Source: Campylobacterales bacterium (GTDB lineage Bacteria > Campylobacterota > Campylobacteria > Campylobacterales > Sulfurovaceae). Taken from it: DNA of 48,862 nucleotides. The stretch lies in the NCBI GenBank assembly GCA_014763895.1, contig JACXUM010000014.1, positions 1 to 48,862 of the forward strand. The letters run 5' to 3'. Position numbers and translations under genes: made by a program. This document shows positions 1-48,862 of the stretch, one piece after another. Position 1 is the stretch's first letter. Every line of letters starts with the position of its first letter. The notes below the pieces were generated by a model. That model had not been told where the DNA came from and made no database searches. It saw only the letters and a list, made by a program, of their open reading frames with translations.

Positions 1-41
1 ATCTGCTCAAGGGCTTCATTGAGATCGAACTGTCCGTTCAT
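1..41 (-). CDS. Start of a gene running off the left edge
   Basis: On the minus strand an ATG at 41-39 is preceded by a good ribosome binding site (AAGGA, about 7 nt upstream). It opens a frame reading MNGQFDLNEALEQ with no stop before the window edge. It overlaps the 3' end of the 106-codon gene at 16-336 by 26 bp in another frame. Only 13 residues are visible, so no family can be assigned. Confidence 0.5.
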   Translation of the reverse strand, partial: MNGQFDLNEALEQ

Positions 42-336
42 GTGTTAATCCTTTAGAATATTGTATTCTATCGGACTGACACAAAATTTCTAACGCTCCC
101 GAAAAAATTAATTCTTTATTTTTTACATGGTTAATGACTTCTATTACTGATGCACAATCTCCGGATTCTTCATTTATATTTGACATTAATCTTTGAATAA
201 ATTTATTAGATCCATAATGATTTGTTTCTTGAGTTAAAATAAAATTTAAGTTTCTTATATTCAAATCTACAAGTATATCTGTATTTCTTTTTTCTTTTAA
301 AATAATGTTTTTTAAATTTTTGCTGTCAATTAACAT
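16..336 (-). CDS. Hypothetical protein, 106 aa, AT-rich
   Basis: I do not recognise this protein. It is soluble-looking, with no signal peptide or membrane segment, a lysine- and asparagine-rich N-terminus, and a short stretch GDCASVIEVINHVKNKELIF in the middle. Base composition is clearly more AT-rich than in the housekeeping genes to the right. No strong Shine-Dalgarno precedes the ATG. It lies about 20 bp downstream of a 40-codon ORF on the same strand, so the two may be co-transcribed, and its 3' end overlaps the start of the edge gene. AT richness and lack of recognisable family suggest accessory DNA. Confidence 0.5.
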   Translation of the reverse strand: MLIDSKNLKNIILKEKRNTDILVDLNIRNLNFILTQETNHYGSNKFIQRLMSNINEESGDCASVIEVINHVKNKELIFSGALEILCQSDRIQYSKGLTHERTVRSQ

Positions 337-355
337 AATTGTAAAATTTAAATCT

Positions 356-478
356 CTACTTTTTTAGATGCATAAAAAAATCTAAAATGTTTTTTACCTT
401 CATGAAAATTTCAATTGCCAAATTAACATCTGTTTCCTCAAAATCAATCTTTTCACGTATAATATTTTTAGCTCTCAT
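356..478 (-). CDS. Possible small protein, 40 aa
   Basis: This short frame starts MRAKNIIREKIDFEETDVN and ends in FFMHLKK. Its ATG at 478 has an AAAGGA ribosome binding site 7 nt upstream; an in-frame ATG at 502 has none. A TATAAT-like -10 (505-510, minus strand) lies just upstream. The predicted peptide is charged and probably helical, with no known domain that I recognise. It sits directly before the 106-aa gene, giving a two-gene AT-rich unit. It occupies much of the otherwise gene-free stretch 337-648. It could also be non-coding. Confidence 0.35.
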   Translation of the reverse strand: MRAKNIIREKIDFEETDVNLAIEIFMKVKNILDFFMHLKK

Positions 479-606
479 TTTTTCATCCTTTATTCTCCTC
501 ATATATTATAATATTTCTTTTTGATTGTTTGCTGTAATGAGTGTGATTGTATTGTTTTAAAAGATGAGGATTCAAAAAAATAATGAAAGTTAATGTAGAG
601 ATATAT

Positions 607-640
607 TAGGTACAAAAGCAGTTAACTGCTTTTGTACCTA
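607..640. repeat. Perfect 34-bp palindrome downstream of the csp gene
   Basis: Two 17-bp arms (TAGGTACAAAAGCAGTT and its exact reverse complement) meet with no spacer. As RNA this could form a 15-bp stem with a TTAA loop, starting 8 bp after the cold-shock gene stop. Neither side has the run of U expected of a classical intrinsic terminator, so a terminator, RNA 3'-end stabiliser or protein binding site are all possible. Confidence 0.8.
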
Positions 641-648
641 TAAAAGGA

Positions 649-870
649 TTAGGAGAGAATTGTAACGTTCTGTGCCTGAGGACCTTTTTCGCCCTGTCCG
701 ATCTCAAAAGATACTTTTTGATTTTCAGTTAAGTCTACACGACCATAACCGGTGTTGTTTATTTGACGAAAATGCACGAATACATCTTTGCTTCCGTCAT
801 CTGGTTGGATAAATCCAAAACCTTTTTCACTGTTGAACCATTTAACGGTTCCATTCATTTGATTTGCCAT
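649..870 (-). CDS. Cold-shock domain protein (CspA family)
   Basis: The 73-residue protein is a single cold-shock domain, a five-stranded OB fold that binds single-stranded RNA or DNA and melts mRNA secondary structure. The RNP1-like motif [11 protein letters not shown] (about residues 16-26) and RNP2-like motif DVFVHF (about 29-34) are intact, and the conserved KWFN start is present. Length matches the family. A strong promoter at 1023-1051 implies a leader of roughly 145 nt before the ATG, as in temperature-controlled cspA mRNAs. It is monocistronic; a perfect palindrome follows the stop. The exact paralogue name cannot be given. Confidence 0.95.
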
Positions 871-1022
871 TGCAATTCCTTTGATTATAAATTACTTCAT
901 TGCTGAAGCGGTTGAAAATATAAAGTGGAGAGTATTCTTTGAGGGTGAATCGTCAATCTAACTAAAGGTCATCAATAAAAGCAAACCAAAGATGAAACTC
1001 TAAATCATCTTTCAATAGGGCA

Positions 1023-1051
1023 AGTATAGCTGAAATATTTTAGAATAGCAA
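1023..1051 (-). promoter_or_regulatory. Predicted sigma-70 promoter of the csp gene
   Basis: On the minus strand TTGCTA (1051-1046) and TATACT (1028-1023) are separated by 17 bp. Transcription would start near 1016, giving a leader of about 145 nt. The leader contains an AAGATGA/TCATCTT hairpin around 992-1014. Confidence 0.6.
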
Positions 1052-1076
1052 GAGCGAGCGTAAAGCGCTCTTTTTT
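1050..1076 (+). terminator. Hairpin plus T6, plus-strand orientation, role unclear
   Basis: A 7-bp stem (AAGAGCG/CGCTCTT) is followed by six T on the plus strand, the form of an intrinsic terminator. No plus-strand gene lies to its left. It is 5 bp past the stop of the minus-strand DUF1456 gene, but in that direction the U-tract is missing. It also abuts the csp -35 box. Confidence 0.3.
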
Positions 1077-1081
1077 GGGGA

Positions 1082-1555
1082 CTATTCAACATCTCCTGTA
1101 TAGAAAAACTCGTCCAATCCATCCAAAAAAGCCATCAGCAGTTCATCCGAACAGACTTTGAAGTTTTTATGGTCCTCTTTTCTAAAGAGGGCAGAGAGTT
1201 GCTGTTTGCTTAGGTTCACATCGGCAAGGTTGAAGATAATCTCGGTTTCAGGTTCTTTAAGATTGAGCGCAATGCGAAGCTTTTTGAGAACCAGGTTATT
1301 GGTCAGTTCCACACTCTCGTCATCATTTTGTTTTTTAGTTGATGGACCACGTTTAAGCAGGATCAATCCATCCAAAAATATGCCCAGCTCCTCATAACTG
1401 CATTGCTCAAAATCTTTGTCATAACGACGTTTGAGTAAGTGCTCAAGATGTTCGGGAGACATTTCATAAGAAGCCAGGGCATAAGCTTTGAGCATGGCTT
1501 CATTGTCAAGGCTCAATGCCGTTTTTATTTTATAGAGGATATCATTGGTTTTCAT
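1082..1555 (-). CDS. DUF1456 (YehS-like) family protein
   Basis: This 157-aa soluble protein consists of two tandem copies of the DUF1456 module, about residues 1-70 and 85-155. Each copy has the pattern 'N-x-L-x-K-[IL]-[KR]-x-A-L', an acidic helix, then F-x-x-C-S/Y-x-E-L and FLDGL near its end (FLDGLILLKRG and FLDGLDEFF). The family is widespread in proteobacteria and has no established function. It is the last gene of the run ychF, DUF302 lipoprotein, DUF1456, with a 10-bp gap from the preceding gene. Confidence 0.85.
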   Translation of the reverse strand: MKTNDILYKIKTALSLDNEAMLKAYALASYEMSPEHLEHLLKRRYDKDFEQCSYEELGIFLDGLILLKRGPSTKKQNDDESVELTNNLVLKKLRIALNLKEPETEIIFNLADVNLSKQQLSALFRKEDHKNFKVCSDELLMAFLDGLDEFFYTGDVE

Positions 1556-1565
1556 TTAAACTCTT

Positions 1566-2027
1566 TTATTTAGCTGCTGCTTCTTTGGCCAATGTTTGAA
1601 GAGAAACATTGATTTTGTTGATAATATCCAGACATTTTGTATCTTTGATATTATGTTTGAGTGACCAGTATTCCGGATTGGTATAGGTCATACTTGTTTT
1701 ACCTTCATAATCGGTTGTAAAAAGCATGTTTAAAGGCAGATCCAGTCCCATTGTAGGGTTGCACTGCATCAGCATCGCTTCTACTTTGGTATTTCCGAAA
1801 ACCACCAAGACCTCCGGTTTTAATGTTATATTCAAGTCATTGGCATTTTTTGCATGATTGATTGACACAAGATAGTTCAATTCTTCACCGGGAAGTGCAG
1901 CAATGAATTTTTGAATTGTAGTAGTCATATCATTTTGACTCTCTACAGTGTTAAGGAATGCACCTTTTTTATTCTCGCATCCCAAAAAGGCCAAGACCAT
2001 AAGTCCAAGTAAAAGAAATTTTTTCAT
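1566..2027 (-). CDS. DUF302 domain lipoprotein
   Basis: The 153-aa protein starts with a lipoprotein signal ending in the lipobox LAFLGC, so the mature protein should be anchored through Cys17. The rest matches the DUF302 fold: an early phase 'TTTIQKFIAALP', a central strand EVLVVFGNTKVEAMLMQCNP, the family hallmark G-N-P/T-x-x-x-x-L-M, and then 'GLDLPLNMLF'. DUF302 proteins are common in sulfur-oxidising and marine bacteria; their role is not known. It lies 8 bp after ychF and 10 bp before the DUF1456 gene, so it is probably in the same transcript. Confidence 0.85.
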   Translation of the reverse strand: MKKFLLLGLMVLAFLGCENKKGAFLNTVESQNDMTTTIQKFIAALPGEELNYLVSINHAKNANDLNITLKPEVLVVFGNTKVEAMLMQCNPTMGLDLPLNMLFTTDYEGKTSMTYTNPEYWSLKHNIKDTKCLDIINKINVSLQTLAKEAAAK

Positions 2028-2035
2028 TGTATCCT

Positions 2036-3139
2036 CTATACGTTAAATCTAAAGTGCATCACATCGCCGTCACGCACGGTATAGTCTTTTCCTTCAAGAC
2101 GCATTTTCCCGGCTTCTTTGGCACCTGCTTCACCATTACATGTTATGAAGTCTTCATAACTGATAACCTCTGCACGGATAAAGCCTTTTTCAAAGTCATT
2201 ATGGATAACGGCTGCTGCTTTAGGCGCAGTCGTATTTTTTCGGATGGTCCAAGCACGCACTTCCTTTACCCCGGCAGTAAAGTAGCTCATCAAACCAAGT
2301 TTATCAAATCCTTTTCTGATGATCTGGTCAAGGCCTGATTCGGTCACACCCAAAGAGTCCAACATTTCTGTTTTTTCTTCTTCATCGAAACCAACAAGCT
2401 CCTCTTCAACTTTGGCGCAAAGCTTGATCACTTCTCTGTTATGCTTGGCGGCAAATTCTCGTAGTGCCTTGACATGTTCATTGTCTTCGCTGAGGCCCTC
2501 TTCATCCACATTTGCACCGTACATGATCTCTTTTGCAGTCAGTAGCCTGAGCTCTTTGTTCAATGTTATAAAATTTTCATCTTCCTGGTCTTCAAAATCT
2601 GATGCAGGATTGCCATCTGCAATGAATTCCATCAGTTTTTGGGCTATTTCAAGCTGTGCTTTGGAATCCCTGTCGTTACCTTTAGCCTTTCTGGCAAGGT
2701 TGTCGATACGTTTTTGCAGTGAATCCAGATCTGCAAGCATAAGTTCTTGTTCGATGATCTCGATATCACGGATAGGATCAATCGAACCTTCCACGTGTGT
2801 GATATTCTCATCTTCGAAGCATCTGACGATTTCAAGGATCACTTCTGTCTCACGGATATTTGAGAGGAATTTGTTTCCTAGCCCCTCACCTTTGCTCGCA
2901 CCTTTGACAAGACCAGCGATATCGACAAAGTCAAGTGTAGAGTACTGGATACGCTCGGGATTGATGATCTTTGCCAGCGCATCTAGTCTTGCATCGGGTA
3001 CCGGTACCACAGCCTTGTTTGGTTCTATTGTACAAAACGGATAGTTTGCACTTTCTGCATTTTGCGCTTTGGTCAATGCGTTAAATGTGGTAGATTTTCC
3101 TACGTTTGGAAGTCCAACAAGTCCTATACCTAATCCCAT
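2036..3139 (-). CDS. ychF: Redox/ribosome-associated ATPase YchF (OLA1 family)
   Basis: This 367-aa protein is a full-length YchF/OLA1 P-loop NTPase of the Obg superfamily, which unusually prefers ATP and associates with ribosomes. Visible elements are the P-loop GLPNVGKST (about residues 8-16), the switch II sequence DFVDIAGLVKGASKGEGLGN, a coiled-coil middle (about 130-200), and the C-terminal TGS-like domain with TAPKAAAVIHNDFEKGFIRAEV and ending DGDVMHFRFNV. The degenerate NKxD-type site fits ATP preference. The start has a good AAGGA site. It heads a minus-strand run with the DUF302 and DUF1456 genes. Confidence 0.96.
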   Translation of the reverse strand: MGLGIGLVGLPNVGKSTTFNALTKAQNAESANYPFCTIEPNKAVVPVPDARLDALAKIINPERIQYSTLDFVDIAGLVKGASKGEGLGNKFLSNIRETEVILEIVRCFEDENITHVEGSIDPIRDIEIIEQELMLADLDSLQKRIDNLARKAKGNDRDSKAQLEIAQKLMEFIADGNPASDFEDQEDENFITLNKELRLLTAKEIMYGANVDEEGLSEDNEHVKALREFAAKHNREVIKLCAKVEEELVGFDEEEKTEMLDSLGVTESGLDQIIRKGFDKLGLMSYFTAGVKEVRAWTIRKNTTAPKAAAVIHNDFEKGFIRAEVISYEDFITCNGEAGAKEAGKMRLEGKDYTVRDGDVMHFRFNV

Positions 3140-3214
3140 ACTATTCCTTACTTTTTATCTTTATTTATTGGCGTGATTCTATCCAAAAAATCATCAAAAG
3201 GGGATTAATCAATT

Positions 3215-3245
3215 TTGCCTGTCATTATGTAAAAGAGGGTATAAT
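3215..3245 (+). promoter_or_regulatory. Predicted promoter of the CPA2 antiporter
   Basis: TTGCCT at 3215-3220 and a consensus TATAAT at 3240-3245 are spaced by 19 bp. The -10 ends 19 nt before the chosen ATG at 3265, leaving a very short leader that still holds the AGGGGGG ribosome binding site. Confidence 0.5.
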
Positions 3246-3264
3246 AGGGCAAATAGGGGGGATT

Positions 3265-4893
3265 ATGGAAAATACAATGCTTATCTTGATCATCGCCATT
3301 GCGATCGCGACAGTACTCAATGTCGTCCTCAAACGGTTTGGCATACCGACCATCATCGGCTATATCGTTTCAGGATTCGCCATCTCTACGATTTTCCATT
3401 TCGGTGAAGAGTCGCGTGAAACGCTTTCCCATCTTGCAGAATTTGGGATCGTTTTTTTGATGTTTACCATAGGGCTTGAGTTTTCGATCAATCATCTCAA
3501 AAGCATGAAAAAAGAGGTCTTTCTGTTTGGTGGGTTTGAAGTCCTATTTGCAGGATTCTTGTTCACTGCTTTGGGCTACTGGATAATGGGCCTAGAGCTT
3601 AAAAGCTCGATCGTGGTTGGATTTGCACTTTCACTCTCCTCAACGGCTATCGTACTCAAAGTGCTCAATGAAAGCCATGATATCCATTCTGGATACGGAC
3701 GTGTTGTACTGGGTATCCTGCTGTTCCAGGATCTGGCTGTTATCCCGATCTTGCTGATGATCTCTATTTTTACATCGCAGAATGCCAGTATAGGGACATT
3801 GCTTTTTCATACGTTATCAAGTGCAGTCGGTGTTTTTTTGATCATTTTTTTAGTCGGAAAATACTTCTTGGAGCGTTTCTTTGACTGGATCACGTCCACT
3901 GATTCTGAAGAGATCTTTTTGATTGCCGTATTATTGGGTGTTATCAGTGCTTCGGTATTGGCACAGTCATTTGGATTTTCCTACTCTTTGGGTGCATTTT
4001 TGGTCGGTATGACATTGGCAGAGACCAAATACCGCTACCGTATCGAAGCAGACCTTGTACCTTTTAGAGATATTTTGCTCGGCATTTTCTTCGTAACGAT
4101 AGGGATGCAGATAGACTGGCACTCCTTCATGGATTTTGGTTTTTACATTATTGGGATAGTCCTGTCCATTATGCTTATCAAAGGATTTTTGATCTGGAGC
4201 ATACTGCAGTTTTTTGTCCAAAGAAGAACCGCACTCAAAGCGGCGTTAGCTCTTTTTCAGGTAGGAGAGTTCGCACTGGCGATCATTGCCTTGGCAGACG
4301 GGTCTCATCTTATCGCACATGATTTAGATCAGATCCTGATCATTTCCGTAGTGATTTCAATGATCATTACTCCTTTTATATTAAAAAATATTAAAAGTAT
4401 CTGTGACATATTGACCAAAGAACCTGGAACGCTCAGGGAACGTGCATTGATCGGGGGTACTTTTCAAGGGCATATCATTATCTGCGGATACGGACCGGTA
4501 GGGCAGAAACTGGCACAAAAATTTAAGGAAAAAAATTTGCTCTATATCATTCTCGAACATGATGTGAAAGTGGTAGATGCAGCGATACAAAAAGGCGAGA
4601 GCAGTATATTTTTAGCCAATGCCGCACAAAAAATGGTATTGGAACACTTTAACGTGAAAGAGTGCGTTGCGATCATCGTCGCAATAGAGAACGAGATCCA
4701 AAGACAGCTTATCTGCGAGAATATCGTTTCCTTTGGAAAAGAGATCAACAGCATCGTTAAAGTAAACAATAGTGCCGAAGAGCAGGTAGTCGCTTCACTA
4801 GGTATTCAGCATATTGTCAACGATAGAGAAACCATTGCTGATATGCTTGCAGAAAAAGCATTAGCATGTCAACTTGATTATAATAAAAGTTAG
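3265..4893 (+). CDS. Monovalent cation:proton antiporter, CPA2 family (KefB/C-like)
   Basis: The 542-aa inner-membrane protein has an N-terminal Na+/H+ exchanger domain (about residues 1-375, roughly 12 membrane spans) and a cytosolic RCK/TrkA-N domain (about 405-542). The latter starts HIIICGYGPVGQKLAQ, a Rossmann nucleotide-binding loop, with an acidic residue at the end of strand 2 (IILEHD), as in NAD(H)-binding RCK domains. The transport core shows FGIPTIIGYIVSG, LEFSI and FQDLAVIP, typical of Kef/CPA2 proteins that exchange K+ or Na+ for H+. A longer frame begins at 3106, but the ATG at 3265 follows an AGGGGGG site and a promoter, so I chose it. It stands alone between divergent ychF and convergent pepA. 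Whether the cation is K+ or Na+ cannot be told. Confidence 0.9.
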   Translation: MENTMLILIIAIAIATVLNVVLKRFGIPTIIGYIVSGFAISTIFHFGEESRETLSHLAEFGIVFLMFTIGLEFSINHLKSMKKEVFLFGGFEVLFAGFLFTALGYWIMGLELKSSIVVGFALSLSSTAIVLKVLNESHDIHSGYGRVVLGILLFQDLAVIPILLMISIFTSQNASIGTLLFHTLSSAVGVFLIIFLVGKYFLERFFDWITSTDSEEIFLIAVLLGVISASVLAQSFGFSYSLGAFLVGMTLAETKYRYRIEADLVPFRDILLGIFFVTIGMQIDWHSFMDFGFYIIGIVLSIMLIKGFLIWSILQFFVQRRTALKAALALFQVGEFALAIIALADGSHLIAHDLDQILIISVVISMIITPFILKNIKSICDILTKEPGTLRERALIGGTFQGHIIICGYGPVGQKLAQKFKEKNLLYIILEHDVKVVDAAIQKGESSIFLANAAQKMVLEHFNVKECVAIIVAIENEIQRQLICENIVSFGKEINSIVKVNNSAEEQVVASLGIQHIVNDRETIADMLAEKALACQLDYNKS

Positions 4894-4898
4894 GATGG

Positions 4899-4924
4899 AA
4901 AAAGCAAGCGCATAAAGCGCCTGC
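4899..4924 (-). terminator. Intrinsic terminator after pepA
   Basis: Read on the minus strand, GCAGGCGC-TTTAT-GCGCTTGC forms a 7-8 bp stem with one mismatch and is followed directly by TTTTT. It begins 12 bp after the pepA stop and separates pepA from the convergent antiporter gene. Confidence 0.65.
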
Positions 4925-4936
4925 CAAAGAAGTGAG

Positions 4937-6391
4937 TTATTTGGATAGGTTTTCAAGCAATCTGAGCATCAGTCTCACACCGGCTCCTGATGCCCCATGC
5001 GGGTTCTCTCCCCATACATGTTCGACAAATGCAGGCCCTGCGATATCGATATGTGCCCATTTGTCCCTATGGTCTTCATCGATGAATTCAGCAAGGAACA
5101 TCGATGCTGTGATCGCACCGCCATATCTTGTGTTCGAAATATTGCAGATATCGGCGATCTCTGATTTAAGCGTTTTTTTCAGATAGCGGTTAAAATCAAG
5201 TTTTGTGACCAATTCACCCGAGCATTGTGCCGCTTCAGTCACCAAATTTTTAGGTGTGTCGCAGTTGCCCATAACTCCTGAAGTATAGTTACCGACACCC
5301 ACTACACAAGCACCTGTAAGCGTTGCAAAATCAAAAAGATAATCCGCCTTGACCTCTTGTTGTGCATATGCCAATACATCGGCAAGTACCAAACGACCTT
5401 CGGCATCGGTGTTTCTTACTTCAATGGTTTTTCCGCTTTTGGAAATAAGTACGTCATCAGGTTTATAGGCATCTCCACCTATCATGTTCTCAACTGCACC
5501 GACAAATCCGTGCACTTCGACAGGCAGATTCATCTGTGCAACGGCTTTCATGATCCCAAGTACGGCAGAACCGCCGCTTTTATCTGCTTTCATCGTGACC
5601 ATGAAATCTGAAGGTTTGAGGCTTAGCCCACCGCTATCATAGGTCAGACCTTTACCTACAAGAGAGATCACGGCTTTAGGGTTTTTAGGTTTATGCGCAA
5701 GATGGATGACCCTTGGTCTATGACGGCTTGCACGTGCTACAGCGAGCAGAGCGCCCATCTTCTCTTTTCTGATCTCATTACCTTTGAGAATTTTACAATG
5801 CAGATCATACTCTTCAGCCAGATCTTTGGCGATATGCGCCATAACATCCGGATAACAGTCATCCGGAGTCGTGTTGACGATGTCCCTTGTAAAGTTGGTT
5901 GCTTCAGATGTAATCTGTCCAAGATGAAGCGCATGGGCACATGCCTCAATATCCAAAATCTCTCCATGATATTCTTCCAGTGAAATCGTAATATCCGTTA
6001 CGGGATTGGATCGTTTATCGCTTTTATATTTTTCAAAACGGTAGGCACCCAGCTCAAATCCTTCCACCATTGCCCTGATCATATCGGCAGATTTTGTTTC
6101 ATCAAGATACGATGCGATGCTGACATGGTTATAGGATGTTGAAACAAGTGTACGCATTGCAGTTGCTGTTGCGGTTCTGAGATTGTCGGCTGTGATCTTT
6201 TCTACCCCTACATAAAGTCTGTCTCGTTCCAAAAAGAGAGCAGTTTCATCCTGCCCGCCTTTGAATCCAGCCTTTTTAAGCAGTTCTTTATCCTGAACAA
6301 AAGTATGTTCAAGATCTTTTTGGGCAACCAGAACGATCTGAAGATCACTTTGGATATTATTGATTGGTTCGATAGTAAGTTGAAAATTCAT
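4937..6391 (-). CDS. pepA: Cytosol (leucyl) aminopeptidase, M17 family
   Basis: This M17 metallo-aminopeptidase releases N-terminal residues such as leucine from peptides in the cytosol, using two divalent metals in a hexameric enzyme. The catalytic C-terminal domain (about residues 170-480) has the signature NTDAEGRL, plus YDSGGLSLK and KADKSGGSA carrying the metal ligands and active-site lysine. The N-terminal domain (about 1-160) is divergent, as usual. The frame opens with ATG-ACT-ATG; AAGGA lies 5 nt before the second ATG and touches the first, so I start at 6391 (484 aa); 6397 is the alternative. Its start overlaps or abuts the trpB stop, so the two are translationally linked. Confidence 0.93.
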   Translation of the reverse strand: MNFQLTIEPINNIQSDLQIVLVAQKDLEHTFVQDKELLKKAGFKGGQDETALFLERDRLYVGVEKITADNLRTATATAMRTLVSTSYNHVSIASYLDETKSADMIRAMVEGFELGAYRFEKYKSDKRSNPVTDITISLEEYHGEILDIEACAHALHLGQITSEATNFTRDIVNTTPDDCYPDVMAHIAKDLAEEYDLHCKILKGNEIRKEKMGALLAVARASRHRPRVIHLAHKPKNPKAVISLVGKGLTYDSGGLSLKPSDFMVTMKADKSGGSAVLGIMKAVAQMNLPVEVHGFVGAVENMIGGDAYKPDDVLISKSGKTIEVRNTDAEGRLVLADVLAYAQQEVKADYLFDFATLTGACVVGVGNYTSGVMGNCDTPKNLVTEAAQCSGELVTKLDFNRYLKKTLKSEIADICNISNTRYGGAITASMFLAEFIDEDHRDKWAHIDIAGPAFVEHVWGENPHGASGAGVRLMLRLLENLSK

Positions 6392-6393
6392 AG

Positions 6394-7623
6394 TCATCCT
6401 TCAAATTGGTCTTTTAGTATCTCTTTGGCCTGGATCATATCCTTGTCGCCCCGTCCTGAGAGGTTGACCAGAATGATTTTATCCTTGATGGCCTGAGGAT
6501 CCAGTTTTTTCAAGTAGGCTACTGCATGGGAACTCTCAAAAGCAGGAATGATCCCTTCTTTTTGTGAAAGCCATACAAATGCCTCCAATGCTTCATCATC
6601 TGTGATATGATCATAGGTTACCTGGCCTGTATCTTTCAGGTAGGCATGTTCAGGCCCGATCCCAGGGTAGTCAAGCCCCGCAGAGATAGAATGAGCTTCC
6701 TGGATCTGCCCGTCTTCGTCCTGAAGCAGGTAGCTAAGCTGTCCGTGCAGTACCCCTGGGCTTCCTTTCTCTAAAGAACAGCCGTGTTTACAGTCAAGAC
6801 CTTCACCTCCTGCTTCTATACCGATACACTCTACGCTTTTATCTTTCAAAAAGTGATTGAAGATACCCATTGCATTGGAACCTCCACCGATGCAGGCGAT
6901 CACTTTATCCGGAAGCGAACCTTCGATCTCCTGAAGCTGTTTTTTGGCTTCCCAACCGATAATTGACTGGATATCCCTGACCATCATCGGGTAAGGGTGG
7001 GGACCTGCTACCGTACCGATAAGATAGTAGGTATCCCTTGCATGTGTTACCCAGTGACGGATAGCATCATTCATCGCATCTTTAAGTGTCTTGCTTCCTG
7101 ATTCAACGGCATGGACCTTTGCACCGAGGAGTTTCATTCTAAAGACATTGAGTTCTTGGCGTGCTACATCTTTGGCTCCCATGAAGACTTCGCATTCAAG
7201 TCCAAAAAGTGCAGCCACCGTCGCTGTTGCAACACCGTGCTGTCCCGCACCGGTTTCTGCAATGATTTTTTTCTTTCCCAGTCTCTTTGCCAAGACAGCC
7301 TGAGCGATACAGTGATTGATCTTATGTGCCCCGGTGTGGTTTAGATCTTCTCTTTTGAGGTATACCTTTGCACCGATCTCTTCAGAGATATTGGCTGCAT
7401 GATAAAGTGCAGAAGGGCGGCCGACATAGTTTTTGTAGTAGTAGTCAACTTCAGACCAGAATTCAGGATCAAATCGTACCGCTTCATAATCCAGCCTAAG
7501 CTGTTCAAGTGCAGGCATTAATGTTTCGGGTACGAAACGCCCACCGAATTTCCCAAAATGTCCCAGTTCGTTTGGATCATTGTGACTTGGTTTTGGGATA
7601 TAGACCGTTGTGTTTTTTTGCAT
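6394..7623 (-). CDS. trpB: Tryptophan synthase beta chain
   Basis: The 409-aa enzyme condenses indole with L-serine to L-tryptophan using pyridoxal phosphate. The PLP lysine is in HTGAHKIN (about residue 94) and the phosphate-binding loop is GGGSNAMG (about 237-244); [11 protein letters not shown] is also intact. Length matches TrpB1-type enzymes that pair with TrpA. No trpA or other trp gene is next to it; instead it is followed by pepA with almost no gap. A TATAAT -10 box at 7653-7658 (minus strand) gives a leader of about 23 nt. The unlinked position is the only unusual point. Confidence 0.96.
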
Positions 7624-7709
7624 GATTCACTCTTAAGAAAATTATTGTTTGGATTATAATAAACTCCCCTTTTAATCGGCTTAAAACCATGAATATTCGA
7701 AAGGCAGAT

Positions 7710-8810
7710 CTAGATCAAAAAGGTGATCTCTGCCTGAGATCCAAGTCTCATCGGTGGTCCCCAAAAGCCTATACCGCTGTTGACATAGATATAACTGCCA
7801 TTAAGAAGCCGGTGCAGCCCTTTGACATAAGGCTGTTGCAGTCTGACTAGGTAGTTAAACGGCCAGATTTGTCCGCCATGTGTATGGCCGCTGAGGATAA
7901 GATCCGGCGTATAATCTTTTAGATATTCGATGAATTTGGGCTGATGCGCCAGTAAAATAGTTTTATATTCTGGGTTGCATCCCTTATAGGCTTGATCAAT
8001 ATCAGGAACGAGCATATCTATACGATATCCGAAAAGATCGGTAACTCCCACGATATTAATTTTCAATGCATCGATAACAGCCGTTTCGTTCAGTAGGGTT
8101 TTGATACTGGTCTGTTTCATAAACTCAATGATCTTCAGAGGTTCATGAAAATATTCGTGATTACCAAGGATATAGTAAGTTCCGTGTTTGGAATTTATCT
8201 TATCAAGTTCCAGTATGCTTTCTTGGATATAATCGATGGCCGTATCGACAAGATCACCTGTAATGAAAACAATATCGGGTTTGAGTGCATTGATCTGCCT
8301 GACTGCTTCCTTGACGAAAGCACGGTCTATTAGTCCCCCGATATGCAGGTCACTGATCTGGACGATAGTAAAATCAAATTTCTTAAGCTCTATGACATTG
8401 AGTGCAGGAGTTTTACTTCCCTCATAGGCTCCTGCGCTTACATAACCCGTTCCAAGGGTCAACAGCAGACCATCTCCGCTTTTTTTGATGAATTCCCGTT
8501 TTGAACGGTCCACATGTTTGAGCGTCTTGTGAAAGAGATAGAGAATTTCATGGAGAATGAGGTACAACAGTAGTACAAATGTGATTCCGATCGAAATGGA
8601 GAAGAGGTAATACAGCCCGTTTGGTATGATATCCGTATAACGGCCGGCTACATAGAGGAGGTTAAAAAGAAAGTTGAAACCCAGTAAGATGATTAGTGTT
8701 TTCTTGATCTGTGTAGAAACTAAAAGATATTTGATCACACGGAAGTAAAAAAGTCCGTGCAATGCAAGGAAAAAAAGAAGAAAGATACCAAAAAACAATA
8801 GTGTTTTCAT
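7710..8810 (-). CDS. Membrane metallophosphoesterase (YkuE/YaeI-like)
   Basis: The 366-aa protein has three to four membrane spans in its first 100 residues, then a calcineurin-like phosphoesterase domain (about 145-366). All dimetal motifs are present: ISDLHIGG (D-x-H), GDLVD, GNHEY, LLAHQP and SGHTHGGQIWP. The charged segment KREFIKKSGD before a hydrophobic stretch recalls a twin-arginine-like site but has only one arginine. Relatives hydrolyse phospholipid head groups such as UDP-diacylglucosamine or other phosphoesters, so an envelope substrate is likely but unknown. Its ATG overlaps the stop of the RMD1-family gene by 4 bp, indicating co-translation. Confidence 0.88.
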   Translation of the reverse strand: MKTLLFFGIFLLFFLALHGLFYFRVIKYLLVSTQIKKTLIILLGFNFLFNLLYVAGRYTDIIPNGLYYLFSISIGITFVLLLYLILHEILYLFHKTLKHVDRSKREFIKKSGDGLLLTLGTGYVSAGAYEGSKTPALNVIELKKFDFTIVQISDLHIGGLIDRAFVKEAVRQINALKPDIVFITGDLVDTAIDYIQESILELDKINSKHGTYYILGNHEYFHEPLKIIEFMKQTSIKTLLNETAVIDALKINIVGVTDLFGYRIDMLVPDIDQAYKGCNPEYKTILLAHQPKFIEYLKDYTPDLILSGHTHGGQIWPFNYLVRLQQPYVKGLHRLLNGSYIYVNSGIGFWGPPMRLGSQAEITFLI

Positions 8811-9571
8811 GGTTTAAACAAGTCGCTTAAAGACATAATAATCTCAAACGCGATCAAAACGATAATGATCCATTCGAGCAAACTGGAGTGTTTGTGATTC
8901 TGTTCATCTGCAAGGATCGTCAAAATCTCTTGGACGACGGTGAGTTTTCTGCCCAGGATATCGATACGCGGCTGAAGTTCAAGATATTTGCGTGTTGCCT
9001 GATAATAGATATCAAGTTCCGGGTATTCCCAGAAGAATTCGGGAGTATCCAGTAGTTCAAAGTGCAAGTAGATCCTGGATTTGGTTAAGAAAAGGCGGCC
9101 TCTCTCTTTTGCGATCTGTTTTCGAGCCATCATTACGCGGCCATTTTTTGCAAGCTCCAAGGGGATATGTTCAGTTTGCTGAAGGGTTTCCAGCATGGCA
9201 TCTTCAAATTCGCCGAGTTTGATCGACTGTGCGATAGCAAATGAAACAGAAAGCATTCTTAATTCATCGATTTCGTCCAAGTAGATGGTGTCGGATTCGA
9301 TCTTGATGGTTTGCATTTTTGAAAATTCGTATCGAAATTCTTCAGCGTTTTTAAAAGAAGAAGCCGAAGAGAGTTTTTTGAGCAGAAACTCTGCATCATC
9401 AAAATCCCAGAAAACTGCGACTCCGTGTTTGAAAATGAAGGCATATTGGGATTCTTTTTCAATGATGATCGCATCTTTCATCACTTTTGCCCTGAAGGCT
9501 TCTATGGCATGCTGTGTGATCTCTTTAAACTCAAAAGGTTGCGAAAACCGACAACTCCGTATGCTTCCCAT
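8807..9571 (-). CDS. RMD1/YagE (DUF155) family tail-anchored protein
   Basis: This 254-aa protein matches the DUF155 family, which includes yeast Rmd1 and human mitochondrial RMND1. Visible features are the N-terminal domain with HGVAVFWDF (about residues 50-58), the family-typical 'SFAIAQSIKL...FE' helix, the RGRLF-T/L-KSRIYLH segment, 'DTPEFFWEYPELDIYYQA...YLELQPRI', and a single C-terminal membrane helix (about 233-250). The family function in bacteria is unknown. A GTG start at 9601 is possible, but the ATG at 9571 has a GAGAGG site 7 nt upstream and lies beyond the expected transcription start. It is co-translated with the phosphoesterase. Confidence 0.85.
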   Translation of the reverse strand: MGSIRSCRFSQPFEFKEITQHAIEAFRAKVMKDAIIIEKESQYAFIFKHGVAVFWDFDDAEFLLKKLSSASSFKNAEEFRYEFSKMQTIKIESDTIYLDEIDELRMLSVSFAIAQSIKLGEFEDAMLETLQQTEHIPLELAKNGRVMMARKQIAKERGRLFLTKSRIYLHFELLDTPEFFWEYPELDIYYQATRKYLELQPRIDILGRKLTVVQEILTILADEQNHKHSSLLEWIIIVLIAFEIIMSLSDLFKP

Positions 9572-9603
9572 TTTTTTCCTCTCCCTCTTTTTATTTCGCA
9601 CCT

Positions 9604-9609
9604 ATTATA
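9604..9609 (-). promoter_or_regulatory. Consensus -10 box for the RMD1/phosphoesterase operon
   Basis: TATAAT on the minus strand lies 33 nt before the chosen ATG. No convincing -35 box is seen at 17 bp. Its position argues that the GTG at 9601 is not the translation start. Confidence 0.45.
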
Positions 9610-9636
9610 GCAAGTTTATATAATCGAATGGTTAGA

Positions 9637-10353
9637 CTATGAATGGGGATGTTTTGTCAAAGAATTAGGTTTGATTTCAGAGAGCTGTTCAAGCTGGATC
9701 TCTTGGATTTGAACCAGTCTATCCCATTGTTTGTTCATCAAATGGTCAAGTTTTTCATGTATCTGTCTGATCTCAAGTTCAGCTTTTAGGTTGACCTGGT
9801 AATCATACTTGGCTCGCAGACGGTCTTTGGCTTCCTGGCGGTTCTGGCTCATCATGATAATCGGAGCTTGGATGGCAGCAAGGCAAGAAAGCAGAAGATT
9901 GAGCAGGATAAAAGGATAGGGATCGACTGGTTTCCAGTAGATCACTAGACTGTTCATAATGATCCATAAAAAAAGAAAGATCGCAAATAGTATAAGAAAT
10001 TTCCAGCTGCCGCCAAATTCTGCTATTTTGTCCGCCATTTTTTCGCCAAAAGTCCACTCTTGTTTAAATTCATTATCGATATCAGAAGAGATGAGTTCAT
10101 GTTTTTTCAGACTTTCCAATACCTCTTTTTCTAATTCTGAAAGTTCTCCCTTATCAGATTCAAGCAGAGTGTGAACATATCTGCTGCGATAGACGGAAAG
10201 ATCATCATGGCAGATATGGGAGGTTTCTGACCATGCAGGATAATCTTGTTTGATCAGTGCACTAACCGAATTTCTGATCATAGGTGCGGCTACAACATTT
10301 TCTCTCAAAAAAAGATGTTTACAAACGATACACTGGTACTCTTTTTTTTGCAT
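9637..10353 (-). CDS. DUF1003 membrane protein with N-terminal Cys-rich motif
   Basis: The 238-aa protein has an N-terminal CxxC (CIVCKHLF) and a later HICHDD, which could form a small metal site (residues about 8-50). The DUF1003 core follows (about 105-200): FGEKMADKIAEFGGSWKFL, a membrane helix, then a second helix beginning PYPFILLNLLLSC and the family motif AAIQAPIIMMSQNRQ. The C-terminus is a charged coiled coil (about 195-238). DUF1003 function is unknown. It is about 40 bp upstream of the RMD1-family gene on the same strand, but a promoter between them suggests separate initiation. Confidence 0.88.
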   Translation of the reverse strand: MQKKEYQCIVCKHLFLRENVVAAPMIRNSVSALIKQDYPAWSETSHICHDDLSVYRSRYVHTLLESDKGELSELEKEVLESLKKHELISSDIDNEFKQEWTFGEKMADKIAEFGGSWKFLILFAIFLFLWIIMNSLVIYWKPVDPYPFILLNLLLSCLAAIQAPIIMMSQNRQEAKDRLRAKYDYQVNLKAELEIRQIHEKLDHLMNKQWDRLVQIQEIQLEQLSEIKPNSLTKHPHS

Positions 10354-10459
10354 ATGCTTACTCTTCTTTCACTATCATCTCATAGCAGGTCGAATTTTGG
10401 TAGTCCTATATCGTTCTAATTTTAACAAAAAATCCGATAACTGTCATCAAAAATTCTTG

Positions 10460-11344
10460 TTAATAGAGTCGATACTGCACGTAAAAAACGATCTTTGTAG
10501 TTTTTGACGGCCTTGGATAGTCTTTATAAGCGATACGTATAACTTCCAGCGTATTGTCATCCAATGCAGCATAGCCGATAGGTCTTCTAAGCCTAAGATT
10601 GGTAATCTCACCGTTTGGATGCAGGTCAAAAGAGACGACATTGGTTCCCTGTTGGCCGGTTCTTACTGCAACTTCGGGATAACCATGATATGTGAGCGTC
10701 ATCTGTGTGATACGATGGATAGCACCGAGGTTTGCACGTATGAACTGTTTTTGCGTGTCGCTGAAGCCGTCAAACTCTTTGCCGTAAAGCTCTTTGATCA
10801 TACGGTCGCCATAACCTGAAGCATTGCTGGCCTTTGGTCTGAACATCGAAGTACCAGAACCCATCAGTGCGTTGGCCAGCGGGTCTTTGGATGCTTTTTG
10901 TTGTGTTTTTCTAGCGGGGACTTTTTTAGGCGGTACGGTTTTTGCGATACGTTGGGATGCTGGTTTTTGGATCGGTTGTTTGACGATCTTTTTTATAATT
11001 TTCTTAACAACCGGTTTCTGGGCAACATGGGTTACGTTATTTTCTTGGATTGATTTTTTGGGAACGTTCACACGTTTTTTATCATCGAGGAGTTTTTTCT
11101 TTGTTAGCGGTTGAACGGGTTTTTGTTGTTTCTGTTTTTGCACGATTGGCTGTGATGGTTGTACGGGTGGCGTAATCATGGGTTTTGGAGCCATAGGCGG
11201 TACAAACTGTGATAGGTTCAGGGCGATCTTCTCTTCTTTTCCGTGACGAGGCGGCAAAAGAGGCTTATGCAATAATAGTACAAGCAGTAGGAGCAGCAAA
11301 AGATGCAACAGTAAAGAAAGCAAAAAGGACTGAACCGTTCTTAT
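10460..11344 (-). CDS. TonB-like energy transducer (apparent ATA start)
   Basis: The protein has a short N-terminus, one strongly hydrophobic leucine-rich helix (about residues 5-25), a long Pro/Lys/Gln-rich periplasmic spacer (about 50-160) and a C-terminal TonB domain (about 210-294) with FDLHPNGEITNLRLRRPIG and final strand IVFYVQYRLY. Such proteins couple the proton-motive force via ExbB/ExbD to outer-membrane receptors; no exbBD is in the window. The open frame runs on upstream into hemL antisense. The best ribosome site, GAGGAG at 11356-11351, sits 6 nt before an in-frame ATA at 11344, giving (M)RTVQSF. No ATG or GTG exists nearby; a TTG at 11323 is the alternative. Start uncertain, identity firm. 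Confidence 0.85.
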   Translation of the reverse strand: MRTVQSFLLSLLLHLLLLLLLVLLLHKPLLPPRHGKEEKIALNLSQFVPPMAPKPMITPPVQPSQPIVQKQKQQKPVQPLTKKKLLDDKKRVNVPKKSIQENNVTHVAQKPVVKKIIKKIVKQPIQKPASQRIAKTVPPKKVPARKTQQKASKDPLANALMGSGTSMFRPKASNASGYGDRMIKELYGKEFDGFSDTQKQFIRANLGAIHRITQMTLTYHGYPEVAVRTGQQGTNVVSFDLHPNGEITNLRLRRPIGYAALDDNTLEVIRIAYKDYPRPSKTTKIVFYVQYRLY

Positions 11345-11357
11345 GAGATGCTCCTCG

Positions 11358-11385
11358 TTGCACTTAAGTGCCGATAGTGTATAAT
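11358..11385 (+). promoter_or_regulatory. Predicted promoter of hemL
   Basis: TTGCAC at 11358-11363 and consensus TATAAT at 11380-11385 are 16 bp apart, placing transcription start near 11392 and leaving a leader of about 40 nt. It lies between divergent hemL and the TonB-like gene. Confidence 0.6.
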
Positions 11386-11431
11386 CTGCGGAATTATAGC
11401 GAATAATAAGCCCAAAAGAAGGATGAATTTT

Positions 11432-12724
11432 ATGGCATTTGACAAAAGTATTGCAGCATTTGAAGCGGCATATAAAGTGATCCCAGGAGGTGTGGATTCT
11501 CCGGTACGCGCATTCAACAGCGTTGGTGGTACACCGCCGTTTATCGAGTATGGAAAAGGCGCATATCTCTACGATATTGACGGGAACAGATATATTGACT
11601 ATGTACAAAGCTGGGGGCCTCTGATCTTTGGTCATTGCGATGAAGATATCGAAAGTGCCGTGATCGAAACGGCAAAAAAAGGTCTTAGTTTTGGAGCTCC
11701 TACGATGTTGGAAACCGAACTTGCACAAGAGATCGTTGCACTTTTTGACACGATCGATAAAATACGTTTTGTCAGTTCCGGAACAGAAGCAGTGATGTCT
11801 GCGATCAGACTTGCCAGAGGATTTACGGGAAAAGATGATATCGTCAAGTTCACAGGATGTTATCACGGGCATTCGGATTCACTGTTGGTCCAGGCAGGTT
11901 CTGGTCTTGCGACTTTCGGATCACCTTCAAGCCCCGGTGTGCCTGCCGATCTGACCAAGCATACCTTACTGGCAAAATACAATGATATTGAAAGTGTAAA
12001 AAAATGTTTTGAGGATTCCACAGAAGGGATTGCGTGTGTGATCATCGAGCCCATCGCAGGGAATATGGGATTGGTGCCTGCAAGCGAAGAGTTTCTGCAA
12101 GCGTTAAGAGCATTGTGTGATGCACACGGTACGCTCTTGATCTTTGATGAAGTCATGAGCGGATTTAGAGCCTCGCTTACAGGTGCGCAGGGGATCACGA
12201 CGGTGAAGCCGGATATGGTGACGTTAGGAAAGGTCATCGGAGCCGGTATGCCGGTAGGAGCATTTGGTGCCAGAAAAGAGATCATGGCGTTCTTGTCTCC
12301 TGAAGGACCGGTATATCAAGCCGGAACGCTTAGCGGAAACCCTGTAGCGATGGCAGCGGGACTTGCAAGTCTTAGAAAGCTTAAGAAAAATCCGACGCTT
12401 TACGTAGAACTTGGAAATAAAGCCAAAAAACTGATGGACGGTTTCAAAAAAGCCGCTGAAGCGGTCAATATACCGATAGTAACGGATGTACGAGGTTCGA
12501 TGTTTGGTTTCTTCTTTTCGGATAAACCGATCAAAAACTTTGAAGAAGCGCTCCACAACGACACGAAAACCTTTGCAAAATTTCACAAAGGGATGCTCGA
12601 TAAAGGTATCTATCTGGCATGTTCATCATTTGAAGCAGGATTTATTTCCACAGCGTTGACTGATGAGATGATCGATGAGACGATCAAAGCCGCGTATGAG
12701 GTTTTGAAAGAGATCAGAGGGTAG
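11432..12724 (+). CDS. hemL: Glutamate-1-semialdehyde 2,1-aminomutase
   Basis: The 430-aa PLP enzyme converts glutamate-1-semialdehyde to 5-aminolevulinate in the C5 heme pathway. It has the family start [28 protein letters not shown] (cofactor contacts), the DEVMSGFR aspartate that holds the pyridine nitrogen, and the PLP lysine in [15 protein letters not shown] (about residue 268). Full length. An ATG at 11423 lies immediately after AAGG, whereas the ATG at 11432 has AAGGA 8 nt upstream, so I start there. It opens a plus-strand run of genes up to murU. Confidence 0.97.
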
Positions 12725-12771
12725 GTGTAAATATTTAATATTTAAAAATATAATCTCTCAAAGGAAATAAA

Positions 12772-13083
12772 ATGCAAAACCAAAACAACGAAGAGCCAAA
12801 GTTCAAAAAGATCGTGGATGCCGCAGACGGGTTAAGTCTGGGTATCTCGATGGTCATGGCGGTGTTGATCGGTGTGGGTATTGGTATCGGTCTGCAAAAT
12901 CTTACGGGTGCTTTCTGGACGCTTTGGATAGGGGTATTTATCGGGATCGCCGCGGCGATACTCAATGTCTATAAAGCCTACGAAAAACAGAAAAAGTCTC
13001 TGGATGAACTGGCAAACGAGCCGAAATACCGCTATAAAAGAGAGCAGCAGGCCAAATATGAGGATGAGGATGACAAGTATTAG
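12772..13083 (+). CDS. AtpZ/AtpI-like membrane protein
   Basis: This 103-aa protein has two membrane helices (about residues 23-43 and 48-68) with GVGIGIGLQNLTG in the first and a glycine-rich second, followed by a charged C-terminal tail. This is the AtpZ/AtpI family pattern; members are accessory to F1Fo ATP synthase assembly or Mg2+/Ca2+ handling. No atp genes are present here, so the link is by family only. AAAGGA precedes the ATG. Its 3' end overlaps the start of the next gene by about 14 bp. Confidence 0.75.
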   Translation: MQNQNNEEPKFKKIVDAADGLSLGISMVMAVLIGVGIGIGLQNLTGAFWTLWIGVFIGIAAAILNVYKAYEKQKKSLDELANEPKYRYKREQQAKYEDEDDKY

Positions 13084-13621
13084 TAAAAAGATACTGAAGA
13101 TCCTCCTGGTTCTAAATGTTCTGCTTATTGCTGCCACCATAATATTTTTTGATATTAAAATACTGTACAGCACCCAGATCGGCTTCATTACCTCTGCATT
13201 GGTGATGATAGGTTCACTTGTGAGCTATCGACGTATGGTCGAAACACGGGCTCAAAATGAGATCATCACGATGGACGACAGCAAAGATGTCATTGACAGG
13301 CTTGAGGATCCCCATGACCTCCATGGTGAAGAGATCGTTGAAGATGAGAGTGCTGATCTTAAAGAGGCTATCAAAGCTGAAAAGCAAAAGCTAAAAGCCA
13401 ACCGACGCCCCCTCTTTGAAGTACTGAAAGATACCAAAGCAGCACTCTCTATCTATCGGTTAGGCGCTTATGTTGTTTTGATATTAGGGTTTTTATATCT
13501 TAACCGCCACGGACTGTTGCATGTGCCTTCTTACATCTTTGCGCTCGGCCTGCCGCCGTTGATTATCGTAGTGATGTTATTGCAAGACAAAGTAAACCAT
13601 AGCGAAGATACGATAAAATAA
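13070..13621 (+). CDS. Unknown four-helix membrane protein
   Basis: I do not recognise a family. The 183-aa protein shows two membrane helices at the N-terminus (about residues 8-28 and 32-55), a strongly acidic cytosolic segment (about 65-105, with DDSKDVIDRLEDPHD), then two more helices (about 125-145 and 150-172). Three in-frame ATGs occur at 13058, 13064 and 13070; the last has GAGG 6 nt upstream and is preferred. The start overlaps the AtpZ-like gene, so it is translationally coupled to it. A role in the membrane with AtpZ is possible but not supported by any motif. Confidence 0.7.
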   Translation: MTSISKKILKILLVLNVLLIAATIIFFDIKILYSTQIGFITSALVMIGSLVSYRRMVETRAQNEIITMDDSKDVIDRLEDPHDLHGEEIVEDESADLKEAIKAEKQKLKANRRPLFEVLKDTKAALSIYRLGAYVVLILGFLYLNRHGLLHVPSYIFALGLPPLIIVVMLLQDKVNHSEDTIK

Positions 13622-13648
13622 AAATATCTTAATCTTCGAGGACCGACC

Positions 13649-14323
13649 TTGCTAAAACATCTTTTAATTGCTTTTGTTTCATTGGCCTTTCTGAGCGCTC
13701 AGGAACCCCAAAACCGCCAAATCATCGATAAGCCTATTGAATTTACACAAAAACGCATCGATATGACCAAAGAATATATCAAATCAAGCTATGGGTTCGA
13801 TGTCGATGATATCACGATCATACCAAAGATCGTCGTGCTGCACTGGACAGCGGAGATGGACCTTGAACGCTCTTTTAACCGTCTTAGCCCTGAAAAGCTT
13901 CTCAGTGACCGTAAAGATATCATGAAAGCGGGTGCCCTGAACGTTTCAGCCCATTACTTGGTAGACCGTGACGGAACGATCTACCGTCTGATGCCGGATA
14001 ACTGGATGGCAAGACATGTCATCGGACTAAACATGAACAGTATCGGGATCGAAAATGTAGGCGGAAAAGGCAATGTCAACGAAGACCTGACGCCCCAACA
14101 GCTCCAATCAAATATTGCATTGGTAAGGTATCTCAAACACAAATACCCTACCATCGAATATATGATAGGGCATTATGAATATACTCAGATGGTACATACG
14201 CCGCTATGGCTTGAAAAGGACAACAGTTACCGTACGATCAAAGCAGATCCGGGACCGAAATTCATGCATGCTGTAAGATCTGCTGTGCAGGATCTTGAAC
14301 TCAAAGAAGCACCCAAAGAGTAG
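13649..14323 (+). CDS. Periplasmic N-acetylmuramoyl-L-alanine amidase (AmiD-like, Amidase_2)
   Basis: The 224-aa protein has a signal peptide ending near residue 17 (AFLSA-Q) and an Amidase_2/PGRP domain (about residues 55-215). Zinc ligands fit the family: His in IVVLHWTA, His in MIGHYEY, and Asp in KADPGPKFM; the catalytic-site glutamate is in SIGIENVGG. Such enzymes cut the bond between (anhydro)MurNAc and L-Ala. The start is TTG, with GAGGA 6 nt upstream. It lies 3 bp before the symporter gene and heads the salvage genes symporter-anmK-amgK, which fits removal of peptides in the periplasm before sugar uptake. Confidence 0.85.
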   Translation: MLKHLLIAFVSLAFLSAQEPQNRQIIDKPIEFTQKRIDMTKEYIKSSYGFDVDDITIIPKIVVLHWTAEMDLERSFNRLSPEKLLSDRKDIMKAGALNVSAHYLVDRDGTIYRLMPDNWMARHVIGLNMNSIGIENVGGKGNVNEDLTPQQLQSNIALVRYLKHKYPTIEYMIGHYEYTQMVHTPLWLEKDNSYRTIKADPGPKFMHAVRSAVQDLELKEAPKE

Positions 14324-14326
14324 CGG

Positions 14327-15823
14327 ATGCACTCAGCCTTCTCGACACTTGACTGGATGATCTTTGGTGCATATTTTTTGGTGCTTGCCGTTACATCCAT
14401 TCTGCTTTCTCAAGGGAAGATCAAAACTTCCAAAGAGTACTTCCTTGGCAACAATACCGTACCGATGTACGCGGTGGCGATCTCAGTACTTGCCACTTCA
14501 CAGTCTGCTGCTACTTTTCTGGGAGGGCCTGAGTATTCATACAGTAAAAATTTGACATTCATCGGATTTTATTTTTCTGCTTTTGTGTCTGTATTTTTTG
14601 TAGCCAAAGTATTGATCCCGCGTTTTTATGCTATTCAGGCAACGACAGTCTATGAACTTCTTGAGATACGTTATGGTCAAAGTGCTAAGAAGCAGGCAGG
14701 TGTGATGTTCCTTGTAGGACGTCTTTTTGCCAGCGGGGCACGGCTTTACATCGGGGCTCTTGCTGTTTCGATGATTCTCTTTTTGGATATAACACCATCC
14801 CATGTGGCTATCTCGATAGCGGTTTTGATGTTAGGTGCATTGGCCTATACTTATGTGGGAGGAGTGCGTTCGGTGATCTTTTCGGACATTATCCAGGCAG
14901 CTACCTATATCGGGGCTGGGCTTGCGGTATTTTTTTATCTCTATACTGCACTGGGTACCGATTTGGGGACGATGATCGCTGCACTTGAAGCTGATCATAA
15001 GCTCACGGCGATCGATCTGAGCATGAGCGGTGGATTTAACGTATGGGCGCTCATGAGCGGTTGGCTTCTGCTCAATATCGCAGCCTATGGACTTGATCAG
15101 GATATGACTCAAAGGGCTTTGACCTGTAAGGATAGTAAAGAGGCACAGCGTTCGCTCATCATGTCTATCGTATTGACTATCCCTGTTGCGATCCTCTTTT
15201 TGCTTATCGGTCTTCTTTTATATCTTTATTACAAACATCCAGAACTCTCAAATATTGGCGGTAACATCGAACAGGTATTTGATGGTGAGAAGATCACGAT
15301 CTTTATGTACTACATCCTTCATGAGATGCCTGAAGGACTAAGAGGGCTTGTAACCGTAGGTGCGATCGCAGCAGCACTTTCAAGCGCCAATTCGGTCTTG
15401 GGTGCGATGTCATCGGTAGCGGTAGAAGACCTTTACAGGCCTTGGAAGATGGCAAGGACTTCAGTAGATGAGCTTCATTTTGTGAAAGCAGGGCGTATCA
15501 GCGTCTTGTTGTTTGCGGTATTGCTTTGCTTGATGGCGATGCTCAGTTACTTTTGGCAGCGTTATACTCAGCTGCCTTTGCTCGATTTTGCATTGGGAGT
15601 AATGTCCTTTGCCTATACCGGACTTTTAGGTGTATATGGCGCGGCGATCTTTACAGAGCGGGGCAGTGCGGTAAGTGTACCTTTGGCACTTTTAGGCGGA
15701 TTTTTGACGGTTCTACTATTGCAACCCTATGTAGGCGGGATCAATATCGGGTTTGCCTGGCAGATACTCATCGGTACATTTGTGGCGTTTGGAATTATGA
15801 TGATGGCAAAGGTTGAACAGTAA
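14327..15823 (+). CDS. Sodium:solute symporter (SSS family), candidate murein-sugar importer
   Basis: The 498-aa inner-membrane protein has about 13 membrane spans and SSS family marks: KEYFLGNNTVP near the first span, SATFLGGPEYSY in span 2, YTYVGGVRSVIFSDIIQ, the cytosolic stretch QDMTQRALTCKDSKEAQRS, and LSSANSVLGAMSS in the sodium-site region. SSS proteins carry sugars, amino acids, sialic acid and others with Na+. The substrate cannot be read from sequence, but the gene sits between a periplasmic amidase (3-bp gap) and anmK (no gap), so anhydro-MurNAc or a related amino sugar is the best inference. No ampG is seen here. Confidence 0.88.
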   Translation: MHSAFSTLDWMIFGAYFLVLAVTSILLSQGKIKTSKEYFLGNNTVPMYAVAISVLATSQSAATFLGGPEYSYSKNLTFIGFYFSAFVSVFFVAKVLIPRFYAIQATTVYELLEIRYGQSAKKQAGVMFLVGRLFASGARLYIGALAVSMILFLDITPSHVAISIAVLMLGALAYTYVGGVRSVIFSDIIQAATYIGAGLAVFFYLYTALGTDLGTMIAALEADHKLTAIDLSMSGGFNVWALMSGWLLLNIAAYGLDQDMTQRALTCKDSKEAQRSLIMSIVLTIPVAILFLLIGLLLYLYYKHPELSNIGGNIEQVFDGEKITIFMYYILHEMPEGLRGLVTVGAIAAALSSANSVLGAMSSVAVEDLYRPWKMARTSVDELHFVKAGRISVLLFAVLLCLMAMLSYFWQRYTQLPLLDFALGVMSFAYTGLLGVYGAAIFTERGSAVSVPLALLGGFLTVLLLQPYVGGINIGFAWQILIGTFVAFGIMMMAKVEQ

Positions 15824-16900
15824 ATGAACAATGGGGAATTTTATATTGGCGTGATGTCTGGTACTTCAATGGACGGTATCGATGTGGCATTATGTCAGAT
15901 AGATAAGAAAGAGTGCATGCTTATAGACTCGCAGGAGTATCCTTTTTCGCAGGCACTTAAAGCACATATCTTGCAGATGATTTCAGGTCAAACGACACTT
16001 GAAGAAGTGGGAGAGATCGATCATGTACTTGGTTTGGAGTTTGCAGCTGCTGTGAATGCACTGATCGTCAAAAGCGGTGTAGCCAAAGAAAAGATTAAGG
16101 CAATAGGATTGCATGGTCAGACGCTGTGGCATGCGCCACAGGGAAAATACCCAATGACAATACAGCTTGGTGATCCGAACATCATCACCGTTCTTATCGG
16201 TATTCCGGTAGTTGCTGATTTCAGGCGTAAAGATATCGCGCTAGGTGGGCAGGGTGCACCATTTGCTCCGGCATTCCATGCTTTTATATTTAACAATATT
16301 AAAGAAGGTGTTGCCGTGGTGAATATCGGCGGTATTGCCAATATTACGGTTTTGGGAGAAAAGCTCATCGGCTACGATACGGGTCCTGGAAACGTACTGA
16401 TGGATATGTGGGCAAGCGAGTATCTAAACCGTGCATACGATGAGAACGGAACATGGGCAAGAAGCGGAAAAGTCTTGTATCGCCTGTTGGACTGCATGCT
16501 TGAAGATGACTATTTTAAACGATCTTATCCCAAAAGTACGGGCAGAGAGAAGTTCAACCGATCATGGCTGGACGTTTATCTTTCGGATGGAAACTATAAA
16601 CCTGAAGATATCCAAAGAACGCTGATCGAACTGACTGCGCTCAGTATCGCCAATGAAGTGCTTCGATTCCAAAGAGATGTCACCGTACTGTGCGGTGGCG
16701 GTGCAAAGAATGTTTTTTTGGTCGAGCGTATCAAAGTACTGATACCAAATATTGAAGTGGTTATCGCTCAAAATGGCGATATGCTCGAAGCGATGATGAT
16801 GGCATGGCTGGCTTACAAACGAATCCATAACGAACATGTGGACTTGAAAAATGTAACGGGCGCTACACGTAATGCGATACTGGGAGGGATCTATGCATAA
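15824..16900 (+). CDS. anmK: Anhydro-N-acetylmuramic acid kinase
   Basis: The 358-aa cytosolic kinase opens the 1,6-anhydro ring of anhydroMurNAc and phosphorylates it to MurNAc-6-phosphate. Family motifs are complete: GVMSGTSMDGIDVAL (residues about 9-23), GLHGQTLWH, GDPNIITV, ADFRRKDIALGGQGAP with the catalytic Asp, GYDTGPGN and CGGGAKN. Length is typical. It begins directly after the symporter stop and overlaps amgK by 8 bp, so it is firmly in the same transcript. A MurNAc-6-P etherase (murQ) or phosphatase (mupP) would be needed next and is not evident in the cluster. Confidence 0.96.
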   Translation: MNNGEFYIGVMSGTSMDGIDVALCQIDKKECMLIDSQEYPFSQALKAHILQMISGQTTLEEVGEIDHVLGLEFAAAVNALIVKSGVAKEKIKAIGLHGQTLWHAPQGKYPMTIQLGDPNIITVLIGIPVVADFRRKDIALGGQGAPFAPAFHAFIFNNIKEGVAVVNIGGIANITVLGEKLIGYDTGPGNVLMDMWASEYLNRAYDENGTWARSGKVLYRLLDCMLEDDYFKRSYPKSTGREKFNRSWLDVYLSDGNYKPEDIQRTLIELTALSIANEVLRFQRDVTVLCGGGAKNVFLVERIKVLIPNIEVVIAQNGDMLEAMMMAWLAYKRIHNEHVDLKNVTGATRNAILGGIYA

Positions 16901-17828
16901 AATCGAAGAGTGGCTTGATGATATCGGGTGCGGGGGAACACTTAAAATGGCATCGGGTGATGCAAGTTTCCGCAAATATTATCGTTTAAACGACGGGATT
17001 CAAAGCAGTGTCATCATGGATGCATCCTTGCAGAAAGAGAGTGTTGAGCCTTTTGTAGAGATCACTTTCAAACTGCGCGATGCAGGTGTCAAAGTGCCAA
17101 AGATACTGTTTCAGAACCGTGAAGAAGGGTTTTTGATGCTTGAAGATATGGGATCCAGGCATCTGCTTGAAAATCTTAACGAGAGTAATTTTGAGCTTTT
17201 TTATGACAGAGCCATCGATACTATCGTCAAGATGCAAAGAGCGGATACAGAAGGACTTCCTGGGTATGATGCAGCATTTTTACGTTTTGAGATGGAACTG
17301 ATGGAGGAGTGGTATTTGCAAAAATATCTTGGAAAAACGCTTGATGAAAAGAGTAAAAAAGTGATAGCCGATACCATAGAATGTATCGTCTCTGAAGTCC
17401 TTGCTCAGCCTCAAGGGGTTTTTCTCCATCGAGATTTTCACTCACGCAATATCATGCTGACACCTCAGGACGGGATTATTGTTATTGATTATCAGGATGC
17501 GAGGATCGGAGCCTTGACCTATGATCTGGTTTCACTCCTTCGTGACTGTTATGTGATGTTTGATCCAAAAGCGATAGAGCGGCTTGCTTTGAGTTTCCGA
17601 GATAAGAAAGGCTTGAATGTCAATGATGCGACGTTTATGCGATGGTTTGATTTTATGGGGTTGCAACGGCATATTAAGGTTTTGGGAATTTTCAGCAGAC
17701 TTTATCTGCGAGATGGTAAAGATGGCTATCTCAAAGATATTCCGCTGACTTTGAAATATGTGTTAGATGTAGCAAATAAATATGATGAGACAAAAAGTTT
17801 GGCAAAACTTTTGGAAGAATTGTCATAA
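16893..17828 (+). CDS. amgK: N-acetylmuramate/N-acetylglucosamine anomeric kinase
   Basis: This 311-aa protein is an aminoglycoside-phosphotransferase-fold kinase. The nucleotide loop region is GDASFRKYYRL (about residues 18-28), the catalytic loop is FLHRDFHSRNIM (HxDxxxxN) and the metal site is IVIDYQDAR. Members next to murU phosphorylate MurNAc and GlcNAc at C1 to give the alpha-1-phosphate. Neighbours anmK (8-bp overlap) and murU (137 bp downstream) support this name over a generic phosphotransferase. The ATG at 16893 is preceded by GGGAGGG, better than the upstream in-frame ATG at 16872. Confidence 0.88.
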   Translation: MHKIEEWLDDIGCGGTLKMASGDASFRKYYRLNDGIQSSVIMDASLQKESVEPFVEITFKLRDAGVKVPKILFQNREEGFLMLEDMGSRHLLENLNESNFELFYDRAIDTIVKMQRADTEGLPGYDAAFLRFEMELMEEWYLQKYLGKTLDEKSKKVIADTIECIVSEVLAQPQGVFLHRDFHSRNIMLTPQDGIIVIDYQDARIGALTYDLVSLLRDCYVMFDPKAIERLALSFRDKKGLNVNDATFMRWFDFMGLQRHIKVLGIFSRLYLRDGKDGYLKDIPLTLKYVLDVANKYDETKSLAKLLEELS

Positions 17829-17840
17829 TATTTTTATAAT

Positions 17841-17867
17841 GTCATCTTTCGTGAAAGATGACGCTTT
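17841..17867 (+). terminator. Hairpin between amgK and murU
   Basis: GTCATCTTTC and GAAAGATGAC form a 9-10 bp perfect stem with a 2-4 nt loop, followed after GC by TTTTT. It lies 12 bp after the amgK stop. It may end the transcript or reduce read-through into murU. The rest of 17829-17965 holds two smaller AT-rich hairpins and no gene. Confidence 0.55.
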
Positions 17868-17965
17868 TTCACAGAAACTTTTGCTTTCGCAAACCGTATT
17901 TGCTAGTTTTGCTCTACTTTTTCTAAAAAAGTAATAATAAGAGATTGTGAGAAAAAAGGATTATA

Positions 17966-18640
17966 ATGAAAGTGATGATATTGGCCGCTGGGCGTGGTGA
18001 GCGTATGAGGCCGCTTACGGATGTGACTCCAAAGCCTCTACTGGAAGTGGGTGGTATACCCCTTATAGTGTGGCATATCGAACGTTTGGCTCATGACGGT
18101 TTTAAAGAGATTGTGATCAATATCGCGCATTTGGGCTACCAGATACCAAAAGCTCTGGGTGATGGTTCAGCGTGGGGAGTGAATATCAGCTATAGTGATG
18201 AGCAGGAAGAGGGGGCACTGGAGAGTGCCGGGGGGATTATAAAGGCCTTGCCACTGCTTGGAAAAAAAACTTTTTTAGTCGTCAACGGCGATATATGGTG
18301 TGACTATGACTTTGATGCTCAAAAAACGCTTCCCAAAGGCATTCTAGCCCATCTTGTATTAGTACCCAATCCCGCACATAACCCTGATGGAGATTTTGCG
18401 ATATCTGATGGAATGGCACAAGAGAAAGGTACAGAGAAATATACCTTCTCCGGGATCGGCTACTATTCTCCGAGACTCTTTGAAGGTGTTCCATATGGTA
18501 AAGCCCCTTTAGCTCCATTGTTACGAAAAGCGATGAAGGAGGGCAAAGTAAGTGCAGAACTTTATGAGGGCGAATGGCTGGATATCGGAACACCTCAACG
18601 TCTTGAACTTTTGAATGCCCAGTTGATAAACCAGTTTTAA
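17966..18640 (+). CDS. murU: N-acetylmuramate alpha-1-phosphate uridylyltransferase
   Basis: The 224-aa nucleotidyltransferase has the signature LAAGRGERMRPLTD (residues about 6-19) and the lysine in TPKPLLEVGG, followed by NGDIWCDYDF with the metal aspartate and a C-terminal EGEWLDIGTPQRLE. MurU makes UDP-MurNAc from MurNAc-1-phosphate, by-passing de novo synthesis and fosfomycin-sensitive MurA. Size and lack of a C-terminal hexapeptide domain fit MurU, not GlmU. The nearby amgK supports the assignment. AAGGA lies 5 nt before the ATG. A generic glucose-1-phosphate thymidylyltransferase is the weaker alternative. Confidence 0.88.
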   Translation: MKVMILAAGRGERMRPLTDVTPKPLLEVGGIPLIVWHIERLAHDGFKEIVINIAHLGYQIPKALGDGSAWGVNISYSDEQEEGALESAGGIIKALPLLGKKTFLVVNGDIWCDYDFDAQKTLPKGILAHLVLVPNPAHNPDGDFAISDGMAQEKGTEKYTFSGIGYYSPRLFEGVPYGKAPLAPLLRKAMKEGKVSAELYEGEWLDIGTPQRLELLNAQLINQF

Positions 18641-18690
18641 CTATGCTTTCATAGTCCTTGTTCAGGATCTCACTAAATGTCTATTCGGCA

Positions 18691-19194
18691 TCATTTGCGG
18701 ATCCCGGTAGAGACATCAAAAAGGAATATTTTTTCGTCTATTCTTTTTATCAAGAGCTCATTTTTGTCATTAATTCCGATGATCGTACCCCAAAGATAGT
18801 GGGATGCCGTACGGAGCAAAATTGATTTGTCGGGTACGATTTCTTTTAGTGTGACCTTTCTGATCTCTTTCCCTCTTTTCCAGAATGTGAACAAAACAAG
18901 ATCGTCGGTGTAACTCGATGGAATAAGATTTAGTCCGTTGTAGCCGGTTACCAGATAGTCACCGTCGTTGGAAACAAAGATCCAACGGTACCAGTCGGTC
19001 ATTGACCAGAGTTTCTGGTTGGTGGCATTATTTAGAACCCAAGTTCCTTTTTCAGGACTTGATATAACAGTAAAAGCATGATTGTGACTGCTTACTTTGT
19101 GGATTGCAGGGGGACGTAAAGGGGTGTCGGCATGCACAGCACTGGTTGCAAAGATGGCTGATACAAATAGGATTAGATGTAGAGCTGTTTTCAT
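18691..19194 (-). CDS. Secreted hypothetical protein
   Basis: The 167-aa protein starts with a clear signal peptide (hydrophobic LILFVSAIFATSAVHA, cleavage before DTP). The rest is rich in aromatic residues and beta strands, with short repeats such as W-V-L-N-N, 'WYRWIFVSNDGDYLVTGYNG' and 'IIGINDKNELLIKRI' that resemble blades of a beta-propeller or similar beta fold. No catalytic motif and no cysteine are seen in the mature part. I do not recognise a family. It is convergent with murU and about 80 bp from the FMN reductase gene on the same strand. Confidence 0.7.
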   Translation of the reverse strand: MKTALHLILFVSAIFATSAVHADTPLRPPAIHKVSSHNHAFTVISSPEKGTWVLNNATNQKLWSMTDWYRWIFVSNDGDYLVTGYNGLNLIPSSYTDDLVLFTFWKRGKEIRKVTLKEIVPDKSILLRTASHYLWGTIIGINDKNELLIKRIDEKIFLFDVSTGIRK

Positions 19195-19276
19195 GATATC
19201 ACACCATTTATTGAAGGAAGAAAATATTCAGTTTTATATTTGTTTTTCATGTTAAAAGTATACAAAAATTAGTACG

Positions 19277-19843
19277 TTATGTGTTTTTTTTACGCAACGG
19301 TTTGAGTGCATTGCCCCATGCGATCACTTGATCAAGCATTTTATGAAGCGAGCCTTCATGGTGAGGGTCTGGTTTGAACAGGATGTAATTTTCAAAATCA
19401 TTGAAGAGCGAAAGCATTACCTGGTTGCGTACATCGGCAACCTGCAGTTCTCCCATGATCAACCGCAGGCTTTCTACGGCACGTACACCGCCTGCGCTTC
19501 CGTAGCTGACAAATCCAGCCGACTTGTTATTCCATTCACTGTAGAGATAATCAATTGCATTTTTGAGGGCCCCGGGAACATTATGGTTGTACTCGGGCGT
19601 GACAAATACAAAGGCATCGAACGAGTCGATTTTCTCAGACCATTTTTGGGTATGTTCCTTGCTGTAGCGGTGCATGGCTGGAGTGGTCGGCTCATCCAGT
19701 AACGGCAGGTTGAAATCTTTGATATCCACCAGTTCAAATATTCCATCCTCCCGTCTCTGTGCGATTTCATAAACCCATTTTGCGACAGCTTCACCGACAC
19801 GTCCCGGACGTGTACTGCCGATAATGATCCCGATTCGAAGCAT
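19277..19843 (-). CDS. NADPH-dependent FMN reductase family protein
   Basis: This 188-aa flavodoxin-like protein has the FMN phosphate loop GSTRPGRVG (residues about 9-17) and the PEYNHNVPGALKNAID segment (about 84-99) that contacts the isoalloxazine and NADPH. It should reduce FMN, quinones or azo compounds with NAD(P)H. The SYGSAGGVRA motif is also typical. Length is normal. The gene appears monocistronic, with an A/G-rich site before its ATG; a 140-bp spacer separates it from the broken methyltransferase gene upstream. Confidence 0.92.
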   Translation of the reverse strand: MLRIGIIIGSTRPGRVGEAVAKWVYEIAQRREDGIFELVDIKDFNLPLLDEPTTPAMHRYSKEHTQKWSEKIDSFDAFVFVTPEYNHNVPGALKNAIDYLYSEWNNKSAGFVSYGSAGGVRAVESLRLIMGELQVADVRNQVMLSLFNDFENYILFKPDPHHEGSLHKMLDQVIAWGNALKPLRKKNT

Positions 19844-19985
19844 CTCTCACCTCCATTTGGTTCATTTTATAAAGTATAGTAGAAACATGTCATAATTTCA
19901 AGCAATAAGGAAAATATTTTAACCTCCTTCGTAAAATACAAAAAAAGGGAGGGAATGGTTTACTTTGCTGATTTGAACCGGTTAT

Positions 19986-20603
19986 CTATATCTTTTCTTT
20001 TGTAGCAATAATCAGCCGAAGAATATCAAATAGCTTATAGTCGGATGATACAATTTTAAAACCGGCATTTTGAATCTCTTTTTCGGTTTCTCTTAACATC
20101 GATGTACCCAAAACCGGTACAGAAAAGCGATTCATCAGCCAAAGCATCACATTGAGCCATTTGGAGCTGCTTTTCATATGTTCAAGGAAAATTGCGTTTC
20201 CACCCGGTTTCAGGACGCGATAAAGTTCATGGAGACCTTGTTTCGGATGGGGTACGGTGCAAAAGACAAAGGTACTTACAACCGTATCAAAAGTATTGGA
20301 TTAGAAATCCATATTTTCAACATTCATTTCCATCAGGGTACAGTTTTTTAGAGCTAAAAGCTTCAGTTTTTCTCTTGCAATATTCAACATCCCATTACTG
20401 AAATCGATCCCTGTAAGATCAGTATCGATCGGATAATACGGAAGATTTTTCCCAGTACCGATTCCCACTTCAAGCACTTTTCCGCTTACTTTGGCGGTTA
20501 CCTCTTTACGAAGGGATTTGAAAAAGAAAATTTCAATAGGCCATTCAACTAGATCATAAAGCTTGGCAATACGTGAATATTTAAGAGCGGTTTTTTCTTG
20601 CAT
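19986..20603 (-). pseudogene. Class I SAM methyltransferase interrupted by an in-frame TAA
   Basis: Reading from ATG at 20603, the first 100 codons give a Rossmann methyltransferase with SAM motif I VLEVGIGTGKNLPYY and acidic DLTGIDFS. A TAA at 20303-20301 follows NVENMDF, yet the same frame continues without shift as SNTFDTVVSTFVFCTVPHP, then LHELYRVLKPGG and a C-terminal domain ending at 19986. The whole would be 205 residues, normal for UbiE-like or small-molecule methyltransferases. One codon change restores it, so this is a recent nonsense mutation, a sequencing error, or less likely read-through. The substrate is unknown. Confidence 0.85.
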
Positions 20604-20689
20604 AGTATCTCCTCTTTCCTACAAGTATAAACTAGTTTTGTTTATACGGTAACTGAAGGACAACGATTTATTGCCTTAGAGACAAGGGT

Positions 20690-21517
20690 TTAGTGTGCAG
20701 CAGCCAGATACTTGGCTACACCGTCTTCATCATTACTATGAGGAAGAATGATATCTGCTACAGCTTTGACTTCATCAAGTGCATTGGCTACGGCTACGGA
20801 CGTGCCGGCAAGCTTGAACATGCCTATATCGTTGATACTGTCTCCAAAAACGGTCATTTCGTGAGAATCACGGCTCAGATACTCGGCAACCTTTTGGAGG
20901 GCATGGGCTTTATCGCCCTCTGGGTGCAGGATGGTCAAAAACCAGCCATCACTGTATTTTTCCGGGGAGAGTTTGTACTCCAGCTCATTGCCAAAAGTCT
21001 TTTGCAGATGATCGGTAAGAGGTTTTAATATTTGATAATCTCCAAAATAGACTATCTTGAGGTTCATATCCATGGCTCTGATCTCTTTGCATTCGATCAT
21101 ACGTGGGTCATTCCTGTAGTTTTGAAGCACACCGTTTTGATAGTCGTTGAGGGTGGTAGGAAAGAGAAATGCTTCGTTGAGTTCCATATCTTTGAGGGCA
21201 ATGACAAAAGGGTAGATACCAAATCGGCTACCTTCAGCTATAACAGCATCGCCCAAAGCTCTGTTGATCAATTTGAGATCGATGAGTTTTTTTTCAGGTG
21301 TGACGACCATTGTGCCGTCTAGCAGGATCATCGGCGCTTCAAGATGCAATCGATCCAAAAAATCATGTGATTTTTGAAAGCTTCGTGCAGTGGCAACCGA
21401 GAGGATAGCATCTTTGGCTTTTTTATTCCATACCTTGGCACTGAAATCGCTTACGCTTTGATCACTTCTTAAAAAAGTATGGTCAAGATCGGTGATGAAA
21501 ATGGGTTTTTGTTTCAT
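20690..21517 (-). CDS. HAD-superfamily phosphatase, Cof-type (class IIB)
   Basis: The 275-aa cytosolic hydrolase has HAD motif I as DLDHTFLR (residues about 10-17; nucleophile Asp10, general acid Asp12), motif II Ser/Thr in ATARSF, a Cof-type cap (about 85-190), motif III lysine in EGDKAHALQ and motif IV GDSINDIGMF. Members dephosphorylate sugar phosphates or nucleotides such as FMN and PLP. It stands about 85 bp from the methyltransferase and 70 bp from ygiQ. Since the nearby murein salvage path lacks a MurNAc-6-P phosphatase it is tempting to link the two, but MupP belongs to another HAD subclass. Confidence 0.88.
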   Translation of the reverse strand: MKQKPIFITDLDHTFLRSDQSVSDFSAKVWNKKAKDAILSVATARSFQKSHDFLDRLHLEAPMILLDGTMVVTPEKKLIDLKLINRALGDAVIAEGSRFGIYPFVIALKDMELNEAFLFPTTLNDYQNGVLQNYRNDPRMIECKEIRAMDMNLKIVYFGDYQILKPLTDHLQKTFGNELEYKLSPEKYSDGWFLTILHPEGDKAHALQKVAEYLSRDSHEMTVFGDSINDIGMFKLAGTSVAVANALDEVKAVADIILPHSNDEDGVAKYLAAAH

Positions 21518-21587
21518 CTAAATTATTCCTTTTCGAACAAGTCTGAAAATGACTCTTCGGCAGAGTGCCCTCGGGACTTGTCGCTCT

Positions 21588-23318
21588 TTAGCTTGCAAAA
21601 CTGCTTTTAAAATCATCTTTGGCCTGTACGATCGCCTTTTGTTTCTCTTTGCGCTTCATATCTTTTTCGACAAAGATCTTTTTGCGTGTCACAGGATCCA
21701 TCTCTGTATAGTACATTACAGATGAATAAGTACCGGGTGTCGGAGTGAAGACCTGTGCCTGTTCAGGGTTCATCTTCAGCTCATGGCTGGTAAATCGTTT
21801 GAGCTCATGCATATCTTTTTCCGTACATCCGGGGTGTGCAGCGATGAGATAGTAGGTCAAAAACTGCTTTTTGCCCATATCTCGGTTGAGCTTGTCATAA
21901 AGATTTTTAAAGTCTATCAGGGTTTGTTTGCCGGGTTTTCCCATCAGGTCAAGCACATGCTGCTGGGTGTGTTCGGGCGCTACTTTCATCTGCCCGGAGA
22001 TGTGATGCTCGACAAGTTCTCTCAGGTAGCTATAGCCTTTGCGTTTGTCTTCGTTTATGAGGTCATAGCGAATGCCTGAAGCAACGAAAGCTTTACGGAT
22101 GCCCGGGATGTTGCGCACCTGTTTCATCATACCGATTACGCGGGTATGGTCTGGTTTCATCGCACTGCAAAGATGCCTTGAATCCACACATCTTTGGTGA
22201 TCACAGGTTCCGAGCTTGAGCTTTTTGTCACACTCATAGCCGTACATATTGGCCGTCGGGCCTCCAAGGTCTGAGATGATCCCTTTGAAATCTTGATACT
22301 CTTTGAACTTGATCGCTTCTTTGACGATGCTGGATTCACTTCGTGTACGGATCGTCCGTCCCTGGTGCACACCGATCGCGCAGAAGTTGCACTCACCCCA
22401 GCAGCCGTGATGGGTCATGATGGAAAACTTGATCGTCTCCAGGCATTTGACATTGCCTTCAGGCCGATGGTAAGGGTGCAGTTCCCTGGTGTAGGGAAAG
22501 GAGGCAACTTCATCCATCTCTTTTTCGTTCAGATAGTCGCATGGCGGGTTTTGAATGCTGTAGCGTCCGTCTACTTCCTGGCAAAGTCCTTTGGCTGAGA
22601 TAGGATCGTTATTGTCGTAGAAAAGGTCAAATAGGTCGATGTACTTTTCTTTATTTTCCAGACATGCTTTGTGCGAAGGCAGCTGACGATAGTCTGACTT
22701 TGGCTCTTTGGAGATATGGCAGAGTCCTCGTATCTCCTTCCACTCTTTTTCCTCATTCAGTGCCTGTGTCAGTTCACGGATTGCCTGTTCACCCATCCCA
22801 TAGACCAGGATATCGGCCTTTGCATCAAAGAGGATGGGTTTACGCAGTTTATCGGTCCAGTAGTCATAATGTGTCACCCGGCGAAGGCTTGCTTCGATAC
22901 CGCCAAGTACGATGGGAGCGGTGTTTTTGAAATATTGGCGTATCAGGTTGGTATAGATAAGAACGGCACGGTCCGGGCGTTTATTGTTCTTGCCCCCGGG
23001 AGTATAGTCATCGGAATTTCTGAACTTCTTTGTCGCAGTATAGTTGGCGACCATCGAGTCTATACTCCCGCCGCTCACACCCCAATAAAGGCGCGGTTCG
23101 CCAAGGCGGGAGATATCTTTATCGCTTTTTACATCAGGCTGGCCGATGATCCCGACTTTGAAGCCAAGCTTCTCAAGTATTCTGCCCACTACCGCAACAC
23201 CGATGAACGGGGAGTCGATATAGGCATCGCCGCTGATAAGGATCACGTCACATTGATCCCATCCGAGTGCATCCATTTCCGCTCTGGTAGTAGGTAAAAA
23301 TCGTTTGTCTGTTTTCAT
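21588..23318 (-). CDS. YgiQ family radical SAM protein (UPF0313)
   Basis: The 576-aa protein is a YgiQ/UPF0313 radical SAM enzyme. The N-terminal domain (about 1-290) is cobalamin-binding-like, with WDQCDVILISGDAYIDSP, the Fe-S cluster motif is CWGECNFCAIG (CxxxCxxC, about residue 310), and 'SDLGGPTANMYG' and a cysteine-rich region CDHQRCVDSRHLC follow; MKVAPEH and the PGCT region are family marks. Its reaction is unknown. A longer frame starts at 23372, but the ATG at 23318 has AGAAGG 6 nt upstream and matches the family start KRFLPTTRAEM. Confidence 0.92.
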   Translation of the reverse strand: MKTDKRFLPTTRAEMDALGWDQCDVILISGDAYIDSPFIGVAVVGRILEKLGFKVGIIGQPDVKSDKDISRLGEPRLYWGVSGGSIDSMVANYTATKKFRNSDDYTPGGKNNKRPDRAVLIYTNLIRQYFKNTAPIVLGGIEASLRRVTHYDYWTDKLRKPILFDAKADILVYGMGEQAIRELTQALNEEKEWKEIRGLCHISKEPKSDYRQLPSHKACLENKEKYIDLFDLFYDNNDPISAKGLCQEVDGRYSIQNPPCDYLNEKEMDEVASFPYTRELHPYHRPEGNVKCLETIKFSIMTHHGCWGECNFCAIGVHQGRTIRTRSESSIVKEAIKFKEYQDFKGIISDLGGPTANMYGYECDKKLKLGTCDHQRCVDSRHLCSAMKPDHTRVIGMMKQVRNIPGIRKAFVASGIRYDLINEDKRKGYSYLRELVEHHISGQMKVAPEHTQQHVLDLMGKPGKQTLIDFKNLYDKLNRDMGKKQFLTYYLIAAHPGCTEKDMHELKRFTSHELKMNPEQAQVFTPTPGTYSSVMYYTEMDPVTRKKIFVEKDMKRKEKQKAIVQAKDDFKSSFAS

Positions 23319-23442
23319 CGTTGGCCTTCTAATAGTGATGACATAGTAGCATAACTTTTGACCAAATATCAAAGTTGCAAATCAAGCGCTCAATATTTTG
23401 GTACAATAAAAACAGCTATTGATTTATAGAAGGAAGTTGATA

Positions 23443-23838
23443 ATGAAAAAAGCCCCTGTATCCGATAAACCCTTCAATCCATTTTCCAATAGTTGGTTAG
23501 TCATACTTTTTCTTATTTTAGGGCTGGAATTTTTTTATTATTTTGCTTCACAGGGTGAAAGCCAAACACTTTCTTATACCCAGTTCAAGTCTCAGGTTGA
23601 AGCAAATAGCATCAAAGAGATATGGATAGACAATGACCGGGTAACGGCACTGCTTAAAGATGAGACAGGCCAGCCGCCAAAATATATTAAGACAATCCTT
23701 CCACCTTTTAAAGATGAAAAATTCCTGGAGCTTTTAGAGAAGAAGCAGGTTGATATTCATGTGAAGTCTCAAAAAGAATCCAAGTTCTTGACCTCACTCT
23801 TTTTAATGCTGCCGTTTTTTGCATTAGGTCTAAATTGA
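23443..23838 (+). CDS. FtsH N-terminal (FtsH_ext) domain without ATPase or protease
   Basis: The 131-aa protein has a membrane helix (about residues 20-40), then the FtsH extracytoplasmic domain with the family pattern SYTQFKSQVEANSIKEIWID, and a second hydrophobic segment (about 115-128) ending at a stop. Normal FtsH continues with an AAA+ ATPase and Zn protease of about 500 more residues; none of that follows. Downstream DNA to the convergent peroxidase gene is too short to hold them. In another frame a Lys-rich stretch follows the stop. AGAAGG precedes the ATG at 23443. It may be a remnant or a stand-alone partner of full FtsH. Confidence 0.75.
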   Translation: MKKAPVSDKPFNPFSNSWLVILFLILGLEFFYYFASQGESQTLSYTQFKSQVEANSIKEIWIDNDRVTALLKDETGQPPKYIKTILPPFKDEKFLELLEKKQVDIHVKSQKESKFLTSLFLMLPFFALGLN

Positions 23839-23907
23839 AGAAAGAAATAAAAAGTAAGAAAAATAAGAATGAGTTCCAAAGAGCCCGTAGGACCCTTTGA
23901 TAAAAAG

Positions 23908-24930
23908 TTATTTGAAATCCGGTTTCGGTGTAGAAGCCGAGCTTTCAGGAAACTCCGGATAGGTAACTTCAGGTTTGACACCTTTAAGTGCACCTAAGAA
24001 TGTTACGATCTTGCTTGCATCTTCATCAGAGATTTCTTGTCCAAGCTGGGTACGTCCCATCTCTTGAACAGCCTCTTTAAGGCTCCAGATCGCACCATTG
24101 TGGAAGTAAGGAGCTGTTTCAGTGATGTTTCTGAGCGTCGGTACTTTGACCATACCATTTTTGTCACCTTTAAAGTCACCTACATTTGCATATTTGTATG
24201 GCTGTACCATTGGGAAAGGCATCATTTTACCACCAACTGCTATACCGGTATGACAAGAGACACATCCTTTGTCCATGAATACTTTGAGACCTTCTTTTTC
24301 TGCATCGTTAAGTGCATCTTCTTTACCGTTTAGGAAATCATCAAATCTTGAAGGCGTCACAAGCGTACGCTCGAATACACCAATTGTCGATGCGATTTTC
24401 TCGATATTGATCTTTACATCGTTTCCATAGATCTTTTTGAATGATTCGACATACCCAGGAATAGAATTGACTCTCTCTTCGATCAATGCTATTGGCGATG
24501 CCATTTCAGGAGCTGCCTGCATTGGTCCTTGTGCCTGATCTTCAAGGTGTGGGCTTCTACCGTCCCAGAACTGTGCCACAAAGAACATAGCATTATAGAC
24601 CGTTGGCGAATTAAGGTGATGCGGGTTCGCTGTCCACATATGACCTACTGCCGCAGGTACGCCGTCTGTACCGCCAAGACCCAGGTTGTGACAGGTGTTA
24701 CAGGAAATAATACCGCTTTTTGAGAGTCTAGGTTCAAAATAGAGCTGTTTACCCAAGGCCACTTTTTCCGGTGTGATCGTTCCGTTAGGATCGGTCAGTT
24801 TGAGAAGTTCTGTTTTATCTGTAGGGATTGCTACCAATCCGCTTTTCATCGCTTTGTCTGCAAGCGGTGATGCACCAAACGCAAGTGATGATGCGATGAG
24901 TGATAGTCCAATGGTTTTAAACATTTTCAT
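23908..24930 (-). CDS. Di-heme cytochrome c peroxidase
   Basis: The 340-aa periplasmic enzyme reduces H2O2 to water with electrons from cytochrome c. A signal peptide ends near AFGA-SP (about residue 20). Two c-type heme sites are present: CNTCH (about residue 78) for the peroxidatic heme and CVSCH (about 224) for the electron-transferring heme; GLGGTDGVPAAVG and the conserved tryptophan/His stretch AQFWDGRSP are seen. VGDFKGDKNGMVKVPTLRN is a family mark. GGAG lies 7 nt before the ATG. Its role is protection against peroxide in microaerobic respiration. Confidence 0.94.
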   Translation of the reverse strand: MKMFKTIGLSLIASSLAFGASPLADKAMKSGLVAIPTDKTELLKLTDPNGTITPEKVALGKQLYFEPRLSKSGIISCNTCHNLGLGGTDGVPAAVGHMWTANPHHLNSPTVYNAMFFVAQFWDGRSPHLEDQAQGPMQAAPEMASPIALIEERVNSIPGYVESFKKIYGNDVKINIEKIASTIGVFERTLVTPSRFDDFLNGKEDALNDAEKEGLKVFMDKGCVSCHTGIAVGGKMMPFPMVQPYKYANVGDFKGDKNGMVKVPTLRNITETAPYFHNGAIWSLKEAVQEMGRTQLGQEISDEDASKIVTFLGALKGVKPEVTYPEFPESSASTPKPDFK

Positions 24931-25113
24931 GATTTGCTCCTTTAAATTTAAGTAACCAATTATATGAAAAAAAATATTAAAGGAAAATTAATATCATTTA
25001 CACTCTAATATTTTTTATTGTTTTCATTCATTGAAAATACGATAGCTTGATTTGACTTAAGGGAAGAAAGAAATAATTACAATGTGATATCAAGGGCAGA
25101 GCAGGAAGAAAGG

Positions 25114-26637
25114 TCAGCTTTTAAAGCTTCCTTTCCCGGAGTTTCTCTTGGAACGTCCGTCTCCTTTTCTTTCCTGATTTGTATGAGAGCCTTTGCTTCG
25201 GTCTTGATCATTTCTTTTTCTGTTGTCATGGTCATTTCTTCTGCCACGGTCATGACCACCACCGCTTCTATGGCGGGCTCTTGGTTTTCCTTTTCCACCG
25301 CTTCTTTCATTTCTCATTTTATCGATTGCTGAAGCGATCTGATCAAGTGAAAGACCGATTTTATCTTTACCCGTCACTGCATTTTCGCTTTGTATCATGG
25401 AAGCGAGCAAATGTGCGATCGTAACGATATCCAGATCATGCTGAAGTGTTTTGACAAGGTTGATAGCACTATCTGTTATCTGTGTATTTGCAATCTTGGC
25501 AATAAGTTCATCTTCTTTGGCATTTTGCACTTCTTGACGGGTAGGGATGACCTGCGTTGCCATGGTAGTACCGACATCTTTTTCGATACGTTTGATGGTT
25601 CTCAGTTCGCCTGGTGTGACCAATGTGATCGCTTCACCGGTTTTTCCGCCGCGGCCTGTACGACCGATACGGTGTACATAGCTTTCGCTGTCAAAAGGAA
25701 TGTGATAGTTGAATACATGGGTTACATCATTCACATCCAACCCTCTTGCCGCTACGTCGGTTGCAACGAAGATATCGATACCGCCTTGTTTGAAGGCTCG
25801 GATCGTTACTTCTCTTTGTTTTTGTTCCATGTCGCCATGGAGACCTGATACCTTGAATCCTTGTGCGGTCAAGTGTGCAACAAGTCTGTCTACTTCTTTT
25901 TTCATACGGCAGAATATGATACATTTGTTCGGATTTTTAAAGTCTATCAAACGTACGAGCGCATCATCTCTCTCTTTTTCTTCTACGACATAGTAGAGCT
26001 GCGTGATAGAGGTATTTGTGCTCTCACTTTTTGTGATCGAAACTGTTTTAGGCTCATGTAATATTTCTTCGGCAAGTTTTCTGATCGCTGGAGGCATTGT
26101 CGCTGAGAACATTAACGTTTGTCTATCTTTTGATAGGAAAGTGAAAATGTTTTTGATCTCATCCAAAAAGCCCATATCAAGCATTTCATCTGCTTCATCA
26201 AGTACCACAAACTTTGGATTGATCTTGATCTTTTTGCTCATAAGAAGATCTTGGAGCCTTCCCGGAGTTGCTACCACGATAGAAGCTTGTCCGATACGCT
26301 CGATCTGTTTTGCATAGGCTGTACCGCCGTATACGGTTGCTGTCTTGAGGTTTGATAGTTTACCAAAACGGTAAAGTTCGTCACTGACCTGCATCGCAAG
26401 TTCTCTTGTTGGTACGATAACCAACCCTTCTACAGAACCATCCGCGTTCATCATACTCATGATTGGCAGACCGAATGCAGCGGTTTTTCCTGTTCCTGTT
26501 TGTGCCTGTGCGATCATATCATGACCTTCAAGTACTAGAGGAATAGCCTCTTTTTGTACCGGGCTTGGTTCTGTAAATCCGGCTTCCTGTATCGCATCCT
26601 GGATGCTTTGTCTGAGATTAAAATCTGTAAATTTCAT
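25114..26637 (-). CDS. DEAD-box ATP-dependent RNA helicase
   Basis: The 507-aa helicase has a full core: Q motif (F...I..AGFTEPSPVQ), AQTGTGKT, PTRELAMQ, TPGRLQD, DEAD, SATMP, FVATDVAARGLD and HRIGRTGRGG (residues 20-370). After a helical dimerisation-like region (about 385-440) comes a highly charged tail rich in Arg, Gly, Asp and Lys (about 440-507) of the RNA-binding type seen in DeaD/CsdA and RhlE. It unwinds RNA, in ribosome assembly or mRNA decay, often at low temperature. It is monocistronic with a promoter close to its ATG. Confidence 0.95.
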   Translation of the reverse strand: MKFTDFNLRQSIQDAIQEAGFTEPSPVQKEAIPLVLEGHDMIAQAQTGTGKTAAFGLPIMSMMNADGSVEGLVIVPTRELAMQVSDELYRFGKLSNLKTATVYGGTAYAKQIERIGQASIVVATPGRLQDLLMSKKIKINPKFVVLDEADEMLDMGFLDEIKNIFTFLSKDRQTLMFSATMPPAIRKLAEEILHEPKTVSITKSESTNTSITQLYYVVEEKERDDALVRLIDFKNPNKCIIFCRMKKEVDRLVAHLTAQGFKVSGLHGDMEQKQREVTIRAFKQGGIDIFVATDVAARGLDVNDVTHVFNYHIPFDSESYVHRIGRTGRGGKTGEAITLVTPGELRTIKRIEKDVGTTMATQVIPTRQEVQNAKEDELIAKIANTQITDSAINLVKTLQHDLDIVTIAHLLASMIQSENAVTGKDKIGLSLDQIASAIDKMRNERSGGKGKPRARHRSGGGHDRGRRNDHDNRKRNDQDRSKGSHTNQERKGDGRSKRNSGKGSFKS

Positions 26638-26645
26638 GTTGTTTC

Positions 26646-26676
26646 TTTATAGTAAAATAGTGGGGAATTGTGTCAA
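26646..26676 (-). promoter_or_regulatory. Predicted promoter of the DEAD-box helicase gene
   Basis: A perfect TTGACA (26676-26671) lies 16 bp from TACTAT (26654-26649) or 19 bp from TATAAA (26651-26646). Transcription would start within about 10 nt of the ATG at 26637, giving an almost leaderless mRNA; a further upstream promoter cannot be excluded. Confidence 0.45.
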
Positions 26677-26739
26677 TAGTCCCTGTTTAATGCAGCCGAT
26701 ACCAAACTATCGCACAATTTGTGTGTGAATGATTCGTGA

Positions 26740-26803
26740 AGTACGTATGACGTACTAAAAATAATATACGAGATTTGATATACCCGTCCGGAGTTTGATA
26801 TAC
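26740..26803. repeat. Operator-like repeats upstream of the helicase gene
   Basis: An inverted repeat AGTACGT-ATG-ACGTACT (26740-26756) is followed by two direct copies of TTTGATATAC (26774-26783 and 26794-26803), exactly 20 bp apart, about two helical turns. They lie between the helicase promoter and the end of the GGDEF-EAL gene. No protein is known to me to bind them. Confidence 0.45.
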
Positions 26804-26866
26804 TCTTGCAGAAAAGTTTGCTATTATATCGTAATAATTGACAGAAAGATAGAGGGATAAATTTAT

Positions 26867-29095
26867 TTAATGTTTTTTCAATAAAAAAGTGATGTCTTCT
26901 GCACTCAATGGCGGACTAAAAAAATATCCCTGTGCTTCTTCGCATCCGAGGTCTTTTAATATTCCAATCTGCGCTTCTGTTTCTACACCTTCAGCAAGTA
27001 TCTTTAAACCCAATTCTTTAGCCATACGGACCATGGCAGAAACGATAACTTGATTATTGTGATCTGTGGCAAGATGGTGGATAAACGATTTGTCAATTTT
27101 GAGTTTTTCTAGATTCAACTCTTTAAGAAGGCGCATGGATGAATATCCTGTACCAAAATTATTGATAGAAAAGGTGCATCCTAAACTTTGTAAAGCAAAA
27201 GCGTTATCCTTTGCTTCAATATTTTCTTGGAAGATTGCATTTTCGGTGATTTCAAACTGAAGCGAAAGAGAAGGAATGCAACAATCTTGCAGGTTTTCCT
27301 TGATGTTATGCATTAATTTTGTATTTTCCAACTCTTTTTTTGTAAGATTAATGGAAACAGAGGGGATGGGTAAAGAAAGATTTTTCCATCTGTTGATCTG
27401 TTCGCATACATTTTTAAGTACATAGGCACCTATTTCAATGATCGTACCGTTTTCTTCTGCTATTTGGATCAATTTTGTCACAGGAAGATAGTCAAATGTC
27501 TCCTCATCATATCTGAGTAAAGCTTCAATACCTGTCATCTTTCCATCCCTTAAAGAGAACTGAGGTTGATATGCGATGTAGAAAGTATTGTTTTTCAAAC
27601 TCTGGCGTATGGCTTGCAGAATGTGGAAATATTGATGCGATATGCTTGTATACTCTTTAGAGTAAAATTGAAATCCGTTCCGTCCTTCTTCTTTTGCTTT
27701 GTACATGGCAATATCTGCAGCATTGATGAGCGCTTCCGCACTATCACCATCCTCAGGGATCAATGCAATTCCGATACTCATGGTTATATGTATATCATCT
27801 GAATTGATGTGGAATGGCAGTTCAAAAGCTTTTTGGATTTTATGTGTGATAGAAATGATAGTCTCAATAGATTCTACTTCTTCTATAATCAGCAAAAACT
27901 CATCTCCGGCTAATCTTCCCAATGTGTCGCTTTTTCGTATTGTCTTTTGTAGCCTTTTGGCCACAACTTGAAGTAATTTGTCTCCTGCACGGTGGCCATA
28001 GGTATCATTGATCTGTTTAAAATGGTCAAGATCGATAAACAGCAATGCACCTTTAGTATTATTGCGTTTGATAGATTGCAAGGTATGTTCCAAACGGTCA
28101 AAAAGAAGTGAACGGTTGGGAAGGTTAGTAAGCATATCATGATTTGCTATAAATTCGAACCGGTCTCTGGAATGTACCACTTCAGAAATATCTGTTACCA
28201 TGATCACGATATTTTGGATCGATTTTTTGTCATCATAGATAATATCGATGCTGAGCCATACCGATAATGACTTTCCGTCAAAGCGATGGAGTTTGGTCTC
28301 TCCATGCCAATGTCCTCCTCTTTCCATACTTGCATATATTTGGGAGTTGGTCTTTTCATCAAGCATTTTGGAAAAAAATGTTGAATTTTTTCCCAAGCAT
28401 TCTTCATGGCTCAGACCCAACAGCTTTTCCATGGCGGGATTGACAAAAACTGCATTACAGTTTTCATCTTCAATCAATACGCCTTCGGTGGCTTCTGAAA
28501 AAACAATTTCAAGCAAACGGGTATTTTTTTCAGATAAATAAATATTTGTATAGTCTCTGATAATAACCAATGCAATATTTTGATCCTGTATCCTAATACA
28601 GGAAGGTACTATTCTTGCTTCAAAATAATGTTTGTTTTTTTCTATTTCCAAAGTATAGTGCAGTGACTGCATTTGTCCGGTCTTAAAGGCTTTTTGAAGG
28701 GTATTATAAAAAATGTCGGCATCATTTTCTGAAAAAATATCATAGGGTGTTTTCCCTATGACAAATTCTTTTGGAACATAAAGAAGATGTTCTTTGCCTT
28801 CATCAAAAACATCGACATATTCCCCCTTTTCATTCTGAAGCAAAACAAGATCGGGTATTGCCTTGAGAATGGCGGACATTCTCTCGTGTAGTGAGTCATT
28901 AGTGTGTTCAATAAGTTTTTGTATCTCTTCAGCATAAGAATCAATGGTATTTTGAAGTTGTGCGATACGTTTTTCAAATTCGTAATAATTTTCAGAGGCT
29001 AATTGCAGGAATGTATTGGATATTGTTTGATTGTTGTTTTTATTTTTGATACTTTCAATCTTTTGAAGTTGCTGTTTTATGATAGGATGCAACAT
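26867..29095 (-). CDS. PAS-PAS-GGDEF-EAL protein, EAL loop degenerate
   Basis: The 742-aa cytosolic protein has a helical N-terminus, two PAS domains (about residues 70-180 and 190-310), a GGDEF domain (about 320-475) and an EAL domain (about 490-742). The active-site motif is AGDEF (about residue 396), a variant that is active in some cyclases. The EAL domain keeps EALLRY, ITENA and AEGVET, but the loop-6 motif DDFGTG is NNFGTG (about 643), losing two metal-binding aspartates. I infer a diguanylate cyclase with a non-hydrolysing EAL. No membrane segment is present, so signals are sensed in the cytosol. A TATAAT at 29156-29161 may serve as its promoter. Confidence 0.92.
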   Translation of the reverse strand: MLHPIIKQQLQKIESIKNKNNNQTISNTFLQLASENYYEFEKRIAQLQNTIDSYAEEIQKLIEHTNDSLHERMSAILKAIPDLVLLQNEKGEYVDVFDEGKEHLLYVPKEFVIGKTPYDIFSENDADIFYNTLQKAFKTGQMQSLHYTLEIEKNKHYFEARIVPSCIRIQDQNIALVIIRDYTNIYLSEKNTRLLEIVFSEATEGVLIEDENCNAVFVNPAMEKLLGLSHEECLGKNSTFFSKMLDEKTNSQIYASMERGGHWHGETKLHRFDGKSLSVWLSIDIIYDDKKSIQNIVIMVTDISEVVHSRDRFEFIANHDMLTNLPNRSLLFDRLEHTLQSIKRNNTKGALLFIDLDHFKQINDTYGHRAGDKLLQVVAKRLQKTIRKSDTLGRLAGDEFLLIIEEVESIETIISITHKIQKAFELPFHINSDDIHITMSIGIALIPEDGDSAEALINAADIAMYKAKEEGRNGFQFYSKEYTSISHQYFHILQAIRQSLKNNTFYIAYQPQFSLRDGKMTGIEALLRYDEETFDYLPVTKLIQIAEENGTIIEIGAYVLKNVCEQINRWKNLSLPIPSVSINLTKKELENTKLMHNIKENLQDCCIPSLSLQFEITENAIFQENIEAKDNAFALQSLGCTFSINNFGTGYSSMRLLKELNLEKLKIDKSFIHHLATDHNNQVIVSAMVRMAKELGLKILAEGVETEAQIGILKDLGCEEAQGYFFSPPLSAEDITFLLKKH

Positions 29096-29190
29096 AATAA
29101 TATCTTTCTTTTCTTTTGTCTACTCTTTAAGTTTTTTTTCCTCATTTGGTTTCTCATTATAGTATAACACCATTTTTTGATTATCTCGAT

Positions 29191-29219
29191 AAAAATCTGG
29201 GTTTTTATAAAAGTCCCAG
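29191..29219 (-). terminator. Intrinsic terminator of the suf operon, overlapping the last stop codon
   Basis: On the minus strand CTGGG...CCCAG with an AT-rich inner stem (CTTTT/AAAA) is followed by ATTTTTA. The 5' arm lies within the last codons of the SufT-like gene, whose stop is at 29207-29205. Confidence 0.6.
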
Positions 29220-29531
29220 TTGGAGTTTTGCTTCGTCACTCATATTTTCCTGGCTCCACGGCGGATCAAAAACCAAATGTACATCGACCTCTTCAAGACC
29301 TTCTATACGATAAGAGATACTTCTAACCAGATCGACGATCACTTCTGACATAGAGCAGGTAGCAGAGGTCAAGGTCATTTTGATCGAGCACTTTTTAAGT
29401 TTGGTGAGTGCATCTGTCCAACAATGTACATTATAGACCAGCCCGAGATCATAGATATTGACAGGTATTTCGGGGTCATAGATTTTTTTTAACTCTTCGA
29501 TGACTTTTTCTTTCATTTCTTCATCAGTCAT
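29205..29531 (-). CDS. Iron-sulfur assembly factor, MIP18/DUF59 (SufT-like)
   Basis: The 108-aa protein is a single MIP18/DUF59 domain. It has the family motif DPEIPVNIYDLGLVY (about residues 22-36) and the conserved cysteine in MTLTSATCSMSEVI, plus FDPPWSQENMS near the end. Such proteins help load or mature Fe-S proteins, and stand-alone forms at the end of suf operons are called SufT. It is the last gene of sufBCDE here, with its ATG (29531) overlapping the sufE stop. GGAG lies 7 nt upstream of this ATG; an earlier in-frame start at 29561 lacks a better site. Confidence 0.88.
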   Translation of the reverse strand: MTDEEMKEKVIEELKKIYDPEIPVNIYDLGLVYNVHCWTDALTKLKKCSIKMTLTSATCSMSEVIVDLVRSISYRIEGLEEVDVHLVFDPPWSQENMSDEAKLQLGLL

Positions 29532-29532
29532 A

Positions 29533-29952
29533 TCAGGCTCCTTTCTGGTAGGCTTTAGCATGAGTATAGATAGTGTTTAAAAAAACCTCCAGTCCTTGTT
29601 GTCTGACCGGGCTTAACAGTTCGGTAATCCCCATGGTTTGAAGCAGTTTTGGATCGAAGGATAAGATCTCTTGGGGTGTACGGTCATTGAAGATATTCAA
29701 AAGGATCGTCATCATGCCTTTTGCCATCATCGATTCGCCTTCACCTTTAAAATGGATTTTATTTCCATCAAACTCGGCTATCAGCCAGGCGTTGGATGAA
29801 CACCCCTTGATATAGCTCTCATCATTTTTTTCACCGGGTTTCAACGGCGGCTGGTTTTTCCCCAAGTCAACGATATATTCGATCTTTTCATCCGCTGTTG
29901 GAAAAAGATCGAAATCATCTTTATAGTGCGCTACTTTTTCTTCCATAGTCAT
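29533..29952 (-). CDS. sufE: Cysteine desulfurase sulfur acceptor SufE
   Basis: The 139-aa protein takes persulfide sulfur from a cysteine desulfurase and hands it to SufB. The catalytic cysteine is in YIKGCSSNAWL (about residue 51), the hallmark of SufE/CsdE. The rest of the fold (KIHFKGEGESMMAKGMMTIL, then SPVRQQGLEVFL) is intact and length is normal. It begins 3 bp after sufD. Notably no sufS gene is in the cluster, so its desulfurase partner must be encoded elsewhere. Confidence 0.95.
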   Translation of the reverse strand: MTMEEKVAHYKDDFDLFPTADEKIEYIVDLGKNQPPLKPGEKNDESYIKGCSSNAWLIAEFDGNKIHFKGEGESMMAKGMMTILLNIFNDRTPQEILSFDPKLLQTMGITELLSPVRQQGLEVFLNTIYTHAKAYQKGA

Positions 29953-29955
29953 GAT

Positions 29956-31143
29956 TTATCCTTTTGCTTGGGCATAAAATGTCTTTTCAAAGCTCATCTT
30001 GATCTCTTCTTGGTGTCTGACATCCTTAATGGTTTCGATTAAAGTATTGGCAAAAGCAATCACGAGCATCTTTCTGGCTTCTGTTTGGGATATTCCTCTT
30101 GAGCGAAGATAGAAAAGCTGTTTTGGATCAAGCTGTCCCGTCGTAGCTCCATGGGAGGCTTCCAGTTCATCGATATAGATCTCAAGCTGCGGCTTGGCTG
30201 CCATATAGGCATCATCACCCAATAAAATGGATTTTGAATTTTGATAGGCTTTGGCATATTTTGCATGATGTTCAACCCTGATCAATGCATCAAAAATGCC
30301 TCTGCTGTGATCATCAAGGATATTTTTGGCTTCCTGGCGGGATGTAGAATGCTCACCTTTGTGAACGATCTGTGATACGGTGCCCCCAATGGCATTCCCG
30401 GTGGTATAGAGCAGATGTCCTGCATCGATATGGGCATAGTCATCCAGATCGGCTTTGAAAAGATTGAGCGCAGCAGCGTCCCCAAAATCGAATGTTTTAT
30501 AGACTAGATTAGCTTGTTTTTCTACCGTAAACTTATGAGAAGCGATCAACGCATATCCATCGTTCTGGATCGTTTGGTTGTTTACGATCCTTAGTGAACT
30601 CTCTTTGGCTGTCCAAAGATCATAACCGTAAAGTATCAATGAACTTTTGGCATGTTCGCCTTCGAAGGATTCAAACAGCGTTGCATGCCGGTTAGCCTGG
30701 TTTTTGATAACCAAACGATAGGGGATCAGCGTATTGGGAAGTGTAAATCGGTGCAAAAGTTCTACTTCCACATCCCCGTCTATCTCTATCATGATTACAT
30801 TTGAAGCCAAAAGATGACCCAGGTAATAAAACGGATCGAAATGTTCCATATCAACATGTCGGTTATTTTTATAGTAAACACGGATACCTTTTGGTGCACA
30901 TTTGACGATGCCGTTTTCTATCTCGATTCTTTGATCTTCTTTGATCGGTTTTGGAATAAAAACAGCTCTGTCATACTCTTTTTCAAGCAGCGGCTCGATA
31001 GGAAAATAACGGTATGCTTCACTTTTTTTGTTAGGCAATCCAAGCGTTATGAATCTTGCCAAAAGAGGGTCTTTTGCAGGATCTGTTCGCAGCAGACCAC
31101 AAAGCTCTTCCTTTGTTTTATGTTTGAATACTGCCAGTTTCAT
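29956..31143 (-). CDS. sufD: Fe-S cluster scaffold subunit SufD
   Basis: The 395-aa protein is the SufD partner in the SufBC2D scaffold. It has a divergent N-terminus (about residues 1-120) and the beta-helix core with HKGEHSTSRQEAKNILDD, SRGIFDALIRVEHHA and then LEIYIDELEASHGATTGQLD, where the histidine of the C-terminal region near SHGATTG lies. It ends with the typical helical 'LRSRGISQTEARKMLV'. The ATG overlaps the sufC stop by 4 bp. Confidence 0.93.
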   Translation of the reverse strand: MKLAVFKHKTKEELCGLLRTDPAKDPLLARFITLGLPNKKSEAYRYFPIEPLLEKEYDRAVFIPKPIKEDQRIEIENGIVKCAPKGIRVYYKNNRHVDMEHFDPFYYLGHLLASNVIMIEIDGDVEVELLHRFTLPNTLIPYRLVIKNQANRHATLFESFEGEHAKSSLILYGYDLWTAKESSLRIVNNQTIQNDGYALIASHKFTVEKQANLVYKTFDFGDAAALNLFKADLDDYAHIDAGHLLYTTGNAIGGTVSQIVHKGEHSTSRQEAKNILDDHSRGIFDALIRVEHHAKYAKAYQNSKSILLGDDAYMAAKPQLEIYIDELEASHGATTGQLDPKQLFYLRSRGISQTEARKMLVIAFANTLIETIKDVRHQEEIKMSFEKTFYAQAKG

Positions 31144-31889
31144 CGGATCTCTTCCTCGATGGATTCATACCCTTCGGCTTCAAGTTTGGCAACCAGTTCA
31201 GGACCCGCAGTCTTGATGATTCTGCCGTTTTTGAGGACATGAATGTAATCGGGTTTGATATAATCAAGGATCCGGCTGTAGTGAGTGATGACCAAAAAGC
31301 TTCTTTTGCCGTCCTTCATTTTGTTGATCCCTTCGCTCACAGCCCTAAGCGCATCAATGTCAAGCCCGGAATCGATCTCGTCAAGTATGATCACATCCGG
31401 TTCGAGGATAAGCATTTGAAGGATTTCATTGCGTTTCTTTTCACCTCCGGAGAATCCTTCGTTCAGTGAGCGGCTGATCATATCGGCTTTCATCCCCAGA
31501 CCTTCAAGATGTCCCTTCATTATTCTTAAAAATTCAGCAGCATTGAGCTCCGCAAGTCCATTATGCTTGCGCTTGGCATTGAGTGCGGTTCTAAGAAAAT
31601 AGGCATTGTTTACTCCCGGGATTTCGACAGGATTTTGAAAACTCAGGAATATCCCTTTAAGCGCTCTATTTTCCGGTTCCATATCGACTATGCTCTGACC
31701 TTTATATATAATATTGCCGCCGGTTATTTTCACATCGTAATGTCCTACAATGGCTTTGGAGAGGGTCGATTTCCCTGCACCGTTTGGTCCCATGATGGCA
31801 TGAACTTTGCCTTCTTCCAGCGTCAGGTCAAGACCTTTAAGTATCTCTTTTGTACCGATATCTGCTTTTAGATTTTCTATTTTCATCAT
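31140..31889 (-). CDS. sufC: Fe-S assembly ATPase SufC
   Basis: The 249-aa ABC-type ATPase powers conformational change of SufBCD during Fe-S assembly. Walker A is GPNGAGKST (about residues 34-42), the signature is [12 protein letters not shown], Walker B is [13 protein letters not shown] and the switch His is in VITHYSR. The first ATG (31889) overlaps the sufB TGA as ATGA and has AAGGA 8 nt upstream; the next ATG is 3 nt further. An in-frame extension to 31976 lies inside sufB and is not the start. Confidence 0.95.
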
Positions 31890-33319
31890 CCTACGCTTCC
31901 TTCTAATGTCAAGTTTAACAATGCTTTGGCCTCCACGGCATACTCCATAGGAAGCTGACTGAATACCTCTTTGCAAAAACCGTGTACGATCATCGATACG
32001 GCATCCTCTTCCTTGATACCGCGCTGCCTGAGGTAAAAGAGCTGTTCATCGCTGATCTTGGAAGTCGTTGCTTCATGTTCTATATGTCCTTTGGTGTCTT
32101 TGCATTCAAGGTACGGAAAGGTATGGGCGCCGCACTGATCCCCTATAAGCAGAGAATCGCACTCGCTGTAATTTCTGGAACCATCGGCATGTGCGCCTAT
32201 TTTGACCAGACCCCTGTAGGTATTTTGCCCCTTCATGGCAGAAATACCTTTGGAAATGATCGTAGAGCTGGTATTTTTACCAAGATGGATCATTTTTGTT
32301 CCGGTATCGGCTTGTTGGGCGAGGGTGGTTACTGCTACGGAGTAGAACTCTCCCACCGAATTGTCCCCTTTAAGGATACAGCTTGGGTACTTCCACGTAA
32401 TGGCAGATCCTGTTTCTACCTGTGTCCAGGATATTTTGGAGTTCTCACCCTGACAGAGTCCTCTCTTGGTTACAAAGTTGTAGATTCCGCCTTTACCATT
32501 CTCATCACCCGGATACCAGTTTTGAATGGTAGAGTATTTGATCTGGGCATCTTTCATCGCAATGAGTTCCACAACAGCAGCATGTAATTGGTTTTCATCC
32601 CTCATCGGCGCAGAACAACCTTCATTATAACTGACATAACTTCCCTCATCCGCAATGATCAGGGTGCGTTCGAACTGCCCGGTACCCAGGGCATTGATAC
32701 GAAAATAGGTTGAAAGCTCCATCGGGCATCTTACCCCTTTTGGGATGTAGACAAATGTTCCGTCTGTAAAAACCGCGGAGTTAAGAGCGGCAAAATAGTT
32801 GTCGTTCATTGCAACGACAGAAAACATATATTTTTTAATGAGTGCTGGATGTTCATGGATCGCTTCAGATATGGAACAGAAAATGATACCGAGTTTATTC
32901 AACTCATCAGTATAGGTTGTCTTAACCGAAACCGAATCAAAAACCGCATCCACCGCAATCCCTTGAAGCTGTTTTTGTTCTTCCAGAGGAATACCCAGTT
33001 TTGCGTAGGCTTCAAGTATTTTGGGATCGACCTCGTCAAGGCTTTTAGGGGGATTTTTTGGTGCAGAGTAGTAGGATATCGCCTGATAGTCTATCGGTTC
33101 ATAATGAATATGCGCCCAGTGCGGTTCCTCCATCGTCTGCCATTTTCTAAATGCTTTGAGTCGAAGCTCTCTCATCCATTCTGGTTCATTCTTTTTGTTA
33201 GAAATAAAACGAATAGTATCCTCATCCAGCCCAGGCGGTACAGTATCGGTCTCAATATCAACTTGAAAACCGAGCTTATATTCGCCGGCTACGGCTTTAT
33301 CGATCTCTTTTTGCGACAT
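31886..33319 (-). CDS. sufB: Fe-S cluster scaffold subunit SufB
   Basis: The 477-aa scaffold forms nascent Fe-S clusters with SufC and SufD. The protein has the family core [40 protein letters not shown], '[19 protein letters not shown]' and '[17 protein letters not shown]'-like C-terminus ([17 protein letters not shown]). Cysteines at VRCP, GCSAP and [20 protein letters not shown] are those usual in SufB. GGAGGG precedes the ATG. It is the first gene of the suf operon, 45-75 bp from a promoter. Confidence 0.96.
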
Positions 33320-33361
33320 ATTTCCCTCCTTTAATTTGATAGGAAGTGCTCTTTTATGTTA

Positions 33362-33391
33362 GTTATAGCACAAATGACATAGCCAAATCAA
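33362..33391 (-). promoter_or_regulatory. Predicted promoter of the suf operon
   Basis: On the minus strand TTGATT (33391-33386) and TATAAC (33367-33362) are 18 bp apart, and TGC precedes the -10 as an extended -10 element. It lies 43 bp upstream of the sufB ATG. No clear IscR or Fur box is seen. Confidence 0.5.
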
Positions 33392-33560
33392 GAGTTTGTT
33401 TGAAAATAAGATGAATTCTATCTTATTTCAATGTTGGAATCATTCACATATGTATAGAAGCGCGATATCGTGTTTTTCTTCAAAAATAGAGTATAATTAT
33501 GAATATAACGACGTTATTTTAAATATATTTTGTAGATAGATGTTAGGAGTTATAAAAAAA

Positions 33561-33773
33561 ATGACGATCTCTGATATAGAATTTGAAATGAGGATCAATG
33601 AGGTGGCAGAAAAAGATATCGTTGAGATAATCGAAATTTGCAAAACTGCCGGGTTTAGTGCAGAAAGGTTGGATGAACAACTTCAAAGACGCGGCTATGA
33701 CAAGATATTTACCGTCAATTATGATGAGTATGATGACGATAAAGATATAGAGTGGGAAGAAGACGATTTTTAA
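33561..33773 (+). CDS. Small acidic protein of unknown function
   Basis: This 70-aa protein (77 aa if it starts at 33540) is very acidic at its end (NYDEYDDDKDIEWEEDDF) and has a helical middle with EIIEICKTAGFSAERLDEQL. No domain is recognised. AGGAG lies 11 nt before the ATG at 33561; the earlier ATG has no site. A TATAAT at 33492-33497 may be its -10. It precedes the retropepsin-like gene by 62 bp on the same strand, so it may be in that operon, but this is only positional. Confidence 0.6.
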   Translation: MTISDIEFEMRINEVAEKDIVEIIEICKTAGFSAERLDEQLQRRGYDKIFTVNYDEYDDDKDIEWEEDDF

Positions 33774-33835
33774 AAAATGACTTAATATGATAAAAGGAGG
33801 AATTGATAATTGGTTAGAAAGGCTGGTAAAGATCT

Positions 33836-34420
33836 ATGATATTTAAAAAAGCGGGAAGAGGGGTATATGTATTTGTGATCGGTATAATGCTGGGCGGGTT
33901 GGCTGTCAATCTGTATGCCGAAAATACACCGAAAGAAGAAAAGGTCAAACTTGCTAAAGAGCGATTCAAAGCTGAAGATCAGGATGAAAGCGAGGTTGAT
34001 ACCAATAAAACCATCATCGGAGCGGTAGAAAAAGTCCGTGTCATTCCCGGTAATTTTGTTATGAAGGCGCGTATCGATACAGGGGCAAGTATGACCTCTA
34101 TCGGTGTGGATAATGATGTAGAGATTGTTAACGAAGATGGTCAGGATTGGGCGTATGTCACGATCAATGACATTAAAATGAAACATAAAGTCGTGAAGTA
34201 TATCTATGTCAAACAGCATGGTTCGGATTCGCATAAGCGTCCGGTGATCCGACTAAAACTCATTTTGGGGAATGTGGCCCAGAATGTCAATGTTACGCTT
34301 GCTGACAGAAGCAACTTTCAGTATCAGCTATTGATCGGAAGAAATCTCTTATATGATCATTTCGCAGTGGATGTAAGCCAAAAATATACTACACCGCCTA
34401 TGGAATACAAGGAAAAATAA
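33836..34420 (+). CDS. Retropepsin-like aspartic protease (COG4067, formerly 'Zn protease')
   Basis: The 194-aa protein has an N-terminal membrane anchor or signal (about residues 10-28, VYVFVIGIMLGGLAVNLYA), then a charged linker and a retropepsin-like domain (about 60-190) with the aspartic-protease motif IDTGASMTSI (about 82-91). The C-terminal QLLIGRNLLYDHFAVDV is the family's second hallmark. It should act in the periplasm, perhaps as a dimer. It is the first of three tightly linked genes, overlapping the next by 1 bp, that combine protease, 7TM transglutaminase-like protein and ATP-grasp ligase. Confidence 0.85.
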   Translation: MIFKKAGRGVYVFVIGIMLGGLAVNLYAENTPKEEKVKLAKERFKAEDQDESEVDTNKTIIGAVEKVRVIPGNFVMKARIDTGASMTSIGVDNDVEIVNEDGQDWAYVTINDIKMKHKVVKYIYVKQHGSDSHKRPVIRLKLILGNVAQNVNVTLADRSNFQYQLLIGRNLLYDHFAVDVSQKYTTPPMEYKEK

Positions 34421-35976
34421 TGTCCTCAAAACTACAGGTTTTTGCGATCGCTTTTGTATTGGCCGCACTGGGTTTTTTTGTAACTTGGTACAAAATAGTC
34501 TATCTTGACATACCGATTACACCGAATGAAAGACAATCGTTGTTTACGATCAGTGCCGAGATCACACTGACGGGGGATAATGCTCCTGCCCATATCTCTA
34601 TGGCATTGCCAAGTCCTCAAACGGGAATGAAGATCATATCTCAGGAAAGTGAATCTGGTGAGTTCGGATATACGATTACAAAAACGGCAGAGGGTGATCG
34701 TGCCGAATGGGCTAAAAGAACGGTAGAAGGCGATGCCAATATTTTTTATAAGATCACTGTTGTTCCCGAACCTTTTTATAAAGTATTGACTGATGAAAGC
34801 ATCATTGTGCCCGAAGAACCAAATCAGATCGTAGAACCTACGGAAGAAGGTGTCCTTTCACTATGGGAAGAGTCAGACAGAAGTGCGGCTTTAACTTTGA
34901 TAGATACCGTCCGAAAAAGATCTGCAGACCCTATCAGTTTTACTGCAGAGCTGATCTGGCAGTTTAACGCTAAACAGCCCGTCGAATCGGTTTCTGCACT
35001 GCTCAATATGAAGGGCCAGAATAAACTCTCTCTAATTACGACTTTATTGGACCAGGAAAATATTCAGCATAGAAAAGTGAGGGGTATTTACCTTGAAGAT
35101 GGACAGAAAGGCCGTCGTTTGACTACAATGATTGAGGTCAAAGATGGAAATGACTGGGAATTTTTCGACCTGGAACAGGGGCATATTGTCAAGCCGGCTA
35201 ATTTCTTTGTTTGGCAGCGTGGAAACGAAACCCTATTTAAAACAAAAGGCTTAGCCAAATCCAAATTGCGTTTTGCGGTTACGGAAACACAGGTTCCTGT
35301 TTCCTCTTTAGCTCAAGCGAACAAGCTGGCTTCCAATAGCGAATTCTTAAATTTTTCACTTTATACCCTTCCAAGCTCACAGCAGAATGCTTTTAAACAG
35401 ATACTGCTTGTGCCGATGGGTGTACTGATAGTAGTTATCTTGCGTATCTTGATCGGAATCAGGACGATGGGAACATTTATGCCCGTACTTTTTGCTTTGG
35501 CATTTATCCAGACAACGCTTGTCAGCGGTTTGATCATGTTCTTTGTGATCGTATTTTCTGGTCTCTTTATTCGTTTTTATCTCTCAAGATTGAGGCTTTT
35601 GCTTGTTGCAAGAATTTCTGCAGTGATCATCGTGGTGATCGCGATTATGTCAATTATGAGTATCGTGAGCTATAAGCTCGGTATTACACAGGTACTCACG
35701 ATTACATTTTTCCCAATGATCATCCTCTCATGGACGATCGAACGTATGTCAATTCTCTGGGAAGAAGAGGGTGGCAGAGAGGTGATGATACAAGGCGGCG
35801 GTTCGTTGATCGTTGCGGTCTTGGCATATTTTGCAATGGATAATGAACTGGTAATGTATCTTTCTTTTACGTTCCCGGAACTTTTGTTGGTGATCTTGGC
35901 AATGATTATTTTGATTGGGCGCTATACCGGTTACCGAATAACTGAATTACTGCGTTTTGCACCACTTGGACGTTAA
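34420..35976 (+). CDS. Transglutaminase-like domain fused to seven membrane helices (UUP1-type)
   Basis: The 518-aa protein has one N-terminal membrane helix, a large extracytoplasmic domain (about residues 30-300) that resembles an inactive transglutaminase-like domain, and about seven membrane helices (about 325-505) starting LLVPMGVLIVVILRILIGIRTMGTFMPVLFALAF. The GIRTMGTFMPVLFALAF segment is characteristic. No Cys-His-Asp triad can be seen. Its role is unknown; it is found with retropepsin-like and ATP-grasp genes. Start TAATG overlaps the protease stop by 1 bp, and the ligase ATG is 2 bp beyond its own stop. Confidence 0.82.
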   Translation: MSSKLQVFAIAFVLAALGFFVTWYKIVYLDIPITPNERQSLFTISAEITLTGDNAPAHISMALPSPQTGMKIISQESESGEFGYTITKTAEGDRAEWAKRTVEGDANIFYKITVVPEPFYKVLTDESIIVPEEPNQIVEPTEEGVLSLWEESDRSAALTLIDTVRKRSADPISFTAELIWQFNAKQPVESVSALLNMKGQNKLSLITTLLDQENIQHRKVRGIYLEDGQKGRRLTTMIEVKDGNDWEFFDLEQGHIVKPANFFVWQRGNETLFKTKGLAKSKLRFAVTETQVPVSSLAQANKLASNSEFLNFSLYTLPSSQQNAFKQILLVPMGVLIVVILRILIGIRTMGTFMPVLFALAFIQTTLVSGLIMFFVIVFSGLFIRFYLSRLRLLLVARISAVIIVVIAIMSIMSIVSYKLGITQVLTITFFPMIILSWTIERMSILWEEEGGREVMIQGGGSLIVAVLAYFAMDNELVMYLSFTFPELLLVILAMIILIGRYTGYRITELLRFAPLGR

Positions 35977-35977
35977 A

Positions 35978-36925
35978 ATGAGTTGGATCGCGTCCATACA
36001 AAAACTGAAAGAAAAAGGTGTGATCGGTATGAATTACCGAAACATCGAACTCATCGGTAGATATAACTCCAGGGATAAATATCCCCTTGTGGATAATAAA
36101 TTGATCACAAAAAAGATCGCGCAGGAGGCCGGTATCGCTGTTACTGAGCTCTATGCCAAGATCGAATGGCAGTCAGAGCTAAACAGGCTCCACGATATCC
36201 TGGCACCTTATGAGAACTTCGCAATCAAACCCGTTCACGGAAGCGGAGGTAAAGGGATCATTGTGATCACCCACCGGGAAGGGGATGTCTTTATCAAAGC
36301 CAATGGCGAATCGATGACATTGTTGCAAATACGTGATCACATCTCCAATATCCTAAGCGGTCTGTACTCGTTAGGAGGACGTTATGATGTTGCCATTATT
36401 GAAAAACTGGTTGTCTTTGATCCGGTTTTCCAAAACTTCAGTTATGAAGGGGTGCCTGATATTCGTATCATCGTCTATAAAGGATACCCGTTGATGGCAA
36501 TGATGCGCTGTCCTACTCATCAAAGTAACGGGAAGGCAAACCTTCATCAGGGTGCTGTTGGTGTAGGTATCGATATCGGTACTGGAAGGGCCCTCAATGC
36601 GGTCATGCACAACCATCCTATCCAGACACATCCCAATACTAAACATGATTTTGCCGAACTCCAGATACCCCAGTGGGAAAAAATTCTTCATATTGCTGCA
36701 ACATGCTATGATATGACCGGGCTTGGATACTTAGGAACGGACATTGTCTTTGATGAGAATTTCGGACCGCTCTTGCTCGAACTTAATGCGCGTCCCGGAC
36801 TTGCGATCCAGATTGCCAATGATAAAGGCGAACGCCATAGAGTTGAACGTGTTGATAAAGAAAAAGAGGGGAAAAGCGTTGAAGAACGTGTACGCTTTAG
36901 TATGGACGTTCTTAGTAAAATATAA
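35978..36925 (+). CDS. ATP-grasp ligase, alpha-L-glutamate ligase-like (RimK-related)
   Basis: The 315-aa cytosolic protein has the ATP-grasp loop KPVHGSGGKGIIVI (about residues 77-90) and the metal-site LELNARPGLAIQIAN (about 268-282); the arginine and acidic residues fit the RimK-like group, which links amino acids through carboxylate-amine ligation. The first residues (NYRNIELIGRYNSRDKYPLVDNK) are the pre-grasp region. Its substrate is unknown. An upstream in-frame TTG at 35957 is weaker than the ATG at 35978. It completes the three-gene operon with protease and 7TM protein. Confidence 0.88.
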   Translation: MSWIASIQKLKEKGVIGMNYRNIELIGRYNSRDKYPLVDNKLITKKIAQEAGIAVTELYAKIEWQSELNRLHDILAPYENFAIKPVHGSGGKGIIVITHREGDVFIKANGESMTLLQIRDHISNILSGLYSLGGRYDVAIIEKLVVFDPVFQNFSYEGVPDIRIIVYKGYPLMAMMRCPTHQSNGKANLHQGAVGVGIDIGTGRALNAVMHNHPIQTHPNTKHDFAELQIPQWEKILHIAATCYDMTGLGYLGTDIVFDENFGPLLLELNARPGLAIQIANDKGERHRVERVDKEKEGKSVEERVRFSMDVLSKI

Positions 36926-36943
36926 TTTTTTTAAGAAGAGGAT

Positions 36944-38625
36944 CTATCGATCCACTTTTTCCCCGATTATCTCTTCTGCTCTCTGTAATGCTTTATCGAT
37001 ATGATCGACGATATTCTTTTCGCCGATCTTGTGATGAAGTTTTGTTTTATGGATATACTGGTTTACACTTTTGTGTACCCCGGATAAAATAAGAGTCGAA
37101 TTATTCGCTTTGAGTTTTTCATTGAGTATCTCAAGGGTATGGAGTCCGGTTGCATCGATGACTGGAACATGTCGAAGTCGCAGTATAAAAACCATTTGTG
37201 GTGTTTCTAAAGTCGTTAGGGTATTGACTAGTTTTTCTGCTACACCAAAGAAAAGCGGTCCGTCGATTTCATAGACCTCGGTACTTGGAGGCAGTGTTTT
37301 TTTTACGATGGAATCAGGGTCATCGGTCTCTTCGTCCTCATCATAACGTCGGATACGTGTAGATTTCATCAAATTATTGATAAAGAGGATCGATGCTAAC
37401 GCGATGCCGGCCTGTATTGCTACGTTCAAGTCAACCAGGACCGTTAAGATAAATGTCGTAAAAAGAACAACGATATCCGATCTGGGAGCATTCATAATAG
37501 ACCTGATATGTTGTATTTCAGACATATTCCATGCTACAACTATCAAAATGGCACTAAGTGCTGAGAGAGGGATTTTGACAATCAAAGGGCTTAAGAGCAT
37601 CATAAAGATCAACAGCCAAACTGCATGCATTATCCCAGAAATCGGAGAAACAGCGCCGGCTTTGATGTTTGTTGCCGTTCTTGCTATCGCACCTGTAGCG
37701 GGCAATCCCCCGAATATAGGTGAGGCAATATTGGCTATGCCTTGAGCAAACAGTTCAGTATTTGATTTGTGTTTTGCACCGGTCATACCATCGGCAACCA
37801 CTGCAGAAAGCAGGGACTCGATCGCGGCAAGTGTAGCGATGGTCAAAGCATCAGGGGAAAGCAAACGTAACTTCTCAAATGTGATTTGGGGCCATTGGGG
37901 AGCTGGAAGCATGGAAGGGATAGCACCAAAACGGCTTTCTATCGTTTCTACGGGCAGAGATAAAAGCCAAACCGTCAGTGCCTAGAATACAACGACTACA
38001 ATTGGCCCTGGAATTCTCGGATAATATTTTTTTACCAACAGAATAGTCACTATACTTATCGTTGCCACCAATACGGAAAAATAATTGGTCTGATCAAGAT
38101 GCTGCAGGTAAACCGTCAGTTTATGGATAAAATCAGGCGGCATAGAAGCAATACTTAGACCAAAAAAATCTTTAAGCTGAGAAAAAACGATCAAAAGCGC
38201 AATACCGGAAGTAAATCCCGTGATAACAGGATAGGGGATGAATTTGATCAACTCTCCGGCTCTGGCGAATGAGAGGATGATCAGCAGTATGCCTGCCATG
38301 ATGGTCGATAATACGAGTCCTTCATAGCCGTGTTTCATCGCGACCAGTGCAACGGTGACGATGAAAGCTGCTGTCGGCTCTCCTATTTGGAATCTGCTTC
38401 CTCCAAGCACGGAGATAAGAAACCCGGCAACAATGGCTATAAAAAGGCCTCTTTGCGGAGGAAGGTTGGAAGCGATAGCTATGGCCATCGCAAGTGGCAG
38501 TGCGACGATAGCAACGGTTAGGCCAGAGAGTATATCTTTAAAAAAGTCTTCTTTTGTATACCCATTTTTTTGAGATAAACAACAAGTTTGGGGGTTATGA
38601 TCGTTAATGCTTCTTCTTTGAACAT
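36944..38625 (-). pseudogene. SulP (SLC26) anion transporter with a frameshift and an amber stop
   Basis: The gene reads as a SulP transporter: N-terminal MFKEEALTIITPKLVVYLKK, then in the next frame NGYTKEDFFKDILSGLTVAIV, the membrane domain and a C-terminal STAS domain (EVYEIDGPLFFGVAEKLV onward). A run of seven A (38565-38571, T on the plus strand) sits at the frame change; eight A would restore it. A TAG at 37984-37982 after PGPIVVVVF interrupts the same frame that resumes with ALTVWLLSLPVE. So there are two lesions in about 560 residues. If real, no full transporter of sulfate or bicarbonate is made from it. It is convergent with the ligase operon. Confidence 0.88.
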
Positions 38626-38746
38626 AAAATTATCCGGAAAAATTTTGTGTATTGTACTCCAAAGAGGTATAAGGTAGGTTAAAAGAAATAGAAAGAAAAA
38701 AAGCAGAAAAAATGCGATCTGCCCAATATTGGCAGATGCATGAAGA

Positions 38747-39340
38747 TTAGAATGTGTGTTCTACGCCGACATAGATGGTATCACCGAGCAATCCGTCTAT
38801 CGTCGTTCCTTCATATTCAGCGATAAGTGCATTATGTTCATCGATCTCATAGTTCATGCCTGCAGCGTAATCCATCCCAGTATCACTTTCATCGATACCA
38901 AAATCAGAAACTTTTTCATATTCATCCTCAACTCCGACTTTTCCAAATACTCCGATCTTCTCTGTTATCATTTGTGAAACTACGAGGTTGATCGCAAACG
39001 ATTTATACGCAGCGCTTGCTACTTCCGTTACATCCTCTTCAGTTCTTGTCACATCGTTTTTACCATACGTTCCTGCAAGTTCGATCGCAAAATGTTCGTT
39101 GAATTTATATCCGATATCCAAGCCGATACCGTGAGCATGATCTCCATCCAGGTAAGCATTTTCTTCGCTTAAACTGCTGCCTCTGCTTGTCATGTATTTT
39201 ACAACCACATAAAACGGTGAAACTTCACTTGCAACTTCCGGTACCGTAACTTCAGGTTCAACCGGAGCGATATCTCCGCCCGCCCATAAAAATGCAGACA
39301 AGATACATGGAATGACTCCTTTTTTCACTAGACTTTTCAT
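38747..39340 (-). CDS. Outer-membrane beta-barrel protein (OmpW/porin-like)
   Basis: The 197-aa protein has a signal peptide (about residues 1-20, cleaved near LWAGG) and a beta-rich remainder with alternating aromatic strands: SPFYVVVKYMTSR, HGIGLDIGYKFNEHFAIELAG, 'GVFGKVGVEDEYEKV' and a last strand TIYVGVEHTF ending in Phe, the signal for outer-membrane insertion. About eight strands fit a small barrel of the Omp_b-brl family. The loops are acidic. Function, whether porin, adhesin or sensor, is unknown. It stands alone between SulP and pta. Confidence 0.8.
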   Translation of the reverse strand: MKSLVKKGVIPCILSAFLWAGGDIAPVEPEVTVPEVASEVSPFYVVVKYMTSRGSSLSEENAYLDGDHAHGIGLDIGYKFNEHFAIELAGTYGKNDVTRTEEDVTEVASAAYKSFAINLVVSQMITEKIGVFGKVGVEDEYEKVSDFGIDESDTGMDYAAGMNYEIDEHNALIAEYEGTTIDGLLGDTIYVGVEHTF

Positions 39341-39515
39341 TATAAATACTCCTCCAAAAATAGTGGAATGATTATAACGCTAATGGGATAAAAAATGTGG
39401 TTTTATTGATAAAAGCATGAGAAAAATATAAAATAAAGTAGTCAGTTTCAATTTGGTTATAATTTTTTTTGTGAAGTATGATATATTGTCTTTATTAAAG
39501 TAATGAAGAGCGTCA

Positions 39516-41603
39516 ATGAAACAAGAACCCTTGAAATCACTCTATATCGTTTCCAAAGATCCAAAAGCCGGGAGTATGCTGGTTGCATTTGGCATGATGG
39601 ATCTTCTTAAACGCCGTTATGGCCGTGTGGCTTTCTTTCGGCCTCTGGTAGAAAATGTGAATGGGGATGAAGATATCAAGAGCATCATGGAGTGGTTTGG
39701 TCTGAAACAGAGCTATGATGATGCGGTGGGAGTTTCCCTTCAAGAGGTGGAAATGCTGCTCTCTTTGGATAAACGTGAAGAATTGATTGGCAAATTGCTT
39801 GATCGTTATCTGGAGTTATATAAGCGATATGATTTCGTATTGTGTATGGGGATTGCCAATGAGCATCTTTCGACTTTGCTTGATTTCGATATCAATGTAG
39901 AAATTGCCAAAAACTTTTCTGCTCCTATCATCGGTCTTGTGTCACCGCAAGAACAGACCGAAGAAATCGTCGAAGAAGAGATAAGACTATGGCAGAAGGC
40001 TATAGAAGATCAGGGAAATGAACTTTTTATGCTTTTTGTGAACCGATGCCTGCATGATTTTTATGAGACTTCAGTTAAACATATTTCTCAGCATTTTTCT
40101 TTTCCTGTGGTTTTTCTGCCGGATGTTCCTGAGCTTGACAGCATCAGTGTAGGGGAGATACTCACCGGAACGCAGGCTAAACTGCTTTTTGGCAATGACG
40201 AATCGTTGCATCGTATTGTCGGGGGCATTCGTGTTGGTGCAATGCAGTTGGAACATTTTTTGGATCATATTGAAGATAATGATCTTGTTGTCACGCCTGC
40301 AGACCGTTCGGATATCGTTATGGGGACGCTTATTGCCAATGAATCATCGGATTATCCCTCTGTGAGTGCTATTGTGCTTTGCGGCGAGTTTGGCCTGCCT
40401 GAAAATCTCATGAAGATGATAGAGAGTGCAAAAAAACAAACCGTCCCCATCCTGCATGTGCCATGCGACACCTATCAAGCCGTTAAGAAAATAGAGCGTA
40501 TCAAACCAAGGCTAAGCAGTCGTACACCGAATAAAATAGCCACTGTTTTGGGACTTTTTCACAGCCATATCAAAACTGATAAACTGTTTGAAAGGCTTGC
40601 TGAAACATTTACAAAGACATTGACTCCTGCTATGTTCAGACATCAGCTTTTTGAGAATGCCGCCAAAGAGATCAAAAACATTATTTTGAGTGAAACAGAA
40701 GATGAACGCATCTTACATGCCGCCGATCTTTTGCTCCGTCGTAAGGTTGTTAAATTAATTCTTTTGGGAAAAGAAGCAGAGATTCAGTCACAGGCAAAAA
40801 GATTGGGGCTTGATCTTAAAGATGCGAAGATCGTTGATCCTGCCGATACAAAGCTCAAAGATAAATTAGGTAAAAGCTATTTTGGCTTGAGAAAACACAA
40901 GGGTATAACACTGCAGGAGGCTGCCGATGCGATCACCAATAAAACATTGTTTGGTACGATGATGGTTTATGAAGGGTTGGCTGATGGTATGGTAAGCGGT
41001 GCGACACATACAACACGGGAAACCATTTTGCCTGCCCTGCAGACCATCAAAACCAAGCCGGGATTTACCATCGTTTCGAGCTGCTTTTTTATGTGCTTTG
41101 ATACAGCTGTTCTGGTCTATGCTGATTGTGCTGTTAATCCCGATCCGACAGCTTCAGAGCTTGCACAGATTGCCATAGCTTCAGCCGATACAGCCAAAAC
41201 ATTCGGCCTGAAACCGCAAGTGGCGATGCTCTCTTATTCGAGCGGAACATCCGGTGTAGGAAGCGATGTTGAAAAGGTTCGTGAGGCAACCAGACTTGTC
41301 AAACAGCTCCGTCCTGATATTCCTGTGGAAGGCCCGATACAGTATGATGCGGCGATCGACCCGGAAGTTGGCGCAAGCAAAATGCCGGAGAGCTCTGTTG
41401 CCGGGCATGCCAATATCTTTATCTTCCCCGATCTCAATACAGGCAACAATACCTACAAGGCTGTACAACGTTCTGCAGGTGTGATCGCTGTAGGGCCTGT
41501 ACTTCAAGGGCTTAAAAAACCGGTCAATGATCTCAGCAGGGGATGCAGTATTGCAGATATTGTCGATACTGTGGCATTGACAGCCATTCAGGCGCAGGAT
41601 TAA
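39516..41603 (+). CDS. pta: Phosphate acetyltransferase
   Basis: The 695-aa enzyme interconverts acetyl-CoA and acetyl phosphate. It has three domains: an N-terminal dethiobiotin-synthetase-like P-loop region (about residues 1-200), a DRTGG domain (about 210-320) and the catalytic PTA domain (about 370-690) with TPAMFRHQLFE, GMVSGATHTTRETILPALQ and the C-terminal SVAGHANIFIFPDLNTGN. Full-length, class II. It is followed by ackA with a 2-bp gap, so acetate formation or use via acetyl phosphate is encoded as an operon. Confidence 0.96.
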   Translation: MKQEPLKSLYIVSKDPKAGSMLVAFGMMDLLKRRYGRVAFFRPLVENVNGDEDIKSIMEWFGLKQSYDDAVGVSLQEVEMLLSLDKREELIGKLLDRYLELYKRYDFVLCMGIANEHLSTLLDFDINVEIAKNFSAPIIGLVSPQEQTEEIVEEEIRLWQKAIEDQGNELFMLFVNRCLHDFYETSVKHISQHFSFPVVFLPDVPELDSISVGEILTGTQAKLLFGNDESLHRIVGGIRVGAMQLEHFLDHIEDNDLVVTPADRSDIVMGTLIANESSDYPSVSAIVLCGEFGLPENLMKMIESAKKQTVPILHVPCDTYQAVKKIERIKPRLSSRTPNKIATVLGLFHSHIKTDKLFERLAETFTKTLTPAMFRHQLFENAAKEIKNIILSETEDERILHAADLLLRRKVVKLILLGKEAEIQSQAKRLGLDLKDAKIVDPADTKLKDKLGKSYFGLRKHKGITLQEAADAITNKTLFGTMMVYEGLADGMVSGATHTTRETILPALQTIKTKPGFTIVSSCFFMCFDTAVLVYADCAVNPDPTASELAQIAIASADTAKTFGLKPQVAMLSYSSGTSGVGSDVEKVREATRLVKQLRPDIPVEGPIQYDAAIDPEVGASKMPESSVAGHANIFIFPDLNTGNNTYKAVQRSAGVIAVGPVLQGLKKPVNDLSRGCSIADIVDTVALTAIQAQD

Positions 41604-41605
41604 AT

Positions 41606-42802
41606 ATGAAGATACTTGTACTCAACGTTGGGAGTTCTTCGGTAAAGTTCAAACTCTTTTATGGAGAGACTCTCAAGGTATTGGCATCAGGTATCATTGA
41701 AGGGATTAGAGAATCTACAGGCAAGGTCTCTTTTCAAAAAGAAGAAGAAATATACCATCACACCGAATCTCTGAAAGATCATACGGAGGCTCTTTTATCT
41801 CTCATGCATCTTTTGACTTCACATCATATCGTTGATTCATTCGATAGTCTGGATGCGGTAGGGCATCGTGTGGTGCATGGCGGAGATAAGTTTTGGAGGC
41901 CTACTCTCATCGCCTCTGCGGTCATGGAAGAGATCGATGCACTCATTGAACTTGCCCCTTTACACAATCCGGCCAATCTTGAGGGTATTCGTATCGTTGC
42001 TTCCATTGCACCAAATGTGCCTCAAGTAGCCGTATTTGATACGGCGTTTCATCATACGATGCCTTCCTTGGCCCATCGATATGCCTTGCCAAGTTATTAT
42101 TATGACAAACTTCGGGTACGGCGTTACGGCTTCCACGGTACATCACATCAATACGTTGCAAGAACGACGGCAGGCGCTATGAACAGGGATATAAATGAGC
42201 TCAATCTCATTACGCTTCATCTTGGAAACGGCTCAAGCATTTGTGCCATCGAAAAAGGGATCAGTATCGATACTTCGATGGGAATGACACCGCTTGAGGG
42301 GCTTGTCATGGGAACCAGAAGCGGAGATATCGATCCTGGGATTATCTTTTATCTTCATAAAGAGAAAAATATGTCTATGGATGAAATAGAACACCTCCTG
42401 AACCATGAAAGCGGTCTGCAGGGGATAGCCGGTACAAATGATATGCGTCAAATAGAAAAAAAGATGGATGAAGGAGATGAAGCTGCCCGATTGGCAATGA
42501 ATTTGTTTGTGTATCGTATCCTTAAGTACATCGGTGCTTATGTTGCCGTGCTGGGCAAAGTGGATGCCCTGATCTTCACAGGAGGGATTGGGGAGCACAG
42601 CGTCAGAGTCCGCGAAATGCTTTGCCATAGACTATCATTATTTGGAATTGAGATAGATTCGGCGTTGAATCAGCAGGTTGCCCTACATCATCCAAGACAT
42701 ATCAGCACCTCTCATAGCAAGATAGAGATATGGGTTACACCGACAGATGAAGAACGTGCGATAGCAAAAGAGACGCTCGATCTTCTAAAAGATACCATCT
42801 AA
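41606..42802 (+). CDS. ackA: Acetate kinase
   Basis: The 398-aa enzyme converts acetyl phosphate and ADP to acetate and ATP. Motifs are intact: NVGSSSVKFKLF (residues about 6-17), VFDTAFHHTMP, FHGTSHQYV, HLGNGSSICA with substrate arginine and Asp contacts, MGTRSGDIDPG, and the adenosine-site FTGGIGEHS. A longer frame starts inside pta at 41543; the ATG at 41606 has a CAGGA site and matches the family start MKILVLNVGSSS. It is co-transcribed with pta. Confidence 0.97.
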   Translation: MKILVLNVGSSSVKFKLFYGETLKVLASGIIEGIRESTGKVSFQKEEEIYHHTESLKDHTEALLSLMHLLTSHHIVDSFDSLDAVGHRVVHGGDKFWRPTLIASAVMEEIDALIELAPLHNPANLEGIRIVASIAPNVPQVAVFDTAFHHTMPSLAHRYALPSYYYDKLRVRRYGFHGTSHQYVARTTAGAMNRDINELNLITLHLGNGSSICAIEKGISIDTSMGMTPLEGLVMGTRSGDIDPGIIFYLHKEKNMSMDEIEHLLNHESGLQGIAGTNDMRQIEKKMDEGDEAARLAMNLFVYRILKYIGAYVAVLGKVDALIFTGGIGEHSVRVREMLCHRLSLFGIEIDSALNQQVALHHPRHISTSHSKIEIWVTPTDEERAIAKETLDLLKDTI

Positions 42803-42860
42803 CGTATAAGCTGAAGGATGAAAGCCTTATAATGGCACATCTATTTTGGAGCGTTTGTGC

Positions 42861-43823
42861 GTGTTTAAATCTTTTTTCAAAAACAAAAAATGGGCTTTTT
42901 TTGCTTATGGCGGCGGAATATTGCTGCTTATCTCTTTGGTCATTCAGGTTAAATTGACGGTTGCGATCAACGAATGGTATGGAGAGTTCTACGATATTCT
43001 TCAAAAGGCTACCGAACACAGGGTTTCAGAGTTTTGGGATGAGATCCTGAAGTTTACCTACTTGGCAATGCCGTACATTCTGATCGCTACGGTTACGGGA
43101 TATTTTGCAAGGATCTATGCGTTTAAATGGCGTGAGGCAATGACATTTGCATACATCACCAAATGGCAAAATACGCCTTATGATATCGAGGGTTCTTCGC
43201 AAAGGATCCAAGAGGATATCTACCGTTTTGCAAGAATCGTTGAAAAACTGGGGCTTGAGATAGCCAAAGCATTCATGACTCTCATAGCCTTTATCCCCAT
43301 CTTGTGGGCGATCAGTACCAATGTAACGATAGAGTATCTTAAAGATGTTCAAGGATCATTAGTCTGGATCGCGATTCTTGTATCGGTGGGTGGGTTGTTG
43401 ATCTCGTGGTTTGTCGGGATCAAACTTCCTGGGCTGGAATACAATAACCAAAAAGTTGAAGCTGCATTCAGAAAAGAATTGGTGTATGCCGAAAATGACA
43501 AGGTTAACTATGCCCAAGATGAAACGATCATAGAACTTTTTGCAGGACTAAGGTTTAATTATAACAGACTTTTTTTACATTACGGATATTTCGATGTTTG
43601 GCTGAACTTCTATGAACAGTTGATGGTGATCGTTCCGTTCCTGATCATCGGCCCAAGCCTCTTTACCGGTGTAATTACTCTTGGAATAGTAATGCAGGTA
43701 TCCAACTCATTTGATAAAGTAAGAGAATCTCTCTCAGTCTTTACCTCAAATTGGACTACGGTAACCGAGTTAAGATCGATACATAAAAGGCTCAAAGAAT
43801 TTGAGCAAAATATAAACTTTTAA
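42861..43823 (+). CDS. SbmA/BacA-like peptide transporter family protein
   Basis: The 320-aa inner-membrane protein has about five to seven membrane spans and the SbmA/BacA pattern: WYGEFYDILQKAT, WREAMTFAYITKWQ, EGSSQRIQEDIYRFARIVE, the conserved cytosolic FRKELVYAENDKVNYA, and 'VMQVSNSFDKVRESLSVF' at the end. SbmA/BacA proteins are proton-driven importers of antimicrobial peptides and other compounds. At 320 residues it is shorter than E. coli SbmA (about 400). GTG at 42861 has GGAG 9 nt upstream; an in-frame TTG at 42846 is the alternative. A TATAAT at 42828-42833 may be its -10. Confidence 0.85.
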   Translation: MFKSFFKNKKWAFFAYGGGILLLISLVIQVKLTVAINEWYGEFYDILQKATEHRVSEFWDEILKFTYLAMPYILIATVTGYFARIYAFKWREAMTFAYITKWQNTPYDIEGSSQRIQEDIYRFARIVEKLGLEIAKAFMTLIAFIPILWAISTNVTIEYLKDVQGSLVWIAILVSVGGLLISWFVGIKLPGLEYNNQKVEAAFRKELVYAENDKVNYAQDETIIELFAGLRFNYNRLFLHYGYFDVWLNFYEQLMVIVPFLIIGPSLFTGVITLGIVMQVSNSFDKVRESLSVFTSNWTTVTELRSIHKRLKEFEQNINF

Positions 43824-43836
43824 TGGTAGCTCTCAT

Positions 43837-43863
43837 CTCTACAACTTCTTAGAGGTTGTAGAG
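43837..43863. terminator. Hairpin between convergent genes
   Basis: CTCTACAAC and GTTGTAGAG form a 9-bp stem with a 9-nt loop, 14 bp after the SbmA-like gene and 7 bp before the end of the glycine-zipper gene. T-rich sequence follows on the plus strand after AAAG, so it may work as a weak two-way terminator. Confidence 0.45.
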
Positions 43864-43869
43864 AAAGTT

Positions 43870-44070
43870 TTAATTTTCCTGCAGATACCCTACAGTACCG
43901 CCGACCGCTGTACCAAGTACCGCTCCGCCTACGACATTATGGCCTGTTGCAGCCGATACAACCGCACCGCTCGCTGCACCGATGATCGCACCTTTTTTCG
44001 TTTTAGGACCAACCTGAGAGCAACCGCTTATCAAAAGTACCAGTGTACTCGCAATTAACAATTTTTTCAT
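43870..44070 (-). CDS. Glycine-zipper lipoprotein
   Basis: The 66-aa protein has a lipoprotein signal with lipobox LISGC (Cys17), then a lysine-rich linker PKTKKG and a glycine-zipper helix pair (IGAASGAVVSAATG, NVVGGAVLGTAVGGTVGY). Such small outer-membrane lipoproteins resemble the glycine-zipper (Rick_17kDa-like/OmpA-like zipper) group that stabilises envelope membranes. Function is unknown. GGAG precedes the start; the gene is monocistronic. Confidence 0.82.
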   Translation of the reverse strand: MKKLLIASTLVLLISGCSQVGPKTKKGAIIGAASGAVVSAATGHNVVGGAVLGTAVGGTVGYLQEN

Positions 44071-44184
44071 TTTTGTCTCCTTTTTTATTTATTTTTTATT
44101 GTAGCATAAATCAATACAGAGAGAATAGACAAACTTAAAAAAGATAACTAATTGGTTTTAGTCATCTTTTTGTATCAAGATTTT

Positions 44185-45864
44185 TCAGTCACCATGGGGG
44201 CCGTCATGACAGTCATAACAAGTTATCTGATGTCCTTTGTTAAATGTCTTTTGTCCATCCTCAATTGTAAATGTTCTGTCGGTAAAGGTCTTAGATAGCA
44301 CAGAGCCGCGATAATCGTTGCCATGACAGGTTTTACACTGTTCAGAATTGTTTTCCGCTGCACTTTCATGCCCGTTAACCCATGCTTGACCGACGGTATG
44401 CATTCCGTGAGGTCCGCCTGTAACAGTATTTGGCACATTTTGGTGACATGCCGTACATTCTGCGATCGTACCTTCATGACCTTGAACAGCAATACTTAAT
44501 TTGTTGTCTGCTTCGTGTGCCGGGTAGATGGCATGCGTTGATCCATGACACGCTTCACATTGTAGTTGCCCATGACCTTTACTGTAACGATAAAGACTTT
44601 TCCCGCTAGAAGGTGTGTTGATATTGGTGGCAAATCTTGTATCTACAACATGTCTTAGTGTATTGGTTTTCGGATCAATGGCACTTGTTTCTTGCATTCC
44701 ATCATGATGACATGCCTGACAGTTTGGTTGATCCAGCCATCCTTCTCTTTGTTCTCTGCCTACATCATCCATTAGACCATGACAGCTTTGACATTGTATG
44801 AGTGAATTTCCGTTTGCATCTTTTGCATCGCCCATAGCACCTCTTAGGCACTTGGTCTGTGCACCTGGATGGCAAGCATAACATGATGTCCTGTTGGTAC
44901 TGTCACTAAGTTTGAGGTTGGTATCCGGATCAATGACGTCGGCATGTTTTCCATGAATTGCCTGTGTAAACGGTTTAAGTTCTATGCCTATACCGGGCAA
45001 AACATTGGATTTGTGACATGCAACACAGAGTACAGGGGTGCCACTTCTGGCTGTCATCTCCAATCCTTCATTGTTATAGTCGTATCCCTTATTTGTAAGC
45101 TGCACAGCATGATTGCTGACAGCATCTGGGTGTTTGTCATCATGCAGTCTGAGAATATTGTATTTGTAATCTTTTTCCTGGTCTGAATCATTGACCCAGC
45201 CATTAATTGGTTCTGCTTCTGTAACAGAATTACTGCCGTGGCATCGTTTACAGTCCATTTCATCACTAACCGGAAGAACTGTTTGGACTTGGGAGAGTAT
45301 ATTTCCCTGTGTATCTTTAGCTGTAACTTTGACTAATGGATAGTAGTTTTTTGTACCGTTATCGTTGTATGGCGTGATAGGGATGCCTTCTGCTTCCCAC
45401 CACTGATGATCGGAGTTGAATTTCATCTGCACCGGTGTTGTGGTTGCCATAGGATTGCCTGCAAGACCAGTATCAGGTACCAAATCTACTCCAAAAAGAT
45501 CGATCGCATAGTCCCAGAAGTTTGTTTTGCTTTTTCCATCAGTTGTTTGGATACTAGTTGTATTCCATTGATTGTCAGTGCCTTTTGTTGCTTCATAGGT
45601 AAGAATGATACCTGAAGTAATGAGATCACCGTTCTTATTTTTAATCTGTGCATGCAGGTTGTTGTAGGGAGGTAATACAGAGAATACCGAGTAGTCTTTG
45701 CCATCCATGCAATGCATCCCAAGATCATTCCATGCCGTTAAGGTATATGTTCCGTCTATTACAACAGGTCCATCATCGGTATTATTGCCAGAACTGCCAC
45801 TTCCACCGCATGCCATAAAGAAAAATATGCTGGGAATCGTTAATAAAAGAGTGATCTTTTTCAT
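44185..45864 (-). CDS. Nine-haem c-type cytochrome lipoprotein
   Basis: The 559-aa protein has a lipoprotein signal (lipobox FMAC, Cys19) with a Gly/Ser linker, then an N-terminal domain that starts LTAWNDLGMHCMDGKDYSV (a motif seen in other multihaem cytochromes) and nine CxxCH heme sites (CKRCH, CVACH, CYACH, CQSCH, CQACH, CEACH, CTACH, CKTCH, CYDCH). Several extra His residues (HxxxH, HHDG) can be axial ligands. It should be on the periplasmic or outer face of the envelope and move electrons; the acceptor is unknown. No partner oxidoreductase is adjacent. Confidence 0.9.
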   Translation of the reverse strand: MKKITLLLTIPSIFFFMACGGSGSSGNNTDDGPVVIDGTYTLTAWNDLGMHCMDGKDYSVFSVLPPYNNLHAQIKNKNGDLITSGIILTYEATKGTDNQWNTTSIQTTDGKSKTNFWDYAIDLFGVDLVPDTGLAGNPMATTTPVQMKFNSDHQWWEAEGIPITPYNDNGTKNYYPLVKVTAKDTQGNILSQVQTVLPVSDEMDCKRCHGSNSVTEAEPINGWVNDSDQEKDYKYNILRLHDDKHPDAVSNHAVQLTNKGYDYNNEGLEMTARSGTPVLCVACHKSNVLPGIGIELKPFTQAIHGKHADVIDPDTNLKLSDSTNRTSCYACHPGAQTKCLRGAMGDAKDANGNSLIQCQSCHGLMDDVGREQREGWLDQPNCQACHHDGMQETSAIDPKTNTLRHVVDTRFATNINTPSSGKSLYRYSKGHGQLQCEACHGSTHAIYPAHEADNKLSIAVQGHEGTIAECTACHQNVPNTVTGGPHGMHTVGQAWVNGHESAAENNSEQCKTCHGNDYRGSVLSKTFTDRTFTIEDGQKTFNKGHQITCYDCHDGPHGD

Positions 45865-45998
45865 TTCATACTCCGAATTTTTTACAATATATAACTATAA
45901 CAATCTATTATGAAGATTTGATGAATGCCGATTTTTTACCTAATTAAGGAGAAGGAATTTATAATGGTTTGACAAGCAGCTTTTAAAAAAGGAAAATG

Positions 45999-46268
45999 AT
46001 GCATTTGCTTATCGTGGAAGATGAACACTCCGTAGCGGACCAGCTAAAACAGTTACTGGAAAAAGAAAAATATACCTGTGATGTGGCATATAGTTACCGT
46101 GATGCTCTGGAGTTGATCGATGAAAAACGGTTTGATCTGGTATTGCTGGACTGGAACCTGCCTGACGGAGACGGATTATCGCCACTTACTCTCATGCGAG
46201 ATGAAGGGATAAATAGCTGCTTGATTGAGGTGAAATTGCACTTGGGATTAGAATTGGCGAAGTTTTAG
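45999..46268 (+). pseudogene. Truncated response-regulator receiver domain
   Basis: The first 70 or so codons encode a normal receiver: LLIVEDE (acidic pocket), the phosphorylation Asp in LVLLDWNLPDGDGL (about residue 52), and LMRDEGINS. At about 46218 similarity ends and a stretch CLIEVKLHLGLELAKF runs to a stop. The Thr/Ser and Lys of the receiver active site and any output domain are missing. AAAAGG precedes the double ATG (45996/45999), and a TATAAT at 45960-45965 may be its -10. It is best read as the remnant of a response regulator cut by recombination at the junction with the tRNA region. Confidence 0.8.
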
Positions 46269-46352
46269 ATGATTGACTGAAGTGAAATTAGGTTAGTAAT
46301 TAGAATTGTCGCCAGCTCTAGACAATATAAAAGTGTACCCTAAAGTGTACCC
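46223..46352. repeat. Direct repeats at a probable integration scar
   Basis: Two imperfect copies of a sequence of about 39-42 bp (46223-46261 and 46271-46312; both begin GATTGA and share GTGAAATT and ATTAGAATTG) are followed by a tandem 11-bp repeat AAAGTGTACCC (46330-46340 and 46342-46352). They lie between the broken receiver gene and tRNA-fMet. The rest of 46269-46423 has no gene. This has the look of an old attachment-site junction. Confidence 0.55.
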
Positions 46353-46423
46353 CAACTAATTATTAAGTATATTATCTTGGTGGATTATTTTATTAATTTG
46401 ACGCTATGGTCGTTGTTTGTGGT

Positions 46424-46500
<77 letters not shown>

Positions 46501-46516
46501 ATTGTTAAAAAGAGGT

Positions 46517-46533
46517 AGGATTTTTAAAATCCT
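46517..46533. repeat. Palindrome in the tRNA spacer
   Basis: AGGATTTT-T-AAAATCCT (8-bp arms around one base) lies in the 38-bp spacer between the two tRNA genes. It may help processing of the tandem precursor. Confidence 0.5.
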
Positions 46534-46538
46534 ATAGG

Positions 46539-46613
46539 TGGATGGGGTAGAGGGATTCGAACCCCCGAATATCGGTACCAAAAACCGAGGCCTTACCGCT
46601 TGGCGATACCCCA
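46539..46613 (-). tRNA. tRNA-Gln (TTG)
   Basis: The 75-nt minus-strand gene starts TGGGGTA and ends TACCCCA plus discriminator T and encoded CCA. The anticodon loop TTTTGGT has TTG at positions 34-36, so it reads CAA/CAG (Gln). The D arm contains AAGCGGTAAGG and the T loop GTTCGAATC. It is first in the transcript with tRNA-fMet. Confidence 0.92.
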
Positions 46614-46646
46614 TTAGTTATAAGTCTTACTGCTTATGTGGACGAC

Positions 46647-46675
46647 ATTATAGCCAAAACAAGCCTTTTTGTCAA
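46647..46675 (-). promoter_or_regulatory. Consensus promoter of the tRNA-Gln/tRNA-fMet unit
   Basis: On the minus strand a perfect TTGACA (46675-46670) and perfect TATAAT (46652-46647) are spaced by 17 bp, 34 bp upstream of tRNA-Gln. It is the strongest sigma-70 promoter in the window, as expected for stable RNA. Confidence 0.85.
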
Positions 46676-46702
46676 GGGAAGTGCGAAAAAAAATGATAAA
46701 AG

Positions 46703-46731
46703 TTGTGAAATAAAGAGCAAACAGGTATAAT
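46703..46731 (+). promoter_or_regulatory. Predicted promoter of the ribB gene
   Basis: TTGTGA at 46703-46708 and TATAAT at 46726-46731 are 17 bp apart, about 50 bp upstream of the ATG. No FMN riboswitch-like structure fits in the short leader of about 45 nt. Confidence 0.55.
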
Positions 46732-46781
46732 GTTTAAATAATAAATTTGATCATTATTGTAAAGAATTGGAGAATTAGAGA

Positions 46782-47813
46782 ATGTCGCAAGATGCAATCA
46801 AAAGAGTAGAAAAAGCCATAGCAGATATCAAGCATGGCAAAATGGTCATTATGATGGATGACGAAGACAGAGAGAACGAGGGGGACCTCGTTTTTGCTGC
46901 GACTTTTTCTACCCCTGATATGGTGAATTTCATGGCTAAAGAGGCCAGAGGGCTCATCTGTACGCCGATCACCAAAGAGATGGCAACAAAGTTGGATCTT
47001 GTGCCGATGGTCAATTATAATGATTCGAATCATGAAACGGCATTTACCGTATCCATTGACTCCAAAACAGCTACTACGGGGATTTCTGCAGCTGAGCGAA
47101 GCGACTGTATTTCCAAACTGGCCAACCCACTAACCGTAGCATCAGATTTTGTACGTCCTGGGCACATTTTTCCATTGATCGCTAAAGACGGCGGAGTACT
47201 GGTACGTACAGGACATACCGAAGGCTCTGTTGATCTGTGTAAGCTTGCTGGGCTCGCACCTGCTGCAGTGATCTGTGAGATCATTAAGGATGACGGTACG
47301 ATGGCAAGGATGGATGATCTGAAAGAGTTTTCAAAGAAATATGATCTTTCGATCGTGTATATCTCGGATATCGTTGAGTATCGTTTGGCAAATGAACAGC
47401 TTGTTCAAAGAGTTTCTTCAGAAGAGAGTGAACTTCGAGGTATGAAAGTGGAAAAGATCAAATATATCGATCATCTCGGACGTACCCATACCGTGATTCA
47501 ATTTTATAAACTCCATGAAACTTCAAACGTCAAGTTCCACAATATCGGCTCTGATATCGATCTGATGCTTGATGATAAGCGTTTCAATGCTTTACATAAC
47601 GCAATTGATTATCTAAAAAGCAACGGCGGGATCTTGATATTCTTGGATACGAAAATCATATCCCATGAGCAGGCAAAAGAGTTTGGTGTCGGGGCTCAGA
47701 TTCTAAAAGATTTGGGTATCAAGAACATCAACCTTTTAACAACGAACAAAGAGACAGAGTTTGTAGGATTAAGCGGATTTGGTCTGAATGTTGTGGATAA
47801 GATCATGATTTAA
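46782..47813 (+). CDS. ribB: 3,4-dihydroxy-2-butanone 4-phosphate synthase with degenerate GTP cyclohydrolase II domain
   Basis: The 343-aa protein starts with a complete RibB domain (about residues 1-205): DDEDRENEGDL, GISAAERSDC, VRPGHIFPL and GHTEGSVDLCKLAGL hold metal, phosphate and catalytic contacts. It makes the four-carbon precursor of riboflavin. The second half (about 206-343) resembles RibA but lacks the three zinc cysteines and GTP-site residues; where C-x-x-G-D should be, it reads VKFHNIGSDIDL. So only RibB activity is expected, as in the RibBX-type fusions known from other bacteria including Helicobacter relatives. A separate RibA must exist elsewhere. Confidence 0.9.
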   Translation: MSQDAIKRVEKAIADIKHGKMVIMMDDEDRENEGDLVFAATFSTPDMVNFMAKEARGLICTPITKEMATKLDLVPMVNYNDSNHETAFTVSIDSKTATTGISAAERSDCISKLANPLTVASDFVRPGHIFPLIAKDGGVLVRTGHTEGSVDLCKLAGLAPAAVICEIIKDDGTMARMDDLKEFSKKYDLSIVYISDIVEYRLANEQLVQRVSSEESELRGMKVEKIKYIDHLGRTHTVIQFYKLHETSNVKFHNIGSDIDLMLDDKRFNALHNAIDYLKSNGGILIFLDTKIISHEQAKEFGVGAQILKDLGIKNINLLTTNKETEFVGLSGFGLNVVDKIMI

Positions 47814-47836
47814 CCAGAAGGTCTTGAAGAGAAAGA

Positions 47837-48770
47837 ATGAGAAAATATTTTCAGAAGATCAGTCTTAACGCCATCAATTTATACGGGGTGATCATTCTTT
47901 TTCTTTTTGCCATACTGTTTACTTCGCTGGTCATTTTTGAAGAATATCGGGATTTTGAAGAAGAAGAGATCGCGCTTAGAGAAAACTATATCAAGACGCA
48001 GAAAGAGCATATCAAGCAAGAGACAGAACGCGTACTGACTTATATGCAATATGCCTATGATACTTTTAAAGATGAAAACGAAACCAAGATTAAAAATGGT
48101 GTGGTAAGCTCGATAGAGCATCTTTTTGATAGAACCGATAGCAGCAACTATATCTTCATTTATACCTTGGAAGGGATCAATGTCTCCGATCCCAACAAGC
48201 TACACAACCTTGGTAAAAATATGATCGATATTCAGGATGTTAACGGTGTCTATATCCTGCAAGAGTTGATCGATAAAGCAAAAAATGGCGGCGGTTATGT
48301 TCAGTACATTTGGGACAACCCCGTAAAAAAAAGAACTCTCCTCGAAAATTTCCTATGCAACGGTATTCGCTCCATGGAACTGGCTGGTCGGAACCGGTGT
48401 ATATCTGGATGAGATCGAAGATATCATTGCACAAAGGAAACATATCCTTAAGGATCGCTTGATCAAATATGTGATGGAAATCTTAACACTTGCAACGATT
48501 CTTTTTGGTTTTGCTTTGGCCGGTATGAAACTTATAAACGGAGTTATGCGCAATGAGATAGAAACATTTCGTGACTTTTTCCAGCAATCTGTAACACACT
48601 ATGTCGTAATAGACAAAAGACAGATTCACATTAAAGAATTTCAGACCCTGGTTGAGTATGTCAATGAGATGGTCGGTGCCATCCATCGTAGAAACTTTAA
48701 GCTTAAAGAACTGAATACGTCCTTGGAGAAGAAGGTCGAAAATAAAACAGCAAAATTGCAAAAACTATAA
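47837..48770 (+). pseudogene. Cache-domain membrane sensor with a poly-A frameshift
   Basis: The start encodes a membrane helix (about residues 12-35), a coiled helix, and a single Cache domain with YIFIYTLEGINVSDPN. After CCC-GTA a run of eight A (48325-48332) shifts the frame: as written it ends soon after at 48412, but with seven A it continues as KELSSKISYATVFAPWNWLV, the normal Cache ending GTGVYLDEIED, a second membrane helix and a HAMP-like/coiled-coil C-terminus, stopping at 48770. The full protein would have about 310 residues. No kinase or methyl-accepting output domain follows. It may be phase-variable, mutated, or misread. It lies 23 bp after ribB. Confidence 0.82.
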
Positions 48771-48854
48771 TGTCCCGGAAAATTTCGACAGCGACTTAAG
48801 CATTTCTTATTCCTAAATGATACAATAAATGAGGAATTTAGGAAAGGAAAAAAG

Positions 48855-48862
48855 ATGAGCAA
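48855..48862 (+). CDS. Start of a gene running off the right edge
   Basis: An ATG at 48855 with a strong GGAAAGG ribosome binding site begins MS- before the window ends. A TACAAT at 48821-48826 may be its -10. Nothing can be said of the product; a partner kinase or regulator for the Cache sensor would be a reasonable expectation. Confidence 0.45.

Follow-up and report, generated by a model that had tools for sequence, protein, structure and literature searches.

A distant rloABC operon in a Campylobacterota genome and a proposed glutamate-chain chemistry at the cell envelope

The window analysed here, a stretch of 48,862 nucleotides corresponding to contig C12 of a 1.77 Mb Campylobacterota genome (47 contigs, 99.84% complete), carries three tightly packed genes for a retropepsin-like protease, a membrane protein with a transglutaminase-like domain and an ATP-grasp ligase, preceded by a small gene for an acidic protein (Table 1). 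The first two genes of the trio overlap by one base, in the sequence TAATG, and the second and third are separated by a single base. The original prediction had recognized the three-gene set, its 1-bp overlap and its protein families, all of which are confirmed by gene calls, Pfam and TIGR02291; its 2-bp gap is corrected here to one base. For the ligase gene, a longer TTG start at 35957 appears in the open reading frame list, and the ATG at 35978 was taken. Pfam assigns the protease to PF05618 (E 1.8e-23), which is a family of retropepsin-like aspartic proteases despite its old zinc-protease name, the N-terminal part of the membrane protein to PF14400 (E 2.1e-33), and the ligase to PF14397 (E 1.8e-94); the ligase also scores 441.7 bits against TIGR02291, above the cut-off of 314.2.

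Table 1 Positions of the operon, its main features and the neighbouring small gene in the window
Feature	Position	Strand	Description
small acidic protein gene	33561-33773	+	70 aa; separated from rloA by 62 bases; outside the published operon
rloA homologue	33836-34420	+	194 aa, ATG start; PF05618 retropepsin-like aspartic protease, predicted to be secreted
IDTGAS active-site motif of RloA	34073..34090	+	residues 80-85; catalytic Asp is residue 81
rloB homologue	34420-35976	+	518 aa, ATG start; PF14400 and PF14402
RloB membrane domain (PF14402)	35230..35967	+	residues 271-516, E 1.9e-100
rloC homologue	35978-36925	+	315 aa, ATG start; PF14397 ATP-grasp ligase, predicted to be cytosolic

An operon of this composition has already been described in Pseudomonas aeruginosa, where Lormand et al. 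2025 named it rloABC (PMC12239564), and the window operon is a distant member of that system. Gene order and all three domain architectures are shared, namely a putatively secreted retropepsin with basic substrate-contact residues, an inactive transglutaminase joined to a membrane domain, and an ATP-grasp ligase; the window operon differs in its distant sequence, its Campylobacterota host and an RloA without a lipobox. Because family, gene order and linkage agree, we regard the assignment to rloABC as close to certain. The narrow NCBIfam models NF052262, NF052263, NF052264 and NF052267 gave 62.8, 69.8, 67.5 and 319 bits, none of which reaches the NCBI naming cut-offs (280, 250, 210 and 900 bits, respectively). 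Such cut-offs pick out proteins close to the founding members and do not define the system, as other rloABC loci miss them too: six RloBs scored 300-390 bits, below 900, and three RloAs also fell below their cut-off. Transposon hits have been reported in the operon PA1768-PA1767-PA1766 (PMC7314104), and the descriptions given there for these genes fit rloA, rloB and rloC.

Linkage of the three genes was surveyed in 84 loci for which RloB was the sole selection criterion: that of the window, three found in a scan of 249 genomes of the phylum, and the best 80 of 529 relatives in the genome_contigs collection. rloA lies directly upstream of rloB in 83 of these loci and rloC directly downstream in all 84; in the one exception, the locus sequence begins 426 bases before rloB. 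The conserved linkage anticipated by the original prediction is borne out by this survey and is not due to chance. The loci come from hosts such as Campylobacterota, Nitrosomonas, Scalindua and numerous Gammaproteobacteria, with the nearest named loci by RloB (~60-67% identity) found in Sulfurovum and Sulfurimonas MAGs. RloB is patchy in Campylobacterota: the phylum scan detected it in 4 of 249 genomes, all with PF05618 less than 1 kb from the PF14402 match, and did not find it in the four other sampled genomes of the window's genus. Genes flanking rloABC are lineage-specific, and none is conserved alongside it across lineages. Two related loci carry a gene that resembles polyphosphate kinase 2 by eye 3' of rloC (L006, 10488-11303; L007, 10505-11314). 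In a joint tree, 15 Campylobacterota loci and one from a MAG labelled only 'bacterium' form a single clade (support 0.999), as they do in the RloB tree (1.0); in a tree of RloC only, Campylobacterota do not form one clade and a hahellacean locus joins them at support 0.14. Recent import from Gammaproteobacteria was considered and is unsupported, given an operon GC (0.427) near that of the window (0.418) and the Campylobacterota clade in the joint and RloB trees.

According to Lormand et al., RloA of P. aeruginosa cuts chains of 8 or 10 glutamates in vitro and leaves chains of 6 or fewer uncut (PMC12239564). Solved relatives of the window RloA are present in the PDB as 9g59, 9g58 and 2pma, the first two being the RloA structures of the same report, in which octaglutamate was modelled against K46, R92, R114 and R137, with asymmetric contacts to K95, K97 and K109 (PMC12239564). 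To transfer the published numbering to the window protein, we counted residues off from the catalytic Asp in the alignment with 9g59. This places K46, R92, R114 and R137 at R79, K121, R135 and R158, and K97 at K126; all five positions are thus basic in the window RloA. RloA sequences are otherwise loose, with a mean column identity of 27%. Among 34 aligned RloAs, the catalytic D81 is kept in every one, arginine occupies position 135 in 33 and position 158 in 32, and either arginine or lysine is found at position 79 in 32 and at position 121 in 29. The window protein has a hydrophobic N-terminus and is predicted from its sequence to be secreted and periplasmic; it has no lipobox, a feature found in 64 of 83 RloAs.

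Several RloAs depart from this plan. In four loci from Haliea and Kineobactrum, the active-site loop reads DTA instead of DTG. Seven Endozoicomonas RloAs are 384-407 aa long, contain two DTGA motifs each and score about twice as high as other RloAs; they look like naturally fused dimers, with two retropepsin domains on a single polypeptide. An Arcobacter MAG (L034) has a second PF05618-like gene immediately 3' of rloC (10470-11027), and in locus L006 a second protease matching the RloA profile, probably rimB, lies on the opposite strand 3.9 kb downstream of rloC (14380-14865).

RloC retains the essential residues expected of the ATP-grasp ligase that the original prediction had called: all 40 of the RloC sequences compared share K41, K84, E142, R163, R177, N188, H190, D255, E268, N270 and R272, and the DIR...NLHQG motif, which aligns with DIR...NLHRG of RimK, is kept as well. 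The site therefore appears active as judged from alignment. The predicted structure (mean pLDDT 92.5) is best matched by ArgX-LysW (Z 17.3 over 215 residues, 18% identity), followed by RimK (16.6) and cyanophycin synthetase (16.0), and Foldseek also ranks ArgX and RimK first. RloC looks like a glutamate ligase, and it is predicted to be cytosolic. Its glutamates might be attached to a specific envelope acceptor such as a lipid-linked wall precursor, a lipoprotein or a polysaccharide, with RloB flipping or presenting the product and RloA removing the tail. The Pfam name of the RloC domain, sugar-transfer associated ATP-grasp, is in keeping with such an acceptor, as is the top ArgX match, which contains the carrier protein LysW and Glu; cell-shape, beta-lactam and biofilm phenotypes described for P. 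aeruginosa rlo genes (PMC12239564) would also be accommodated. However, RloA requires about eight glutamates in a row in vitro according to the same report, and no acceptor is known, so that we consider this a tentative alternative that is possible yet somewhat unlikely.

In RloB, the predicted structure (mean pLDDT 86.0) consists of one N-terminal membrane helix, a beta-sandwich and transglutaminase-like domain predicted to lie in the periplasm, and the helical membrane domain of the 7TM type. Residues 39-293 of the model match the putative cysteine protease 3isr (Z 13.1 over 218 residues, 13% identity), but an active transglutaminase was set aside: no alignment column holds Cys in at least 10 of 51 RloB sequences, and there is therefore no conserved cysteine chemistry. 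The 78 positions conserved at 95% or more are distributed very unevenly, as 68 fall within residues 313-518 and the other 10 within residues 1-312. Since conservation is concentrated in the membrane domain, RloB probably does its work in the membrane, and the receptor-like membrane protein of the original prediction does not fit this pattern. With the whole-protein model as query, Foldseek was confident only for the soluble 3isr fold, and VIA-align returned RND pumps and a Na+-NQR subunit for the membrane domain at noise level (Z 6.8 or less); neither search gave a convincing match to a solved transporter. In Shewanella, loss of an inactive-transglutaminase gene is reported to lead to vesicle overproduction (PMC12096838).

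Genetic evidence from P. aeruginosa (PMC12239564) connects the three proteins. Three redundant RloAs are required there in low salt, and growth of the triple rloA mutant in low salt is fully rescued by deletion of rloB or rloC, suggesting that RloB and RloC produce what RloA must remove. An envelope peptide role, as first proposed, therefore stands, whereas the accompanying statement that the substrate was wholly unestablished does not, as substrate and phenotype have been published in part for P. aeruginosa. The signalling circuit that had also been suggested fares less well. In such a circuit, the periplasmic domain of RloB would sense an envelope signal and control RloC, and RloA would cut RloB or its ligand; a polytopic RloB with a periplasmic domain free of conserved cysteine would suit a sensor, and Lormand et al. 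state that rlo genes are under VxrB control in Vibrio cholerae (PMC12239564). But RloB is conserved in its membrane domain and not in its periplasmic domain, and the loss-of-function logic fits a source and a remover, with RloB and RloC placed upstream by the published genetics. We regard signalling as improbable. The same rescue bears on a scavenging pathway in which RloA cuts external acidic peptides, RloB imports the fragments and RloC uses them. A protease, a membrane protein and a ligase are compatible in principle with this arrangement, but rescue of protease loss by loss of RloB or RloC would be unexpected under it and yet is what P. aeruginosa displays; we consider scavenging very improbable.

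As RloC is predicted to be cytosolic and looks like a glutamate ligase, RloB spans the membrane, and RloA is predicted to be periplasmic and belongs to a family that cuts glutamate chains, the shortest account is one of synthesis, export and trimming. RloC, resembling RimK and ArgX and docked at the cytosolic face of RloB, would join glutamates using ATP; the membrane domain of RloB would move the nascent poly-alpha-glutamate, or else a carrier bearing glutamates, into the periplasm; the inactive transglutaminase-fold domain of RloB may hold the chain as it emerges; and RloA, as a dimeric periplasmic retropepsin, would trim it to length. We give about an even chance to the proposal that what RloA clips is a poly-glutamate chain or a glutamylated envelope product, synthesized and exported by RloB and RloC. 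No run of eight GAR codons occurs in the window genome, so a Glu8 target of this kind is not genome-encoded, in line with a non-ribosomal substrate. OpgG was not found in the genome either, which makes it probable that periplasmic glucans of the usual type are lacking. The missing GAR run, the missing OpgG and the genetics are each compatible with synthesis, export and trimming, and are proof of no step. In the open-licence literature, we found no report of RloC activity, RloB transport, an in vivo product or periplasmic polyglutamate. A functional parallel would be PgsBCA, the membrane-bound synthase and exporter of poly-gamma-glutamate, which is accompanied by a depolymerase; its ligase belongs to another family and its product has a gamma linkage.

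RimK is the closest studied enzyme to RloC. It makes poly-alpha-L-glutamate, and its overproduction is reported to be harmful to cells. ArgX and LysX, which act with the carrier LysW, include the closest solved structure to the RloC model but have no membrane partner. Together with RimB, RimK forms the ribosomal S6 glutamylation system (PMC11957791), which like RloABC couples a retropepsin to an ATP-grasp ligase acting on polyglutamate; unlike RloABC, it is cytosolic and has no RloB. The pre-ATP-grasp domain Rimk_N (PF18030), a feature of RimK, was not matched in RloC by the Pfam search but was found in RimK of the same genome (E 1.7e-37), and the hydrophobic N-terminus of the window RloA likewise sets the operon apart from the RimB-RimK class. 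Lacking Rimk_N, RloC may need a partner, and rloB always adjoins rloC. RimB-RimK is also present in most RloABC organisms, according to PMC12239564. The window genome is no exception, having its own pair on contig C22 (L095, 3757-7383); it thus has one RloA and a cytosolic-type RimB, compared with three RloAs in P. aeruginosa. In two other Campylobacterota genomes, RimK is present and the sole PF05618 protein is RloA, so RloABC does not require RimB. The C22 pair is adjoined by an AstE/AspA-type enzyme and an M42 glutamyl-aminopeptidase-like protein, and similar peptidases (judged by eye) recur near rimBK or the small acidic gene in other loci.

The small acidic protein encoded ahead of rloA has no Pfam or NCBIfam match, but its gene keeps recurring company. 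Relatives adjoin rimB-rimK in five loci, precede a SnoaL-like gene and rimB-rimK in another, and precede a SnoaL-like gene and rloABC in two more; in three Campylobacterota genomes of one genus, the gene is divergent from rimB. Leaving aside the window's own genome, there were 10 family hits; the loci of eight were examined, and rimB-rimK adjoins the small gene in six of them. The other two lack an adjoining rimB-rimK, one of these reaching a contig end. In the window genome itself, no small acidic gene was picked up at the C22 rim locus, and the gene precedes rloABC instead. Across the 249 genomes of the phylum, PF05618 occurs in 25, the small acidic gene in 33 (one hit being weak, with internal stops) and both in 19 (Fisher p 7e-15, with relatedness ignored); the two lie within ~1.1 kb of each other in 7 of these 19 genomes, or in 5 of 10 genera. 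The small gene occurs in fourteen genomes that lack PF05618, six of which have no strong RimK match either, so the gene is not strictly tied to rim or rlo. The neighbourhood association with rim and rlo loci is nevertheless real in several lineages, and the small gene is a possible accessory gene of rloABC. That its product could be a carrier is speculation.

In a more specific combined reading, RloB-RloC would synthesize poly-alpha-L-glutamate and export it to the periplasm, where this anionic peptide polymer, kept trimmed by RloA, would fill the role of osmoregulated periplasmic glucans. In Campylobacterota, the small acidic protein, joined in certain lineages by a SnoaL-like partner, would take part in the same glutamate-chain chemistry, perhaps as an acceptor or regulator. 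As a whole, we consider this combination unlikely and offer it as a doubtful extension of the synthesis, export and trimming scheme.

In P. aeruginosa, survival in low salt, cell shape, biofilm and tolerance of antibiotics all depend on the rlo operon. The three genes have also stayed together in a distant lineage whose genomes are compact, as a single set of retropepsin, RloB and RloC. Persistence in this form, with no other gene conserved alongside across lineages, lends support to a reaction that the three proteins carry out by themselves. If that reaction does yield an exported glutamate chain, it would represent a new kind of envelope polymer.
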